A stretch of 64,000 nucleotides of DNA from Dokdonella koreensis DS-123 (GTDB taxonomy: Bacteria > Pseudomonadota > Gammaproteobacteria > Xanthomonadales > Rhodanobacteraceae). Below the pieces are notes generated by a model that made no database searches, was not told the origin of the DNA, and saw only the letters and a list, made by a program, of their open reading frames with translations. A program made the translations under genes and the position numbers. Positions 1 through 64,000 of the stretch are shown piece by piece. The stretch covers positions 600,686-664,685 of the forward strand of contig NZ_CP015249.1 of the NCBI RefSeq assembly GCF_001632775.1. Reading direction: 5' to 3'. The first letter of the stretch is position 1. The number at the start of each line of letters is the position of its first letter.

Positions 1-1
1 A

Positions 2-664
2 TGCCTGACACGCGACCACGGCCGCGTCGGGCTGATCGCGCGGGGCGTCCGCCGCGAGCGGACGCGACTGCCGCGCGGCTTGTTGCAGCCGTTGCAGGCG
101 CTGCGGATCGACTGGATCGCGCGCGGCGAGCTCGGCACGCTGACCGCGGTCGAGCCCGCTGCCGCACCGGCCCGCTACGTCGGCGAGCCGCTGCTGGCAG
201 CGATGTACGTCAATGAGCTGGTGTTACGGCTGGTCGGGCGCGGCGATCCCCACGCGACGGCGTTCGAGCGCTATGCCGATTGCCTGCGGCGGCTGACGAC
301 GGCCGAACCGGTCGCCTGGACGCTGCGACGCTTCGAGCGCGACCTGCTGTCGGACCTGGGCTATGCGCTGGTGCTGACCACGAGCGGCGGTGCCGGAGCG
401 CCGATCGATGCGCAGGCCGACTACGCCTACGATCCGGAAGCCGGACCGCGGCCCTGGCGTGGCGAGACCGGCGGCTTGCGCGTCGGCGGCGGCAGCCTGC
501 TCGCGCTGGCGCAGGACCGCCTGCCCGATGCCGAGGGCCTGGAACAGCTGCGCCGGCTGATGCGCCGGGTGATTCGGCACCACCTGGGGGGCGCCAGCCT
601 GCACGCCTGGGGCATGACGCTGGCCGGGATTCAATCCAGCAGCCGGCCGATCGCCGAACAGTAG
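2..664 (+). CDS. recO: DNA repair protein RecO (5' end cut by window edge)
   Basis: The reading frame is already open at base 2, so the start lies outside the window; the internal TTG at 80 is not the start. The visible part (about 220 residues) begins inside the N-terminal OB-fold, with a segment reading LTRDHGRVGLIARGVRR, followed by the helical C-terminal domain typical of RecO. RecO helps RecR load RecA onto SSB-coated single-stranded DNA in gap repair. The zinc-binding cysteines of some RecO proteins are not present in the visible part, as is common in gammaproteobacteria. Its 3' end overlaps the convergent receiver-Hpt gene by 34 bases. Confidence 0.85.
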   Translation, partial: CLTRDHGRVGLIARGVRRERTRLPRGLLQPLQALRIDWIARGELGTLTAVEPAAAPARYVGEPLLAAMYVNELVLRLVGRGDPHATAFERYADCLRRLTTAEPVAWTLRRFERDLLSDLGYALVLTTSGGAGAPIDAQADYAYDPEAGPRPWRGETGGLRVGGGSLLALAQDRLPDAEGLEQLRRLMRRVIRHHLGGASLHAWGMTLAGIQSSSRPIAEQ

Positions 665-1338
665 GCGCGGAACTCGGCCAGCGCATCGTCGGGCCAGCCG
701 GTGCCGGCATCCAGGGCCTTGTGCAGGGCGGCGATCGCGCCGGTGAGGCCGGGCACGCCGCAGAATCCGGCCGACGCCTCGAGGCGATGCAGCCGGTCGC
801 GCAGCGCAGCCGTATCACGGGCCTGAGCCAGGTCCGCCAGTTCGCGCGGCAGCGCCAGCAGTTCCTGCCGCAGCAATGCCCGCAGGGCGTCGACGATGCC
901 GCGATCACCGCCAGCGGCGCGCAATGCCTGGTCGTCGTCGAGCCAGCCGCTGCGATCCTCGGGCAGGTTCAGTTCGGGCAGGTGCTGCAGCAGCAGCGCG
1001 TGCAGGGCCTCCACGCTGATCGGCTTGAGCACCACGGCGTCGAAGCCGGCCTCGCGCAGCGAGCGGTGGATGTCCGGATCGTTCGACGCCGTGGTCGCCC
1101 AGGCCCCGACGTGGCGGGCCGGGCCGGTGCCGGAACGGATCCGCTTGAGCGCGCCGGGGCCGTCCAACTGGGGCATGCGGGCGTCGAAGAGCAGCAGGTC
1201 GAACGGTTCGGCAGCGGCCAGGATCACCGCCTGGCGGCCGTCCACGGCCGCTACGCACTCACCGCCGAGCTGGCGGATCGCCTCGGTGAAGAACTGCAGC
1301 GTCAGCGGGTTGTCGTCGGCGACGAGGATGCGGGGCAT
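631..1338 (-). CDS. Orphan response regulator with receiver and Hpt-like domains
   Basis: The protein has about 235 residues. An N-terminal CheY-like receiver (residues 1-120) shows the acidic pair in LVADDNP, the phosphoacceptor Asp in LLFDARMP and the conserved Lys in VLKPIS. The C-terminal half is helical and contains LHRLEASAGFCGV, which resembles the histidine phosphotransfer (Hpt) motif. This combination usually occurs at the end of hybrid kinases of the BarA/EvgS type, but no kinase domain is present and no kinase gene is adjacent. The start is ATG at 1338, not the upstream TTG at 1344, because AAGGA lies 6 bases ahead of the ATG. The partner kinase is unknown. Confidence 0.75.
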   Translation of the reverse strand: MPRILVADDNPLTLQFFTEAIRQLGGECVAAVDGRQAVILAAAEPFDLLLFDARMPQLDGPGALKRIRSGTGPARHVGAWATTASNDPDIHRSLREAGFDAVVLKPISVEALHALLLQHLPELNLPEDRSGWLDDDQALRAAGGDRGIVDALRALLRQELLALPRELADLAQARDTAALRDRLHRLEASAGFCGVPGLTGAIAALHKALDAGTGWPDDALAEFRAYCSAIGRLLD

Positions 1339-1374
1339 CGGCAATCCTTGGCATTGAAGCGGTCTTCATCGACT

Positions 1375-1605
1375 CCAGGGCGAGTCATCCGTTCCCGGGC
1401 AGGCCTCGCCACGTTTGCGTGTCCGGGAACTGCTCGTCCAGACCCCGAACACGCGCAAAAGCGGCCGTGCGGGTTGGTCCTGGAACGCCGCCAGCGTGCG
1501 TTCGTGGCTGGACCTGACGGCCAGTCAGGCGTGGCGCCACGCAACACCTCCTGACGACGTTTCAGGACCAACGCGACCGGCCCGGGAGTGAATGACAGGT
1601 CCTGA
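1375..1605. repeat. Diverged copy A of a terminal-inverted-repeat, non-coding element
   Basis: This 231-bp stretch matches the element at 29874-30144 along its length, especially 1455-1572. It keeps the central hairpin CTGAC-ggcca-GTCAG and a long internal stem whose arms are GTTGGTCCTG (1473-1482) and CAGGACCAAC (1563-1572). The other copy has GGCCC/GGGCC at the same place, so the stem is preserved by a compensatory C-G to T-A change. The outer ends have decayed (CCAG and CTGA where copy B has CTAG). It contains no plausible ORF. It fills nearly all of the space between the receiver-Hpt gene and the ydbH-like gene. Confidence 0.75.
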
Positions 1606-1637
1606 TGTCAGAATGGCCCGTCATGATGGACCCGTCA

Positions 1638-4406
1638 ATGTCAGTCCGTTTGGGCCTCGCGCTCGCGATCCTCGTCGCCGCATTGCTGCCCGCGCCGGTG
1701 CGCGCGGGCCGCCTGGCGCTGGCCGTGGACCGCATCGACGGCCCGGCGCTTCAGGCGTCCGACCTGCGGCTGCAGGTGGATGAAGCGAGCGGCGAGGTCG
1801 TCGTCGAGGCGGCGCGGCTGGCCGTGCCGGCGTTGCGCTGGTCGGGCGATGCGCTGGCATGGCGCTGCCAGCTGCAGCAGCGCGGCGAGGAGAGCGGTTG
1901 TGCGGGGCCGCTGCGGAGCGCCGGCCTTGCCGGCGAGCTGAAGGTACGGGCCGATCCGCAGCAGATCGGATTGGCCTTCATCGGCAGCGCGGCCCGCATC
2001 GACCTGACGGTGCCGCGCAATGCCGGTCCGGTCCACATCCAGGTGCAGCGGCTTCCGCTGGCACCGTTGCAGGAGGCGCTCTCGGCCTGGCTGCCCGCGC
2101 GGATGCGGCTGCTGGGCGGCGACGTCGATGCCGACCTGCACTGGACGCCGGGCGAGCGAGTCGACGGGCGCTTCGCGGTGGCCGACCTGGGTCTGGAGGA
2201 CGCCGCGCGCGCGTTCGGGATCGAGGAACTCGACGGCCACGGCCAGGCCGAGGTCGAGTGGATCGACGGGCGGATGCGGGCCCACGCGCAGGTCGGCTTC
2301 GTCGACGGCACGTTGAGCGGGGGCGGCGAGCGCATCCGTCTGGCCGATGCGCCGGCCGATCTGGAACTGGCGCTGCAGGAAGGTGCTGACGGTCGCTGGG
2401 AGATCGATCGTTTCCAATGGGGCGATGCCGATGGCCTGGTCGCCACCGGCAGCGCCTCGCTCGATCCCGCGGCTCCGGCGCCGCTGGTCCGCCTGGCGCT
2501 CGATGTCGAGGGTGCGCGGCTTCCGGGGGCGGTGCAGCGCTACGGCCGATCCGCCTGGCGCGCTGCCGGGCTGGATCGGTTGCAGGTGACCGGCGCCGTG
2601 CGTGCGAGCCTGCGCGCCGAGGAAGGCCGCCTGGCTGGGTTCGCCGTCGACCTGGACGGCGTGACGGTGCGCGACGGCACGGCGGCGGCGTGGCAGAACC
2701 TGCACGGCCGCCTGGCCTGGGCCGGGCAAGGAGAAAGCGCGGTCAGCCGGCTCGGCTGGACATCCGCAACCGTGGCCGGCGTCGGTATCGGTCGCGGCAG
2801 CGTGGCATTGCACCTGCGCCCTGATGGCCTGGCGCTCGCGCAACCGGCACAACTGGCCGTACTGGGGGGCACGGTGGTGCTCGACCGCCTGGACATCGAC
2901 CTGCGCGAGAACGGCGGTCCCTGGCTGCAGGCCCGTTTTGCCGCCAGCGGGCTCCGCTACGACAGCGCCGACGGCCTCTACGCTGCGGCCGGCCTCGGCG
3001 TCGGCGGCGCATTGCAGCTGGAAGGCCCGGTGACACAGCCACGCCTGCGAGTGGATGCGCGGATCGAAGGCGGCGAGGTGCTGGCCGGCGCCCTCTACGT
3101 CCGCTTCCCGTCGACACCGGTCGCCGTCGGCCTGGATGCCGAACTGGCCGATGGCCGGATCGACGTCCATGCCCTGGACTGGCGCGATCCCGGTGTGCTC
3201 GACGTGCATGCGCGCGCGCGCATCGCGCTCGGCGAGGTGCCCGGCGTTGCGGCGCTGGAGCTGGACCTGCGCCAGGTCGAACTGGCGCCGGCGCTGGCAC
3301 GCTATGCGCAGAGCGCGCTGGCGGCCAAGGGCTATGGCGAGATCGCCGCCGATGGCGCGTTGTCCGGTCATCTGGCCTTCGGCGCGGACGGACTGGAGCG
3401 GCTCGATTTCGCCGCGCGCTCGGTCACGTTGCACGACGGCGGCGGCCGCTTCGCGGTGACCGGGCTCGACGGCGGTATCGACTGGCGCCATCGCGCCGAC
3501 CGGCCGCCCACCGCGCTGCAGTGGCGGTCGATGGAGCTGCTGCAGATTCCGCTCGGCGGTGCCAGCGCCCGGTTCGCGTCGCGTCGCGGACGGCTCGCCC
3601 TGGTCGAGGGCATCGGCATCGACGTGCTGGGCGGGCAGATCCGGCTGGAGCGCCTGGACCTGTTGCCGCGTTCGCCGCGCGGCGAGCGCTACAGCGCCTC
3701 GTTCGCCATCGCGGCGATCGAGATGGCGCAGCTCTCCAAGGTCTTCGGCTGGCCGAGCTTTCCGGGCAACCTCTCCGGCGGCATTCCCGAAGTGGTGCTG
3801 GCGGGCGACACGGTGGAGCTGCGCGGCGGCCTGGACCTGTACGTCTTCGACGGCTACCTCGGCCTCAGCGGCCTGCGGCTGGAGCGCCCGTTCGGCGTGG
3901 CACCGTCGCTGGCCGCCGACATCCACTTCCAGAATTTCGACCTGGAGCAGGTGACCAGTGCGTTCTCGCTCGGTGGCATGACCGGCCGTCTGGACGGCAC
4001 CATCGCCGACCTGCGGCTGGTCGACTGGGGCCTGGTCGGCTTCGACGCCTGGCTGCGCACGAAAGGGGGCGGCCGGATGAGCTACAAGGCGGTCAACGAC
4101 GTCGCCTCGCTGGGCGGCGGTGGAGGCCTGACCGCCAACCTGCAGACGATGGCGCTGCAACTGTTCGACACCTTCGGCTATCGGCGCTTCGGTATCCGCT
4201 GCCGGCTCCAGGCCGAGGTCTGCACGATGGCCGGCATCGAGCCGGCGTCCGCGCCGGTGGGTTCAGCCGGGGACGGCTACACTATCGTGGAGGGCGCCGG
4301 GCTTCCGCGCATCAGCATCGTCGGCCATCGGCGTCGTGTCGATTGGCCGGTGCTGGTCGAGCGCATCCGTGAGGCGACCTCGGGGCAGGGCCCGATCATC
4401 GAATGA
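1638..4406 (+). CDS. ydbH: YdbH-like AsmA-type envelope protein
   Basis: A large exported protein of about 922 residues with a signal peptide (MSVRLGLALAILVAALLPAPVRA, cleavage after residue 23) followed by long beta-rich, amphipathic sequence. Size, domain feel and the downstream YdbL-type gene match E. coli ydbH (879 aa), an AsmA-like bridge protein implicated with TamB and YhdP in moving phospholipid to the outer membrane. The C-terminal part holds the region annotated in databases as the YdbH 'dicarboxylate transport' domain, a name that does not reflect the present view. ATGs at 1605, 1623 and 1626 are alternative starts; 1638 is chosen because the signal peptide begins there and 1605 lies in the repeat element. 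Confidence 0.75.
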   Translation: MSVRLGLALAILVAALLPAPVRAGRLALAVDRIDGPALQASDLRLQVDEASGEVVVEAARLAVPALRWSGDALAWRCQLQQRGEESGCAGPLRSAGLAGELKVRADPQQIGLAFIGSAARIDLTVPRNAGPVHIQVQRLPLAPLQEALSAWLPARMRLLGGDVDADLHWTPGERVDGRFAVADLGLEDAARAFGIEELDGHGQAEVEWIDGRMRAHAQVGFVDGTLSGGGERIRLADAPADLELALQEGADGRWEIDRFQWGDADGLVATGSASLDPAAPAPLVRLALDVEGARLPGAVQRYGRSAWRAAGLDRLQVTGAVRASLRAEEGRLAGFAVDLDGVTVRDGTAAAWQNLHGRLAWAGQGESAVSRLGWTSATVAGVGIGRGSVALHLRPDGLALAQPAQLAVLGGTVVLDRLDIDLRENGGPWLQARFAASGLRYDSADGLYAAAGLGVGGALQLEGPVTQPRLRVDARIEGGEVLAGALYVRFPSTPVAVGLDAELADGRIDVHALDWRDPGVLDVHARARIALGEVPGVAALELDLRQVELAPALARYAQSALAAKGYGEIAADGALSGHLAFGADGLERLDFAARSVTLHDGGGRFAVTGLDGGIDWRHRADRPPTALQWRSMELLQIPLGGASARFASRRGRLALVEGIGIDVLGGQIRLERLDLLPRSPRGERYSASFAIAAIEMAQLSKVFGWPSFPGNLSGGIPEVVLAGDTVELRGGLDLYVFDGYLGLSGLRLERPFGVAPSLAADIHFQNFDLEQVTSAFSLGGMTGRLDGTIADLRLVDWGLVGFDAWLRTKGGGRMSYKAVNDVASLGGGGGLTANLQTMALQLFDTFGYRRFGIRCRLQAEVCTMAGIEPASAPVGSAGDGYTIVEGAGLPRISIVGHRRRVDWPVLVERIREATSGQGPIIE

Positions 4407-4428
4407 ACGCGTCAACGAAGGAGTAGGC

Positions 4429-5028
4429 ATGCGCAAGCTCGTCGTCTGGTCCGCACTCGCGCTGGCAGCTGCGCTGCCGGTGGCCTGCGTGACGATCAAC
4501 GTCTATTTTCCCGCCGCGGCCGCCGAGAAGGCGGCCGAGCAGTTCGTCGGCAAGGTGTTCGGCGACGTGCCGGAGGGCAAGCCGGTCGAGCCGGAACCGG
4601 AGACCAAGCACGAGCCCAAGCCGCCCGGCGCGATGCTGATCGACCTGCTGATTCCCAGCGCGCAGGCGCAGACGCCGGACCTCAGCATCCAGACGCCGCA
4701 GCTGCAGGCGATCCAGACGCGCATGCGCCAGCGCTTCGACGGCCGCCTCGCGGCCGCGTTCACCTCGGGCGCCGTCGGCCTGACGCGCGACGGCCAGATC
4801 GCGATCCGCGATGCCGCTGCCGTGCCGCTGGCCGAGCGCGCCGCGCTCAACCAGGCGGTCGCCGACGACAATCGCGACCGCCAGGCGGTCTATCGCGAGA
4901 TCGCCGTCGCCAACGACCATCCGGAGTGGGAGGCGCAGATCCGCGAGACCTTCGCCAAGCAGTGGCTGCAGCAGGCGCGTCCGGGTTGGTACTATCAGGA
5001 TGCTTCCGGCGCCTGGAAGCAGAAGTAG
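4429..5028 (+). CDS. ydbL: YdbL/DUF1318 family protein with lipoprotein-like N-terminus
   Basis: 199 residues. The last 90 residues match the DUF1318 (YdbL) family, including the closing ARPGWYYQ...WKQK, which parallels ARPGEYVQ...WVRK in E. coli YdbL. The N-terminus is a hydrophobic signal with Cys20 in LPVAC (an imperfect lipobox, since Pro sits at -3), followed by VTINVYFP. That short segment recalls the small lipoprotein YnbE, encoded between ydbH and ydbL in E. coli, so this may be a YnbE-YdbL fusion. A Pro/Glu/Lys-rich linker joins the parts. AAGGAG lies 5-6 bases ahead of the ATG, and the gene is 22 bases behind the ydbH-like gene, in one operon. Confidence 0.75.
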   Translation: MRKLVVWSALALAAALPVACVTINVYFPAAAAEKAAEQFVGKVFGDVPEGKPVEPEPETKHEPKPPGAMLIDLLIPSAQAQTPDLSIQTPQLQAIQTRMRQRFDGRLAAAFTSGAVGLTRDGQIAIRDAAAVPLAERAALNQAVADDNRDRQAVYREIAVANDHPEWEAQIRETFAKQWLQQARPGWYYQDASGAWKQK

Positions 5029-5051
5029 CCCGCACTCCCCCGTATCCCTGC

Positions 5052-5079
5052 AACGGCCCGCCGCTCGCGGCGGGCCGTT
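5052..5079 (+). terminator. Hairpin terminator after ydbH-ydbL
   Basis: A perfect inverted repeat, AACGGCCCGCCGC / GCGGCGGGCCGTT, lies 23 bases after the ydbL stop and is followed by CGTCGTTT. It ends 14 bases before the rlmD start, so it separates the two transcription units unless there is read-through. Confidence 0.7.
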
Positions 5080-5092
5080 CGTCGTTTCCGCC

Positions 5093-6391
5093 ATGCAGCC
5101 GCTAGCCGAAGTCGATATCACCGATCTGTCCCATGATGGCCGCGGGGTCGCCCGCCTCCACGACAAGGCCGTTTTCGTCGCCGGCGCGCTGCCGGGCGAG
5201 CGCGCACGCATCCGCATCGTGCGAAGGCATCGCAGCTTCGACGAGGCCAAGGTCGAGGAGCTGCTGGTGCGCTCGGCCGAGCGCATCGAGCCGCGCTGCG
5301 TGCACTTCGGCACCTGTGGAGGCTGCGCCTTGCAGCACCTGCCGACGGACCGGCAGATCGCCGCCAAGCAGCGCGTGCTGGCCGAGAATTTCGAGCGGAT
5401 CGGCAAGGTGGCCCCGCGGACCTGGCTGGAACCGCTGACCGACGCACCCTGGGGCTACCGGCGCAAGGGCCGGCTTTCGGTCAAGTGGGTCGAAAAAAAG
5501 GGCAAGGTGCTGGTCGGCTTCCGCGAGGAGGACCCGCGCTTCGTCGCCGATCTTTCGGTCTGCCATACGCTGCTGCCGCAGGTGGGCGAACGGATCGGAG
5601 CCTTGAGCGAACTGATCGCCGGTCTCGACGCCAAGCGCGAGATCGCGCAGATCGAGATCGCCGCCGACGACCGGACGACGGCACTGGTGTTCCGGCACCT
5701 GGTGCCGCTCGGCGACGAGGATCGCGCCCGGCTGGTCGCGTTCGGGCGCACCCACGACCTGGCGATCCTGCTGCAGCCCAAGGGGCCCGACAGCGTCCAG
5801 GCACTCGAACCGGAGCGGATCGACCTGCGCTTCCGCATCCCGGCGGCGGACGTCGAGCTGATGTTCCGGCCGCTCGACTTCATCCAGGTCAACGCCGGCA
5901 TGAACCAGCGCATGCTCGCGCAGGCGCTGGACCTGCTCGACCTGCGCGAGGACGATCGCGTACTGGACCTGTTCTGCGGCCTCGGCAATTTCACGCTGCC
6001 GATCGCGCGGTGGGCCGGCAGTGTCGTCGGTGTCGAGGGCGAGGCCGGCCTGGTCGCGCGTGCCGGTGACAACGCGCGCCACAACGGCATCGACAACGCG
6101 GTGTTCCATGCCGCCGATCTCGCGCAGGACCAGCGCGCCGCCGGCTGGGCCAAGGCCGGCTACGACAAGCTGCTGCTCGATCCGCCGCGATCGGGCGCCG
6201 CCGCGGTGCTCGACTACCTGCCGCGCAAGGGCACCGATCGCGTCGTCTACGTGTCCTGCCATCCCGGCTCGCTCGCGCGCGATGCCGGTATCCTGGTCGA
6301 GCGCCACGGCTTCCGCCTCAGCACGGCCGGCGTCATGGACATGTTTCCGCATACGGCGCACGTCGAATCGATCGCCTTGTTCGAGCGCTGA
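5093..6391 (+). CDS. rlmD: 23S rRNA (uracil-1939-C5)-methyltransferase RlmD
   Basis: 432 residues, the usual RumA/RlmD size. An N-terminal TRAM domain (residues 1-60) is followed by the iron-sulfur cysteines Cys69, Cys75, Cys78 (RCVHFGTCGGC) and Cys157 (SVCHT), which ligate a [4Fe-4S] cluster. The C-terminal Rossmann fold has the SAM loop LDLFCGLGNFTLP, the substrate motif LDPPRSG, the nucleophile Cys in YVSCHPGSLARD and the catalytic Glu in HTAHVESIALFER. It methylates U1939 of 23S rRNA. The frame stays open upstream to 4811 inside ydbL, but homology begins at the ATG at 5093. The CYTH gene follows 11 bases after the stop. Confidence 0.93.
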   Translation: MQPLAEVDITDLSHDGRGVARLHDKAVFVAGALPGERARIRIVRRHRSFDEAKVEELLVRSAERIEPRCVHFGTCGGCALQHLPTDRQIAAKQRVLAENFERIGKVAPRTWLEPLTDAPWGYRRKGRLSVKWVEKKGKVLVGFREEDPRFVADLSVCHTLLPQVGERIGALSELIAGLDAKREIAQIEIAADDRTTALVFRHLVPLGDEDRARLVAFGRTHDLAILLQPKGPDSVQALEPERIDLRFRIPAADVELMFRPLDFIQVNAGMNQRMLAQALDLLDLREDDRVLDLFCGLGNFTLPIARWAGSVVGVEGEAGLVARAGDNARHNGIDNAVFHAADLAQDQRAAGWAKAGYDKLLLDPPRSGAAAVLDYLPRKGTDRVVYVSCHPGSLARDAGILVERHGFRLSTAGVMDMFPHTAHVESIALFER

Positions 6392-6402
6392 GGAGACGCG
6401 CC

Positions 6403-6918
6403 GTGGCCGTGGAGATCGAACGCAAGTTCCTGGTCGCCGGCGAGACCTGGCGCGCACAGGCCTCGCGTCGCCTGCGGATGGTCCAGGCCTATCTGGCCGG
6501 GCCGTTGCCGGGCATTGCGGGTGCGCCGCGGTGTTCGGTCCGCGTGCGCATCGCCGGCGAGCGCGCCTGGCTCAACATCAAGTCGCTGCAGGTCGGCATC
6601 ACGCGGCAGGAGTTCGAGTATCCCATCCCGCCGGACGACGCCGAGGCGATGCTGGCATTGGCGGGTGGACGGATCGAGAAGGTCCGGCATTTCGTCGCGA
6701 TCGAGGGCCACGTGTTCGAAGTCGACGAGTTTCTCGGCGACAATGCCGGCCTGGTGGTGGCGGAGATCGAGCTCGACGCCGAGGACCGGCGGCATCCGGC
6801 GCCGGACTGGCTCGGTCGCGAGGTCAGTCACCTGCCGCGCTACTACAACGTGAACCTGGTCGATCGCCCGTACACGCGCTGGACACCGTCCGAGCGGGCC
6901 GGCGAGGACCTGCCGTGA
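6403..6918 (+). CDS. CYTH domain protein (triphosphate tunnel metalloenzyme)
   Basis: 171 residues. The diagnostic ExExK motif is at residues 4-8 (VEIERKFL), and alternating charged strands run through the protein as in the CYTH beta-tunnel. The closing region (SHLPRYYNVNLVDRPYTRW) is typical of the YgiF/NE1496-like single-domain group. These enzymes hydrolyse inorganic triphosphate or nucleoside triphosphates; a class IV adenylate cyclase role is less likely. The start is GTG at 6403, with GAGGAG about 8 bases upstream. It lies just behind rlmD, probably cotranscribed. Confidence 0.85.
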   Translation: MAVEIERKFLVAGETWRAQASRRLRMVQAYLAGPLPGIAGAPRCSVRVRIAGERAWLNIKSLQVGITRQEFEYPIPPDDAEAMLALAGGRIEKVRHFVAIEGHVFEVDEFLGDNAGLVVAEIELDAEDRRHPAPDWLGREVSHLPRYYNVNLVDRPYTRWTPSERAGEDLP

Positions 6919-7000
6919 GGCACGCCGCCGGTTGGCCACCCGGCTGCCGGCATCCGGTCAAGACAGCGACGCATTCAACCCTTACCTTCGTGCAACGCCC

Positions 7001-8014
7001 ATGCTGATCATCGGAATCCCCGGCAAGACGCTGACGACCGTCGACCGCGCGTGGCTCGCGCAGCCGCAGGTCAGCGGCGTGATCCTGTTCTCGCGCAACT
7101 TCGAGCATCGGCAGCAGGTCGCCGCGCTGATCGAGGCGATCCGCGAATGCCGCCCGCAGGACTTCGTGGTCTGCGTCGACCAGGAGGGCGGCCCGGTCCA
7201 GCGGTTCCGTGACGGCTTCACGCGCCTGCCCGCGCTGGCGCGCATCGGCGAGATCCACGACCGCGATCCGGCGCTGGCCGTGGCGCTGGCCGAGGAACAC
7301 GCCTGGCTGATGGCCAGCGAGATGCGGGCGATCGGCGTCGACATCTCGTTCGCGCCGGTGGCCGACCTCGCGCGCGGCAACCGCGCCATCGGCGAACGCG
7401 CGTTCCATGCCGATCCCCTGGTCGTGTCCGAGCTGCTGCTCGCCTACCTTCGCGGCATGCGCATCGCCGGCATGGCCGCCACGCTCAAGCACTTCCCGGG
7501 ACACGGCTCGGTGGCCGAGGACACCCACTTCGACGCCGCCGTCGATCCGCGCCCGCTCGACGAGCTGCTGCGGACCGACCTGCTGCCGTTTGCCGACGCG
7601 GTGACCGCCGGTGCCGAAGCCGTCATGCTGGCCCATGTCCTCTACCCGGCGGTGGATGGCCGTGCGGCCGGTTTCTCGCCGGTCTGGATCGGTGAGGTGC
7701 TGCGCGAGCGTATGGGGTTCCGCGGGCTCGTCGTCGGCGACGACATCGGCATGGCGGCCGCCGAGGGCGTCGGTGGCATCGCGGCACGGATCGAGGCGCA
7801 CCGGCAGGCCGGCTGCGACCTCGTGCTGGCCTGCAATCCGTCGATCGTGGCCGAGGCGCTGGACGCCACCGCCCAGGTGCCGGCGTGTCCGGCCGGGCGC
7901 CTGGCGCTGCTGCAGGGAGCGGCACCGCAGGCCTGGGAGGCACTGGTGGATAATCCGCAGCGGGACAGCTTCATCGCGCGCGTCACCGCGCTCGATGCCA
8001 CAGCGAGGGTTTGA
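7001..8014 (+). CDS. nagZ: Beta-N-acetylhexosaminidase NagZ
   Basis: 337 residues, glycoside hydrolase family 3. Landmarks are VDQEGGPVQRF near residue 65, the family signature KHFPGHG near residue 163 and the general acid/base Asp-His pair just after it (EDTH), then MLAHVLYP and the nucleophile Asp in GLVVGDDIGM. It is cytoplasmic, with no signal peptide. NagZ removes GlcNAc from anhydro-muropeptides in peptidoglycan recycling, and its product feeds AmpR-type beta-lactamase control where that exists. The next gene (hpt-type) begins 4 bases after the stop, so nagZ leads a three-gene unit. Confidence 0.93.
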   Translation: MLIIGIPGKTLTTVDRAWLAQPQVSGVILFSRNFEHRQQVAALIEAIRECRPQDFVVCVDQEGGPVQRFRDGFTRLPALARIGEIHDRDPALAVALAEEHAWLMASEMRAIGVDISFAPVADLARGNRAIGERAFHADPLVVSELLLAYLRGMRIAGMAATLKHFPGHGSVAEDTHFDAAVDPRPLDELLRTDLLPFADAVTAGAEAVMLAHVLYPAVDGRAAGFSPVWIGEVLRERMGFRGLVVGDDIGMAAAEGVGGIAARIEAHRQAGCDLVLACNPSIVAEALDATAQVPACPAGRLALLQGAAPQAWEALVDNPQRDSFIARVTALDATARV

Positions 8015-8018
8015 GAGC

Positions 8019-8558
8019 ATGAGCGACATCGATTTCACCACCGCGCGGCAGCGCGCCGAGCTGGTCCACGACGAGGCGGCGCTGACCGCGGCGATCGCGC
8101 GCGTCGGCCGCGAGATCGACGCACATCTCGGCGACGAGACCGCGGTGTTCCTGCCGGTCATGCAAGGCGGCCTGGTCTTCGCCGGCCAGCTGGCGACGCG
8201 GATCAAGGCTGGCCTGGAGTTCGACTACGTTCACGCGACGCGCTACCGCGGCGGCACCCTGGGCGGCGGCTTGGTCTGGTTGCGCCAGCCGGCATTGCTG
8301 CTCGGCGGCCGCACCGTGCTGCTGGTCGACGACATCCTCGACGAGGGCACCACGCTCAAGGGCATCCGCGACTTCTGCCTCGAGCAGGGCGCGCAGCGCG
8401 TGCTGATCGCCGTGCTCTGCGAGAAGCGGCACGGCCGCACCGTGCCGGGGCTGGCCGCCGACTTCGTCGGCGTCGAAGTGCCCGATCGCTACGTGTTCGG
8501 CTTCGGCATGGACTATCACGAGCAAGGCCGCAACCTGCCGGGAATCTACGCACTATGA
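8019..8558 (+). CDS. hpt: Hypoxanthine-guanine phosphoribosyltransferase
   Basis: 179 residues of the type I phosphoribosyltransferase fold. The PRPP-binding loop is seen as VLLVDDILDEGTTLKGI, with the acidic pair, and the pyrophosphate loop as VMQGGLVFAGQL. The C-terminal FVGVEVPDRYVFGFGMDY matches the purine-recognition segment of hypoxanthine PRTs. It converts hypoxanthine (or guanine) and PRPP to IMP (GMP). It overlaps the next gene by 4 bases (ATGA). This is functionally neat, because the next enzyme releases hypoxanthine or adenine from methylthio-nucleosides. Confidence 0.88.
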   Translation: MSDIDFTTARQRAELVHDEAALTAAIARVGREIDAHLGDETAVFLPVMQGGLVFAGQLATRIKAGLEFDYVHATRYRGGTLGGGLVWLRQPALLLGGRTVLLVDDILDEGTTLKGIRDFCLEQGAQRVLIAVLCEKRHGRTVPGLAADFVGVEVPDRYVFGFGMDYHEQGRNLPGIYAL

Positions 8559-9304
8559 GCGACATCATCGACCTGGCCGTGATCGGCGGCACCGGCCTCT
8601 ACCGCTTTCCCGGGCTGGAGGATGCCGAGAAGCACGTCGTCAACACGCGCTTCGGCACGCCCTCGGACCGGATCGTCATCGGGCGCGTGGGCAACAAGCG
8701 GATCGCCTTCCTCGCCCGCCACGGTGAAGGCCACTCGGTGGCGCCGCACCGCGTCAACTACCGCGCGAACGTCTGGGCGCTGCACCACCTCGGTGCCCGC
8801 CGCGTCGTCGCGGTGAACGCCGTGGGCGGCATTCGCGAGGACATGGGGCCGCGCGCCGTGGTGGTGCCGGACCAGATCATCGACTACACGCATGGGCGGC
8901 TGTCGAGCTTCTGCGACGTGGAGGGCGCCGAAGTGCGCCATGTCGATTTCAGCCACCCGTACAGCGCCGGCCTGCGTGCCGAGCTGCTGGTCGCCGCGCG
9001 CAAGGCCGGTGTCGCCGTGGTCAACGGCGGCTGCTATGGCGCGACGCAGGGGCCGCGCCTGGAAACGGTGGCCGAGATCGCGCGCCTGCGCCGTGACGGC
9101 TGCGACCTGGTCGGCATGACCGGCATGCCCGAGGCCGCGCTGGCGCGCGAGCTGGAGCTGGACTATGCCTGCCTGGCGCTGGTCGCCAACTGGGCCGCCG
9201 GCTGCGGCGACCAGCAGGAGATCAGCCTGCCGGAGATCTTCGCGCACCTGGAGGCGGCGACCGCGCAGGTCCCGATGATCCTCTCGGCGCTGCTGGCGGA
9301 CTGA
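8555..9304 (+). CDS. S-methyl-5'-thioinosine phosphorylase (MTAP family)
   Basis: 249 residues of the purine nucleoside phosphorylase/MTAP family. Motifs include the phosphate loop IGGTGLYRF at the N-terminus, FLARHGEGH, the NAVGGI turn and GGCYGATQGPRLET. It resembles the Pseudomonas aeruginosa PA3004 enzyme, which cleaves methylthioinosine to hypoxanthine and methylthioribose-1-phosphate and also lies beside nagZ (PA3005). Coupling to the overlapping hpt gene supports the methylthioinosine assignment: the released hypoxanthine can be salvaged at once. A plain MTAP acting on methylthioadenosine cannot be excluded from sequence alone. Confidence 0.85.
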   Translation: MSDIIDLAVIGGTGLYRFPGLEDAEKHVVNTRFGTPSDRIVIGRVGNKRIAFLARHGEGHSVAPHRVNYRANVWALHHLGARRVVAVNAVGGIREDMGPRAVVVPDQIIDYTHGRLSSFCDVEGAEVRHVDFSHPYSAGLRAELLVAARKAGVAVVNGGCYGATQGPRLETVAEIARLRRDGCDLVGMTGMPEAALARELELDYACLALVANWAAGCGDQQEISLPEIFAHLEAATAQVPMILSALLAD

Positions 9305-9340
9305 CCGGCCGCGCCGTCCGGCGCGCGCGGCACCCGGATT

Positions 9341-11128
9341 TCACGCGTCGGCCGGCGCCGCCGGCGCGACATCGAACTGCAGCCGGGCCAGCTCGGCGTA
9401 GAGACCGCCCTGGGCGATCAGTTCGGTATGGCGTCCCTGGGCGACGATCCGCCCGCCATCGAGGACGACGATGCGGTCCGCTTGCTGGACCGTGGCCAGC
9501 CGGTGGGCGATGACCAGGGTGGTGCGATTGCGCATGAGGCGGTCGAGCGCCTGTTGCACCAGGCGTTCGGACTGCGCGTCCAGGCTCGACGTCGCTTCGT
9601 CGAGCAACAGGATCGGCGCGTCGCGCAGCACGGCACGTGCGATCGCCACCCGCTGCTGCTGCCCGCCGGACAGCCGGACGCCGCGTTCGCCGAGGTAGGT
9701 CGCGTAGCGTTCCGGCAGCTTCTCCAGGAACTCGCTGGCTTCGGCGGCCCGGGCGGCCGCGATCATCGCCGCCTCGTCCGCGTCCAGCCGGCCGAAGCGG
9801 ATGTTGTCGGCGGCGCTGGCGCCGAACAGCACCGGGTCCTGCGGGACCAGCGCATAGCACGCGCGCAGGTCGGCGAGGTCGAGCTCGCGCAGGTCCACGC
9901 CGTCGATCGTGATGCGGCCGTGCTGCGGATCGTGGAAGCGTTGCAGCAACTGGAACAGCGTCGTCTTTCCGGCGCCGGATGGGCCGACCAGGGCCACGGT
10001 CTCGCCCGGCTCGATGCGCAGCGAAAGGTCCTCGATCGCCGGGCGGTCCGGCCGCGACGGATAGCGGAAGCCGACCGACTCGAACGCCAGCGCCCCGCGC
10101 ACCGGCTGCGGCAGGCGCCGCGGTGCGGCCGGCGAGCGGATCGCGGCCGGCGTGTCGAGCAGTTCGCTGATGCGGCCGAGCGCGCCGGCGCAGCGCAGCA
10201 GCTCGCCCCAGACCTCGGTCAGCCCGCCGACCGAGCCGGCGGCGACCACGGCATACAGCACGAACTGCGCCAGCACGCCGGCATTCATGTCGCCGGCGAT
10301 CACGGCATGGGCGCCCGCCCACAACACCAGCGTGATCGCGCCGAAGCTCAGCAGGATCACCAGCGCGGTCAGCAGGGCCGTGGTGCCGATGCGCCGTCGT
10401 GCCGTGGCGAGCGCGTGCCGTACCGCGTCGCCGTAGCGCTCGGCTTCCCGCGGCTCGCGCGTGTAGGCCTGGATCGTGTGGATCGCGTTGAGCGATTCGG
10501 AGGCGACCGCCGACGCATCGGCGATGCGGTCCTGGCTTTCGCGCGACAGCCGCTCGACGCGGCGGCCGAGGAAGACGATCGGCACGATCACCGCCGGAAT
10601 CACCAGCGCGGTCAGTCCGGCCAGGCGCGGGCTGGTGACGATCAGCATCGTCGTCGAGCCGACCAGCATCACGACGCTGCGCAGCGACAGCGACAGCGTC
10701 GAGCCGACCACCGTCTGCACCAGCTCGGTGTCGGCGGCGAGCCGGGAGACCAGCTCGCCCGAACGCGTGCGCTCGAAGAACGCCTGGTCGAGGGTCAGCA
10801 GGTGCGTGTAGAGACGCGCGCGCAAGGCCGCGGCGATGCGCTCGCCGAGCAGGGTCACGCAGTAGAAGCGCGCGGCCCCGGCGATGGCCATCACCACCGC
10901 GACCGCGAACAGGCCGATGAACGCCGCATTGAGCAAGGCTGGATCGGTCTGGCTGAAGCCGCGATCGATCATGAAGCGCGCGGCCGCCGGCAGCGCCAGC
11001 GTGGCCGCGGAGGAAATGGCCAGGAAGACCAGCCAGCCGGCGATCAGTCCGCGCTGCTCGCGGAGATAGGGCAGCAGGCGGCGGTACGTGCCGAACTTGC
11101 GCGGCGGCGCCGCGGAGGATGAGGACAT
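9341..11128 (-). CDS. MsbA-like ABC exporter (fused permease and ATPase)
   Basis: 595 residues: about six transmembrane helices in residues 1-310, then an ATPase domain. Walker A is GPSGAGKTT near residue 380, the signature is LSGGQQQR, Walker B is ILLLDEATSSLD, and the switch His is in LVIAHRLATV. The half-size exporter should work as a dimer. It belongs to the broad MsbA/BmrA type, probably the ABCB-like group often labelled 'ABC transporter transmembrane domain-containing protein'. The substrate cannot be read from sequence. It converges on the MTIP gene, with 36 bases between the stops. Confidence 0.88.
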   Translation of the reverse strand: MSSSSAAPPRKFGTYRRLLPYLREQRGLIAGWLVFLAISSAATLALPAAARFMIDRGFSQTDPALLNAAFIGLFAVAVVMAIAGAARFYCVTLLGERIAAALRARLYTHLLTLDQAFFERTRSGELVSRLAADTELVQTVVGSTLSLSLRSVVMLVGSTTMLIVTSPRLAGLTALVIPAVIVPIVFLGRRVERLSRESQDRIADASAVASESLNAIHTIQAYTREPREAERYGDAVRHALATARRRIGTTALLTALVILLSFGAITLVLWAGAHAVIAGDMNAGVLAQFVLYAVVAAGSVGGLTEVWGELLRCAGALGRISELLDTPAAIRSPAAPRRLPQPVRGALAFESVGFRYPSRPDRPAIEDLSLRIEPGETVALVGPSGAGKTTLFQLLQRFHDPQHGRITIDGVDLRELDLADLRACYALVPQDPVLFGASAADNIRFGRLDADEAAMIAAARAAEASEFLEKLPERYATYLGERGVRLSGGQQQRVAIARAVLRDAPILLLDEATSSLDAQSERLVQQALDRLMRNRTTLVIAHRLATVQQADRIVVLDGGRIVAQGRHTELIAQGGLYAELARLQFDVAPAAPADA

Positions 11129-11224
11129 GGACGAAGGCCGCAGGACGTGCGTCCTCGCATGGATGCCGCGGCGGCCGGTTTCAAGCCCTCGGCAGCCGCT
11201 TCGCCCGGCGCGGCCGGCCTTGGC

Positions 11225-11632
11225 CTACCAGCAGTTGCCGTTGGTCGCCTCGCCGCTCTGGTCCTTGAGCCCGGTGCTGGTCAGGGTGAGGTCGAGGCAG
11301 GCATCCTCGGACTGCACGCCTTGCGGTGTCGCGGTCAGCGTGTAGGTCTGGTCGCCGTTGGCGGTCGCGATCGCCACGGTGTAGAACCCGCGCTCGGAGG
11401 CGTCGCCGGCGAATCCGAGCTCGGCCATGTCCGTTCCGTAGCGGTTGCGGTTCGTGTAGAACCGCTCCTGGGCGGCGGCGATCCGCAGCAGCAGCTCGTG
11501 GCCGTCGGCGCGGCGCGCCCGGAAGCCGTAGCGGCCATAGGCCGGCAGCGCGATCGCGGCGAGGACGGCGATGATCGCCACGACGATGATCAGCTCGAGC
11601 AGCGTGAAACCCTTCTTCTTGCGGATGTACAT
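11225..11632 (-). CDS. pilE: Type IV pilus minor pilin PilE
   Basis: 135 residues. The leader MYIRKKKG is followed by mature FTLLELIIVVAIIAVLAAIALPAY, a textbook class III/type IVa pilin start with Gly8 before the cleavage site and Glu at mature position 5. The C-terminal half has two Cys residues near the end (DAC...NCW) that can form the D-region disulfide. The frame is open further upstream, but ATG at 11632 gives the short leader. It is the last gene of a fimT-pilV-pilW-pilX-pilY1-pilE operon; prepilin peptidase PilD should cleave it in the inner membrane. Confidence 0.92.
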   Translation of the reverse strand: MYIRKKKGFTLLELIIVVAIIAVLAAIALPAYGRYGFRARRADGHELLLRIAAAQERFYTNRNRYGTDMAELGFAGDASERGFYTVAIATANGDQTYTLTATPQGVQSEDACLDLTLTSTGLKDQSGEATNGNCW

Positions 11633-11699
11633 CGCGGACCCCTGATTGAGCTTCGGTAGGGCAGGGCCGGCAGCGCCGAGGCGCCGCCGGCCGATGGCG

Positions 11700-14600
11700 T
11701 CACAACAGGTCGAGCAGCTCGCGCCAGGCGCCGCGGTAGTTGGGCGCGTCGGGGATCTGCACTTCGGGGATGCCGGGCATGACGAGGCTGGAGGCGCCGA
11801 GGCGACTGACCAGCGAGGGATAGCCGCTGATCGGGATCGCCGTGGAATTGACGACGACGCCGACGGTATCGGACTGCGCGCCGGCCAGGTACGGCATGCC
11901 CCCGAAGCCGTTGCCGGGCACGCCACCGGTTGCCGCATCGACGACCATGACCGAACCGCGGCGACCCGGATCGCAGGGGTCGTCGCCCTTCGGGATCAAG
12001 GTCGTCAGCACGGCGCGATTGCTCGCGTACAGCGGCGTGATGCCGATGACGCTGCGCTCGCTGACCTCGGTATCGATGTCCAGCGGGATCTTCCAGCCGC
12101 GGTTCGACGCCGGTACGGAGTTCGACGTGATCGAACGGTTGTTGCCGTCCTGCGTCAGCTCCTGCTCGACCAGCTGGTCGGCGGTGATCGGGTACTCGGC
12201 GGCGCCGGGACCGTAGTCGCGGATCCCATAGAACGCCTGCGGCCCTTCGTTCGACGGCGTGCCTTCGTTGGAGCGGTCGTCCTTGCCGAGGTACTTGCCG
12301 GTGCCGAAGATCCAGACCGGCTTGAAGGTCGCGAAGTCGCGCATCGCCACCGGCATCACCGAGATCGGCTGCCGGCCGGCATCGCCCGGATTGCCGCCGC
12401 CGTAGGTCTTGAACATCAGGTCGGCCGACCAGGCTGACGGGTCCGCGGAAGACACGTCGAAGCGCCAGAGGTTGCCGGCCAGGTCGCCGGCGACGACGAC
12501 GTCGTCGACCTGGTCGCCGTTGGAATCGTAGCCGGCCGGCGTCGACAGGCCGAACGTGGTGTCGGCGCCGGTGGTCTGGATCTCGCGGATCAGTGCGCCG
12601 GTCTCCAGGTCCAGGATCAGCAGCGAGGTGCGATCGGCGTTCTCGTCGAGGCGCGCCGGGTCCGGGAAGCCGTACGGATCGGGGTTCGACGAGGGGTAGT
12701 AGCCGCTCGACACCAGCACCACCCACTTGCCGTTGTTGAGCCGCGCGATGTTGGCCGAGCCGTAGGTATAGCCCAGGGCCTCGCCGCCGTCGGAATGGTC
12801 GGAGAACTCCCACAGCACGTTGCCCGCGCCGAAGCTGTCCGGATCGGTCACGTCGAGTGCATAGATGCCGCGGCCGCCGAGGCGCAGCGAGCCGACCAGC
12901 ACGCTGCGCCACTGGTTGTTGATGAAGACGTCCTGCACGACCGGCATGTCGTCGACGCTGACGACGTTGGCCTTGTCGGTGGTCTGGTTGAGCTTGCCGG
13001 TGCCGAACAGCGTATTGGGTACGTAGGCGAAACGCTCACTGCCGTTGACCGCGTTGAAGGCGTGCAGCATGCCGTCGTTGGCGCCGACGTAGACGGTCGG
13101 CGCGCGGTCGCGGTAGTTCCAGATGAATTCCGCGTAGCTACCCGCGCCGGTGGCCGGATCGGCGGCCTCGGCCTCGGGCGAGCCGGGCGGGAAGCTGTCC
13201 TCCCAGCCGCCGGTCGGGCCGGAGACGTAGACCGGCTGCGAGTTGACGATGGCGCCGAGCACGGAGCCGCGGCGACGGAAGAGCGGCGCCTCGGTCTCGG
13301 CGGTGCGCACGCCGCGCAGGTAGTCCACGCGACGGCTGCCGAGGTCGTCCGGCGCCGTGACCGACGGATTGGGATGCTTGTTGAGCGCGGTCTGCTGGGC
13401 CGAGCTCAGGCTCCCCCACAGGAACGGGATGCCGCCGCTGCCGTTCCAGGTGAAGATCTTGCGCCGGGCGGGATCGGTGACCGGCAGACCCGACTGGCCG
13501 GTCGTCACGCAGTTGCCGCCGGTCAGCACGCAGCCGGCATCCCACAGCGGCGCCATCGCCTCGCCGGTGGTCGGATCGAGATTGGACTTGGTCAGCACGC
13601 CGGACCAGTCGGTCGTGTCGTAGCCGGCCGAGAAGCCCTGCGTGCCGGAGGTCAGGATCGCCATCGTCGCCGACAGCGCGGTCGAGGAGCCGCGCCGCGC
13701 GATGATGTTGGAGATGATCGCGCTCAGCGCCGAGACCAGCTCGTTGGGGTTGCTGGCCGCGAAGAACTCGCCACGGCTGTTGACTGCCGCGTGCCAGATG
13801 TCGTCGACCTTGCGCGCGTCGTCGGTGCCGGCGACGGTCTCCGGCCACGTGAGCTGGCCGCGGCGCAGGCGCTCGTAGGTGTTCTCGTTCTTCGGGATCG
13901 TGCCGGAGATGCCGAAGCCGATCATGTACTGGACCAGATGCGGCCAGCTGGCCGGGTCGTTGGCGGGATTCCAGTAGATTTCCTTGTTGTCGCGCGGGTC
14001 CTCGCCATTCGCCAGCGCCGGCCCGAACAGGTCGGTCGAGCGGTCCGGGATGTACGGTGGCACCTTGAGCCGGGTCCGTTCGTCGTCGGCGAAGTCCGGG
14101 CGCAGGTCGGTGGCCCAGTAATGGAACGCGATGTCGGCCATGCTGCGCGCGTCGGCGCCGTTCTCGTGCCAGAAGATCGAGCTCTCGGTGTCGCTGGTCG
14201 AATACGTGCGCCCGTCGGGCAGGTCGCGTGTGGCCGGCGAGCGGTCGTTGGTATCCGTCGTACTGGTGCCGCCGTTCCAGTAGCCGTCGCTCATGTTGAT
14301 GTGGAAGTTCTGGCGGCAGCTGAGTTCGCGGTTGAGATCGCGGTCCCAGTACGGATTGGTGTCGCGGCTGCCGGTGTCGCGCCGGAAGAACTCGCCGGCA
14401 CGGACCGTGGCGGCCTGGTTCGGCGTGCCGCCGGAGACCGGCGAGCTGAACAGCCAGTTGTAGAAGCGCGTGCGGACGTTGGTGTTGGCGGTCTCGTTGC
14501 GGAACTTGTAGATCGCGGTGTTGTTGTTGATCTGGTTGCTGTTGATGTTCTGCCAGGCGACGCGGATGTTCTCGTCGAACGGCGCGAACGCGCGCGAGAC

Positions 14601-15353
14601 GGCGGTCTTCGAGGCCAGGTGGCGCGTGTGGTAGTACGAGTACCAGTTGGCGAAGTTCTGCTTCTGTGCCGCGGTGCCGTCCGTCGCAATGCTCACCCAC
14701 TCCCAGTTGCCGGACGTGAACAGCCGGGTCCGGCTCGCAGTATCGATGCGGCCATCGGCGTCGAGCGTCAACGCGACGGTGTCCTTGAGCCGGTAGTAGC
14801 CGGCCGAATTGCCGCAGAAGCGCGAGCCGCTGCCGAGATTGCGCGTCGTGCTGGCGCTGGGGCTGCTCGGGCGGTTGTGGACGATGCCGTTGTCCCAGGC
14901 AGCGGCGAACGGCGCATTGGGCATCTTGGTGACGCCGTCGACGAGCAGGGGCGGGTCGTACACGACGCCGGCCGTCGCGTTGTAGTACGCGCCGTTCATC
15001 GCCCAGGAGCGCGGGTTGTCCGGATCGGTCACGCGCGGGTCGATGATGCCGGCGCACAGGTACGGGCCGCCGCCGGACGGATACGAGGCGTCGCTGGTCG
15101 TGTTCTGCTGGTCGGTCGCGCCCCAGCCGGCACCGGAGTACGGCCGCTGGTCGCCCATGAAGTTGCGGCCCATCGAGCCGGAGTCGTCGAGGGTCAGCAT
15201 CAGGTTCGGTGCGACGGTCGAGGTCAGGTCCGGCGGTGTCGGATGCAGGTCGACGGTCTCGGCGCCGGCCGGTGCGGCCAGCCCGGCCAGCAGGCACAGC
15301 GCGCCGGCCTGCAGCGTCACGCGGGCCGAGTCGAACAGGGAAGTTGCATTCAT
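11700..15353 (-). CDS. pilY1: Type IV pilus assembly and adhesion protein PilY1
   Basis: 1217 residues with a signal peptide ending near AETVD. An N-terminal von Willebrand A-like region has the MIDAS-type DDSGSM at residues 56-61. The C-terminal part is the PilC/PilY1 beta-propeller (PF05567); it carries an EF-hand-like calcium loop, DSNGDQVDD, around residue 945, equivalent to the Ca2+ site that controls pilus retraction in P. aeruginosa PilY1. Tip-located PilY1 acts in twitching, adhesion and surface sensing. The start is ATG at 15353, with GAGGA about 7 bases upstream; the frame stays open to 15452. No pilY2 follows: only 67 bases separate it from pilE. Confidence 0.93.
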   Translation of the reverse strand: MNATSLFDSARVTLQAGALCLLAGLAAPAGAETVDLHPTPPDLTSTVAPNLMLTLDDSGSMGRNFMGDQRPYSGAGWGATDQQNTTSDASYPSGGGPYLCAGIIDPRVTDPDNPRSWAMNGAYYNATAGVVYDPPLLVDGVTKMPNAPFAAAWDNGIVHNRPSSPSASTTRNLGSGSRFCGNSAGYYRLKDTVALTLDADGRIDTASRTRLFTSGNWEWVSIATDGTAAQKQNFANWYSYYHTRHLASKTAVSRAFAPFDENIRVAWQNINSNQINNNTAIYKFRNETANTNVRTRFYNWLFSSPVSGGTPNQAATVRAGEFFRRDTGSRDTNPYWDRDLNRELSCRQNFHINMSDGYWNGGTSTTDTNDRSPATRDLPDGRTYSTSDTESSIFWHENGADARSMADIAFHYWATDLRPDFADDERTRLKVPPYIPDRSTDLFGPALANGEDPRDNKEIYWNPANDPASWPHLVQYMIGFGISGTIPKNENTYERLRRGQLTWPETVAGTDDARKVDDIWHAAVNSRGEFFAASNPNELVSALSAIISNIIARRGSSTALSATMAILTSGTQGFSAGYDTTDWSGVLTKSNLDPTTGEAMAPLWDAGCVLTGGNCVTTGQSGLPVTDPARRKIFTWNGSGGIPFLWGSLSSAQQTALNKHPNPSVTAPDDLGSRRVDYLRGVRTAETEAPLFRRRGSVLGAIVNSQPVYVSGPTGGWEDSFPPGSPEAEAADPATGAGSYAEFIWNYRDRAPTVYVGANDGMLHAFNAVNGSERFAYVPNTLFGTGKLNQTTDKANVVSVDDMPVVQDVFINNQWRSVLVGSLRLGGRGIYALDVTDPDSFGAGNVLWEFSDHSDGGEALGYTYGSANIARLNNGKWVVLVSSGYYPSSNPDPYGFPDPARLDENADRTSLLILDLETGALIREIQTTGADTTFGLSTPAGYDSNGDQVDDVVVAGDLAGNLWRFDVSSADPSAWSADLMFKTYGGGNPGDAGRQPISVMPVAMRDFATFKPVWIFGTGKYLGKDDRSNEGTPSNEGPQAFYGIRDYGPGAAEYPITADQLVEQELTQDGNNRSITSNSVPASNRGWKIPLDIDTEVSERSVIGITPLYASNRAVLTTLIPKGDDPCDPGRRGSVMVVDAATGGVPGNGFGGMPYLAGAQSDTVGVVVNSTAIPISGYPSLVSRLGASSLVMPGIPEVQIPDAPNYRGAWRELLDLL

Positions 15354-15363
15354 CGCCGGATCC

Positions 15364-16041
15364 TCACGGTCCCGAAGGATTGGACTGGTTGTTGGTGGTG
15401 TACATCGAGTACACCGACTCGGTCGCGCGCACCGCGGCGGCACTGCTGCCACCCTGGCTGCGCGAGGTGACGCGGTAGAGCGCGCGCTTCGGATTGGGGC
15501 CGGTACCGCCGGCCTCCTGCAGGCGCGCGCCGCCCATGCGTCCGGTCATGCCTTCGTAGCCGGACATGTCCAGGCCCAGCCCTTCCACCAGGTACTGCGG
15601 CTGCGAGGCCAGCGAGGCGGTCTCGGCATCGCCGGAGAGGCCGTGCAGCGCGGGGCCGTACTCGTAGCTGCCGTTCGGCGCATCGTCCCAGGTGCGGCTG
15701 GAGCGGAACGCCAGGACCTCCGCCCGCGGCTCGCCGTTGATGCGCGTCCACTGGCAGATCTCGCCGGTCGTGTTCAGGCCGAAGCCGCACGGCGGCAAGG
15801 CGCTCTCGGCGCCGGTCGGCGACGACCAGAGCGAGAACTCGCCGTTGCGCAAGGCGCTCTCCGAGCCCATCAGGGCCAGTTGCCGGTTGCGCATGCCGCC
15901 GGTCATGCGTTCCTGCAGCACCGAGGTGCTGGAGGCGGTCAGTGCCAGCAGGGTCAGCAGGATCAGGAAGATCAGGGCGACGAAGAGCACGGCGCCGCGC
16001 GCGGGCACGGAGACGGGACGGGGCAGGCGGGAAGGTTTCAT
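15364..16041 (-). CDS. pilX: Type IV pilus minor pilin PilX
   Basis: 225 residues. A basic leader ending PARG (Gly16) precedes AVLFVALIFLILLTLLALTASST, the single hydrophobic helix typical of PilX. Glu at mature position 5 is not seen (Val is there), as in GspK-like pseudopilins. The segment QERMTGGMRN after the helix is the usual PilX_N sequence. PilX, PilV and PilW form the priming complex with PilY1 at the pilus tip. The start codon ATG at 16041 follows the pilW stop (16059) by 17 bases. Confidence 0.88.
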   Translation of the reverse strand: MKPSRLPRPVSVPARGAVLFVALIFLILLTLLALTASSTSVLQERMTGGMRNRQLALMGSESALRNGEFSLWSSPTGAESALPPCGFGLNTTGEICQWTRINGEPRAEVLAFRSSRTWDDAPNGSYEYGPALHGLSGDAETASLASQPQYLVEGLGLDMSGYEGMTGRMGGARLQEAGGTGPNPKRALYRVTSRSQGGSSAAAVRATESVYSMYTTNNQSNPSGP

Positions 16042-16058
16042 GGCGATCTCGCGGGCGA

Positions 16059-17372
16059 TCACTGGTTGCCGTTGCGCACCGACAGCAGGGAGATGAACTC
16101 CTTGCGCAGCATGCGGCCGGAGGGAAGCTGGCTGACCGGCATCGTGTCGCCCGGTGGCGTGGGTTCGGTCGTGCCGTCGATGCTGTAGCGATAGGCGGTA
16201 TCGGCCACCGCCATCGTGTTGAGGTCGTTGACGGTGTTGAACAGCGCATGGACCTCGACGCTGCGGACCGTGCGCCACAGGCAGCCCGGTTCCAGGTAGC
16301 CGGTTCCCAGGACGTACTCGAAGCGGTTGGCCGGCGGGAAGCAGGTCGCGTTGTCGCCGAGGCTGTCGACCTCGTCGGCGGTCAGGTAGGCCATCGCGCC
16401 GTCGGTGCTCTGGATGCCGTAGAGGAAGTCCAGCCGCTCCACGCCCTGCACCAGCTCCTGCACCTCGCCGTTCTGGTTGCGCATCAATGCCGGGATCACG
16501 CGGCCGTCAACGGCCGGGTCGGCGTCCAGCCGCAGCCAGTAGGTGACGCTGACGAAGTCGCGGGAGAAGTTGAACACGCGCGGATCGCAGGCGCCCGTGC
16601 CCGGGCTCGGCTTGAACTGGTCGGCCTCGATCAGGTTGGTCGGCGTCAGTATGGTGCCGCCGGCGTCGACCTGGACGATCATCGATCCGCTGCAGTCGGA
16701 CAGCAGGGCGAGGTCGCCGCTCTGGAAGTTGAGCGGGTCGTCGCCGGTGACGGTCGTCAGTTCGAGCTGCGGCGGCACGACGCTCGGGTCGACCACGCGG
16801 TATCCCCAGCCGGTGCCGCGCTGGTAGCGCAGCGTCAGCACGTCGGCGCCGGTGACGCGCTCGCCGGCGGCGCTGCCGGCCGACGGCAGGAACGGCGCGG
16901 GCGGGACGGCGGGATCGCAGTCGCCGCTGCCGCATTCGTAGCCCTGCGCGAAGAAGCGCGAGCTCAGCGGATAGACCGTGTCGGCGGGCCAGCCGGCCGG
17001 CGCGGCGACCGTCAGGTCCGGAAACACCAGCGCGGCGGTGGTGTTGACGATCGGCGCCGCCGAGCGGTAGACCGGGCCGTTGCTGGTCGGGCGCCAGTTC
17101 ATCGGACTGCTGTTGCTGCGGAACTGGCCGTTCATCATGCGCAGGTCGCTGTCGATGCGCGTGACCGCGTAGCGTCCGTTCTCCTGGATCCGGGCCAGCG
17201 CATCCTGGACGCGGCTGGTCGTGTTGGTCGCACTGAACAGCGTGACCAGGCCCAGGCTGAGCAGGAGGCCCAGCACCATCGCGATCATCAGCTCGACGAG
17301 ATTGAAGCCGGACGCGTACCGGCGCCCGGTGGACGCGTGACGCCGACCGGTCATTGCAGGCCGCGTGCTCAT
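16059..17372 (-). CDS. pilW: Type IV pilus minor pilin PilW
   Basis: 437 residues. A long basic leader ending ASG (Gly22) precedes FNLVELMIAMVLGLLLSLGLVTLFSAT, with Glu at mature position 5. The following QENGRYAVTRIDSDLRMM is characteristic of PilW. The protein is longer than P. aeruginosa PilW (about 270 aa), as is usual in Xanthomonadales. Its ATG overlaps the pilV stop by 4 bases, which supports this start and translational coupling. It is expected in the inner-membrane pilus initiation complex. Confidence 0.9.
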   Translation of the reverse strand: MSTRPAMTGRRHASTGRRYASGFNLVELMIAMVLGLLLSLGLVTLFSATNTTSRVQDALARIQENGRYAVTRIDSDLRMMNGQFRSNSSPMNWRPTSNGPVYRSAAPIVNTTAALVFPDLTVAAPAGWPADTVYPLSSRFFAQGYECGSGDCDPAVPPAPFLPSAGSAAGERVTGADVLTLRYQRGTGWGYRVVDPSVVPPQLELTTVTGDDPLNFQSGDLALLSDCSGSMIVQVDAGGTILTPTNLIEADQFKPSPGTGACDPRVFNFSRDFVSVTYWLRLDADPAVDGRVIPALMRNQNGEVQELVQGVERLDFLYGIQSTDGAMAYLTADEVDSLGDNATCFPPANRFEYVLGTGYLEPGCLWRTVRSVEVHALFNTVNDLNTMAVADTAYRYSIDGTTEPTPPGDTMPVSQLPSGRMLRKEFISLLSVRNGNQ

Positions 17373-17914
17373 GGCTGGAACACCCAGGCGAAGGTCTGCT
17401 GCCGTGTGCCGGCGTCCTCGTCCTGTGTGTCGAGGCCGGCTTCGGTCCATTGCATCGTGATCGTGCACAGCCCGTCGTAGGGCGTGCGGTCGCGCTGGCT
17501 GACGGCCGACACGACCGTGGCCGAGTTGCGCTCGCACAGGACCGTGGCGGTCGGATTGGGCATCAGGTCGACCAGTTGCTGGCTCCACAGCGTGCGGTCG
17601 CGCGTGGCGACGTCGTCGGTCGAGCACGCCGCGCCGACCGCGCAGGCCGGCGGCGTGCCGGTTTCCGGGTAGTCGCCGTCGTAGCCGTTCTCCCACACCG
17701 CGGGCATGTTGGCGCGCATGCGGTCGGCCAGCGACTGGGCGAGGAAATTGGCCTGGGTGCGGATGTAGGCGCCGTTGTTGACCTTGACCGACACGACCAG
17801 CAGGCCGGCCAGGCCGAGCAGCCCCAGGCTGAAGATCAGCAATGCAACCAGCACTTCCAGCAGACTGAAGCCGCGGGACGGTCGCAGTATTCGCTTCATC
17901 GGTGCGTCGCTCAT
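17369..17914 (-). CDS. pilV: Type IV pilus modification/minor pilin PilV
   Basis: 181 residues. The leader ends PSRG (Gly15), followed by FSLLEVLVALLIFSLGLLGLAGL, with Glu at mature position 5. LAQSLADRMRANM after the helix is the standard PilV signature. An in-frame ATG at 17899 would shorten the leader to MKRILRPSRG and is an equally possible start; 17914 overlaps the fimT stop by 4 bases and is preferred. It belongs to the minor-pilin operon and is expected at the pilus base or tip priming complex. Confidence 0.9.
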   Translation of the reverse strand: MSDAPMKRILRPSRGFSLLEVLVALLIFSLGLLGLAGLLVVSVKVNNGAYIRTQANFLAQSLADRMRANMPAVWENGYDGDYPETGTPPACAVGAACSTDDVATRDRTLWSQQLVDLMPNPTATVLCERNSATVVSAVSQRDRTPYDGLCTITMQWTEAGLDTQDEDAGTRQQTFAWVFQP

Positions 17915-18534
17915 GTGCAGCTGCCCGCGGGCGAGCCGGTGGTGTCGCGGCGGGACGTGATCGTGCCGCTGCCGGCGATCGCGATGTGCCGCGAGCCGGC
18001 GTCGCCCGAATCACTCGGCGGGCGACAGACGTTGAGGTCGAAGCTGGCGGCCTGGCGCAGGTCGCCGCTGATCCCGAACAGCACCACGCCGTCCTCGCCG
18101 CCGCCCGAGGCGGCGCCGAGGATGCGGTAGTCGGCAGCGACCGGGCCGCGGTGGCGCATGCAGATCGAGACGCCGTTCTCGATGTCGGCAGCGCAGGCGG
18201 CCTCGTCACCGGGCGAAGTGGGGACCGCCTGCAGCGTGCCGTCCTCCATCCGTGCCGACACGACCTGCCAGCCGGCCGACCAGTCGCCGCCGTTGGCGAT
18301 GACCGCCACCGGCCGGCCGCGCTTGACGGCCTCCGAGCGGGCCAGGTTGAGCGCGCCGACGAGGTCGTTGGTGGTGTCCGTGACGGTCATGTTGACCGTC
18401 AGCTCGCGGAAGCCCGGAAACGCGATGGCGGCGAGGATCGCCAGGAGCGCCATGACCGTGATCATCTCGATCAGCGTGAAGCCGCGCGCGGCGGTCCGGC
18501 CTCGGCGGTGGCGTGACGCAGGTGCTGCGGGCAT
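17911..18534 (-). CDS. fimT: GspH/FimT-family minor pilin
   Basis: 207 residues. A long basic leader ending AARG (Gly18) precedes FTLIEMITVMALLAILAAIAFPGF. The GspH/FimT domain follows (NDLVGALNLARSEAVKRGRPVAV), with a Cys-containing C-terminus. It corresponds to FimT/FimU of P. aeruginosa, which opens the same operon. ATG at 18534 is preceded by GGGGGAG, favouring it over the upstream in-frame start at 18600. The promoter region must lie in the 127 bases between this gene and the ispH stop. Confidence 0.88.
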   Translation of the reverse strand: MPAAPASRHRRGRTAARGFTLIEMITVMALLAILAAIAFPGFRELTVNMTVTDTTNDLVGALNLARSEAVKRGRPVAVIANGGDWSAGWQVVSARMEDGTLQAVPTSPGDEAACAADIENGVSICMRHRGPVAADYRILGAASGGGEDGVVLFGISGDLRQAASFDLNVCRPPSDSGDAGSRHIAIAGSGTITSRRDTTGSPAGSCT

Positions 18535-18551
18535 TGCTCCCCCTGGGCGGA

Positions 18552-18639
18552 GCCGAACGGTGCGAGCGTGCAGGCTAGGCAGCCGGGCGGGCGCAGGCAA
18601 CCGCTATCGGGTACGAGGTAGCAATTGGCGGACGAATGG
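18552..18639 (-). promoter_or_regulatory. Two AlgR-box-like sequences upstream of fimT (tentative)
   Basis: On the minus strand ahead of fimT, CCATTCGTC (18631-18639) and CCGTTCGGC (18552-18560) each differ by one base from CCGTTCGTC, the AlgR recognition core known in Pseudomonas aeruginosa. Both point in the direction of the operon. AlgR is known to activate the fimU-pilVWXY1Y2E operon there, and an algZ-algR pair lies 10 kb away in this window. The short motif could occur by chance in GC-rich DNA. Confidence 0.35.
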
Positions 18640-18661
18640 CGCGCCGGCGCCGCCGCTGGCC

Positions 18662-19609
18662 TCAGCCGACCACTTTGAGCCGCAGTTCCTTGGGCAGGGC
18701 GAAGGTGACGTTCTCGGGCTCGCCGTCGAGTTCGCGCACCTCGCCGGCCCCCCACTCGCGCAGCCGCTCGACCACGCCGCGGACCAGGCTCTCGGGTGCC
18801 GACGCGCCGGCCGTGACGCCGATGCGGGCGTGGCCGCGCACCCATTCGGGGCGGATGTCGTCGGCACCGTCGATCAGGAAGGCCGCCACGCCCTGCTTCT
18901 GCGCCAGCTCGCGCAGCCGGTTGGAGTTGGAGCTGTTCGGCGAGCCGACCACCAGCACGATGTCGCATTCCTGGCCGAGCCGGCGCACGGCGTCCTGCCG
19001 GTTCTGGGTGGCATAGCAGATGTCGTCGTGGCGCGGGCCCAGGATCGCCGGGAACTGCCGGCGCAGGGCCTCGATCACCGCCCGGGTGTCGTCCACCGAC
19101 AGCGTCGTCTGGCTGACGTAGGCGATGTGGTCCGGCCGTCGCGGCTCCAGCCGTTCCACGCATTCGGGCGTTTCGACCAGGTAGATGCGGCCGGCGTTAG
19201 CGGTGCTCCACTGGCCCATCGTGCCCTCGACTTCCGGATGGCCGGCATGCCCGATCAGGACCACGTCGCGCCCGGCCTTGCCGTGCCGTGCCACCTCGAT
19301 GTGCACCTTGGTGACAAGCGGGCAGGTGGCGTCGAACACCGACAGCTGCCGGCGCGCGGCCTCGTCGCGGATCTCGCGGGAGACGCCGTGTGCGCTGAAG
19401 ATCACGGTGGCGCCGTCCGGCACCTCGTCGAGCTCGTCGACGAACACCGCGCCGCGTGCGCGCAGCGAGTCGACGACGAAGCGGTTGTGGACGACTTCGT
19501 GGCGCACGTAGATCGGCGCGCCGAAGGTGTCGATTGCGCGCTCGACGATCTCGATCGCGCGGTCGACACCGGCGCAGAATCCGCGCGGGTTGGCCAGTAG
19601 TACCTGCAT
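18662..19609 (-). CDS. ispH: 4-hydroxy-3-methylbut-2-enyl diphosphate reductase IspH
   Basis: 315 residues, normal length. The three iron-sulfur cysteines are visible: Cys12 ([12 protein letters not shown]), a second near 96 (FDATCPLV) and a third near 197 ([10 protein letters not shown]). The catalytic Glu is in the following [10 protein letters not shown] region, and the substrate-binding [11 protein letters not shown] and ASAPE motifs are present. It carries out the last step of the MEP isoprenoid pathway, giving IPP and DMAPP. It follows lspA on the same strand by 9 bases. The order lspA-ispH-minor pilins equals that of Pseudomonas, except that fkpB is absent between lspA and ispH. Confidence 0.96.
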
Positions 19610-19618
19610 GGGCCGTGA

Positions 19619-20116
19619 TTATCCGCCAGCCGGGGTGGTTTTCCCACCGAACAGCCCGCCGAGGACCAGCAGCACGGCGCCGACGCAGATGGCCGAGTCG
19701 GCGATGTTGAACGCCGGGAAATGCCAGCCGCCGAGGATCACGTCGATGAAATCGGTGACCTGGCCGTGGCGCAGCCGGTCGACCAGGTTGCCGATCGCCC
19801 CGCCGATCACCAGCGACAGCGGCAGCGCATTGCGCCAGTCGCCCCGGGGCGTGCGCGCGAGCCAGGTGGCCAGCAGCGCGCTGATGCCGATGGCGAGGGC
19901 GGTGAAGAGCCAGCGCTGCCAGCCGCCGGCACCGGCGAGAAAGCTGAACGCCGCACCGGTGTTGAACGCGAGCGTCCAGTTGAGCAGGCCCGGGATCACC
20001 ACGTGCGGCTCGTACGGGGCCAGGCTGCGCAAGGCGATTTCCTTGGTGGCCTGGTCGGCTGCGAAGACGACCAGCGAAAGCAGCAGCCAGGACAAGGCGT
20101 TGGGACGAACAGTCAT
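19619..20116 (-). CDS. lspA: Lipoprotein signal peptidase LspA
   Basis: 165 residues with four predicted membrane helices. The catalytic aspartates are in GNLVDRLRHGQVTDFI and FNIADSAIC, and the conserved FNTGAAFSFL motif is present. It cleaves prolipoproteins after lipidation by Lgt. The frame is open far upstream (to 20911), but homology starts at ATG 20116. It is usually preceded by ileS; here a divergently transcribed small secreted protein lies upstream instead, so lspA has its own promoter within 20117-20287 or the operon has been rearranged. Confidence 0.95.
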   Translation of the reverse strand: MTVRPNALSWLLLSLVVFAADQATKEIALRSLAPYEPHVVIPGLLNWTLAFNTGAAFSFLAGAGGWQRWLFTALAIGISALLATWLARTPRGDWRNALPLSLVIGGAIGNLVDRLRHGQVTDFIDVILGGWHFPAFNIADSAICVGAVLLVLGGLFGGKTTPAGG

Positions 20117-20287
20117 GAGGCAGGCGTGATGTGCGGAGGGAGCGGGCCGGCGCGCCCCGTTCAGGGAGCAGGCCCGGGGCGGCACTTTACCGATCTTTTC
20201 GTGGATCTTGCAGATTCGCGGGCCATGTGGAGGGCCAAAAGGTGTCTGATCTGTCCGCACCACCCCATCCCCCCTGGAGCACCCACG

Positions 20288-20713
20288 ATGAACATCAGCA
20301 AGACGCTTTCTTCCACGACGCTGGCGCTGGCTCTTGCCGGCATCCTGTTGACCGCCGCTCCCGTCGCGCCGGCCTTCGCGCAGGACCAGACCCCGGTCGC
20401 GGCGCCCGATACGGCCGGCAAGCCGGTCCATCGCCGCCACCGCGACTTCGCATTCAAGGCCACGGCCGAGGAACGCGCGGTGCTCGGCGACCTGCGCGCG
20501 CTGACGCGGGTCTACCTGCAGTCCAACCGCGCCTCGGAGCTGCCGGCGCTCTATCGCAGCGTGCTGGCCAAGACCGACAACGAGACCGTGCGCAACGTCG
20601 CCAACCGCATGCTCGAGCGCGCTGGCCAGGCGCCGCAGAATCCGGATCTCGAAATCGCCCGCCTGACGCGCGATCTCAACGAGAAGCTGGCGGCCCTCCC
20701 GGCCGGGCAGTAA
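20288..20713 (+). CDS. Small secreted protein of unknown function
   Basis: 141 residues. A clear signal peptide (MNISKTLSSTTLALALAGILLTAAPVAPAFA) is followed by a Pro-rich stretch and a helical domain of about 90 residues rich in Arg, Leu and Glu. The sequence LRALTRVYLQSNRASELPALYRSVLAKTDNETVRNVANRML suggests a charged alpha-helical bundle. I do not recognise the family. GGAG lies about 9 bases ahead of the ATG, and a hairpin follows the stop, so it looks like a monocistronic periplasmic protein. Confidence 0.7.
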   Translation: MNISKTLSSTTLALALAGILLTAAPVAPAFAQDQTPVAAPDTAGKPVHRRHRDFAFKATAEERAVLGDLRALTRVYLQSNRASELPALYRSVLAKTDNETVRNVANRMLERAGQAPQNPDLEIARLTRDLNEKLAALPAGQ

Positions 20714-20723
20714 CCGGCAGCCC

Positions 20724-20762
20724 ACCGTGGCGGATTCGATGGACCGGCCGGTCCGCCACGGT
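20724..20762 (+). terminator. Inverted repeat after the small secreted protein gene
   Basis: ACCGTGGCGGA (20724-20734) and TCCGCCACGGT (20752-20762) are perfect complements. The loop itself contains the palindrome GACCGGCCGGTC. TCTCGTTCC follows, only a weak T-rich tract, so rho-independence is uncertain. Confidence 0.55.
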
Positions 20763-21099
20763 TCTCGTTCCTGCGCTGCCGTCCCGTCACGCAGGCGCGA
20801 GAAGTCCCGGGACGAGCGCGTACGACGGCGCACGATCGATCGCCGCCCGAGGCGATAGCGCCTTCGTCGCCGGCCTGCATCCGGCCGGCGAAATCCAGGC
20901 CGAACGGGCAATGGCTTGTTCGCCGCGTGCCGCGACGCTGGCGCGGGTGCCGATCTTCGGCGACGGTTCCGGAGACTGATCGCTCCACCTCGTCCGGACC
21001 GCCGGTCTTGACGACATCCGCGTCCCCGCCACCACCGGTGGCGCTTCCGGTACCATGGCCCCGCCGCGCGCGGGTCGCGCGACGGACCGCCAGCCGCGC
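20763..21099. other. Gene-free stretch upstream of soeA
   Basis: Together with the preceding hairpin, this forms a 386-base gap between the secreted-protein stop and the chosen soeA start. I see no convincing ORF, RNA gene or strong promoter. If soeA begins at the ATG at 21055, the gap is 45 bases shorter. Confidence 0.5.
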
Positions 21100-23910
21100 A
21101 TGCAGCACGCCACGCCCGATCTGAACACGCCGACCGGCGATGCCATCGCCACCACCACCTGCTACATGTGCGCCTGCCGCTGCGGCATCCGCGTGCACCT
21201 GAAGGACGGCAAGGTCCGCTACATCGACGGCAATCCCGCCCATCCGGTCAATCGCGGCGTGATCTGCGCGAAAGGTTCGGCCGGCATCAAGCAGCACTAC
21301 TCGCCGGCACGGCTGTCCAAGCCGCTGCTGCGCGTCGGCGAGCGCGGCGCCGGCGAGTTCCGCGAGATCGAATGGGACGAGGCGCTCGACCTGGCCGCGC
21401 GCTGGCTCGGCGACATCCGCCGGCGCAACCCGGACGAACTGGCCTTCTTCACCGGCCGCGACCAGTCGCAGGCCCTGACCGGCTGGTGGGCGCAGCAGTT
21501 CGGTACGGTCAACTACGCGGCGCACGGCGGCTTCTGCTCGGTCAACATGGCGGCGGCCGGCCTCTACACGCTCGGCGGGTCGTTCTGGGAGTTCGGCGAG
21601 CCGGACTGGGAGCTCACGCGCTACCTGATGCTCTGGGGCGTGGCCGAGGATCACGACTCCAACCCGATCAAGCTCGGCCTCGGCAAGCTCAAGGCGCGCG
21701 GCGCGAAGATCGTCGCGATCAATCCGGTGCGCAGCGGCTACGGCGCGATCGCCGACGAATGGGTGCCGATCAACCCCGGCACCGACGGCCTGCTGGCCGG
21801 CGCCCTGATCCACGAGCTGCTGCGTACGGACCGCATCGATCTCGACTACCTCGTGCGCTACACCAACGCGCACCACCTGGTGATCCGGGCGCCGGGTGCC
21901 GCGGACGACGGCCTGTTCGCACGCGATGCCGAGGGCCATCCCCTGTGCGCGGTGCGCGAAGGCGGCACGCTGCGCCACGCCCGGGCCGACCTGCCGGACA
22001 TCGCACCGCAGGTGGTCGGCGAATACACGCTCGCGGACGGCCGCAGCGCCGTCCCGGCCTTCCAGCTGCTGGCCGAGCGCTACCTGGCCGCCGACTACGC
22101 GCCCGATCGTGTCGCCGAACGCTGCGGCGTCGCCGCGACGACGATCCGCCGGCTGGCCGCCGAGCTCGCGCAGGCCGCGTTCGATCACGACCTGCGTCTG
22201 GAGCAGGCGTGGACCGACACGCACGGGCGCGTCCACGCCGACATGCCGTGCCGACCGGTGGCGATGCATGCGATGCGCGGCATTTCCGCCCACGCCAACG
22301 GATTCCATACCTGCCGTTCGCTGCACGTGCTGCAGATGCTGCTCGGCGCGATCGACGTGCCCGGCAGCTTCCGCTACCAGCCGCCGTTTCCGAAGCCGGT
22401 GCCGCCGCCGAACCGGCCCGGGCGCAGCCGCAAGGACAACGGCGTGCTCGATGCCGCGCCGCTGGGCTTCGTGCACGGGCCGGACGACCTGCTGGTCGAC
22501 GCCGACGGCAAGCCGCGGCGCATCGACAAGGCGTTCTCGTGGGAGCATCCGTTCGCCGCGCACGGCATGCTGCAGTCGGTGATCCGCAACGCCTGGGCCG
22601 GCGACCCGTACCGCATCGACACCCTGCTGCTGTTCATGGCCAACATGGGCTGGAACTCGGCCATGAACGTCGGCCAGACGCGGGCGATGCTGACCGATCG
22701 CGATCCGGCGACCGGCGAGTACCGGATCCCGCACGTGATCTACGCCGACGCCTACGCGTCGGAAACGGTCGCGCTCGCCGACCTGGTGCTGCCGGATACC
22801 ACCTACCTGGAGCGCCACGACTGCATCAGCCTGCTCGACCGGCCGATCTCCGACGCCGATGCGGCCAGCGATGCGATCCGCCGGCCGGTGGTGGCGCCCG
22901 ATCGCGACGTGCGTCCGTTCCAGGACGTGCTGCTCGACCTGGGGGCGCGCCTCGGGCTGCCGGGCATGACGCACGAGGACGGCACGCCGCGCTACCCGCG
23001 CGGCTTCGCCCAGTACATGGTCGAGCACGAGCGCGCGCCGGGCATCGGCCTGCTGGCCGGCTGGCGCGGCGCGAACGGCGACAAGCACGGCGTCGGCGAG
23101 CCCAATCCGGCCCAGCTCGAACGCTATGCCGCGCACGACTGCTACTGGCACCACGCGGTGCCCGCCGCGGGCCGCTACTACAAGATGGCCAACCGCGACT
23201 ACCTGGACTGGGCGCGGACGATGGGTTTCGTCGGCTCGACGGCGCCGGTCGTCATCGAGCTCTACTCGGAGAAGCTCCAGCGATTCCGGCTGGCCGCGCA
23301 GGGCCACGGCGCGATCCAGCCGCCGGCACGCGAGCGCGCGCGGATCGCGCGCTTCTTCGATCCGCTGCCGTTCTGGTACGCCGATACCGACCTCGCGCCG
23401 GTCCCGGCAGCAGCGGCCGAAACCTATCCGCTGGCCGCCGTCACCCAGCGGCCGATGTTCATGTACCACGCCTGGGGTTCGCAGAACGCCTGGCTGCGCC
23501 AGATCGCGGCGCGCAATTTCCTGTACCTGCATCCGTCCACGGCCGCGCTGCATGGCGTGGCCGACGGCGACTGGATCTGGCTGGCCTCGCCGCTGGCGCG
23601 CATCCGCGTGCAGGCGCGCCTGCACGCGGGCACCGCGCCCGGCACCGTGTGGACCTGGAACGCGATCGGCAAGCGCCGCGGCGCCTGGAAGCTGGCGGGC
23701 GACGCGCCGGAGAGCCGCGACGGATTCCTGCTCAACCACCTGATCGACGAACTGCTGCCGTCGCGTGCCGACGGCTATCGCTACGCGAATGCCGATCCGG
23801 TGACCGGGCAGGCCGCCTGGTTCGACCTGCGCGTGCGCATCGAGGCCGATCCGGCACCGCGCCAGGCCGGCCACCGCGTCGAGACGGCACCGTTGCGGAG
23901 GACGGCATGA
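21100..23910 (+). CDS. soeA: Molybdopterin oxidoreductase, SoeA-type sulfite dehydrogenase catalytic subunit
   Basis: About 936 residues of the DMSO reductase superfamily. Cys21, Cys24, Cys28 and Cys56 (CYMCACRC...GVICAKG) bind a [4Fe-4S] cluster, followed by the molybdopterin-binding domains and a C-terminal dinucleotide-binding domain. No twin-arginine signal is present, so the enzyme should face the cytoplasm. With an overlapping ferredoxin-type subunit and a DmsC-like anchor whose sequence recalls SoeC, the best reading is SoeABC, which oxidises sulfite to sulfate and passes electrons to quinone, as in Allochromatium vinosum. Polysulfide, DMSO or other oxidoreductase roles remain possible. 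An ATG at 21055 is an alternative start; neither has a clear Shine-Dalgarno. Confidence 0.75.
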   Translation: MQHATPDLNTPTGDAIATTTCYMCACRCGIRVHLKDGKVRYIDGNPAHPVNRGVICAKGSAGIKQHYSPARLSKPLLRVGERGAGEFREIEWDEALDLAARWLGDIRRRNPDELAFFTGRDQSQALTGWWAQQFGTVNYAAHGGFCSVNMAAAGLYTLGGSFWEFGEPDWELTRYLMLWGVAEDHDSNPIKLGLGKLKARGAKIVAINPVRSGYGAIADEWVPINPGTDGLLAGALIHELLRTDRIDLDYLVRYTNAHHLVIRAPGAADDGLFARDAEGHPLCAVREGGTLRHARADLPDIAPQVVGEYTLADGRSAVPAFQLLAERYLAADYAPDRVAERCGVAATTIRRLAAELAQAAFDHDLRLEQAWTDTHGRVHADMPCRPVAMHAMRGISAHANGFHTCRSLHVLQMLLGAIDVPGSFRYQPPFPKPVPPPNRPGRSRKDNGVLDAAPLGFVHGPDDLLVDADGKPRRIDKAFSWEHPFAAHGMLQSVIRNAWAGDPYRIDTLLLFMANMGWNSAMNVGQTRAMLTDRDPATGEYRIPHVIYADAYASETVALADLVLPDTTYLERHDCISLLDRPISDADAASDAIRRPVVAPDRDVRPFQDVLLDLGARLGLPGMTHEDGTPRYPRGFAQYMVEHERAPGIGLLAGWRGANGDKHGVGEPNPAQLERYAAHDCYWHHAVPAAGRYYKMANRDYLDWARTMGFVGSTAPVVIELYSEKLQRFRLAAQGHGAIQPPARERARIARFFDPLPFWYADTDLAPVPAAAAETYPLAAVTQRPMFMYHAWGSQNAWLRQIAARNFLYLHPSTAALHGVADGDWIWLASPLARIRVQARLHAGTAPGTVWTWNAIGKRRGAWKLAGDAPESRDGFLLNHLIDELLPSRADGYRYANADPVTGQAAWFDLRVRIEADPAPRQAGHRVETAPLRRTA

Positions 23911-24755
23911 CGATGCTGCCGCCACCGGCGCAGAAGAAGCTCGGCCTGGTGATCGACCTGGACACCTGCGTCGGCTGCCATGCCTGCGCGGTGGCCTGCA
24001 AGGAATGGAACGACGGTGGCGACTTCGGGCCGCTGGAGGACACCGACGCCTATGGCGCGAAGCCGGACGGCGTCTGGTTCAATCGCGTGCACAGCTACGA
24101 GGTGGCCGCCGACACCGGCCCCACGCTGGCGCAGACGGTGCTCGCGGCCGCCGCCGAGGCGGGCGTGGCGCCGGTCCGTAGCGGCGGCGGGACCGGATCG
24201 GGCTGCGGCGCGGCGGCGGCGATGACCGTGCACTTCCCGCGCTCGTGCCTGCATTGCGAGAAACCCGCCTGCGTCACCGTCTGCCCGACCGGTGCCAGCT
24301 TCAAGCGGGTCGAGGACGGCATCGTCCTGGTCAACGAAGACACCTGCATCGGTTGCCAGCTGTGTGCCTGGGCCTGTCCCTATGGCGCGCGCGAGTTCAG
24401 CACGCGGCACGGGACGATGCAGAAATGCACGCTGTGCATCGACCGCATCTACAACGAAAGCCTGGCCCCCGAAGACCGCCAGCCGGCCTGCGTCAAGGCC
24501 TGCCCGACGCGCGCGCGGCATTTCGGCGACCTGGGGGATCCCGAGTCGGCGGTGTCGCGCCTGGTCGCGGAGCGGCAGGGCTATGCACTGATGCCCGAAC
24601 TCGGCTACCAGCCGGTCAACCGCTATCTGCCGCCGCGACCGCGCCGTGCCGGCGCCGTGGCCGAGGAGGCCGTTGCATCCGATGCCGGCGAGGCCTTCGA
24701 CGCCGCCAGCCTGCCGCCGCTGCTGCGCTGGCTCGATCGCGTGCTGTCGCGCTAA
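23907..24755 (+). CDS. soeB: 4Fe-4S ferredoxin-type electron transfer subunit SoeB
   Basis: 282 residues. Four cysteine groups for [4Fe-4S] clusters are visible: [12 protein letters not shown] near residue 21, [26 protein letters not shown] and KCTLC...CVKACP, the DmsB/NrfC/PhsB pattern. It relays electrons from SoeA to the membrane anchor. An extra, low-complexity segment ([17 protein letters not shown]) lies between the first and second cysteine groups, around residues 90-107. ATG overlaps the soeA stop by 4 bases (ATGA). The C-terminal tail of about 40 residues is Ala-rich and less conserved. Confidence 0.85.
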
Positions 24756-24835
24756 GGTGCCGTCGTCGTCGACGCGGCGCCGGAGCGCCCCGCGCCGCGT
24801 CGACGACGTGCCGCCGCCCCCGTGAGGAGAACCCC

Positions 24836-25165
24836 ATGCTGATCTCGACCACGTCCACGCTGCAGGACCGCAAGATCGTCCGTTATCTCGGCCTGGTCAG
24901 CGGCGATGCGATTCTCGGCGCCAACGTGTTCCGCGATTTCTTCGCCGGCATCCGCGACGTCATCGGCGGTCGCGCCGGCAGCTACGAGAAGGTCCTGCGC
25001 TCGGCCAAGGACACGGCCCTGGAAGAGATGGCCGAGCAGGCCGAGCGCCTGGGCGCCAATGCGGTGATCGGTGTCGATCTGGACTACGAGACGATCCAGA
25101 TCAAGGACGGCGGCGGGATGCTGATGGTGTCGGCGACCGGCACCGCCGTCGTCGTCGAAGACTAG
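24836..25165 (+). CDS. ybjQ: YbjQ/UPF0145 family protein
   Basis: 109 residues. The family pattern is clear: an opening ending in [29 protein letters not shown]-like sequence, then the helical segment ending in [18 protein letters not shown] and a strand-rich end with GTAVVV. It is cytoplasmic and forms pentamers in solved homologues; the function is not established ('heavy-metal-binding' is a legacy label). The Shine-Dalgarno GTGAGGAGA lies ahead of the ATG at 24836. It sits between soeB (80 bases upstream) and soeC (5 bases downstream), and so is probably cotranscribed with the molybdoenzyme operon. Confidence 0.88.
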
Positions 25166-25170
25166 AGCCG

Positions 25171-26133
25171 ATGCGCCCCGCGTTTTCGATCATCTTCTTC
25201 ACGACGCTGTCGGGGGCCGGCTACGGCCTGTGGTTCCTGGTCGGAGCCGCGGTGCTGGTGGGGGCTGCGCCGCCGGATCGCATGGCGGTCCTGGTGCCGT
25301 TGGTTGCGGGTTTCGTGCTGACGTCGGCGGGCCTGCTGGCCTCGGTGGCCCACCTCGGCAAGCCGCTGCGTGCCTGGCGCGCGCTCAGCCAGTGGCGCAG
25401 CTCCTGGCTGTCGCGCGAGGGTGTGCTGTCGCTGGCCTGCGTGCCGCTGTGCGCGCTGCTCGCCTGGCGCGTGGAGTCCGTGCACAGCGGTCTTCGGATC
25501 CGCCTCGGTTTCGCTCTGCTCGCGGTGCTGGCCGCGGCGACGGTGTTCTGCACGGCGCGCATCTACGCTTCGCTCAAGACGGTGCGCGCCTGGAACGACG
25601 CGCGCGTCACGCCGCTGTACGGACTGCTGGCGCTCCAGACCGGCGGTCTCTGGTTCTGGCTGCTGGTCGGTCCGTATGCCGCGGTCGCGGCGGTCGAACC
25701 GGCCGAGCCGGCCGCCGCCGGTACGGCCGCGATCTGGCTGCTCGGGCTGGCTGCCGTGGTCGTGGCGGCGTCGTCGCTCCAGCATGCGTACTGGCGGCAG
25801 CGGCTGGACGACGGCCCCGATGCCGCAGCGGCCACCGGACTCGGTCGCGCCGGTGGCGTGCACAGCGTGGAGGCACCGCACACCGAGGAAAACTACCTGA
25901 CCCGCGAGATGGGATTCGTGCTGGCCCGCCGCCACGGTGCGCGCCTGCGCACGATCACCACCCATCTGCTGTTCCTGGTCCCGCTGGCGGCGATCGGGCT
26001 CGCCCTGCTGCTGCCGGCCTGGATGCCGGCCTGTGCGCTCGTGGCGACCGCCAGCGCGATGCTCGGCGTCTTCGTCCAGCGCTGGCTGTTCTTCGCCCAG
26101 GCGCGCCACGCCGTGCAGGCCTACTACGGCTGA
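25171..26133 (+). CDS. soeC: DmsC-family membrane anchor, SoeC-type
   Basis: 320 residues with about eight membrane helices. HPAF-like opening (RPAFSIIFFTTLSGAGYGLWF) and HLGKPLRAWRALSQWRSSWLSREGVL are hallmarks of the DmsC/SoeC anchors that connect the iron-sulfur subunit to the quinone pool. The cytoplasmic loop EENYLTREMGF before the last helices is also typical. It completes the soeA-soeB-(ybjQ)-soeC operon. As a DmsC-type rather than NrfD-type anchor, it supports the Soe or Dms assignment over polysulfide reductase. Confidence 0.82.
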   Translation: MRPAFSIIFFTTLSGAGYGLWFLVGAAVLVGAAPPDRMAVLVPLVAGFVLTSAGLLASVAHLGKPLRAWRALSQWRSSWLSREGVLSLACVPLCALLAWRVESVHSGLRIRLGFALLAVLAAATVFCTARIYASLKTVRAWNDARVTPLYGLLALQTGGLWFWLLVGPYAAVAAVEPAEPAAAGTAAIWLLGLAAVVVAASSLQHAYWRQRLDDGPDAAAATGLGRAGGVHSVEAPHTEENYLTREMGFVLARRHGARLRTITTHLLFLVPLAAIGLALLLPAWMPACALVATASAMLGVFVQRWLFFAQARHAVQAYYG

Positions 26134-26245
26134 AGCCGGTGCCGGCCGGCCTCATGTTCACTCGCGATTCAAGCCGCGGAACTAGCATGTTGCGGCGCCG
26201 CACGCCTCATTCCGGCGCTCTGTCCCGCTTTTAGAAGGAAGAAAA

Positions 26246-27043
26246 ATGAAGAACGTCCTGCTCTGCGCCGCCGTGCTGGCGGTGCTCCCGCTGGCTGCCC
26301 AGGCCGAGAATTCGGATTGGTCCGGCTCCGGCGAAGTCGGCATCGCAGCCACGCGCGGCAACAGCAAGTCCGAGAACGTCAACATCAAGCTGCAGTTCAA
26401 GCAGGAAGACGACACCTGGAAGAACAACGTCTTTCTCAATGCCCTGCGCAGCAAGGGCGAGGTGACGGTGGCGACCCAGGTCGACGGCCAGACGGTCAAC
26501 GTGACGCGCTATGACCTGACCGCCAACCGCTACGAGGCCGGCGGCTCGGTCGGCTACAAGCTCGACGAGCGCAGCTACCTGGTCGGCGCCTTGCGCTACG
26601 AGAACGACGACTTCTCGCCGTTCGAGTACCAGTGGATCGCGTCGGTCGGCTACGGCTATACCGCGCTCAAGAACCAGCGCACCGAGCTGAGCTTCGAGAT
26701 CGGCCCCGGCTACAAGCGCTACCAGGTCCAGCCCTACGACGTCTTCATCGGCGACCCGCCGGTGGCCACGCGCGTGCGCCCGGGCTCGGACGGCGAGGTC
26801 GTCGCGCGCGGCCTGATCTCGTTCCGCCACAAGCTGACCGAAACCACCACGTTCGAGAACGTGCTGCTGACCGAAGCGGGCAGCGACAACACCTTCCTGC
26901 AGAACGACGCCGGGCTGGCCGTGTCGATGTCGGAGAAGTTCGCGCTCAAGCTCGGCTACCAGGTGCGTCACAACACCGACGTGACCGAGGGCGCCAAGAA
27001 GACCGACCAGTTGCTGACGACCAACCTCGTCTACAACTTCTGA
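26246..27043 (+). CDS. DUF481 (YdiY-like) outer membrane beta-barrel protein
   Basis: 265 residues with a signal peptide (cleavage after AAQA, residue 20). Then come alternating amphipathic strands with the family opening WSGSGEVGIAATRGNSKSENVN and a closing LLTTNLVYNF that ends in Phe, as in outer membrane barrels recognised by BamA. The length suits a 10-12 strand barrel. Function in this family is unknown; some members are salt-induced. A purine-rich Shine-Dalgarno (AGAAGGAAG) precedes the ATG. A strong hairpin follows the stop. Confidence 0.85.
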   Translation: MKNVLLCAAVLAVLPLAAQAENSDWSGSGEVGIAATRGNSKSENVNIKLQFKQEDDTWKNNVFLNALRSKGEVTVATQVDGQTVNVTRYDLTANRYEAGGSVGYKLDERSYLVGALRYENDDFSPFEYQWIASVGYGYTALKNQRTELSFEIGPGYKRYQVQPYDVFIGDPPVATRVRPGSDGEVVARGLISFRHKLTETTTFENVLLTEAGSDNTFLQNDAGLAVSMSEKFALKLGYQVRHNTDVTEGAKKTDQLLTTNLVYNF

Positions 27044-27054
27044 GGTCGCTCCCG

Positions 27055-27083
27055 ACCCACCCGGCGGCAGTCGCCGGGTGGGT
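27055..27083. terminator. Hairpin between the convergent DUF481 and hemC genes
   Basis: ACCCACCCGGCG / CGCCGGGTGGGT form a perfect 12-bp stem with a 5-base loop (GCAGT). It lies 11 bases after the DUF481 stop and 24 bases from the hemC stop on the other strand, so it could stop transcription from both sides. Confidence 0.65.
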
Positions 27084-27106
27084 GTCGTGATCGGTTCGCC
27101 GCGGCG

Positions 27107-28021
27107 TCAGGCCCGGCCGAGCAGGCGCAGCGCGCCCTGCGCGACGAGGTCGGCCGCCACGACCCGGCCCAGCGCCTGCGGGTCGTCGGCCGGTCCCTGC
27201 GCCTGAGCGCGCAGCAGCGTGCCGTCGGCGGCGTCGCCGACCAATCCCCACAGGTGCAGGCCGCGGTCGGTCTCGATCGCCTGGGCCGCCAGCGAGACCT
27301 GGCAACTGCCGGCCAGCGCCTGGCTGAAGGCGCGCTCGGCCGCTACGCAGCGATGCGTGCCGGCATCGTCGAGCGGCGCCAGCAGGTCGGCGATCCGGGC
27401 GTCCCCGCTGCGCATCTCGATCGCGATCGCGCCCTGCGCCGCCGCCGGCAGCCAGTGCGGCGCGGCCAGCCGGCTGCGGATGCGCGTGCCGAGCGCGAGG
27501 CGCTCCAGGCCGGCACAGGCCAGGACGATGGCGTCGTACTCGCCGGCGTCGAGTTTGGCCAGGCGCGTGTTGACGTTGCCGCGCAGGTCGAGCAGGGCCA
27601 GGTCCGGACGCAAGGCGCGCAGCTGGGCCTGCCGGCGCAGCGACGAGGTACCCACGCGCGCGCCCTGCGGCAGCGCGGCGATCTGCGCGTACCCGTTACT
27701 GACGAACGCATCGGCGGCATCGGCGCGTTCGAGCACGCAGCCGATCGCGAAGCCCGGCTCCAGCTCCATCGGCACGTCCTTGAACGAGTGCACGGCGATG
27801 TCGGCCAGGCCCTCCTGCATGGCCACTTCCAGTTCCTTGAGGAAGAGCCCCTTGCCGCCGATGTCGGCCAGCGGGCGATCGAGGATGCGGTCGCCGCGCG
27901 TGGTCATCGGCAGCAGCTCGACGATCAGGCCCGGATGGCGCTGGCGCAGCAGTGCGGCGGCGTGTTCGGCTTGCCACAGCGCGAGCGCGCTCTGGCGGGT
28001 GGCGATTCGCAGGATGTTCAA
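27107..28021 (-). CDS. hemC: Porphobilinogen deaminase HemC
   Basis: 304 residues. The N-terminus [18 protein letters not shown], the arginine-rich substrate region ([18 protein letters not shown]) and the dipyrromethane-attachment Cys in [11 protein letters not shown] are all present. It makes hydroxymethylbilane from four porphobilinogens in heme synthesis. The start is a TTG at 28021 whose last two bases overlap the algR stop (TTGA). This agrees with the residue at which homology begins and suggests translational coupling. The order algZ-algR-hemC matches Pseudomonas, but hemD does not follow here. Confidence 0.93.
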
Positions 28022-28749
28022 AGGGTCTTCACCAGTTTGCGCAGGCCGGGCAGGCAGCGGCGGCTGACTTCCAGTTCGGTGCCGGTGCCTTCGACGCGTG
28101 CCAGCATGCGGCCATCGGTCGTGCGCAGCAGCCCGAGCAGGCGGCTGCGCGTGACCAGGCAGTTGCGATGGATGCGTACGAAGCGGTCGCCGAACTCCTC
28201 CTCCAGGTCCTTCAGCGGCTCCTCGATCAGCACGTCGCCCCCGACGTGGTGGACGACGACGTACTTGTCCTCGGCCTGCAGGTAGGCCACGTCCTCGATC
28301 GGTACCAGCACCAGGCTGCCGCGGACGCGTGCGCACAGATGGCTGCGCTGCCGTCCTGCCGCGCCGTCGCCGGCCTGCCGCAGCTGCTCGCCGCTGTAGC
28401 GGCGCGCGCGTTCGAGCGCGTGGCGCAGGCGTTCGCCGCGCACCGGCTTGACGATGTAGTCGATCGCGTGCACGTCGAAGGCCGCCAGGGCGTGTTCGTC
28501 GTAGGCGGTGCAGAACACGATGGCGGGCGGCGCGTCCAGCGCGGCGAGGTGCCGGGCCGCCTCGAGGCCGTCCATCGCCGGCATGCGGATGTCCAGCAGG
28601 ACCACGTCCGGACGCAGGGCCGGCGCCGCTTCGAGCAGGGCGGTCCCGCTGCCGGCCTCGCCGACCACTTCGGCACCGCCGATCTCGCCGAGCAGCGCGA
28701 TCAGGCGCTCGCGCGCCAGCGGCTCATCGTCGACAACGAGGACTTTCAT
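28018..28749 (-). CDS. algR: LytTR response regulator AlgR
   Basis: 243 residues. The receiver domain has the phosphoacceptor Asp in VVLLDIRMP near residue 54, Thr/Ser in [11 protein letters not shown] and Lys in YIVKPVR. The C-terminal LytTR DNA-binding domain runs from about 140 to 240 ([33 protein letters not shown]). AlgR in P. aeruginosa controls twitching genes and alginate, and it is a good candidate regulator of the fimT-pilE operon in this window. ATG at 28749 overlaps the algZ stop by 4 bases. Confidence 0.9.
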
Positions 28750-29783
28750 CGGATGGATTCCAGCGGCAGTCGCAGCACGACGGTGAAGCGCTCCGTGCCG
28801 GAAACGGTTTCCAGTGCGGCGCGATCGCCGAAATGGTAGCCGATGCGCGCGCGGATGTTGGCGATCGCATGACCGTTGCCGCCGCGCCGTGCCGGCGTGG
28901 CGGGGCAGGGGTTGTCGATGCGCACCTCGATGCCCGACGCCAGGCGCCGCCCCTGCAGGCGCAGTGTGCCGCCGTCCGGCAACGGCTCGATGCCATGATA
29001 GATCGCGTTCTCGACCAGGGGCTGCAGCAGCAGCGGCGGCAGCGGCAGCTCGCGCGGCAGCGCGACCAGGTCGCGTTGCACCTCCAGCCGCGGGCCCAGC
29101 CGCAGGCCCTCGATCCGCAGGTAGTGATCGACCCGGTCCAGTTCCTCGCCGAGGGTGCCGCTGGCATCGGCCGAGCCGAGCGCCGCGCGGAACAGGTCGG
29201 ACAGGTCCTCCACCGCGCCCTCGGCCTCGGCCGGCCGCGTGCGGATGAGGCTGGCGATCGTATTCATGCTGTTGAACAGGAAGTGTGGCCGGATGCGCGC
29301 CTGCAGGGCATCGACCTGCGCCTTCGACGCGGCCTGCACGCGCTCGCGCCATTGGCCGATCACGAACAGGTAGCGCAGCAGGGCGGCGCCGATCAGCGCG
29401 CAGATCGCGGCGTTGGCCGCGACGAAGCGGACCGGCCCCGGGTCGGTGCCGGTGAGCCCGAGCCCGAGCGCATGGTCCATCGCCTGGATCAGCGCGGCGG
29501 CCAGTGCGGTGACGCCGATCATGACCAGCCAGGCCAGGAGCAGGCCGCTGCGCGGCGACAGGCGGTCGAGCACACCGCGCAGCGAGCACAGCACGACGGC
29601 ATTGAGCAGGGCCAGCCATTGCAGGTAGACGCTGACGATGCCGATCCGCGGCAGCAGGGGACCCGGCGCATTCGGCGTGAGCACGACGACCAGGGCGACC
29701 AGCTCGGCCACCACGATTACCGCGAACAGCGTCGGCAGGCTGCAGAACTGCGGCAGCCAGTGGCGGCCTGCGGTGTCGTTCAC
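28746..29783 (-). CDS. algZ: Sensor histidine kinase AlgZ/FimS
   Basis: 345 residues with four to five N-terminal membrane helices and a His_kinase/LytS-type catalytic half. The phosphoacceptor region reads RIRPHFLFNSMNTI, and the ATP-binding part includes PLVENAIYHGIEPL and GNGHAIANIRARI, with the N-box Asn present. Kinases of this type pair with LytTR regulators, here the overlapping algR. The start is taken as GTG at 29783 because GGGGAG lies 6 bases ahead; the in-frame ATG at 29831 is the alternative. Confidence 0.88.
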   Translation of the reverse strand: MNDTAGRHWLPQFCSLPTLFAVIVVAELVALVVVLTPNAPGPLLPRIGIVSVYLQWLALLNAVVLCSLRGVLDRLSPRSGLLLAWLVMIGVTALAAALIQAMDHALGLGLTGTDPGPVRFVAANAAICALIGAALLRYLFVIGQWRERVQAASKAQVDALQARIRPHFLFNSMNTIASLIRTRPAEAEGAVEDLSDLFRAALGSADASGTLGEELDRVDHYLRIEGLRLGPRLEVQRDLVALPRELPLPPLLLQPLVENAIYHGIEPLPDGGTLRLQGRRLASGIEVRIDNPCPATPARRGGNGHAIANIRARIGYHFGDRAALETVSGTERFTVVLRLPLESIR

Positions 29784-29873
29784 CGGCGCTCCCCGTCGTG
29801 ATCCCGTTGGCGATGGTAGCGCGCGGGCCACCGCGCCGATGCTACCGGCCGCACGTCCTGGCGCGCGTGCGCG

Positions 29874-30144
29874 CTAGGGCGTGTCATCAATCCCTCGGTA
29901 GGCCGCGCCGTTCTTGCGTGCGTCCGGGCCAAGGAAGAGGGAGGAAGTGGACGTGGGTCCACGCCCGAGCGATGACGCAGTCCCGGGCGCACGCAAGAGC
30001 GGCCCTACGGGTTGGCCCTGGAAAGCCGCCAGCGTGCGTTGCGCGGCTTGACCTGACGGCCAGTCAGGCGCGGCGCCACACTACACCCCCTGACGACTTT
30101 CCAGGGCCAACGCGACCTGCCGGGGGATTGATGACACGCCCTAG
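29874..30144. mobile_element. MITE-like element (copy B) with CTAG ends and long terminal inverted repeats
   Basis: The 271-bp element begins CTAGGGCGTGTCATCAATCCC and ends with its exact reverse complement; the inverted similarity extends to about 34 bases with a few mismatches. Inside, GTTGGCCCTGGAAAG (30011-30025) and CTTTCCAGGGCCAAC (30097-30111) form a perfect 15-bp stem that encloses the hairpin CTGAC-ggcca-GTCAG. There is no ORF. The palindromic CTAG at each end may be a target-site duplication, as seen with some IS5-family transposases, so this is probably a non-autonomous element. Its right-hand CTAG supplies the TAG stop codon of the neighbouring esterase gene. A diverged copy lies at 1375-1605. 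Confidence 0.8.
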
Positions 30145-30800
30145 AACAGCGTGCGACCGATCCAGTCGCGCAGGTCGGCGACTTCCTCGGCGCAGACCTG
30201 GTGGGCCATCGGGTAGTCGTGCCAGTCGACCGTGTAGCCGAGCTGGCGCAGCAGGTCGCGGCTCATCCGGCCGAGCGCCTCGGGGACGACCGGATCGGCG
30301 CTGCCGTGCGCCAGGAAGACCGGGACGTCGCCGTTGGCGGCCGCGCGTTCGTCCGGCAACCGGGTGTGCAGCGGCAGGTAGCCCGAAAGGCCGACGATGC
30401 CGGCCAGCCGCTGCGGATGCCGCAGGCCGCCGCCGAGCGCCACCGCGGCGCCCTGGGAGAAGCCGGCGAGCAGGATCGCCGCCGCCGGTACGCCGCGCTC
30501 GATCTCACGCCCGATCAGCGCATCGAGTTCGATGAACGACGCGCGCAGGCCCGCCTCGTCCTGGCGCTCGGCCAGCGTCGTGCCGGCGATGTCGTACCAG
30601 GCCCGCATCGGCATGCCGCCGTTGATGGTGACCGGGCGCACTGGCGCGTGCGGGAACACGAAGCGCAGCGCCGGCCAGTCGCGGTCGACCAGCTCCGGGA
30701 CGATCGGGCCGAAATCGTGGCCGTCGGCACCCAGGCCGTGCAGCCAGATCACCGCGTGGCGCGGATCGGGAGCGGTTTCGATTTCGACGGTGGGCAGCAT
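30141..30800 (-). CDS. Phospholipase/carboxylesterase-family alpha/beta hydrolase
   Basis: 219 residues of the acyl-protein thioesterase/EstB-like family. HGLGADGHDF forms the oxyanion region, GFSQGAAVAL holds the nucleophile Ser, and the Asp in HGSADPVV and the His in YPMAHQVCAEE complete the triad. WYDIAG is another family hallmark. It is cytoplasmic, with no signal peptide. The stop codon TAG lies inside the CTAG end of the mobile element at 29874-30144, so insertion occurred exactly at the end of the gene without truncating it much, if at all. ATG at 30800 lacks a clear Shine-Dalgarno. Confidence 0.87.
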   Translation of the reverse strand: MLPTVEIETAPDPRHAVIWLHGLGADGHDFGPIVPELVDRDWPALRFVFPHAPVRPVTINGGMPMRAWYDIAGTTLAERQDEAGLRASFIELDALIGREIERGVPAAAILLAGFSQGAAVALGGGLRHPQRLAGIVGLSGYLPLHTRLPDERAAANGDVPVFLAHGSADPVVPEALGRMSRDLLRQLGYTVDWHDYPMAHQVCAEEVADLRDWIGRTLF

Positions 30801-31092
30801 CCGGGGAGGGCTCGCGCAGGAAGACGGCCCGCAAGGCTGCCCGATGCGGCCGGCGCTGCCAAGCCGCCGCCGGCCCGGCCTTTCCCGCCGGCCGGTCCGC
30901 ACCTGCCACGGTGCGTGCCCGCGGCGGGCCGGCGCCGACCCCTCCGGCGCCGGTTTTTCGGGGTGGACGCGCCGCGCCGTGCAGGTGCCCGAGGGCTTCG
31001 CATCCGTGTGCGTCGACGACACGTTCTGGGAGCCGTTCGGCCTTGGTACGATCGCCGCCTCCGCCGTCCGGCGCCGCTTGCCGATCGATCCC

Positions 31093-32826
31093 ATGTCCGC
31101 GCCGCCGTTTCCTTCCGACCCCCGTTCGCGCCGCGATCTGCTGCTGTTCTTCCTGGCCGCCTTCGTCGTGCTGGCCGCGGGCATGGGCCTGCGTGATCCC
31201 TGGCCGGCCGACGAGCCGCGCTTCACGCTGGTCGCCGAGCAGATGGTCGAGAGCGGCCAATGGCTGATCACGCATCGCGGCAGCGAGCTGTACTCGGACA
31301 AGCCGCCATTGTTCATGGCCTTGCAGGCCGCGGCGTTCACCGTGACCGGGCACTGGCGCATCGCCTTCCTGCTGCCGTCCCTGCTGGCGGCGCTGGGTAC
31401 GCTGTTCCTGGTCTACGACGCCGGGCGTCGCCTGTGGGGCGCACGCGTGGGCCTGTACGCCGCCGGCGCGCTGCTGGTGACGTTCCAGTTCGTCTACCAG
31501 GCCAAGCGCGCGCAGATCGACCCGACCGTGACGTTCTTCATCACCCTGGCCAACTACGGCCTGCTGCGGCATTTCCTGCTCGGCCCGGACTGGCGTGCCT
31601 ACTGGCTCGGCTGCTTCGCGGCGGGCCTGGGCGTCATCACCAAGGGCGTGGGCATCCTTGCACTGCTGATGTTCGTGCCGTTCCTGTTCGCGCGCTGGCG
31701 CGGCTGGAACGGGTTGTCGCCGATCCGCGGCGGCGGGCTGCATTGGCTGGGCGGCGCCGTGGCCTTCCTGCTGGCGGTCGGACTGTGGATCGTGCCGATG
31801 CTGCTGGCGGTGCACGCCAGCGATTCGCCCGAGCATCGCGCCTACATGAACGACATCCTGTTCCGGCAGACCGCCGGGCGCTATACCGATTCCTGGGACC
31901 ATCACAAGCCGGCCTGGTACTACCTCGGCGTGATCGCCGCGAGCTGGCTGCCGCTGGCGCTGGCGCTACCCGGCCTGGTGCCGAAATGGCGCGAGCGGCT
32001 GCGCGCGCGCGACGCCCGTTTCCTGCTGCCGCTGGCCTGGATCGTGCTGATCGTGCTGTTCTTCACGCTGCCCAAGGGCAAGCGTGACGTCTACATCATG
32101 CCGGCGCTGCCGATGTTCGCCCTGGTGGCGGGGCCGTTCCTCGAAGACCTGATCCGGCGTCCGTGGCTGCGCTGGCTCGCCTTCGCGCTCAGCCTGCTGC
32201 TGGCGGGCCTGTTCCTCGGCGGTGGCTTCGCGGCGCTGGGCGGCGGCTGGGCGCGCGCCAACGCGCTGGTCGTCCAGCGCGGGCTGGCCGATGGCGGCGT
32301 CGCACTCTGGCACCTGATGATCGCGATCGGCGCGGCGGCGCTGGCTGCGGCGGTGGTGTTCCGCGTGCGCCGCGCGGTGACCGGCCTGGTGGCCCTGCTG
32401 GGCGTGATCTGGCTGCTGTGGGGCCTGTGGGCCTATCCGGTGCTCAATGCCTCCACGTCCGCGTCGGACGTCATGCGCCGCACCGAGCAACTGGTGGGTG
32501 ACGGCGAGCTCGGGCTGGTCGCCTGGAAGGAGCAGAACCTGCTGCTGCTCGACAAGCCGGCGACCGATTTCGGCTTCCTGAAGCCCTGGCACACGCAGCT
32601 CGGTGCGTCGATCCGCTGGCTCGAGGCCGCGCCCGACCGGCGCTGGGTGTTCGTGCTCGGCAGGGCGATGGGGCCGTGCGTCGACCGCGCGCGGGCGATC
32701 CACGTCGGCAACGCGAACCGCCGCGAGTGGTGGCTGTTCCGGGCCGATGCGGTGACACCGGCCTGCCGTGGCGGGCAGGTGCCGGTCATCGGCGAGGAGA
32801 CCGAGGACTCGCCGAACGAGGAGTGA
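31093..32826 (+). CDS. ArnT-like family 39 membrane glycosyltransferase
   Basis: 577 residues with about 11-12 membrane helices. The first extracytoplasmic loop has PWPADEPRFTLVAEQM, the acidic residue pattern of ArnT/PMT-type transferases that use polyprenyl-phosphate sugars, and the loop after it contains YSDKPPLFM. ArnT adds 4-amino-4-deoxy-arabinose to lipid A in enteric bacteria, but this general family modifies various lipids or proteins. No arn genes are adjacent, so the donor and acceptor are unknown. The frame is open upstream to 30397; ATG at 31093 fits the hydrophobic N-terminus. Confidence 0.8.
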   Translation: MSAPPFPSDPRSRRDLLLFFLAAFVVLAAGMGLRDPWPADEPRFTLVAEQMVESGQWLITHRGSELYSDKPPLFMALQAAAFTVTGHWRIAFLLPSLLAALGTLFLVYDAGRRLWGARVGLYAAGALLVTFQFVYQAKRAQIDPTVTFFITLANYGLLRHFLLGPDWRAYWLGCFAAGLGVITKGVGILALLMFVPFLFARWRGWNGLSPIRGGGLHWLGGAVAFLLAVGLWIVPMLLAVHASDSPEHRAYMNDILFRQTAGRYTDSWDHHKPAWYYLGVIAASWLPLALALPGLVPKWRERLRARDARFLLPLAWIVLIVLFFTLPKGKRDVYIMPALPMFALVAGPFLEDLIRRPWLRWLAFALSLLLAGLFLGGGFAALGGGWARANALVVQRGLADGGVALWHLMIAIGAAALAAAVVFRVRRAVTGLVALLGVIWLLWGLWAYPVLNASTSASDVMRRTEQLVGDGELGLVAWKEQNLLLLDKPATDFGFLKPWHTQLGASIRWLEAAPDRRWVFVLGRAMGPCVDRARAIHVGNANRREWWLFRADAVTPACRGGQVPVIGEETEDSPNEE

Positions 32827-32934
32827 GACCCCGCGCCGCCGCCGCTGGCAGCGGCCGGCGGCGCTGCGTAAGATGCCCCGCCCTGGACCAGGATTCCCAG
32901 GCCGGAATACGCCTGACGCCGGCCCTCGCACCGC

Positions 32935-33987
32935 ATGCGCCGCTATCTGCTTTTCGGGACCGAACTCTACGCCTTGCCGATCCTGCATCCGATCGCGGCG
33001 GCCGCCCAGGCCGAAGGCGCCGAGGTGGCGTGGTTCCTCGACGGTTCGGCCGCCGCGCAGGCCGCCGTGCCGGGCCAGGTGCGATTGCCCGATGCAGCCG
33101 CCGTGCGCCGCTGGCGTCCGGACGCGGTGTTCTCGGCCAGCAACTGGGTGCCGCATTTCTTTCCGGGCGCGAAGGTGCAGGTCTTCCACGGTTTCAGCGT
33201 CGGCAAGCGCAGCGAGGCGCGCGGCCATTTCCGCATCCGCGGCTGGTTCGACCTGTACTGCACGCAGGGGCCGGCGACGACGCAGCCGTTCCAGGCGCTG
33301 GCCGACCGGCTCGGCCATTTCGTCGTCGCCGAGACCGGCTGGCCGAAACTCGACCCGCTGTTCGCCGCCACCGCGATCGGCGAGGACCTGCGTGCGGCCG
33401 CCGCGGGCCGGCCCGTCGTCATGTACGCCTCCACGTTCACCGAGCGGCTCAGTTCCGCGTCGGCCCTGTTGCCGGAGATCGCGCGCCAGGTCGCCGCCGG
33501 CGACCGCTACTGGCTGCTCACGCTGCATCCGAAGACCGCGCCGGACCTGGTCGCGCGCTACCGTGCGCTGGTTGGCCCCCATGCGCGGTTCCTGGAGGCG
33601 GATGCGCTGGTGCCGATGCTGCGTGCTGCCGACGTGCTGGTCTGCGATACCTCCTCGGTCGTCCCGGAGTTCGCGCTGCAGGGCAAGCCGGTGGTGACGT
33701 TCCGCAACAATGCGGTGCAGCCATACATGATCGACATCGCCGAGCCGGCGGCGCTGGAGCCGGCGCTGCGCCGTGCGTTCGCCGCGGAGCCGGCGCTGCG
33801 CGCCGAGCTCGATGCGCTGGCCGCGCGGATCCACCCGTACCGCGACGGCCGGTCCAGCCAGCGCGTGCTGGCCGCGACCGAGGCGCTGCTGACGGGACGG
33901 CTGCGGCCGCGCGCGCGCAAGCCCGCCAACCTGCTGCGCAAGCTGCAGATGCGCCTGTGGCTGCGCTACTTCGGCCGCGCCGGCTGA
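32935..33987 (+). CDS. CDP-glycerol glycerophosphotransferase-like (GT-B) protein
   Basis: 350 residues. The sequence has the layout of TagB/TagF-like proteins: an N-terminal Rossmann half (FGTELYALPILHPIAAAA), VQVFHGFSVGKR in the position of the HG-G-KR motif, and a C-terminal half with LTLHPKT and DVLVCDTSSVVPEFALQGKPVVTFRN, matching the DYSS(V/I)-like motif of PF04464. In Gram-negative bacteria such proteins are linked to LPS or capsule glycan assembly. It follows the ArnT-like gene by 108 bases. The exact substrate is unknown. Confidence 0.75.
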   Translation: MRRYLLFGTELYALPILHPIAAAAQAEGAEVAWFLDGSAAAQAAVPGQVRLPDAAAVRRWRPDAVFSASNWVPHFFPGAKVQVFHGFSVGKRSEARGHFRIRGWFDLYCTQGPATTQPFQALADRLGHFVVAETGWPKLDPLFAATAIGEDLRAAAAGRPVVMYASTFTERLSSASALLPEIARQVAAGDRYWLLTLHPKTAPDLVARYRALVGPHARFLEADALVPMLRAADVLVCDTSSVVPEFALQGKPVVTFRNNAVQPYMIDIAEPAALEPALRRAFAAEPALRAELDALAARIHPYRDGRSSQRVLAATEALLTGRLRPRARKPANLLRKLQMRLWLRYFGRAG

Positions 33988-34093
33988 CGCGCCGCTGCGG
34001 CCGGGCCGGCGACGGATCGTCGCGGGCCGACGGTGCCGCTGCGCGCGCGCCTGCGCTATGCTGCATGTCTCCTTTTCGCAACGCAGGCCCGCC

Positions 34094-35497
34094 GTGGCGA
34101 ACCCCCATGTACTCGTGGTCGACGACGAGCCGGACATCCGGGCGACCGTAAAGGAAATCCTCGAGGACGAAGGCTATTCGGTCAGCGTCGCCGAATCGGC
34201 CGCCGCCGCGCGCGAAGCGCGCCGGCAGCAGCGGCCGGACGTGGTCCTCCTCGACATCTGGATGCCCGGGGTCGACGGCATCAGCCTGCTGCGCGAATGG
34301 GGCGAGCGCGGCGGCCTGCCCGGGCCGGTCATCATGATGAGCGGCCATGGCACGATCGAGACGGCGGTGGAAGCCACGCGCCTGGGCGCCTGGGACTTCG
34401 TCGAAAAGCCCATCTCGCTGGCCAAGCTGCTGCTGACGATCGAGCGTGCGCTCGAAGCCGGCCGCCTGCGCCGCGAGAACGAAGGACTGAAGAGCCGCCT
34501 GCCGGCACCGGCCGAGCCGATCGGTTCCAGCGTCGCGATGCAGTCGCTGCGCGCCCAGCTCGACAAGCTGGCGACCCACGACACCGGCGTGCTGATCCAG
34601 GGCGAGGCCGGCACCGGCAAGGAGATGCTGGCCCGCTGGCTGCACGAGCGCAGCGCGCGCCGCAGCGGTCCGTTCGTCACCGTCGCGCCCGGCTCGATCA
34701 CCAGCGAGCACGTCGCCAAGGCCTTGTTCGGCACCGAGGACGGCGGCAGCGTCGAGTACGGCCTGATCGAGCAGGCCAAGGGCGGCACGCTGTTCCTCGA
34801 CGAGGTCGCCGAGCTCGACCAGGAGCTGCAGCAGCGGCTTTCGAGCGTGCTCGATCGCCGCGCGGTGCTGCGCTGCGGCGGCAGCGAGGCGATCGCGACC
34901 GACGTGCGCGTGATCGCCGCCACCGCGCAGGACCTGGAAGCCCTGGTCCGCGAGGGGCGTTTTCGCGAGGAGCTCTACTACCAGCTCAAGGTCGTCCCGC
35001 TTGCGGTGCCGCCGCTGCGCGAGCGGGCCGAGGACATCCCCGAGCTGCTGCGCTACCACGCCGACTTCTTCGCCGCCCGCGACAAGCTGCCGTACCGCAA
35101 CTTCCCGGTGGCGGCGCAGAACCGGCTGCGCCACTACGCCTGGCCGGGCAACCTGCGCGAGCTGCGCAACCTGGTGCAGCGGCTGCTGATCCTCGGCAGC
35201 TCGCCCGACGTCGCGCTCGACGAGGTCGAGAACGCGCTCGGCAGCCTCGGCCCCACCGTGCCGGCGCCCGAAGCCCCCCGCGCCGAGCGCGGCGATTTCG
35301 GGGTGGATTTCTCGCTGCCGCTGCGCGAGGCGCGCGAGCAGTTCGAGCGCGCCTACCTCCTGCACCAGCTCGCCGCGGCCGGCGGCAGTGTCGGCAAGCT
35401 GGCCAAGGCGGTAGGCATGGAGCGCACGCACCTGTACCGCAAGCTCAAGGACCTGGGCGTCGATGCCAAGGCCACCGCGCGCGACGAGGCGTCCTAG
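34094..35497 (+). CDS. NtrX-like response regulator with AAA+ domain lacking GAFTGA
   Basis: About 467 residues. The receiver (residues 1-120) has VVDDEP, the phosphoacceptor Asp in VVLLDIWMP and Lys in FVEKPISL. The AAA+ domain has Walker A GEAGTGKE, Walker B GGTLFLDEV and the arginine-finger region PPLRERAEDIP. Where NtrC has ESELFGHEKGAFTGA, this protein reads AKALFGTEDGGSVEYG, so the sigma-54 contact loop is missing, as in the NtrX family. A Fis-type HTH ends the protein (GSVGKLAKAVGMERTHLYRKLKDLG). No NtrY-type kinase is adjacent. GTG at 34094 is chosen as start; an in-frame ATG lies at 34058. Confidence 0.82.
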   Translation: MANPHVLVVDDEPDIRATVKEILEDEGYSVSVAESAAAAREARRQQRPDVVLLDIWMPGVDGISLLREWGERGGLPGPVIMMSGHGTIETAVEATRLGAWDFVEKPISLAKLLLTIERALEAGRLRRENEGLKSRLPAPAEPIGSSVAMQSLRAQLDKLATHDTGVLIQGEAGTGKEMLARWLHERSARRSGPFVTVAPGSITSEHVAKALFGTEDGGSVEYGLIEQAKGGTLFLDEVAELDQELQQRLSSVLDRRAVLRCGGSEAIATDVRVIAATAQDLEALVREGRFREELYYQLKVVPLAVPPLRERAEDIPELLRYHADFFAARDKLPYRNFPVAAQNRLRHYAWPGNLRELRNLVQRLLILGSSPDVALDEVENALGSLGPTVPAPEAPRAERGDFGVDFSLPLREAREQFERAYLLHQLAAAGGSVGKLAKAVGMERTHLYRKLKDLGVDAKATARDEAS

Positions 35498-35504
35498 CGC
35501 ACGC

Positions 35505-35543
35505 CATGGACCGCGGGCCTTCGCCCTCGGCGCGGGGTCCATG
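35505..35543 (+). terminator. Inverted repeat after the NtrX-like gene
   Basis: CATGGACC (35505-35512) and GGTCCATG (35536-35543), with adjoining GC pairs, lie just after the stop codon. No T-tract follows, so this is a weak call. Confidence 0.35.
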
Positions 35544-35667
35544 CCACGTTCCGGCCCGTCATCGGGCTGCGCTATGGTTGCTGAATCGACCCGGCCGGCC
35601 GACGGAACGCCGGTCGCCGGCCGCTGTCCGACGCGCCACCGTCTTCCCGCCCCCCCAGGAGTCACCC

Positions 35668-36450
35668 ATGTCACTTTCCGGAAAAGTCGCCTACATCACC
35701 GGCGCCGCCAGCGGCCTCGGCAAGCGGATCGCCGAGGTCTACGCCGCCAACGGTGCGGCCGTGGCGATCGCCGACCTCAACCTCGAAGGCGCGCAGGCCG
35801 CCGCCGCCGAACTGGCCGCCACCGGCGCGAAGGCGATCGGCGTCAAGGTGGACGTGACCAGCGAGGCCGAGGTCGAGGCCAGCGTCGCCGAAACGATCAA
35901 GGCCTTCGGCAAGGTCGACATCCTCGTCTCCAATGCCGGCATCCAGATCGTCAAGCCGGTGCAGGACTTCACCTACGAGGAATGGCGGCGGATGATCGCG
36001 ATCCACCTCGACGGCGCGTTCCTGACCACGCGTGCCTGCCTCAAGGACATGTACGCGCGCGGCCAGGGCGGCGCGATCATCTACATGGGCTCGGCCCATT
36101 CCAAGACCGCGTCCAAGCTCAAGGCGCCGTACGTGGCGGCCAAGCACGCGCTGCTCGGCCTGGCACGCACGGTGGCCAAGGAAGGCGGCCCGGCCAAGGT
36201 CCGCGCCAACGTGATCTGCCCCGGCTTCGTGCGTACGCCGCTGGTCGAGAAGCAGATTCCCGAGCAGGCCAAGGAACTGGGCATCAGCGAGGATGAGGTC
36301 ATCAAGAAGGTCATGCTCAGCGAGACCGTCGACACCGAGTTCACCACGGTCGACGACGTCGCCGCGGTGGCGCTGTTCCTGGCCGCGTTCGAGACCAATG
36401 CCCTCACCGGCCAGAGCCTGCTGGTCAGCCACGGCTGGGTGATGGAATGA
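35668..36450 (+). CDS. bdhA: D-3-hydroxybutyrate dehydrogenase
   Basis: 260 residues of the short-chain dehydrogenase family. The NAD loop is TGAASGLGKRIA, followed by NAG (SNAGIQIV), Ser in YMGSAHSKTAS and the catalytic pair in YVAAKHALLGLA. The region EKQIPEQAKELGISEDEVIKKVML is distinctive of 3-hydroxybutyrate dehydrogenases. It interconverts 3-hydroxybutyrate and acetoacetate, as in use of polyhydroxybutyrate or ketone bodies. AGGAG precedes ATG 35668. It overlaps the downstream patatin gene by 4 bases, a pairing often seen in bacteria with hydroxybutyrate metabolism. Confidence 0.9.
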   Translation: MSLSGKVAYITGAASGLGKRIAEVYAANGAAVAIADLNLEGAQAAAAELAATGAKAIGVKVDVTSEAEVEASVAETIKAFGKVDILVSNAGIQIVKPVQDFTYEEWRRMIAIHLDGAFLTTRACLKDMYARGQGGAIIYMGSAHSKTASKLKAPYVAAKHALLGLARTVAKEGGPAKVRANVICPGFVRTPLVEKQIPEQAKELGISEDEVIKKVMLSETVDTEFTTVDDVAAVALFLAAFETNALTGQSLLVSHGWVME

Positions 36451-37745
36451 ACACGCCGGGCCGGCGTAGCCGGCCGCGCCGGCGCGCGGAGGCCGCGGCA
36501 CCGGCGCCGTCGCTGCGGGCCGGCGCCACGCCGGCCGAGATCGCGGCCGGTTGCTACGAGAAGATCGCCCTCGTGCTGCAGGGCGGCGGCGCGCTCGGCG
36601 GCTACCAGGCCGGCGTCTACGAGGCCCTGCACGGGGCGGGCCTGCGGCCGGACTGGTTCGCCGGCGTGTCGATCGGCGCGATCAACGCCGCGATCCTGGC
36701 CGGCAACGAGGAAGGGGTGCGCGTCGAGCGGCTGCGCACGTTCTGGGACACGATCAGCCGGCCGGCCGGTCCGTTCGGCGGCTCGCTGCCGTGGTTGAAC
36801 CAGCTGGTCGAGGCGCTGCCGCTGGGCGCCGGCACTGCCGGCACGCCGTTCGGCACCGCGTTCGACGAGGCCCGCCTGGCCTGGCTCGGTGCCGCCAGCG
36901 CGGTCGGTGCGCTGCTGCAGGGCCAGCAGGGCTTCTTCCAGTCGCGCACGCTGTCGCCGTTCCTGTTCCGCGACGGCAGCGCGGCGGCGACCAGCTTCTA
37001 CGACGTCGCGCCGCTGAAGCAGACGCTCGAACGCCTGGTCGACTTCGATCGCATCAACAGCGGTGCGACGCGGTTGAGCGTCGGCGCGGTCAACGTGCGC
37101 ACCGGCAACGTCGTCTACTTCGACTCGCGCCAGACCGTCCTGCGCGCCGAGCACATCATGGCGTCCGGCGCGCTGCCGCCGGCATTCCCGGCGGTCGAGA
37201 TCGACGGTGAGCACTACTGGGACGGCGGTGTGGTGTCCAATACGCCGCTGCAGTACGTGCTGTCGGACCTGCCGCGCGCGGACACCCTGGCCCTGCAGGT
37301 GGACCTGTGGAGCGCCAGCGGCACCCTGCCGCAGACGGTGTTCGACGTGCTCGAGCGCCAGAAGGACATCCAGTACTCGAGCCGCACGCGCCTGGGCACC
37401 GACACCATGGCGCGGTTGCAGAAGCTGCGCGCTGCGCTGCGCGAGCTGATCGACCGTGCCGGGGCCGATGCGCTGCCGGCGGCGACGATGGAGCACCTGC
37501 AGCCGTGGATCTGCGATCGGGTCTACAACATCATCCACCTGATCTATCGCGCCAAGCCGCACGAAGAGCAATACAAGGACTACGCGTTCGGGCCGATCGC
37601 GATGCGCGACCACTGGCAGAGCGGCTTCGACGACATGTGCCGCACGCTGGCCCATGCGGAGTACTTCGTGCCGCCGTCGCGCGAGCAGACCGTCGTGACG
37701 CACGACGTGCATCGCGACGAGTTCGTGCCGCGGAGAAGGCGATGA
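36447..37745 (+). CDS. Patatin-like phospholipase with DUF3734
   Basis: 432 residues. The oxyanion hole GGGALGGYQAG, nucleophile elbow GVSIG and catalytic DGG (WDGGVVSNTPL) of the patatin family are visible between residues 45 and 265. The C-terminal region contains the DUF3734 segment (IYRAKPHEEQYKDYAFG, MRDHWQSGFDDM). It is predicted to be cytoplasmic, with an Arg-rich N-terminus. Being overlapped with bdhA suggests a role in lipid or polyhydroxybutyrate turnover, but substrate data cannot be inferred. It overlaps the next gene by 4 bases. Confidence 0.87.
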   Translation: MNTPGRRSRPRRRAEAAAPAPSLRAGATPAEIAAGCYEKIALVLQGGGALGGYQAGVYEALHGAGLRPDWFAGVSIGAINAAILAGNEEGVRVERLRTFWDTISRPAGPFGGSLPWLNQLVEALPLGAGTAGTPFGTAFDEARLAWLGAASAVGALLQGQQGFFQSRTLSPFLFRDGSAAATSFYDVAPLKQTLERLVDFDRINSGATRLSVGAVNVRTGNVVYFDSRQTVLRAEHIMASGALPPAFPAVEIDGEHYWDGGVVSNTPLQYVLSDLPRADTLALQVDLWSASGTLPQTVFDVLERQKDIQYSSRTRLGTDTMARLQKLRAALRELIDRAGADALPAATMEHLQPWICDRVYNIIHLIYRAKPHEEQYKDYAFGPIAMRDHWQSGFDDMCRTLAHAEYFVPPSREQTVVTHDVHRDEFVPRRRR

Positions 37746-38056
37746 TCGAGACGCTGCGCGCGCAGATCGGCGGTCCGCGCGACGGTGCGCTGCTGCGCTA
37801 CTCGCTCGGCAACGCGCTGCTGGCGGCCGGTGACGCAGCGGCCGCGGCCGAGGCGCTGCGCGCCGCGCTGGCGTTCGACCCGCGCTATTCGGCGGCCTGG
37901 AAACTGCTCGGCCGTGCGCTGGAGCAGACTGGCGACCGGCCGGGCGCGATCGCGGCCTGGCGTGAGGGCATCGTGGTCGCCGAGGCGCGCGGCGACGTGC
38001 AGGCCGGCAAGGAGATGGCGGTGTTCCTGCGCCGGCTCGAGAAGCGCGGCGGCTGA
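37742..38056 (+). CDS. Small TPR-repeat protein
   Basis: 104 residues. The sequence LRYSLGNALLAAGDAAAAAEALRAALAFDPRYSAAWKLLGRALEQTGD holds about two tetratricopeptide repeats, followed by a third partial helix pair. Its ATG overlaps the patatin stop by 4 bases, so it is the third gene of the bdhA-patatin operon. It probably acts as a protein-interaction partner; the target is unknown. Confidence 0.78.
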   Translation: MIETLRAQIGGPRDGALLRYSLGNALLAAGDAAAAAEALRAALAFDPRYSAAWKLLGRALEQTGDRPGAIAAWREGIVVAEARGDVQAGKEMAVFLRRLEKRGG

Positions 38057-38093
38057 CGGGCATCGCGCGGGGCGGCGCCGGCCGGGGCGCGGG

Positions 38094-39749
38094 TCACTGT
38101 GCGACGCTGCGCCCGACCCGGGCCAGCAGCACGACCGGCACCAGGCCGACCACGACGATGATCAGAGCGGCGATCGCGCCTTCCTCGTAGGTGCCGCGTG
38201 CGGCCTCGGCATAGAGCCGGGTCGCCAGGGTCTCGACGTTCAGCGGCCGCAGCAGCAGCGTCGCCGGCAGTTCCTTCATGCAGTCGACGAAGACCAGCAG
38301 CGCCGCCGCGGCCAGCGCCGGGCGGATCAGCGGCAGGTGCACCCGCCGCAGCACGCCGCCGCCGGTACTGCCGAGCGTGCGGGCCGCCTGGTCCAGTACC
38401 GGCGCGACCCGGGTCAGCCCGGCGGCGATGCCGCCGCTGGCGACGGCGAGGAAGCGCGCGCTGTAGGCATAGACCAGCGCGGCACCGGACCCGAGCAGCA
38501 GGAGGCCGCCGCCGAGGCCGAACCAGCGCTCGCCGAGGTCGGCGAGCAGGCCGTCGAGCAGGCCCAGCGGAAACAGCAGGCCGATCGCCAGCACCGTGCC
38601 CGGCAGCGCATAGCCGAGGCCGGCCACGCGCTCGAACGCGCGCGACCAGGCGCCCGGCGCGATGCGCGCCGCGTAGGCCACCACCAGCCCGAGCAGGACG
38701 GTGACGAGGGTGGCGGTACCGGCCAGCAGCACCGTGTCGAAGGCGATGCGCAGCAGGCCGGCGGGAAAACCGGCGAAGCGCACGCGCTTGATCGTCTCGG
38801 CGACCAGATAGGCGCTCGGCGCGACGAAGCCGACCAGCACCGGCACGCTTCCCAGCACGAGCGCGCTCCAGGCGGCCGGTCCGTGCAGGCGTCGCGGTTC
38901 CATCCGCCGCGCGCGCTGGGCGGCGGTGGCATAGCGCTGGCGCCGCCGTCCGGCACGCTCCAGCGCCAGCAGGGCCGCCACCAGCACGAGCATCGCCAGG
39001 GCGATCTGCGCCGCGCCGGCCAGGTCCGAGCGGTTGATCCAGGTCGAGTAGATCGAGATCGTCAGCGTGCGTGCGCCGAGGAACTCCGATGCGCCGACGT
39101 CGTTGATCGTCTCCATCAGCGCCAGGCTGGCCCCGACCGCGATCGCCGGCCGCGCCAGCGGCAGCGCGACGCGCACGAAGACGCCGCCGCGGCCGGTCCC
39201 GAGCGTGCGGGCCGCTTCGATCAGGCTGGCCGACTGCATCAGGAACAGCGCGCGGGTGGTCAGGTAGACATACGGATACAGCACGAAGCCCAGCAGCAGC
39301 ACGCAGCCGCCGAGCGAACGGATCTCCGGCAGCCGCAGGTCCTGCGGACCGGACCGGCCGAGCAGCTCGCGCAGCAGGGTCTGGACCGGCCCGATCGGGT
39401 GCAGCAGGTCCATGTAGGCGTAGGCGACGATGTAGGTCGGCACTGCCAGCGGCAGCAGCAGCGCCCAGTCCAGCACGCCGCGGCCGCGGAAGTCGTAGGC
39501 GGTCACCAGCCAGGCGCTGCCGGTGCCGAGCGCGATGACCAGCGCGCCGACGCCGAGCAGCAGGATGGTCGTGTCGAGCAGGGTCGGCGGCAGCACGTGC
39601 GCCAGCAGGTGCGGCCACACGCCGCTGTCGCCGCCGAGCGCGGCGACCACCAGGGCCAGGACCGGGACCAGCACCAGGGCGGCGATCGCCCCGGCGGCCA
39701 GCCGCCAGCCGGAAGGGTGCTGGCCTCGCGGTCCGTGCAGAAGGCGCAT
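38094..39749 (-). CDS. fbpB: Fe(III) ABC transporter permease, FbpB type
   Basis: 551 residues with about twelve membrane helices formed by two fused permease halves, each with an EAA-type cytoplasmic loop (EAARTLGTGRGGVFVRVALPLARPAI and DQAARTLGSTGGGVLRRVHLPLIRPAL). This double-domain layout is typical of FbpB/SfuB/HitB iron permeases. It is the last gene of fbpC-fbpA-fbpB on the minus strand, 19 bases behind fbpA. Confidence 0.9.
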   Translation of the reverse strand: MRLLHGPRGQHPSGWRLAAGAIAALVLVPVLALVVAALGGDSGVWPHLLAHVLPPTLLDTTILLLGVGALVIALGTGSAWLVTAYDFRGRGVLDWALLLPLAVPTYIVAYAYMDLLHPIGPVQTLLRELLGRSGPQDLRLPEIRSLGGCVLLLGFVLYPYVYLTTRALFLMQSASLIEAARTLGTGRGGVFVRVALPLARPAIAVGASLALMETINDVGASEFLGARTLTISIYSTWINRSDLAGAAQIALAMLVLVAALLALERAGRRRQRYATAAQRARRMEPRRLHGPAAWSALVLGSVPVLVGFVAPSAYLVAETIKRVRFAGFPAGLLRIAFDTVLLAGTATLVTVLLGLVVAYAARIAPGAWSRAFERVAGLGYALPGTVLAIGLLFPLGLLDGLLADLGERWFGLGGGLLLLGSGAALVYAYSARFLAVASGGIAAGLTRVAPVLDQAARTLGSTGGGVLRRVHLPLIRPALAAAALLVFVDCMKELPATLLLRPLNVETLATRLYAEAARGTYEEGAIAALIIVVVGLVPVVLLARVGRSVAQ

Positions 39750-39768
39750 CGTGCCGTCCGCGCCCGCG

Positions 39769-40821
39769 TCAGTTGTCGAAGCCGATCTTCTCGGCCAGCA
39801 GGCTGGCCGCCTTGCGGTGGCGGGCGATCTCGGTCAGCGGCAGCGGGTCCGGAGCGAGGGTGCCGAAACCGGCGATGATCGGGTCGGCCGCGATGCCCGG
39901 GCGCACCGGATACTCGAAGTCGATCGTCGCGTAGATGGTCTGGGCTGCTTCCGACACCAGGTAGTCGAGCAGCTTCACCGCCGCCTCGCGGTTCGGCGCG
40001 TGCCGGGCAACCGAGGCGCCGGAGACGTTGACCTGGGTGCCGCCGTCCTTGAACGTCGGCAGCACCACGTTGATCGCATCGCCCCACTTCTGCTGTTCGG
40101 GGCCGCCCTTGCCGCTGCGCATGCGGCCGACGTAGTAGGAGTTGGCGACGCCGATGTCGCACAGCTGCCCGAGGATGTCGCGCGCGACCTCGCGATCGCC
40201 GCCGCCGGGCTTGCGCGCCAGGTTCGCCTTGACGCCCTTGAGCCAGGTCTCGGCGGCCGCCTCGCCGTGGTGGGCGATGTAGGCCGCGATCAGTGCCGTG
40301 TTGTACGGGTGCAGGCCCGAACGGATGCAGATCTTGCCTTTCCAGGCCGGATCGGCCAGCTCCTCGTAGGTGAAGCGGCTCAGCGAGGTGCGGTCCTTGG
40401 AGGCGTACAGCACGCGGGCGCGCACCGACAGCGCGAACCAGCGGCCCTCAGGGTCGCGCAGCTGCGCCGGGATCGCCGCCGCGAGTGCTTCGGACCGCAC
40501 CGGCTGCACCAGGTCCTTGTCGACCAGGTCGATCAGGTTGCCGAAGTCGACGGTCATCAGGACGTCGGCCGGGGACCGGCGGCCCTCGGCGGCGACGCGT
40601 TCGGCCAGGCCGTCCTTGACGAAGACGGTGTTGACCTTGATACCGCTGTCGGCGGTGAAGGCGTCGAGCAGCGGCTGGATCAGTCCCGGCTCGCGGGTCG
40701 TGTAGAGATTGACCTCGCCGGCGGCAAGGGCCGGCACGGCGAGCAGGGCGGCGAGGGCGACGGCGAAACGGGAAGCGCGGCGGCGCAGCGGGGCGGGGAT
40801 CGTCATGGTCGGTCTCGTCAT
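39769..40821 (-). CDS. fbpA: Fe(III) ABC transporter periplasmic binding protein, FbpA/FutA type
   Basis: 350 residues with a signal peptide (arginine-rich start, cleavage after ALAA near residue 34) and mature opening GEVNLYTTREPGLIQPLLDAF. The iron-ligand Tyr pair appears as ANSYYVGRM near residue 225, the place of the adjacent tyrosines in Fbp proteins. It binds ferric iron in the periplasm. ATG at 40821 overlaps the fbpC stop by 4 bases, which supports this start over ATG 40806. Confidence 0.88.
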   Translation of the reverse strand: MTRPTMTIPAPLRRRASRFAVALAALLAVPALAAGEVNLYTTREPGLIQPLLDAFTADSGIKVNTVFVKDGLAERVAAEGRRSPADVLMTVDFGNLIDLVDKDLVQPVRSEALAAAIPAQLRDPEGRWFALSVRARVLYASKDRTSLSRFTYEELADPAWKGKICIRSGLHPYNTALIAAYIAHHGEAAAETWLKGVKANLARKPGGGDREVARDILGQLCDIGVANSYYVGRMRSGKGGPEQQKWGDAINVVLPTFKDGGTQVNVSGASVARHAPNREAAVKLLDYLVSEAAQTIYATIDFEYPVRPGIAADPIIAGFGTLAPDPLPLTEIARHRKAASLLAEKIGFDN

Positions 40822-41963
40822 CGTGGGAAAGGAGAGGGCGCGGCCGCCGCGTCCGGATAGACCAGGACCCGGTCCCCGGCGATTGCCAGGCCCACCGCGG
40901 TTCCGGGGGGCGGCAGGTCGGCGGCCGCGGGCCGCCGCAGCCGCAGCGGCATCGCCAGGCCGTCCACCGCGACGCGCAGCTGCTCGGCCTCGCCGAGGAA
41001 CACGCGGTCGACCAGCCGGCCGGTGGCGGCCGCGGCTCCGGCGGTGAGGCGGATGTCCTGCGGCCGCAGGCAGACGCGCACGGCCGTGCCGTCGGCCAGG
41101 CCCGGCGCGGCATGGCGGCCGAGCGGGGTTTCCACCTGGCCGGCGCGGCAGACGCCGGGGATCTCGTTGAGGTCGCAGAAGAAGCGTGCCGCGAACAGCG
41201 AGGCGGGGTGCCGGTACAGCGCCTCGGGTGCCCCGGTCTGCTCGACGCGGCCCTGCCGCAGCAGGACGATGCGATCGGCGATGCGCAGGGCCTCTTCCGG
41301 GTCGTGGGTCACGATCACCGTGGTGGTCCCGGCCTCGCGCAGCAGATCCATCGTGTCGTCGCGCACCTGGTCGCGCAGGCGCCGGTCGAGATTCGAGAAC
41401 GGCTCGTCCATCAGCAGGACACGCGGTTGCGGCGCCAGCGCCCGGGCCAGCGCGACACGCTGCTGCTCGCCGCCGGAGAGGGTATGCGGGAAGCCGTCGG
41501 CATGCCGCTGCATGCCGACCCGGTCCAGCGCTGCGAGTGCCACGGCGCGCCGCGTCGCCGGGCTGCCGCCGCGCAGGCCGAACATCACATTGGCCAGGAC
41601 GCTCAGGTGCGGGAACAGCGCGTAGTCCTGGAACACCAGGCCGATGCCGCGCCGTTCCGGCGCGACCTGGCGCTGGGGGCCGCTCAGTTCCTCGCCGTCG
41701 AGCAGCACGCGCCCGGCGGTCGGCGCCTCGATGCCGGCGACCAGGCGTAGCAGTGTCGTCTTGCCGCAGCCGGAGTGGCCGAGCAGGCAGACGGCCTGGC
41801 CCGGCTCGGCCTGCCAGGAGACGCCGTCGAGGGCGACCTGCGTGCCGTACACCTGGCGCAGTGCCTCGACCGACAGCGCGGCGGCGGATGGGCCGGCGGG
41901 GCGGGCGATGTGACGGTCCGAGGCGGCCGCTGACGGTCGTTCGTCGGCCTGGATGGTGCGCAT
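40818..41963 (-). CDS. fbpC: Fe(III) ABC transporter ATPase, FbpC type
   Basis: 381 residues. Walker A GHSGCGKTT, Q-loop VFQDYALFPHLSV, signature LSGGEQQR, Walker B VLLMDEPFSNLD and H-loop VTHD are all present, followed by a C-terminal TOBE regulatory domain. It is specific for the FbpABC-type ferric importer encoded with it. The first 30 residues before the ATPase domain look unconserved, and the ATG at 41963 has no Shine-Dalgarno, so the true start may be downstream. I see no AT-rich Fur box in the 194 bases upstream. Confidence 0.88.
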   Translation of the reverse strand: MRTIQADERPSAAASDRHIARPAGPSAAALSVEALRQVYGTQVALDGVSWQAEPGQAVCLLGHSGCGKTTLLRLVAGIEAPTAGRVLLDGEELSGPQRQVAPERRGIGLVFQDYALFPHLSVLANVMFGLRGGSPATRRAVALAALDRVGMQRHADGFPHTLSGGEQQRVALARALAPQPRVLLMDEPFSNLDRRLRDQVRDDTMDLLREAGTTTVIVTHDPEEALRIADRIVLLRQGRVEQTGAPEALYRHPASLFAARFFCDLNEIPGVCRAGQVETPLGRHAAPGLADGTAVRVCLRPQDIRLTAGAAAATGRLVDRVFLGEAEQLRVAVDGLAMPLRLRRPAAADLPPPGTAVGLAIAGDRVLVYPDAAAAPSPFPR

Positions 41964-42157
41964 GGAGGGCCTGGGGAGGAGATGCCGGTTGTGATCGCGC
42001 GCCGGCGTGGCGCGCGGCTGCCGCGGCTTGCCCGCCCGGAACGGCGAGCTGGCTGGCGGTGCGCGAAGCGAACGGCACCGCGGGCGACGCACCATCCTAC
42101 CCGATCCGCGCGCGCGCGCCGAACCGCCGCCGGCGCGTCCCGCCGCGCCGGCGGCCT

Positions 42158-43081
42158 TCATTCCTCGTCGTCGGCACCGACGGCATAGGGATTCGCGCGG
42201 CCCGGCGGCTGGATCGAATAGCGCTTGTAGGTCCACTGGTACTGCGTGAAGGCGATGCGCGCGCAGTCCTCGACGCCGCGGTTGAGGGCGGCGCAGGCCA
42301 CGGCGAGGTCCGGATCGGCGATGCCCTCGGGGGCCGGCAGCAGGTGCACGCGAAAGCCCGCGCCGTCGGCCAGCCGCTCGGCGAACGAGAACAGCACCGT
42401 CGCGCCGGTATGCCGCGCCAGGCGCGGCAGCAGCACCATCGTCATCGCCGGGATGCCGAAGAACGGCGCGAACTCGCCCTCGCCGCGCTTCGGGCGCTGG
42501 TCGGGCAGGATGCCGACCACGCCGCCGGCATTGAGGCGTCGGTACAGCGCGCGGACGCCGGTGCCTTCGGCGCGGACCTGCTCGACGTTCAATGCGCCGC
42601 GCGCGCGCAGCAGCAGCGGCTCGAAGCGCGGGCGCTGCGGCTGCCGATAGGCGATCGACAACGGCATCCGCTCGGCCAGCCAGTAGTTGAGCAGCTCCCA
42701 GCAGCCCAGGTGGGGCGCGGCGATGATCAGGCCGCGGCCGGACGCCAGCGCGGCGTCCAGGTGGGTCTGGCCGCGTACCTCGCGGACGAGGTCGAGCGCC
42801 CGCTGGGGCGAGCCGGACCAGACGATCGCCACCTCGGTCATCGACTTTCCGGTCTCGCGCAGGACCTCGCGCACCAGCCGCTGTCTGGTTTCGGCGCTCT
42901 CCTGCGTTAACAGTAGCGACAGGTTGCGCTCGGTCACCCGGCGCAGGCGGCCGTTGAGCAGCCAGATCAGGCGCCCGCAGGCGCTGCCGATCCGGTGCAG
43001 CATCCCGAGCGGGAGGCGGCCGGCCAGTCGCAGGCAGCCGTAGAGCAGTGCCAGCAGGGGAGAGAGGGGAGGGGCGTTCAT
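42158..43081 (-). CDS. LpxL/HtrB-family lipid A acyltransferase
   Basis: 307 residues with one N-terminal hydrophobic helix. The catalytic His and Glu lie in APHLGCWELLNYW near residue 125 (HX4E), and the second motif is VGILPDQRPKRGEGEFAPFFG. It transfers a secondary acyl chain from acyl-ACP to Kdo2-lipid IVA on the inner face of the inner membrane. LpxL and LpxM are hard to tell apart here, so no symbol is given. It is divergent from dtd, with 134 bases between the starts. Confidence 0.88.
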   Translation of the reverse strand: MNAPPLSPLLALLYGCLRLAGRLPLGMLHRIGSACGRLIWLLNGRLRRVTERNLSLLLTQESAETRQRLVREVLRETGKSMTEVAIVWSGSPQRALDLVREVRGQTHLDAALASGRGLIIAAPHLGCWELLNYWLAERMPLSIAYRQPQRPRFEPLLLRARGALNVEQVRAEGTGVRALYRRLNAGGVVGILPDQRPKRGEGEFAPFFGIPAMTMVLLPRLARHTGATVLFSFAERLADGAGFRVHLLPAPEGIADPDLAVACAALNRGVEDCARIAFTQYQWTYKRYSIQPPGRANPYAVGADDEE

Positions 43082-43215
43082 GAGCAGACGCGCGATAGTA
43101 GGGGCTCGCCGGCAAAAAGCCGACCCCCGGGACCGGTCCGAGGGTCGATCCCGGCTGCGGTTGACGGCCGCCGGCACCGGCGGCGAGGATGCCGGCCCCG
43201 CCCGTGGAGCATCCC

Positions 43216-43656
43216 GTGATCGCCTTGATCCAGCGCGTCAGCGAGGCGCACGTCGCCGTCGGCCCGGATGTGGTCGGCCGCATCGGTGCCGGCCTGCTGG
43301 CGCTGGTGGCCGTGCAGCCGGGGGATGGCGAGCCGCAGGTGGAGCGGATGATCGAGCGGCTGCTCGGCTACCGCGTCTTCGCCGACGCGCAGGGCCGCAT
43401 GAACCGCTCGCTGCGCGACGTCGGCGGTGGCCTGCTGCTGGTCCCGCAGTTCACGCTGGCAGCCGATACCCGCAGCGGCCTGCGGCCGAGCTTCAGCACG
43501 GCAGCCCCGCCGGAAGCGGGCCAGGCCGGCTTCGAGCGCCTGGTGCACCTGGCGCGCGACCGCCATCCGGACGTGCAGACCGGGCGCTTCGGCGCCCATA
43601 TGCAGGTCGCCCTGGTCAACGACGGGCCGGTGACGTTCTGGCTGGAAACCGGCTGA
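43216..43656 (+). CDS. dtd: D-aminoacyl-tRNA deacylase
   Basis: 146 residues, exactly the family length when GTG at 43216 is used (GGAG lies 6 bases ahead). The family motifs are PQFTLAADT (the SQxTL motif, with Pro for Ser) near residue 79 and [11 protein letters not shown] at the C-terminus (the NxGPxT motif carrying the Gly-cisPro proofreading element). It hydrolyses D-amino acids and glycine mischarged on tRNA. The upstream in-frame ATG at 43189 would add nine unrelated residues. Confidence 0.92.
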
Positions 43657-43910
43657 CCGCCGGCGGCCGGCCCCGGCCCTGGAATCCGGGCGGCGCGGAC
43701 CCATCTGTAGGCGGTCAGGCCCTGCCGCCGCCGGTCCTCAATGTGAATTTCCGTTGCGGGCCGACAGACTTCGCCGCCGTTTGGCGTCTTTCGTATGGAT
43801 CGCCTTCGGCTGCGAGGCCGCGCGGGCGCTTTGGCTTGCGCCAGGCCCGGCAGCGCCCTTGACACCGTTTCTATACTCACTTCCTTTGCCTTCCCGGGAA
43901 CACCACCTAC

Positions 43911-45755
<1,845 letters not shown>

Positions 45756-45796
45756 GCCGCGACATCGGCCCGGCGCGTACCGGCCCGGCTGCGACG

Positions 45797-45818
45797 GAAG
45801 CCCGCTTCGGCGGGCTTC
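45797..45818 (+). terminator. Rho-independent terminator after rpoD
   Basis: GAAGCCCGC-TTCG-GCGGGCTTC is a perfect 9-bp stem with the very stable UUCG tetraloop, followed by TTCGTTT. It may also serve the convergent M50-type gene, whose stop is at 45843. Confidence 0.88.
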
Positions 45819-45842
45819 TTCGTTTCCGCCGGGACGACGCGG

Positions 45843-46967
45843 TCAACGCGCCGCCAGGCGCTCGCGCAGGGCTCGCACCTGGTCGGCGAGCAGATGAGCA
45901 CCGCCCCGGTCGTAGTACCGGGGCAGGGTGGCCTCGGCCTTCGCCAGCGCGGCGCGCGCGTCGTCGTGACGGCCTTCGGCGAGCGCCAGCGCCGCTGCCG
46001 TGCGGGCACGGACGCTCGGCTCGACCAGGCCGCCGCGCGCGCGCTCCAGCCACGCGCGTGCGCCCGGCGCGTCGTTGCGGTGGGCCGCCTGGAAGTACGC
46101 CAGCTCGATCGCAAAGGCCTGGCGCAGGCCCTGCGGGATCGCCTCGGCCCGTTCGGCGACGGCGTCCAGCGCGGCGGCGGCCGTCGTCACGTCGCCACGG
46201 TCGCAGGCCATCGAGTAGGCGAGGAAGTGCAGCGTGGCGCTGCGCAGCGGATCGCTGCCGTCGTCGAGCTCACGGGCGCGCTCGAGCAGGCCGGCGTCGA
46301 GTGCGCGTGGCCGGCGGCCGGCCAGACTCTGTGCCACCAGCGTACCGAGCAGTGCCTGCTGTTCGGCGGCCGCGCCGCCGCGTCGCAGCTCGCGCCATCG
46401 CGCGGCGTCGTTGAGGAAGCCGCCGATCTGCCGCGGCACCGCGGTGATCGCGAACAGGAATCCGGACAGCGCGGCGACGGCGGCACCGTACAGCATCAGC
46501 CGGCCGTCGCCGGCCAGCGCGAGGCCGAGGCCGGCCAGCGCCAGCAGCAGGCTGGCCAGCGGGCCGCCGGCGATCATCGGCAGCAACTGCGGAGCGATCG
46601 GCCGGTCCGGGTCGGGTGCCATCACGGTGAGGCCGCCGAAGCTGCCTGCACGCAGGAACGCGCTCCAGCGCCAGCCGTCCGCGTCGCGGGTCAGCCGGAT
46701 CGGCCCGACCGTCATCAGCAGCAGGCGCATGCCGGCGATGCGGCCCCCCAGCCAATGCCCGCCTTCGTGGATCAGGATCGCCCCGAACCAGACGCCGAGC
46801 AGGCCGGCGATGTCCCAGGCCTGGAACCGCGGCAGCCCCTGCGGGGCGAAGCGTGCCAGGGCCGCGCCGAAGAAACCGCCGAGTACGCCGCCGGCGAGCA
46901 GGGCCAGCGTGAACCTCCAGGCTGGATGAAGACGCGATCGGGGAGGGGGAGCGGAGGCGGTGGTCAT
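45843..46967 (-). CDS. M50 (site-2 protease-like) membrane metallopeptidase with helical-repeat C-terminus
   Basis: 374 residues. The zinc motif HEGGH lies in a membrane helix near residue 66-70 (GAILIHEGGHWLGG), and a second region, MIAGGPLASLLLALAG, resembles the NPDG-type motif of M50 proteases. About five membrane helices occupy residues 1-185. The remaining 180 residues are alpha-helical and Ala/Arg-rich, like degenerate TPRs, probably cytoplasmic. A third zinc ligand (Asp/Asn in the NPDG motif) is not clear, so activity is uncertain. The substrate is unknown; it is not the RseP type because there is no PDZ domain. Confidence 0.72.
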   Translation of the reverse strand: MTTASAPPPRSRLHPAWRFTLALLAGGVLGGFFGAALARFAPQGLPRFQAWDIAGLLGVWFGAILIHEGGHWLGGRIAGMRLLLMTVGPIRLTRDADGWRWSAFLRAGSFGGLTVMAPDPDRPIAPQLLPMIAGGPLASLLLALAGLGLALAGDGRLMLYGAAVAALSGFLFAITAVPRQIGGFLNDAARWRELRRGGAAAEQQALLGTLVAQSLAGRRPRALDAGLLERARELDDGSDPLRSATLHFLAYSMACDRGDVTTAAAALDAVAERAEAIPQGLRQAFAIELAYFQAAHRNDAPGARAWLERARGGLVEPSVRARTAAALALAEGRHDDARAALAKAEATLPRYYDRGGAHLLADQVRALRERLAAR

Positions 46968-47209
46968 GCAGGCTCGCGGGCGTTGCGATGGAATCGACGG
47001 GCCGGGCAGGAAGGCGGTGCCCGGTGCCGCACGATGCCGGTTCCACGCCGGACGGTCGAGTGCCGATCGGTCGAGGCGTGGCGGTGTGCCGGCGAGCGCG
47101 ACATCCTGAACGGTGTGTATCGGCCTCCGCGGCGAAGGGTGCCGTCAGTGCCGGCCTGCTGCGCGGAAACGGGCATACTCGCCGCGGTACGCCGGATGCG
47201 GGAGGTCAC

Positions 47210-48037
47210 GTGAAACCAGCCATCGTATTGCTGACGCTTGCGGTCGCGGCCTGCACGCCCGCGCCTGAGACGCCGCCGTCACCGCCATCGTCACCGCCGC
47301 CGCACGACGGGGCGCCGGACCGGCCGGCAGCACCGGCGGCCGAGGGGACCGCGCTCGGCCGCTACCACTGGGTCCTCAGCGAGGCGAGCGACGCCAAGGG
47401 CGAGCGTATCGCCGCGCTGTTCGCGCGGGCCGACAAGCCGCTGCAGCTGGATTTCGTCGACGACCGGCTCGCGGTCGTCAATGCCTGCAACCGGATGGGC
47501 GGCGCGTACGCGTTGGGCGAAGGACGCCTGACGGTCGACCGGCTGGTCCAGACGATGATGGCCTGCCCCGATCCGGCCCTGGCCGCCCTGGACGAGGCCA
47601 TCGGCAGCCGCTTGCAGGGCCGGCCCGAGCTGGCGTTGCAGACGGCACAGGATCCGCCGCAGTTGACGCTGCGGACCGCGCAGGGCGATCGCCTGGTGTT
47701 CGCCGGCCGGCCGACGGCGGCGACGCGCTACGGCAATGCCGGCGAGCGCGTGTTTCTCGAAGTGGCGCCGCAGACGGTGGCGTGCAGCCATCCGCTGATT
47801 CCCGACAAGCAATGCCTCAGCGTGCGCGAGCGGCACTACGATGCGGACGGGCTGGTGGCCGGCGCGCCCGGCGAATGGCAGGCGCTGTACCAGGACATCG
47901 AAGGCTACGTGCACGAGCCGGGCGTGCGTACCGTGCTGCGGCTGACACGCTACCGGATCGCCGATCCGCCGGCGGATGCGCCGGCGGTGGCCTACGTGCT
48001 CGACACCGTCGTCGAGTCGGAGATCGTCACCCGCTGA
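47210..48037 (+). CDS. Lipoprotein with META (HslJ-like) and DUF4377 domains
   Basis: 275 residues. A short signal with lipobox AVAAC (Cys17) is followed by a Pro-rich linker, then a META domain (WVLSEAS...NACNRMGGAYALGEGRLTVDRLVQTMMACPD) and a C-terminal DUF4377 domain with Cys-rich EVAPQTVACSHPLIPDKQCLSVRERHYD. HslJ-type domains are linked to heat shock and novobiocin resistance in E. coli; the function is unclear. The start is GTG at 47210 with GGGAGG just upstream. Its product is probably anchored in the outer membrane. Confidence 0.8.
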   Translation: MKPAIVLLTLAVAACTPAPETPPSPPSSPPPHDGAPDRPAAPAAEGTALGRYHWVLSEASDAKGERIAALFARADKPLQLDFVDDRLAVVNACNRMGGAYALGEGRLTVDRLVQTMMACPDPALAALDEAIGSRLQGRPELALQTAQDPPQLTLRTAQGDRLVFAGRPTAATRYGNAGERVFLEVAPQTVACSHPLIPDKQCLSVRERHYDADGLVAGAPGEWQALYQDIEGYVHEPGVRTVLRLTRYRIADPPADAPAVAYVLDTVVESEIVTR

Positions 48038-48165
48038 GGACGGCCGCGCCGGCATTTTGCGGCGCGCGCGTGGACTGAAGCCGGCGGCGTTGCGGCACCC
48101 CCGCAGCGAAGCCCGGCGGATGATCGCGATCTCGTCGTGCGGCCGGCAGGGCCGGTGCGGCGGCT

Positions 48166-48194
48166 TTGCAGCATCCGGGCGCCGTGCGAGAATC
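48166..48194 (+). promoter_or_regulatory. Candidate sigma-70 promoter of the tRNA-Ile gene
   Basis: TTGCAG (48166-48171) and AGAATC (48189-48194) are separated by 17 bases. Transcription would begin around 48201, just before the tRNA 5' end at 48204, with a GC-rich discriminator as in stable-RNA promoters. The -10 is a poor match. Confidence 0.4.
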
Positions 48195-48203
48195 GCCCGC
48201 TTC

Positions 48204-48522
48204 GGGCCGTTAGCTCAGTTGGTTAGAGCAGGGGACTTGGTGGAGAGGCCTAAACGCCACGGCGCATGGCTCCTCCGTACGGGTTGCTCGGGGTAGGCGT
48301 GTCCTGCCCTGAAGTAGAACTTCTCAAATTCGGTGGACGCTAACGCGGCAATGCCGCCATGCCAACGCCGAGCGAAGCTCCCGCTGGGAGAACGTGTAGA
48401 GACTCGACGGGAAGGCCGAAAGGCAAGACAGAGTCCAGACCACGAACCGGAAACGGGCGGCGAAAGCCGAAGTGGTACGCATAATCCCTTGGTCGTAGGT
48501 TCGAGCCCTACACGGCCCACCA
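48204..48522 (+). tRNA. ileX: tRNA-Ile(CAU), split by a group I intron in the anticodon loop
   Basis: Exon 1 is 48204-48237 and exon 2 is 48480-48522. Joined, they give a 77-nt tRNA with CCA encoded: acceptor GGGCCGT/ACGGCCC, D-stem GCTC/GAGC, anticodon stem GGGGA/TCCCT, loop CT-CAT-AA, T-stem GTAGG/CCTAC. All four stems pair fully (one G-T in the anticodon stem). The CAU anticodon, together with the TCCCTTGGTC context, fits the isoleucine AUA-reading tRNA whose C34 is changed to lysidine by TilS, rather than initiator or elongator tRNA-Met. The intron lies between U33 and C34. ileX is used as the usual symbol for this isoacceptor. Confidence 0.88.
48238..48479 (+). ncRNA. Group I self-splicing intron in tRNA-Ile(CAU)
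   Basis: The 242-nt insert follows U33 and ends in G, as group I introns require. Core helices can be traced: P2 GGGTAGG/CCTGCCC (48291-48297, 48303-48309), P3 CTTCTC/GGGAAG (48320-48325, 48409-48414), P4 CGGTG/CGCCG (48331-48335, 48366-48370), P5a GCGGC/GCCGC (48345-48349, 48353-48357), P6a CTCCC/GGGAG (48378-48382, 48386-48390), P7 GACTC/GAGTC (48401-48405, 48431-48435), P8 GCC-GAAA-GGC (48415-48424) and P9 ACCAC/GTGGT (48439-48443, 48472-48476) enclosing two GAAA-capped hairpins. The joining sequence CAAATTCGG and the GTGTAGAGACT before P7 match my memory of the Azoarcus tRNA-Ile intron. P1 may pair exon GACU with GGTT at 48282-48285; that helix is tentative. There is no homing-endonuclease ORF. 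Confidence 0.87.
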
Positions 48523-48607
48523 CATCCCCGTCCCGTGGACGCCGGATACCCGCTGCTGCCGGCGCACTCGGGCAGGACGGCAATCGCGGCGCTCGAAGGA
48601 GCGGTCC

Positions 48608-48811
48608 ATGGCATCGAAGATCGACTGGCTCGTCCTCCTGGCCTCGACCGGGGTCGGTGTCCTGCTCGGCATCGTCTTCGGCCTGGCTGCCGGTCTGGCC
48701 GGCCTGGCCGCCTATGCCGGGCCGATGGCCGGCGGCATCGCCGGCGCGCTGGTGCCCTGGATCTACCGCCAGGGCGTCGATCGGCGGCGCCGGCAGCGCG
48801 ACGAGCGCTGA
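48608..48811 (+). CDS. Small membrane protein of unknown function
   Basis: 67 residues. Two hydrophobic, Gly/Ala-rich helices (residues 7-30 and 34-50) are followed by a strongly basic tail (YRQGVDRRRRQRDER), which predicts an inner membrane hairpin with its tail in the cytoplasm. GAAGGAG lies 7 bases ahead of the ATG, the best argument for a real gene. I do not recognise a family. It lies 85 bases after the tRNA. Confidence 0.6.
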   Translation: MASKIDWLVLLASTGVGVLLGIVFGLAAGLAGLAAYAGPMAGGIAGALVPWIYRQGVDRRRRQRDER

Positions 48812-49130
48812 TCGCCGCTGCGGCCGCAGCGGATCGGCAGCAGATGAGCGTGACGCCCGCGTGAGCCGTGTGCCCGCCGTGGCCGATGCGGCTCGCGAAG
48901 CGTCGATCGTTGCCGGCCTCGCGTCCGCCGCCGCCGCGCGCCGACGCCGTCACGAAGGCGCGCGGACGCTGCGTCCTCGACCGGCGCGTTCGGATGAACG
49001 CCGCTTCGTCCCGTCCGCGTCGAGCGGACGCCACGCGCGCTCCGGACCGGTCGGGCGATGTCGAGCGCAGCGCGTGCGCATGCGGCTGCACGCGCTTTCC
49101 CGGCGTAGGGGCTGAAGCTACCATGCCCGG
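48812..49130. other. 319-base stretch without a gene
   Basis: I see no convincing ORF, RNA gene, strong hairpin or repeat here. It must hold the promoter of the CadC-like regulator, but no clear -35/-10 pair stands out. Confidence 0.5.
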
Positions 49131-51542
49131 ATGACGCGGCGAATCCACCATTTCGGCGTGTGCAGCCTCGACATTGCAGCGCGGACCTTGCTGCGCGACG
49201 GCGAACACGTGAGCGTGTCGCCGACGGTCTTCGACTGCATCGCGTACCTGCTCGAACGTCGTGGCCGTGCGGTCGGACGCGACGAGCTGGTCGCCGCCGT
49301 CTGGGGAAAGACCGGCGTATCCGATTCCGTTCTCGGCAAGACCCTCCTGAAGACGCGTCGTGCGGTCGGCGACACCGGCGACGAGCAGAACGTCATTCGA
49401 ACGGTGCCGCGCTTCGGCTTTCATTGGGTCGCCGACGTGCGGGTGGAAGAGCGCGCCGATGCGGATCCCCCGTTCGAGGCTGCCGCCGGTCCGGCCCGGG
49501 GCACGCCCGCTCCAGCGCGCGTGCCGTCGGCCCGGCGGCGCCGGATGACGATGGGCGCGGTCATCGGCGTGGTGCTGGGGGCGACGGTCATCGTGATGGC
49601 GGCCGCCTGGCAGTTTCGCGCGACGGCTACCGGCGACGGCCCGTCGGACCCGCGCGGCGCGGTGACTCCGTCGGCGCCGGATTCGGCGGGTCGCGTGGCG
49701 GTGCTGCCGGTGGAGGTGGCCGCGGGCTCCGCGGAGGCGTGGCTGCGCTTCGGCTTGATGGACCTGATGGCCCAGCACCTGCGCGACGGCGGTGTCGCCA
49801 TCGTGCCGAGCGAGAGCGTCGTGCGGTTGATCGATGCGGACAGCACGATCGACAAGGCCGCGCTGCGCACGGCTACCGGTGCGCGCTCGCTGGTCGAGTC
49901 GACGTTGCGCCGGCTCGATGCGACGTGGCTGTTGCGCGTCGAGATGATCGACGTCCACGGCAAGCGCCACGAGGTGCAGGCACGCGGCGACGATCCGATC
50001 CTGGTCGCCCGGGACGCAGCCGAGCGGCTGCTGGTGCGTCTCGGCAGGCCGACGCGCATCGTCGCGGCGGACGTGGCCGACCTGCCGCTGACCGAACTGT
50101 CGCAGCGCATCGAGGCCTCGATGCTGGCCGGCGACGTGGGAACCGCCAGTCGGCTGCTGGAGGCGGCCACGCCCGAGCAGCAGGCTTTGCCCGAGCTGCG
50201 CCTGCGCAGTGCCCAGATCGACTACCAGGCGGGCCGCACCGAGGCGGCCTATCGAAAGCTGGCCGCGCTGCGCGCGGAAATCGGTGCGGAATCCAATCCC
50301 GTGCTGCGGGCGCGCATCCTGAGCAAGCTGGGCAGCGCCGCGCGGGTGCTCGGTGATTTCGTGGAGGCGCAGGCGGCGTTCGATGAAGCGATCGCCTTGC
50401 TCGACGACCGGCACGAACCGGTCACGCTGGGCCAGATCTATGTCGGTCGCAGCATCAGCTACATCGAACAGGGCCAGTATGCTGCGGCCAGCGACGACTT
50501 CTCGCTGGCACGGACCGTCTTCCAGTCGATCGACGACCAGTTCGAGCTGGCTGCGGCCGAATACAGCGAAGGGTTGATGGAGAACCGCCGCAACCGGCCC
50601 CTGTCCTCGCTGCCCATCTTCGCGCGCGTCGCCGAGCGCTTCGAGCAGTTCGGGGCGCTCAACGAACTGGCCAATGTCCGCAGCAACCAGATCCTGACCC
50701 AGTACAACCTGCTGCAGTACGCCGATGCCGTCGCGACCAGCGATCGTACCGTGCCGCTGCTGGGCCGCCTGCAGAACCCGATCCCGCGGCACCAGCTGCA
50801 ATACGCCCGCGCCATGTCGCTGGCAGCCGTGGGGCGGCTGAGCGAAGCGCGTGCGTCGTACGCGGCCCTGGCCACCGATGTGGATCCGGTGCACGAAGCG
50901 CGGATCGCCGCGATGATTCGCGTGCGCCGGGCGGATCTGGAGTTGCAGGCCGGGGACGCGGAAACCGCGCACGCCATCGCGAGGCAGGTCAGCGGGATGC
51001 CCGCCAGGCCGGACACGGCACTGATCCGCGCCAGCGGCTGGCTGACCGTCGTCCAGTCGCTGGCGAAGCTGGGGCGCGCTGCCGAGACCCGGGAACAGGT
51101 CGAGCAGTTCGTCGCATGGGCCGAGGCGACGGGCAACACCATCGCCATCCTCTACGGCCGGCTCGCCGAGGCGGAAGAGGCGCAGGCCGGCGGCCGGCAC
51201 GATGCCGCATTGAGCCTGTATGCGGACGCCATGCTGAGCGTGGAGCGCGAAGGCGTGCCGGCCGATGTGGCCCTGGTCGCCGTTTCCTACGGCCGCGCCC
51301 TGATCGCCGCCGGCGATCTGGCCCGTGCCGGCACGGTCGCCGGCCGCATTACCCGCTATGCGGAGCAGGACTTCACGAGTGCCCTGCTGCTGGTCGAGCT
51401 GTATCACGCCATGGGCAGGACGGATGCGTGGAGCGCGGCACTGGATCATGCACGCAGCCTGGCCGGCGAACGCGCCATCCCGACCGAGCTGATGATGCCG
51501 CCGCGATCGCCGTCGTCGACGGGGCCGGCCCTCGCCCTGTAG
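49131..51542 (+). CDS. CadC-like membrane-bound winged-helix regulator with TPR sensor domain
   Basis: 803 residues. An N-terminal OmpR/PhoB-type winged helix (residues 5-105: VSVSPTVFDCIAYLLERRGRAVGRDELVAAVWG...NVIRTVPRFGFHWV) precedes a Pro/Ala linker, a single membrane helix (about 142-162) and a large periplasmic or extracellular part. That part first shows an FN/TolB-like segment (VAVLPVEVAAG...RFGLMDLMAQHL) and then TPR-like helices to the end. CadC-type proteins sense outside conditions and bind DNA directly from the membrane. The secreted beta-helix protein gene follows by 137 bases on the same strand and is a likely target. Confidence 0.8.
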   Translation: MTRRIHHFGVCSLDIAARTLLRDGEHVSVSPTVFDCIAYLLERRGRAVGRDELVAAVWGKTGVSDSVLGKTLLKTRRAVGDTGDEQNVIRTVPRFGFHWVADVRVEERADADPPFEAAAGPARGTPAPARVPSARRRRMTMGAVIGVVLGATVIVMAAAWQFRATATGDGPSDPRGAVTPSAPDSAGRVAVLPVEVAAGSAEAWLRFGLMDLMAQHLRDGGVAIVPSESVVRLIDADSTIDKAALRTATGARSLVESTLRRLDATWLLRVEMIDVHGKRHEVQARGDDPILVARDAAERLLVRLGRPTRIVAADVADLPLTELSQRIEASMLAGDVGTASRLLEAATPEQQALPELRLRSAQIDYQAGRTEAAYRKLAALRAEIGAESNPVLRARILSKLGSAARVLGDFVEAQAAFDEAIALLDDRHEPVTLGQIYVGRSISYIEQGQYAAASDDFSLARTVFQSIDDQFELAAAEYSEGLMENRRNRPLSSLPIFARVAERFEQFGALNELANVRSNQILTQYNLLQYADAVATSDRTVPLLGRLQNPIPRHQLQYARAMSLAAVGRLSEARASYAALATDVDPVHEARIAAMIRVRRADLELQAGDAETAHAIARQVSGMPARPDTALIRASGWLTVVQSLAKLGRAAETREQVEQFVAWAEATGNTIAILYGRLAEAEEAQAGGRHDAALSLYADAMLSVEREGVPADVALVAVSYGRALIAAGDLARAGTVAGRITRYAEQDFTSALLLVELYHAMGRTDAWSAALDHARSLAGERAIPTELMMPPRSPSSTGPALAL

Positions 51543-51679
51543 CGTCTTGATTCCAAAGGAGGGGAAGGCAAAAGGAAAGGAAAGCGGCATCGAACGGACA
51601 GGGTGCCCGATCGCGCCGCCCCGACCCACCGCCCACGCTGGATCGCCGGGCTCGTCCGGTTCGACATGAGGATGGTTCA

Positions 51680-53440
51680 GTGATCCGATTCTTTCCAGCG
51701 CGCGGACGGAGGGGCCGGCGCCAGCCACGCGTTGCCTGCCTCTGCCTGGTCGTCTCCTTGTCCGCCGGCGCCCTGCAGGCGTCGGCGCATGGGCCGCCGG
51801 AATCACAGCCAGCCGCGGTCGCGCCGACGGTCCTCGGAGCCCATTCGCTGCATCGGTCTTCCGGGGGCGGGTCCGAAGCACCGAGCCCGCGCACGCCGGC
51901 TCATCACGCTGCCGCCGCGCCGGTCAGCCCGGCCCGGACCCTGCCGGTCACGACCTGCTCGGACGATGGCGGCAGCGGAACGCTGCGGACGATCCTCGGC
52001 AGCGCGGCCAGCGGCGACACCATCGATCTTCGCCAGCTGGCGTGCAGCACGATCGTGCTGCAGGGCGGCGAAATCGAAACGGCCGCCGATGACCTCGTCA
52101 TCGCCGGGCCCGGTCGTGACACGCTGGTCATCGACGCTGCCGATGCCAGTCGCATCTTCCTGCATACCGGGAACGGAACGCTGGCCTTGCACGCCGTCAC
52201 GCTCACCCGCGGCCGGGTGATCGACGGCAACGGCGGCTGCGTCTCGTCCAGCCACGGCAGCATCGCCCTCGTCGATGCCACGGTCGCCGGCTGCACGGCG
52301 CACGATGCATCCGGGCAGTCCGACTACGCGGGTGGCGGCGGCCTGTTCGCCGCAGGCGACATCACCCTGCTGCACAGCACGGTCCGTGACAACACCGTTT
52401 CGGCCGATGCGGCGCGCGTCGTCGGTGGCGGCGGACTCCTGACACGGCTGAACCAGGAGGGTGTTGCCGGCAACGTCGAGATTGCCCGCAGCGTCGTCAG
52501 CGGGAACCGGGTGCTGTCCACCCACACCGGGTCCGACGTCGAAGTCTATGGCGGAGGGATCGATTCGAGGGGCACCGTGCGGATCCTGCACAGCGTCGTG
52601 TCCGGAAACGCGGTCTCGTCGGCCTCGTCCGATGACGAGGAAGAGAGCATCACGGAGGGCGGTGGCGTGAACACCGTCGGCCTGTACGCCCTCGGCAGTT
52701 CGTTCAACGACAACCGGGTGGAGAACTCGGGCGGTGCCATGGACGTCGCCGGTGGCGCGATCGCCGCCCGCGGCACCGCGGTGATTTCGGGCTCGACGAT
52801 CGAGCACAACCATGCCGGCATGCTGGCGGGCGGCATCGTTCAGCTCGGTGGCGTGCCCGACGTCTCCCGCCTCGAGATCGTCAACAGCACGGTGTCGCAC
52901 AATACGGCCGGCTTCTACGGGGCCGGCATTGCGATCATGGACGAGATGGTGATGATGAACAGCACGGTGGCCTTCAACGCGGTCGACGAGGCCAGCCCGT
53001 TCGGCATCGGCGGCATCCTGATCGGATCGAACGACACCATCAACGCCTACCGGATCTACAGCTCGATCATCAGCAACAACCAGGCCGGCAGTGAGGTGAT
53101 GTTCGGTACCGACCTCGCCGCGTTCATTCCCGATCTCATCACCATTGCCGGGTCCAGCAATCTCGTCGGCGAAGCCAGCGGCCTGAACCTGCCCGGCGAC
53201 ACCCTCGGCGGCGATCCGCTGCTGCTGCCGCTCGCCGACTACGGCGGCCCCACGCGCACGCACGCGCTGGCCGAAGGCAGTCCCGCGATCGACGCAGGCA
53301 GCAACGCTGCGGGTCTCGCTGTCGACCAGCGCGGCGGCTATCACGTGCGTGCGTTCGGGGCCGGCGTGGATATCGGTGCGTTCGAGACGCAACCGACGCC
53401 CGACGGCCTCTTCCGCAGCGGATTCGAATCCGCGGAGTAA
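51680..53440 (+). CDS. Secreted beta-helix (choice-of-anchor Q) protein with C-terminal FRSGFE tail
   Basis: 586 residues. An Arg-rich signal peptide (cleavage near ASA, residue 36) is followed by a Pro/Ala/His-rich linker, then the opening TTCSDDGGSGTLRTIL common to 'choice-of-anchor Q' proteins. Repeats such as NSTVSHNTAGFYGAGI form a right-handed parallel beta-helix. The region GGDPLLLPLADYGGPTRTHALAEGSPAIDAG marks the end of the family domain. The protein ends DGLFRSGFESAE, a short tail of the (I/L)FxxGFE kind that I recall on many secreted proteins of Xanthomonadales. The start is a GTG at 51680 with AGGA upstream. It is probably a surface or extracellular protein. Confidence 0.78.
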   Translation: MIRFFPARGRRGRRQPRVACLCLVVSLSAGALQASAHGPPESQPAAVAPTVLGAHSLHRSSGGGSEAPSPRTPAHHAAAAPVSPARTLPVTTCSDDGGSGTLRTILGSAASGDTIDLRQLACSTIVLQGGEIETAADDLVIAGPGRDTLVIDAADASRIFLHTGNGTLALHAVTLTRGRVIDGNGGCVSSSHGSIALVDATVAGCTAHDASGQSDYAGGGGLFAAGDITLLHSTVRDNTVSADAARVVGGGGLLTRLNQEGVAGNVEIARSVVSGNRVLSTHTGSDVEVYGGGIDSRGTVRILHSVVSGNAVSSASSDDEEESITEGGGVNTVGLYALGSSFNDNRVENSGGAMDVAGGAIAARGTAVISGSTIEHNHAGMLAGGIVQLGGVPDVSRLEIVNSTVSHNTAGFYGAGIAIMDEMVMMNSTVAFNAVDEASPFGIGGILIGSNDTINAYRIYSSIISNNQAGSEVMFGTDLAAFIPDLITIAGSSNLVGEASGLNLPGDTLGGDPLLLPLADYGGPTRTHALAEGSPAIDAGSNAAGLAVDQRGGYHVRAFGAGVDIGAFETQPTPDGLFRSGFESAE

Positions 53441-54378
53441 CGCAGCGCAGGCCGGTTCGATCGACCGGCGCCGGGGGGCGCAGCCCTCCAGGCGCTGCGG
53501 CCCGGCATCGCTCCGCGGAGCGTGCGGCGGATGCGCCGTGGCGCGGAGTCCTTCATGGGGCCTGGCGGTACCGCGTGCCGCAGGAAGCGCAGGCAGCGGA
53601 GCGTTGCCGCGCGGTATTTTTCGGGATGGCGCATCGCCGGGGATTGCCGGCGATGCGCGGTCGTGCCCTTTCCCCGCCGGCGCCGGCAGGGCGGTCATTC
53701 CGCGGAAGACGTTGCGGATCGGACGCGGAAGGCCGGGCGCCGCGCAGGCGCTTCCAGTGGCGGCCGGCCCTGATCTTGAAAGCGCCTCCATCACGCCGCG
53801 CCGGCGACGCATGACGCGCGCTCGTTCCACGGCTGCGGCTGCCGTCCCGCTTCGCCGGTCGGTCGTGGCGGTGCACCGGTTCGGGGCGCCTCGCGACCCG
53901 GTAGAGCGTCACGGCCGATGGCGGTGGGTCGCTGCGTCGTGCGTCGCCGGCTGACCCGATCGTGGGACCGGCGTCGGTAGCGGCGGGAAGGGCTTCCCCG
54001 CGATCCACCCGTGCGCTCCGGGTTTCCGGGTGGCCCTTGGCGTGCGCCGGCCGGCCCTCCGACGACATGCTTCCAGCGCGCCCCCGACTGCAGTGATGCG
54101 ATCGCCGGCACCCGCGTCCGTGCCGGGCGGTGTCCTGCTGCCGACGTCACCGGCATCGTCTTCGTCGCCCGCGCCCTGCTCGCCGACGCCGGCTGGGACA
54201 GGCGTGTATCCGTATCCCGATCCGCCTCCTTCCCACGCCTCTTTGCACGGCGCGGCACAGGTCCGCGGCGGGCATGGCCGGGCGCGTTCGGCCACGCCGG
54301 CGCAATCCTCGGAGAGAGTGGCGGCACGGTCGCGCGAGGCCGGCTTTCTGAACGTAACGAAGCGACACCGGATTTTTC
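53441..54378. other. About 940 bases without a recognisable gene
   Basis: No ORF here on either strand has a plausible protein signature, and overlapping frames on both strands look like shadows of high GC. A weak inverted repeat GCCGGT/ACCGGC (53451-53469) follows the upstream stop. A strong hairpin lies at 53629-53658. The mra promoter begins at 54379. Confidence 0.5.
53629..53658. other. Perfect 12-bp hairpin in the gene-free region
   Basis: GCGCATCGCCGG / CCGGCGATGCGC with a six-base loop (GGATTG). It is preceded by GGTATTTTTCGGG and has no T-tract after it on the plus strand; on the minus strand the CCCGAAAAATACC side gives only a modest tail. It could be a terminator or part of a small RNA. 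Confidence 0.5.
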
Positions 54379-54407
54379 TTGACAGTGCCGATAGTGCGAC
54401 ATAAGGT
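54379..54407 (+). promoter_or_regulatory. Promoter of the mra/dcw cluster
   Basis: TTGACA (54379-54384), a perfect -35, is followed after 17 bases by TAAGGT (54402-54407), a moderate -10. The start of transcription would fall inside the MraZ repeats directly downstream. Confidence 0.65.
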
Positions 54408-54441
54408 GGGATGTAGTGGTGTTTTGTGGTGTTTTGTGGAT
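54407..54441 (+). promoter_or_regulatory. MraZ operator: four TGG boxes at 10-bp spacing
   Basis: TGGGA, TGGTG, TGGTG and TGGAT begin at 54407, 54417, 54427 and 54437, each separated by five bases (tgtag, ttttg, ttttg). MraZ of E. coli binds TGGGN direct repeats with 5-base spacers upstream of its own gene. The array overlaps the -10 and the expected transcription start, so binding should repress the cluster. Confidence 0.8.
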
Positions 54442-54458
54442 CCGGCCTCGCGCAAATC

Positions 54459-54905
54459 ATGTTCCAGGGCGAAACCGCAGTCACGCTCGACGAGAAGGGC
54501 CGGGTAGCCATACCCGCCGCTCATCGGGAGGCCGTTGCCCGCGTCAGCGGCAACCGCCTCGTCATCACCTACAACCCGTTCGAGCACGGCTGCCTTTGGA
54601 TTTTCCCGGAAAAGGAATGGGAGCGCGTACGCGACGAGGTGAACGCCCTGCCGAGCGTCAAGGCAGTGCACCGCAACCTGCAGATGAAGCTGGTCGGCGC
54701 GGCGGCTCATGTCGAGCCGGACGGCAGCGGCCGCGTGCAGGTGCCGGCGAGCCAGCGTGCAGCCGCGGGCCTGGAGAAGAAGGCCGTGCTGCTGGGCATG
54801 GGCAACAAGTTCGAGCTGTGGAGCGAGCAGGCGCACCTCGCCAAGATCCGCGAGACGATCAGCGAGGAGCAGATCACGGAGGACATGGAAGACCTGCGCT
54901 TGTGA
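54459..54905 (+). CDS. mraZ: Transcriptional regulator MraZ
   Basis: 148 residues with two SpoVT/AbrB-like repeats: [22 protein letters not shown] and, in the second half, [18 protein letters not shown]. It forms ring-shaped oligomers and represses the division and cell wall cluster. ATG at 54459 is chosen because homology begins with MFQG; the frame's upstream ATG (54426) lies inside the operator repeats. It overlaps the rsmH start by 4 bases. Confidence 0.94.
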
Positions 54906-55846
54906 CGGACCGACGAACCCAAGCGACGGAGGGCGCGTTGCATGTTCCGGTGCTGCTGGCGGAGGCCTTGGAAGGTCTGGAGGTGAAGGCGGACGGAATC
55001 TATCTGGACGGCACCTTCGGTCGCGGCGGACATGCGCGCGAGGTGTTGAAGCGGCTCGGTCCCGAAGGCCGCCTGCTGTTGATGGACCGCGATCCGCAGG
55101 CGATCGCGACCGCGATGGCGGAATTTGGCGGGGATGCACGGGTGCGGATCCGGCACGGCAGCTTCGCGGAACTCGCGGACTGGCCGGAAACGCAGGCGGG
55201 TCTTGACGGTGTGCTCTTTGATCTGGGCGTTTCGTCGCCGCAACTGGACGATCCGGCGCGCGGCTTCAGTTTCCAGGGAGACGGTCCGCTGGACATGCGG
55301 ATGGACCCGAGCCGGGGCGCGAGCGTCGCGCAGTGGCTGGCCGAGGCGGACGAGCGGGAGATCGCCGATGTGCTGTGGCGCTTCGGCGAGGAAAAGCTCA
55401 GCCGACGCATCGCCCGCGCGATCGTGGCCCAGCGCGCCGCGGCGCCGCTCGCCACGACCGGCGAGCTGGCCGCCCTGGTCGCGAAGGCAATCGGCTACCG
55501 CGAGCGTGGCAAGCACCCGGCGACGCGGACGTTCCAGGCGCTGCGCATCCACATCAACGACGAGATGGGCGCGCTGGAGAGAGGTTTGGAGGGTGCGCTC
55601 GCCAGGCTGTCGCCGGGCGGGCGCCTGGTGGTGATCAGTTTCCACTCGCTGGAGGACCGCGTGGTCAAGCGTTTCATCCGCGGTACGCAATCGCAGCCGC
55701 CGGTGCGGCGCGGCTTGCCGCCGGTGACCGTCGAGCCGTGGGCGCTGGCCGCGATCGGCAAGGCGCAGTTCGCGGGCGAGGCGGAGCTGTCGGTCAACCC
55801 GAGGGCCCGCAGCGCGGTGCTGCGGGTTGCGGAGAAGCGCCGATGA
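54902..55846 (+). CDS. rsmH: 16S rRNA (cytosine-1402-N4)-methyltransferase RsmH
   Basis: 314 residues. Motifs are [10 protein letters not shown] near the start, the SAM loop [35 protein letters not shown] and the C-terminal [17 protein letters not shown] and [15 protein letters not shown]. It methylates N4 of C1402 in the ribosomal P site. The start is GTG at 54902, whose bases overlap the mraZ stop (GTGA). It is followed by ftsL with a 4-base overlap. Confidence 0.95.
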
Positions 55847-56112
55847 TCCTGCGCATCGGCGTCATGGCGGTGCTGGCGGCGGTCGTGGTCGGCAGTGCGA
55901 TCGGCGTGGTCTACGCGCGCCAGGAGAGCCGCCAGCGCTTCGTCGAGCTGACCCGGCTGACCAACGAGCGCGACGATCTGAATTTCGAGTTCGGCCGGCT
56001 GCAGCTGGAGCAGGCGACCTGGACCGAGAACAACCGCGTAGAACAAATCGCCCGCGAACGGCTCGGCATGGTGTCGCCGACCGCCGCGGAAACGGTCGTC
56101 ATCAAACGGTGA
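55843..56112 (+). CDS. ftsL: Cell division protein FtsL
   Basis: 89 residues. One membrane helix (residues 5-24) is followed by a coiled coil with heptads through [22 protein letters not shown] and the conserved end [14 protein letters not shown]. FtsL joins FtsB and FtsQ in the divisome and activates FtsWI. ATG at 55843 overlaps the rsmH stop by 4 bases. Confidence 0.92.
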
Positions 56113-56176
56113 ACGGACAAGTGAGGGGAACCGCTCTCGCTCAAAACCGATACGCGCATCCGCTGCGGAGGCGCGC

Positions 56177-57973
56177 ATGACCGTGCGCGTGCGCCCGCCC
56201 AGCCTGCGCAAGCGCATGTCGTTCGTCGTCATGGTGCTGGCGCTGGCATCGACGGCGCTGATCGTGCGCGCCGTCGACCTGCAGATCGTGCGCAAGGACT
56301 TCTACCAGGGCGAAGGCGACGCGCGCCATCTGCGCGACATCCCGATCCAGGTCTCACGCGGCACGATCTTCGACCGCAACGGGGAGCCGCTGGCCGTGTC
56401 CACGCCGGTGGAGGCGATCTGGGCGATCCCGCGCGAAGTGCTCGACAAGGGGCGCGACCAGCTGCCGGACCTGGCGCGCGCGCTCGGCGTCGACGTCGAG
56501 TCGCTGACCCAGCGCCTGACCCAGCGCCTGGCGCAGACCGCCGGCCGCGATTTCATGTACCTGAAGCGCCCGGTGGACCCGGACGTGGCCGAAGAGATCC
56601 TGGCCATGCACATCCCCGGTGTCGCCAGCGAGCGCGCGTTCCGGCGCTACTACCCGAGCGGCGAAGTGGCCGGCCACGTGCTCGGCTTCACCAACGTCGA
56701 CGATCGCGGCCAGGAAGGGCTGGAGCTGGCGTTCGACGAATGGCTGGCCGGCCAGCCCGGCGTCAAGCGCGTGATCCGCGACCTGCGCGGCCAGGTCGTC
56801 GAGAACGTGGAACTGGTCCGCGAAGCTCAGCCCGGGCGCGACCTGACGCTGTCGATCGACCGGCGCATCCAGTACCTGGCCTACCGCGAGCTCAAGAGCG
56901 CCATCATCAGCAACAGCGCCACCTCCGGCTCGATGATCGTGCTCGACGTGCGCAACGGCGAGATCCTGGCGATGGTCAACCAGCCCTCGTACAACCCCAA
57001 TGCGCGCAGCGGCGACGCGGCCTACCGGCGCAACCGCGCGCTGACCGACGTGATCGAGCCCGGGTCGACGATGAAGGCGTTCACGGTCGCCGCCGGCCTG
57101 GAAAGCGGCAAGTGGAAGCCGAACACGCCGGTCGACACGACGCCTGGTACCTACCTGCTGGCCGGCGGCTACACGATCCGCGACATCCGCAACTTCGGGC
57201 TGCTCGACGTCACCGGCATCATCACCAAGTCCAGCAACGTCGGCGCGATCAAGATCTCGCTGACCCTGCCCAACGAGAGCTTCTACGACCTGCTCCACCG
57301 CTTCGGTTTCGGCGAGGTCAGCGGCAGCGGCTTCCCGGGCGAGTCGCCCGGCTTCCTGCCGCCGCCGCGCAGCTGGGGCCCGGTCGAGAAGGCGACGATC
57401 TCCTACGGCTACGGCCTCAACGTCACGCCGATGCAGCTGGCCCAGGCGTACGCCGCGCTCGCCAACGGCGGCCGGCTGCGGCCGCCGACCTTCGTCAAGG
57501 GCACGCTCAATCCGGACGTGGAAGTCCTCTCGCCGCAGATCGCCGCCACTATGGTGTCGATGCTCGAGACCGTGGTGACCGTCGGCGGCGGCGCGAAGGC
57601 CGGCGTGCCCAACTACCGCGTCGCCGGCAAGACCGGCACCGCGCGCCGCGCCACCGGCGGCAGCTACGAGAGCCGCCACGTCTCGCTGTTCGCCGGCATG
57701 GTGCCGGTGACCGATCCGCGCCTGGTCGGCGTGGTCGTCATCCACGATCCGGGCGGCGGCCGCGGCGGGGCGCCGTACTACGGCGGCCTGGTCTCCGCGC
57801 CGGTGTTCAGCAAGGTGATGACCGAAGCGCTGCGCCTGCTCGACGTACCGCCCGACAACGTCCAGAACTGGTACACCGGATCGCCAGACGGCCGGCCGAC
57901 CATCGTCCCTCCGCCGCCGGCTCCCGACGAAGCCTCGGACCTGTCGCGCTACGAGGAGGGCGTGCCGCAATGA
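56177..57973 (+). CDS. ftsI: Peptidoglycan D,D-transpeptidase FtsI (PBP3)
   Basis: 598 residues. A cytoplasmic start and one membrane helix (about 14-34) are followed by the pedestal domain with RGTIFDRNGEPLAVS and the transpeptidase domain with the active-site STMK (PGSTMKAF), SSN and KTGTA motifs. It crosslinks septal peptidoglycan with FtsW. A short internal duplication, LTQRLTQRLAQ, occurs near residue 112. The C-terminal tail is Pro-rich. A 64-base gap separates it from ftsL; it overlaps murE by 4 bases. Confidence 0.95.
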   Translation: MTVRVRPPSLRKRMSFVVMVLALASTALIVRAVDLQIVRKDFYQGEGDARHLRDIPIQVSRGTIFDRNGEPLAVSTPVEAIWAIPREVLDKGRDQLPDLARALGVDVESLTQRLTQRLAQTAGRDFMYLKRPVDPDVAEEILAMHIPGVASERAFRRYYPSGEVAGHVLGFTNVDDRGQEGLELAFDEWLAGQPGVKRVIRDLRGQVVENVELVREAQPGRDLTLSIDRRIQYLAYRELKSAIISNSATSGSMIVLDVRNGEILAMVNQPSYNPNARSGDAAYRRNRALTDVIEPGSTMKAFTVAAGLESGKWKPNTPVDTTPGTYLLAGGYTIRDIRNFGLLDVTGIITKSSNVGAIKISLTLPNESFYDLLHRFGFGEVSGSGFPGESPGFLPPPRSWGPVEKATISYGYGLNVTPMQLAQAYAALANGGRLRPPTFVKGTLNPDVEVLSPQIAATMVSMLETVVTVGGGAKAGVPNYRVAGKTGTARRATGGSYESRHVSLFAGMVPVTDPRLVGVVVIHDPGGGRGGAPYYGGLVSAPVFSKVMTEALRLLDVPPDNVQNWYTGSPDGRPTIVPPPPAPDEASDLSRYEEGVPQ

Positions 57974-59454
57974 GCCGCCAGCATCCGACAACCTTGCGTG
58001 ACCTGCTCGCCGGCATCGTCGATGCCGGCGATGTCGTGATCGGCGGTCTCAGCGAGGACTCGCGCCGGATCGCGGCCGGCGACGCCTTCGTCGCGCTGCG
58101 CGGCGGGCAGGTGCACGGCCTGGTCCATGCGCCGGCCGCGCTGGCCCGGGGCGCGGCGGCGATCCTGGCCGAGCCGCCGGCACCGGCCGGCGCGCCGCCG
58201 CTGCCGTCCGCCGCGCCTCTGGTCTGGATCGATGACCTGCGCCAGCGGCTCGGTACGATCGCGGCGCGATTCCACGGCGATCCGTCGCGGGCGTTGCGCG
58301 TGATCGGCGTCACCGGTACCAACGGCAAGACCTCCACCGTGCAGCTGCTCGCGCAGGCGCTGGCCCATGCCGGCCGCCGCAGCGCGACGATCGGCACGCT
58401 CGGCGCCGGCCTGCACGGCGCCATCCAGGCCGGCGAGCGGACCACGCCCGATGCGATCGCGGTGCAGGCCCTGCTGGCCGAGTTCCGCGATGCCGGCGCG
58501 ACCGACGTGGCGATGGAGGTGTCCTCGCACGCCCTCGACCAGGGACGTGTCAATGCGGTCGTGTTCCAGGTCGCGGTCTTCACCAACCTGACGCGTGACC
58601 ATCTGGACTATCACGGCGACATGGTGGCCTACGGCGCAGCCAAGGCCGCGCTGTTCCACTGGCCGGAGCTGGCGGCTGCCGTCGTCAACATCGACGATCC
58701 GTTCGGCCGCGAACTGGCGGGCGGCATCGGTGCGGCGACGCGCCGGCTGACCTACGGCCTCGATGCGCCGGGGGCCGACGTCGGTGCCAGCGCGATCACG
58801 ACGTCCGGGGAGGGGCTGGCCTTCCACCTGCGCACGCCCTGGGGCGAAGGCCCGGTCCGCACCCGCCTGCTCGGCCGCTTCAACGTCGCCAACCTGCTCG
58901 CCGTGGTCGCCTGCCTGGGACTGGCGGGCGTGGACTTCGACGGCATCGTCGACGCACTGGCGGCCCTGGAGCCGGTCGCCGGCCGCATGAGCCGGCTCGG
59001 CGGGCGGCACGGCGCGCCGCTGCTGGTCGTGGACTATGCACACACCCCCGATGCGCTGGAGAAGGCGCTGACCACGCTGCGCGCGCACTGTGCCGGCGAG
59101 CTGGTCTGCCTGTTCGGTTGCGGCGGCGAGCGCGACGCCGGCAAGCGGCCGCAGATGGCGGCGATCGCCGAGGCACTGGCGGACCGCGTCGTCGTCACCG
59201 ACGACAACCCCCGGGGCGAGGATGGCGATGCGATCGTCGCGGCGATCCTCGCCGGCTTCACCGATCCGCAACGCGTCCGCGTACAGCGCGATCGCGCGCG
59301 CGCGATCGCCGAGGCGGTGCAGGCCGCCCGGGCCGGCGACGTGGTGCTGATCGCCGGCAAGGGACACGAGCCCTACCAGGAAGTGGGCGGCATCCGCATC
59401 CCCTTCGACGACCGGGCCGTCGCCCAGGCAGCACTGGAGGCACGGCCATGCTGA
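57970..59454 (+). CDS. murE: UDP-MurNAc-tripeptide synthetase MurE (meso-DAP type)
   Basis: 494 residues. The ATP loop is GVTGTNGKTSTVQ, the carbamylated Lys region is YGAAKAALF, and the specificity motif is DDNPRGEDGD; DNPR marks ligases that add meso-diaminopimelate to UDP-MurNAc-L-Ala-D-Glu. The meso-DAP type is as expected for a Gram-negative. It overlaps ftsI by 4 and murF by 7 bases. Confidence 0.95.
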   Translation: MSRQHPTTLRDLLAGIVDAGDVVIGGLSEDSRRIAAGDAFVALRGGQVHGLVHAPAALARGAAAILAEPPAPAGAPPLPSAAPLVWIDDLRQRLGTIAARFHGDPSRALRVIGVTGTNGKTSTVQLLAQALAHAGRRSATIGTLGAGLHGAIQAGERTTPDAIAVQALLAEFRDAGATDVAMEVSSHALDQGRVNAVVFQVAVFTNLTRDHLDYHGDMVAYGAAKAALFHWPELAAAVVNIDDPFGRELAGGIGAATRRLTYGLDAPGADVGASAITTSGEGLAFHLRTPWGEGPVRTRLLGRFNVANLLAVVACLGLAGVDFDGIVDALAALEPVAGRMSRLGGRHGAPLLVVDYAHTPDALEKALTTLRAHCAGELVCLFGCGGERDAGKRPQMAAIAEALADRVVVTDDNPRGEDGDAIVAAILAGFTDPQRVRVQRDRARAIAEAVQAARAGDVVLIAGKGHEPYQEVGGIRIPFDDRAVAQAALEARPC

Positions 59455-60827
59455 CCCAGTCCCTGCAGCGGATCGCGGCGGCGACGCACGGCACCCTGGT
59501 CGGCGCGGACCGGACGGTCGGCGCCGTCGCCACCGACAGCCGCCGCGCACAGGCCGGTGCCCTGTTCGTCGCGCTGCGTGGCGAGCGTTTCGATGCGCAC
59601 GATTTCGTGGCCCAGGCCGCCGCCAACGGCGCGGTCGCGGCCCTGGTCGAGCGCCCGCTCGCGATCGACCTGCCGCAGGTCCTCGTCGCCGACACCGAGC
59701 GTGCGCTCGGCGACCTGGCGCGCGCCGCGCGCCTGGCCAGCCGCGCGCGGGTGGTCGGCATCACCGGTTCCAACGGCAAGACCACGGTCAAGACCCTGGT
59801 CGCGGCGATCCTCGAGCGGCATGGCCGCACGCACGTCAACGCCGGTAACCTCAACAACGAGATCGGCCTGCCGCTGTCGGTACTGGCGATGCCGGACGAC
59901 GTCGAGTACGCCGTGTTCGAGATGGGCGCCGGCAAGCCCGGCGACATCGCCTATCTCGTCGACATTGCGCGGCCGGACATCGCGGTGGTCAACAACGTCG
60001 CACCGGCGCATCTGGAGCGGCTCGGCAGCCTGCGGGGCGTGGCCGAGACCAAGGGTGCGATCTACGCCGGCCTGCCGGCGGACGGCACTGCCGTGATCAA
60101 TGCCGACGACGCGTTCGCCGGCTACTTCGCCGGCCTGGCCGGTACGCGGCGCATCCTGCGCTACGGCCTGGACCTGTCGGCCGAGGTCAACGCCCAGCGC
60201 ATCGGCAGCGGCCGTTTCGAACTGTGCACGCCGGCCGGCACCGTCGAGGTGGCGCTGCCGCTGCCGGGGCGCCACAACGTACTCAATGCGCTGGCGGCCA
60301 GCGCGCTGGCGCTGGCGCTCGCCGTCCCGCTGGAGACGATCCGCGCCGGCCTGGAGGCCGCGCCGCCGGTGCAGGGCCGGTTGCTGCGTCATCGCCTGGC
60401 CGACGGTGCGGTGCTGATCGACGACAGCTACAACGCCAACCCCGGCTCGTTCGCCGCGGCGATCGCGATCCTCGCCGCCGAGCACGGCGAAACGGTCCTG
60501 GTGATGGGCGACATGGGCGAGCTCGGCACCGACAGCGAGGCCCTGCATGCGCAGACCGGCACGCTGGCCCGCCGCAGCGGCATCGGCCGCCTGCACGCGG
60601 TCGGGCCGCGCAGCGCCGCAGCCGTGCAGGCGTTCGGCCCGGGCGCGATGCATCACGCCGACCAGGCCACGCTGATCGCCGCCCTGCGGGGCCTGCTGCG
60701 GCACGATACGGTGCTGCTGGTCAAGGGGTCGCGGTCCTCGGCGATGGACCGCGTCGTGCGCGCGCTGCTCGACGACGAGTCGGGCAGCGAAGGCGCCAAG
60801 GCGGAGGAGACGCGCCATGTTGCTTGA
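59448..60827 (+). CDS. murF: UDP-MurNAc-pentapeptide synthetase MurF
   Basis: 459 residues. The ATP loop is [14 protein letters not shown], followed by [27 protein letters not shown] and the C-terminal [15 protein letters not shown], all MurF signatures. It adds D-Ala-D-Ala to the tripeptide. ATG at 59448 overlaps the murE end by 7 bases, and the gene end overlaps mraY by 11 bases, so the cluster is translationally coupled. Confidence 0.95.
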
Positions 60828-61899
60828 ACTCGCCAAGCTGCTCGAGGACTGGATCAGCGGCTTCCACCTGTTCCAGTACCTGACCTTCCGGGCGATCATG
60901 AGCGCGCTGACCGCGCTGGCGGTGTCGTTGCTGGTCGGCCCGTCGGTGATCCGCAAGCTGGCCGAGCTCAAGGCCGGCCAGGTCGTGCGCAGCGACGGTC
61001 CGCAGACGCACCTGGTCAAGGCGGGCACGCCGACGATGGGCGGCGGGCTGATCCTGCTGGCGATCACCGTGTCGACCCTGTTGTGGATGGACCTTCGCAA
61101 CCGCTACGTGTGGATCGTGCTGGCGGTGACGCTGGCGTTCGGCGCGATCGGCTTCTACGACGACTACAAGAAGCTGGTGCTGAGGGACAGCCGCGGCCTG
61201 GCCGCGCGCTGGAAGTACTTCTGGCAATCGGTGTTCGCGCTCACCGTCGCGGTCACCCTGTACCTGACCGCGACGACGCCGTCGGAGACCGCGCTGTACC
61301 TGCCGCTGTTCAAGCAGGTGGCGGTGCCGCTCGGCCTGCTGTTCGTCCCGCTCGCCTACCTGATGATCGCCGGCTTCTCCAACGCGGTGAACCTGACCGA
61401 CGGCCTGGATGGCCTGGCGATCATGCCGGCGGTGCTGGTCGCGACCGCGCTGGGCGCGTTCGCCTACCTCGCCGGCAACGCGGTGTTCTCCAATTACCTG
61501 CAGATCCCCTCGATTCCGGGTGCCGGCGAGCTGGCGATCTTCTGCGGCGCGCTGGCCGGGGCGGGCCTGGGCTTCCTCTGGTTCAACGCCTACCCGGCCC
61601 AGGTCTTCATGGGCGACGTCGGCGCGCTGGCGATCGGCGCGGCACTCGGCACGCTGGCCGTGATCGTGCGCCAGGAGATCGTGCTGCTGGTGATGGGCGG
61701 CGTGTTCGTGCTGGAAACGGCCTCGGTGATGATCCAGGTGGCGAGCTTCAAGCTGACCGGCAAGCGCGTGTTCCGCATGGCGCCGATCCATCACCACTTC
61801 GAGCTGAAGGGCTGGCCCGAGCCGCGCGTGATCGTGCGCTTCTGGATCATCAGCGTCGTGCTGGTGCTGATCGGCCTGGCCACGTTGAAGGTGCGCTGA
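60817..61899 (+). CDS. mraY: Phospho-MurNAc-pentapeptide translocase MraY
   Basis: 360 residues with ten membrane helices. Motifs include [21 protein letters not shown] with its adjacent Asp residues, [10 protein letters not shown], and [10 protein letters not shown], then the basic-His motif PIHHHFE near the end. It makes lipid I from UDP-MurNAc-pentapeptide and undecaprenyl phosphate. ftsW begins at its last base (TGATG), and no murD lies between. Confidence 0.96.
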
Positions 61900-63107
61900 T
61901 GCTGCTGTTCGACTTCTCCGCCAACACCCAGGCGACCCGGCGCAGCGAGCCGGTCGGGCGGTACGACGCCGGCCTGCTGCTGGCGGCGATCGCGCTCGCC
62001 TGCCTCGGCGTGGTGATGGTCGCCTCCAGTTCGATCGCGGTGGCCGAGGGCCAGAAGATCGGCGCGTTCTACTACCTCAACCGCCACCTGCTGTTCCTGG
62101 CCCTCGGCATCGGCCTGGCGATCGTCGTGGCGCGGACCGAGCTGGAATGGGTCGAGCGCCATGCGCTGCTGCTGTTGCTGGCCGGCTTCGGCCTGCTGCT
62201 TCTGGTGTTCATCCCCGGCATCGGCCTGCGCATCAACGGCGCGCGGCGCTGGCTGCACCTGGGCATTTCCGGCTTCCAGCCGGTCGAGGCGGCCAAGCTG
62301 TGCATGATCGTGTGGCTGTCGAGCTACCTGGTGCGCCACCGCGACGGCGTGCAGACGCGCCTGTTCGGCGTCATCAAGCCGCTCGGCATGGCCCTGCTGA
62401 TGGTCGTCGTCCTGCTGGCGCAGCCGGACTTCGGCAGCGCGGTGCTGATGGTGGCGGTCACGCTCGGCATGGTCTGGCTCGGCGGCGCGCGGCTGCGCAA
62501 CCTGGCGCTGCTCGGCTGCCTGGCGATTCCGGCGATGGTCTGGGTCGCCTTCAGCGAGGACTACCGCATCAAGCGGCTGACCTCGTTCCTGGACCCCTGG
62601 GCCGACCCGTACAACGACGGCTTCCAGCTGACCCAGGCGCTGATCGCGATCGGCCGCGGCGAGTGGCTCGGCGTCGGCCTCGGCGGCTCGGTGCAGAAGC
62701 TGTTCTACCTGCCGATGGCGCATACCGATTTCATCCTGGCCGTGCTCGCGGAGGAACTGGGACTGGCCGGCATCGTCCTGGTCCTGGTCCTGTTCGGCTG
62801 GCTGGCGGCGCGCGGCTTCACGATCGGCCTGCGTGCGGTCGAGCGCGGCCAGCGGTTCGCCGGCTACTGCGCCTTCGGCGTGGTGCTGATGCTGACGCTG
62901 CAGGCGCTGGTCTCGATCGGCGTCAACCTCGGCGTGCTGCCGACCAAGGGATTGACCCTGCCGCTGATCAGCTCGGGTGGATCGAGCGTGCTGATGACCT
63001 GCGTGGCGATCGGCCTGCTGGCGCGCTGCAGCTACGAGGTCTCGCGCGCGGAGAACGCCGCGGCCCAGGCGGTGGCGGTCTCGGCGCTCGAGGAGGTGCG
63101 GACATGA
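61899..63107 (+). CDS. ftsW: Lipid II polymerase FtsW
   Basis: 402 residues with ten membrane helices of the SEDS family. [21 protein letters not shown] and [10 protein letters not shown] are conserved, the large periplasmic loop contains the catalytic Asp region near [25 protein letters not shown], and [10 protein letters not shown] is near the end. It polymerises septal glycan strands with FtsI. ATG at 61899 overlaps the mraY stop; it overlaps murG by 4 bases. Confidence 0.95.
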
Positions 63108-64000
63108 GCGCACACGACACCGACGCCCCGGTCCTGATCATGGCCGGCGGTACCGGCGGGCACATCTTCCCCGGCATCGCCGTCGGCGGCGAATTGCGCG
63201 CGCGCGGCGTACCGGTGGTCTGGCTCGGCGGGCAGCACGGTCTGGAGCAGACCCTGGTGCCGGCCGCCGGCTTCCCGCTGGAGACGCTGGCGTTCGGCGG
63301 CGTGCGCGGCAAGGGCCTGGCCACGCGCCTGATGGCGCTGCCACGCCTGGGCATCGCGCTGCTGGCTGCGCGCCGGCTGCTCCGCCGGCTGCGGCCGCGC
63401 AGCGTGCTGGCACTGGGCGGATACGCCGCCGCGCCCGGCGGGCTGGCCGCCCGTACGGTCGGCCTGCCGCTCGTGGTCCACGAACAGAACCGCGTTCCCG
63501 GCATGACCAACCGGCTGCTGGCGCGCCATGCGACACGCGTATTGAGCGGCTTCGCCGACGCATTCGCCGATGCGCGCGCCGAATGGGTCGGCAACCCGGT
63601 GCGCGTCGCGATCGCCGATCTGCCCGCGCCGGAACGGCGCCTGGCCGGCCGGGAAGGCGCGCTGCGCATCCTCGTGCTCGGTGGCAGCCAGGGCGCGCAG
63701 AGCCTCAACGGGCAGCTGCCGGCGGTCTTCAGCCGGCGCGGCGGCCATCGCGCGTTCGAGGTGCGCCACCAGTGCGGCGCGGCCCATGTCGAGGCCACTC
63801 GCCGCCTGTACGCCACGGCCGGCATCGAAGCCACGGTCGATGCATTCATCGACGACATGGCATCGGCCTATGCCTGGGCCGACCTGGCGATCTGCCGGTC
63901 CGGCGCGTTGACCATCGCCGAACTCTGCGCCGCGGGCGTCCCGGCGATCCTGGTGCCGTTCCCGCACGCGGTGGACGACCACCAGACATGCAACGCGGAG
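63104..64000 (+). CDS. murG: UDP-GlcNAc:lipid I N-acetylglucosaminyltransferase MurG (3' end beyond window)
   Basis: 299 residues are visible, with no stop before the window edge. The GT-B fold motifs are [10 protein letters not shown] at the start, [31 protein letters not shown], and the donor-binding [11 protein letters not shown] with [15 protein letters not shown]. It adds GlcNAc to lipid I to make lipid II at the inner face of the membrane. ATG at 63104 overlaps the ftsW stop (ATGA). Confidence 0.95.

Follow-up and report, generated by a model that had tools for sequence, protein, structure and literature searches.

A group I intron of 242 nt interrupts the tRNA-Ile(CAU) gene of Dokdonella koreensis DS-123 between U33 and C34. 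The gene lies in a 64,000-nucleotide stretch of the genome (hereafter, the window), where the insert starts directly after U33 and has G as its last base, and where joining the two exon halves forms a full cloverleaf with the anticodon CAU (Table 1; insertion sites are written in the form U33/C34). Our best explanation, held with high confidence, is a compact group I ribozyme that would splice at U33/C34 and that belongs to a lineage of Planctomycetota and a few gammaproteobacteria. The initial annotation of the window had proposed two exact halves of tRNA-Ile(CAU) separated by 242 nt and a group I intron at this site. Its coordinates proved exact and the joined cloverleaf complete, and the class assignment is borne out by the core helices, by covariation in 18 introns and by the match of a covariance model.

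The expected gene was also returned by the tRNA finder. With introns allowed, and applied to the stretch around the gene, ARAGORN reports a single tRNA, interrupted at position 35 by an intron of 242 nt and labeled Met(cat); with introns off, it reports zero tRNAs in the 64-kb window. The name tRNA-Ile is based on the anticodon CAU, the separate Met genes and the presence of TilS, the tRNA body alone being equally close to tRNA-Lys. The genome (G000) is a single contig of 4,446,619 bases with 46 tRNAs matched by RF00005, all typed by ARAGORN from 45 loci. Two of these carry CAT (L044 and L067), which we take, from general tRNA features, to be the elongator Met and initiator tRNAs. A pattern for the 3' half with CAT, allowing up to two mismatches, has five matches in G000: the interrupted tRNA-Ile gene, both Met genes and a pair of sequences with TT at the anticodon. 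The exact pattern for an intact tRNA-Ile(CAU) has zero matches on the contig. The second copy that the initial annotation had allowed for was thus not found in G000 by RF00005 with ARAGORN typing or by the pattern searches, which agree. A search for TilS, also suggested there, scored 159.3 bits, above the cut-off of 93.6; C34 can therefore be modified to read AUA. Two further group I introns reside in G000, in tRNA-Leu(UAA) at U34/A35 and in tRNA-Leu(CAA) at C34/A35; the 46 typed tRNAs include neither Leu(UAA) nor Leu(CAA) in intact form.

We built a covariance model (R1) of 161 positions from 14 sequences, excluding this genus. R1 has a single match in the window at E <=10, with E 5.1e-37. 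The general group I model RF00028 (Intron_gpI), which the initial annotation had expected to match, finds nothing: the window intron gives no match at the gathering cut-off, nor at E 10 when 521 nt are searched, remaining below the membership cut-off of 50 bits, and the whole of G000 gives zero matches at E 0.001. Among four control loci, the sole RF00028 match is an intron at U36/A37 in the congener G002 (62.9 bits), the two Leu introns of G000 and the Ile intron of G001 being unmatched; some Leu introns in other genomes of the family score below the cut-off. Of seven loci with related introns one passes, L307 of the gammaproteobacterium G536, at 57.2 bits. L132, L134 and L123 from Planctomycetota (31.6, 28.4 and 28.3 bits) and L308 of G512 (22.3 bits) remain below the cut-off, and Psittacicella L163 and Opitutaceae L160 are unmatched at E 1. 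The passing of L307 rules out that the whole U33/C34 lineage is invisible to RF00028. The class assignment to group I is right, and the window member is beyond the reach of this model. As neither RF00028 nor a tRNA finder run without introns picks it up, the gene can leave its genome seemingly without a tRNA for AUA.

Intron architecture and splice site

Table 1. Coordinates of the split tRNA-Ile(CAU) gene and its intron in the window, and of other split tRNA loci. Percentages are paired cells in the alignment of 18 introns; double changes are double-sided changes.
Feature	Position	Strand	Evidence
5' exon of tRNA-Ile(CAU), acceptor to U33	48204..48237	+	cloverleaf, ARAGORN intron mode; GGGCCGTTAGC...GGGGACT
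Group I intron, 242 nt	48238..48479	+	R1, 142.6 bits at 48326-48485; pair counts
3' exon of tRNA-Ile(CAU), C34 to CCA	48480..48522	+	ARAGORN intron mode; CATAATCCC...CCA
P1 5' strand, G30 A31 C32 U33 + U+1 G+2	48234..48239	+	96.3%
P1 extension hairpin, 48242-48250 with 48268-48276	48242..48276	+	86.8%; double changes in 6/8 pairs
Internal guide sequence CGGGUU (P1 3' strand)	48280..48285	+	GGGUUGC invariant in 18 introns
P2 hairpin	48289..48311	+	53%; variable, poorly aligned among relatives
P3 5' strand, partner 48409-48414	48320..48325	+	100%; double changes in 4/6 pairs
P4 5' strand, partner 48366-48372	48329..48335	+	99.2%; double change in 1/7 pairs
P5	48339..48362	+	outer 2 pairs 100%; next 4 pairs 91.4%, all 4 with double changes
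P4 3' strand	48366..48372	+	pair counts, 18 introns
P6	48378..48390	+	4 pairs 98.6%, 3 with double changes; fifth pair 70.6%
P7 5' strand, guanosine-binding helix, crosses P3, partner 48431-48435	48401..48405	+	100%; double changes in 2/5 pairs
P3 3' strand	48409..48414	+	pair counts, 18 introns
P8, loop GAAA in the window	48415..48424	+	100%; double changes in 3/3 pairs
P7 3' strand	48431..48435	+	pair counts, 18 introns
P9 (CCAC/GUGG) and two GAAA-capped hairpins, 48447-48456 and 48459-48468	48440..48475	+	100%
Terminal guanosine (omega G)	48479	+	invariant in 18 introns; G here also demanded by the scan pattern
tRNA-Leu group I introns of G000	L031, G000:C1:1731207-1731398; L111, G000:C1:2468600-2468797		
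Initiator-like tRNAs split at U33/C34	L120, L121, L124, L126, L128, L135, L141, L142, L147, L148, L154, L155, L167		

The pairing scheme was evaluated on an alignment of 18 introns, including that of the window, chosen from 33 extracted by script; the 15 left out are near-duplicates, Verrucomicrobiota types and some long introns. Standard pairs occupy 91.0% of 1158 cells; shuffles give 80.4%, and slid controls do not exceed 48.7%, although the slid control flatters a structure taken, as here, from the window sequence alone. Double-sided changes are the better evidence: they occur in 35 of the 66 pairs and in 131 cells, and none of 500 shuffles reaches any of five pair measures. The crossing helices P3 and P7 are completely paired in all 18 introns, both with double changes. 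The pairs of P9 never vary, while three of the six pairs in the P9 hairpins show double changes. P2 is retained by eye in the sister genome G001 with a G-C to A-U change. All core helices are intact in the window intron, P10 is weak by eye, and the folding energy of the insert is mildly unusual (z -2.07, equaled by 4 of 200 shuffles). The elements that define a group I structure, a P3-P9 core in which P3 and P7 cross, a guide with a U-G pair and a final G, are all present.

The 5' splice site is less constrained by covariation. Five of the six P1 pairs are invariant and hence silent as covariation evidence; the sixth is GC in eight introns, AU in three, GU in three and broken in four. U33 stands opposite an invariant G in 18/18 introns, which is the U-G pair characteristic of a group I internal guide. 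We rejected a P1 formed by a short hairpin right after the exon, as in tRNA-Leu introns, because in the relatives a long P1 extension precedes the guide. In the window intron this extension carries CCUAA...AUGG, which resembles the 11-nt GAAA-tetraloop receptor. The P1 extension of L307 reads CCTAAG...TATGG, the classic letters of the same receptor. As both U33 and U+1 are opposite G, the cut is not fixed by pairing alone; U33/C34 is favored by the 7-base loop, by the terminal G and by L159, a relative with C at +1.

Other readings of the insert fare poorly. A 5' cut one base later, after U+1, would leave an 8-base loop and make the tRNA a frameshifter or, if the 3' cut moved too, would give a UAU anticodon without need of TilS. 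In all 18 introns the guide GGGUU can indeed pair a G with either U+1 or U33. Such a cut is nevertheless extremely unlikely: ARAGORN types the 8-base-loop form as an unknown tRNA with the anticodon tcat, the UAU form would require an intron ending in C and not G, TilS is retained in G000, and L159 with its C at +1 is one of 34 tRNA-Ile relatives. It is scarcely credible that the insertion is dead or decaying and the gene a pseudogene. The rarity of AUA codons would agree with this, albeit indirectly, but the intron is better conserved than the downstream ORF, its core helices are intact in the window, and no other tRNA-Ile(CAU) was found in G000. Finally, the position before the anticodon and the group I core with its covariation make a protein-spliced tRNA intron of archaeal or eukaryal type vanishingly improbable.

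The group I intron is very likely functional. Exon bases G30-U33 of the precursor would pair with the guide CGGGUU, and a guanosine in the P7 binding site would cleave behind U33 (48237), opposite G. In the second step, U33 would attack behind the terminal G at 48479 and become joined to C34, restoring the 7-base anticodon loop of the sole tRNA found in G000 that would be able to read AUA. TilS would subsequently make lysidine at C34 and enable the reading of AUA. Transcription, self-splicing, the lysidine step and the need for growth are what we infer from this arrangement.

Relatives of the intron and known systems

We scanned genome contigs with a strict pattern and obtained 57 loci. The rule for recognizing the 5' half demanded T at position 33, so that the constancy of this base is no evidence. 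In 34 of the loci both halves of tRNA-Ile(CAU), as read from the exons, flank an intron at U33/C34, the genus contributing one. By record titles, mostly of MAGs and with some near-duplicates, these loci fall roughly into 24 from Planctomycetota (two Kuenenia), six from Verrucomicrobiota (one Akkermansia), two from Psittacicella and one each from Dokdonella and Blastochloris. The remainder includes one other CAU tRNA (L149), nine loci without a 5' half by this rule, four of which look like chance matches, and 13 initiator-like tRNAs split at the same site (Table 1). The introns of these initiator-like tRNAs are of group I and measure approximately 200-300 nt; eight of the genes are in records titled as Patescibacteria or as groups that we assign to them, and five in records titled 'bacterium'.

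Closer to D. koreensis, the Ile intron is rare. Among 233 genomes of the family, it is matched over its full length only in G000 and G001 and partially in 19 other genomes. Of 23 partial-match loci inspected, 21 have the tRNA-Leu exon AAAATCC (four of them being the Leu loci that G000 and G001 contain) and two are without the motif. In the order, R1 at E 1e-9 finds matches in 31 of 398 genomes drawn; the 30 loci inspected (35 matches) comprise 23 with AAAATCC, five with CTAAG, one intron at U36/A37, and the window as the only one with a CATAA exon. In the class, R1 at E 1e-15 finds matches in 31 of 369 genomes. Three of the 28 new loci have the U33/C34 site in a tRNA-Ile-like gene (G536 at 166 bits, G512 at 136.9 bits and G550, of the Verrucomicrobiota kind, at 117 bits), and six were not readable by scripts. 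By eye, the Verrucomicrobiota introns are without the long P1 extension and have the guide GGGUC instead of GGGUU. The window intron displays the features of the Planctomycetota type: the U33/C34 site, the guide GGGUUGC, a P1 extension with CCU...GG and a GUAGAA block before P3.

Some cyanobacterial tRNA-fMet introns carry a homing endonuclease. One locus among ours, L215 of G052 (1616-2032), contains a 138-aa ORF for a PD-(D/E)XK endonuclease (PF11645, E 3.4e-37) just upstream of a group I core with a tRNA-Arg-like 3' exon; its 5' half was not found, and we regard it as a candidate homing intron.

A midpoint-rooted tree of 55 introns over 197 columns, with 11 Leu introns included, joins the window intron and that of G001 to Psittacicella with an ultrafast bootstrap of 77. 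This group joins the Planctomycetota introns with a support of 44, the deeper joins being weak. Separate branches hold the Leu introns and the Verrucomicrobiota introns, the latter together with L166 of Planctomycetota and L159 of Blastochloris, and the introns at U36/A37 are far off. Given this tree, introns may have entered the U33/C34 site on more than one occasion. Judged by the tree and the shared motifs, the window intron has its nearest relatives among the U33/C34 introns of Planctomycetota and of some gammaproteobacteria, few in number, and not among the introns at the Azoarcus site. A local origin, with one of the G000 tRNA-Leu introns copied into tRNA-Ile, is very unlikely. The window and Leu introns have near-identical P9 ends, the broad class is the same, R1 finds both Leu introns (87.1 and 93.3 bits), and the support of 44 for the competing Planctomycetota grouping is low. 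However, the tree places the window intron with Psittacicella and apart from the Leu clade, and the long P1 extension, the GGGUUGC guide and the GUAGAA block, common to the Planctomycetota introns, are absent from Leu introns.

The initial annotation had seen in the insert an Azoarcus-related intron at a different site of the same tRNA. The difference in site is correct, although it is not private to this genome, being shared by the 34 tRNA-Ile loci; a close relation to the introns at the Azoarcus site is not supported. According to PMC6274277, the CAU anticodon is the splice triplet of the Azoarcus intron in vivo, with the site at U36/A37. The Azoarcus BH72 intron is likewise small, of group I and located in the anticodon loop of tRNA-Ile(CAU), but it splices after CAU, whereas the window intron would splice before it with another guide, the two being compared by site. 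The two introns of the genus at U36/A37, which we used as stand-ins for the Azoarcus type, lie far away in the tree and pass RF00028, while the window intron at U33/C34 is unmatched.

Bacterial tRNAs are well known to carry group I introns (PMC3984707, PMC4033280, PMC5733544). Introns of this group in tRNA-Ile2 of Acidovorax and Burkholderia are noted with tRNAscan-SE 2.0 in PMC8450103; the tRNA and the consequence, a gene missed by a tRNA finder, are the same as in the window, but the bacteria are different. PMC8450103 also cites tRNA-fMet introns in the cyanobacteria Synechocystis and Gloeobacter, which, like the window intron, interrupt the anticodon loop of a tRNA with a CAU anticodon. At the level of titles and abstracts, key older primary papers aside, we found no description of a tRNA-Ile intron at U33/C34 or of tRNA introns in Planctomycetota. 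The kind of intron is therefore known, group I introns in tRNA-Ile(CAU) having been published, and the U33/C34 site was not found described. The cyanobacterial tRNA-Leu(UAA) intron belongs to group IC3. R1 also scores a Lyngbya intron with tRNA-Leu(UAA)-like exons, at 75.2 bits. This kind of intron resides in another tRNA, with exons ACTT/AAAATCC and a short P1 region.

Origin of the split gene and decoding of AUA

The genus contains intact and interrupted forms of the same gene. Among ten genomes, introns at U33/C34 are present in G000 and G001, and introns at U36/A37 (ACTCAT/AATC), three bases further along, in G002 and G003. The gene is intact in G004, G005, G008 and G009, and G007 matches the intact pattern; no tRNA-Ile(CAU) gene is shown by G006, which is 85% complete. 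The introns of G002 and G003 share the tRNA and the genus with the window intron but differ from it in site, in their guide GGUG, in passing RF00028 and in their distant place in the tree. Introns at U36/A37 are common in the family, where the intact pattern is found in 158 of 233 genomes and an RF00028 match above the cut-off in 43; the 30 best-scoring RF00028 loci (L247-L276), all inspected, are U36/A37 introns in tRNA-Ile(CAU) with the junction CAT/AATC. At a further locus, L200 (G009:C1:787.8k-788.1k), tRNA-Ile(CAU) occurs twice; 186 bases separate the copies, and in one of them the 3' end of the acceptor is altered.

G000 and G001 share 93% identity in the intron, compared with 80% over 1,093 bases of the downstream ORF (76% in protein, 87% in the first 364 bases), so that the intron looks conserved. 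The exons of G000 are identical to those of three sister tRNA-Ile(CAU) genes at only 63-66 of 77 positions, the exons of G000 and G001 differing from the genus type, and the genus-type 3' half is absent from both genomes. In the available stretches, the surroundings of the sisters' genes show no match to the G000 locus beyond the exon, and the upstream gene of this locus was not found in the G001 stretch examined. A transferred gene replacing the native one would explain the divergent exons, the unmatched surroundings and the missing genus-type half, and the intron probably reached the genus by lateral transfer; alternatively, the gene may stem from an old duplication or may have diverged strongly.

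The tRNA body is identical to the genome's own tRNA-Lys(CTT) at 66/77 positions, which equals the best sister tRNA-Ile(CAU) (66/77), and to the elongator Met at 57/79. A Lys tRNA of a relative reaches 72/77. The tRNA-Ile(CAU) of G536, which shares the intron type, reaches 65/74 with CCA excluded, as G536 does not encode it. On these comparisons, the exons may or may not derive from tRNA-Lys(CUU). A broader scenario, plausible enough to propose but still doubtful, is that the tRNA gene and its intron were imported together and displaced the native tRNA for AUA, as part of a lineage that spread between phyla at one site, largely below the RF00028 cut-off, with a second lineage on the other side of the anticodon in the sister genomes.

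The initial annotation had held that splicing would be essential for growth unless another copy exists. This is a fair inference from the single gene, tempered by the rarity of AUA: 33 ORFs with high GC3, picked from the window by a crude rule, contain 2 such codons among 14,599. Slow splicing might accordingly be tolerated. The intron documents a tRNA-Ile(CAU) lineage with its own insertion site that is present in more than one phylum. With intact genes and introns at both U33/C34 and U36/A37, the genus offers a natural setting for intron gain, loss and transfer in a needed gene. If the proposed import is true, the decoding of a sense codon in this bacterium would hang on an imported ribozyme.
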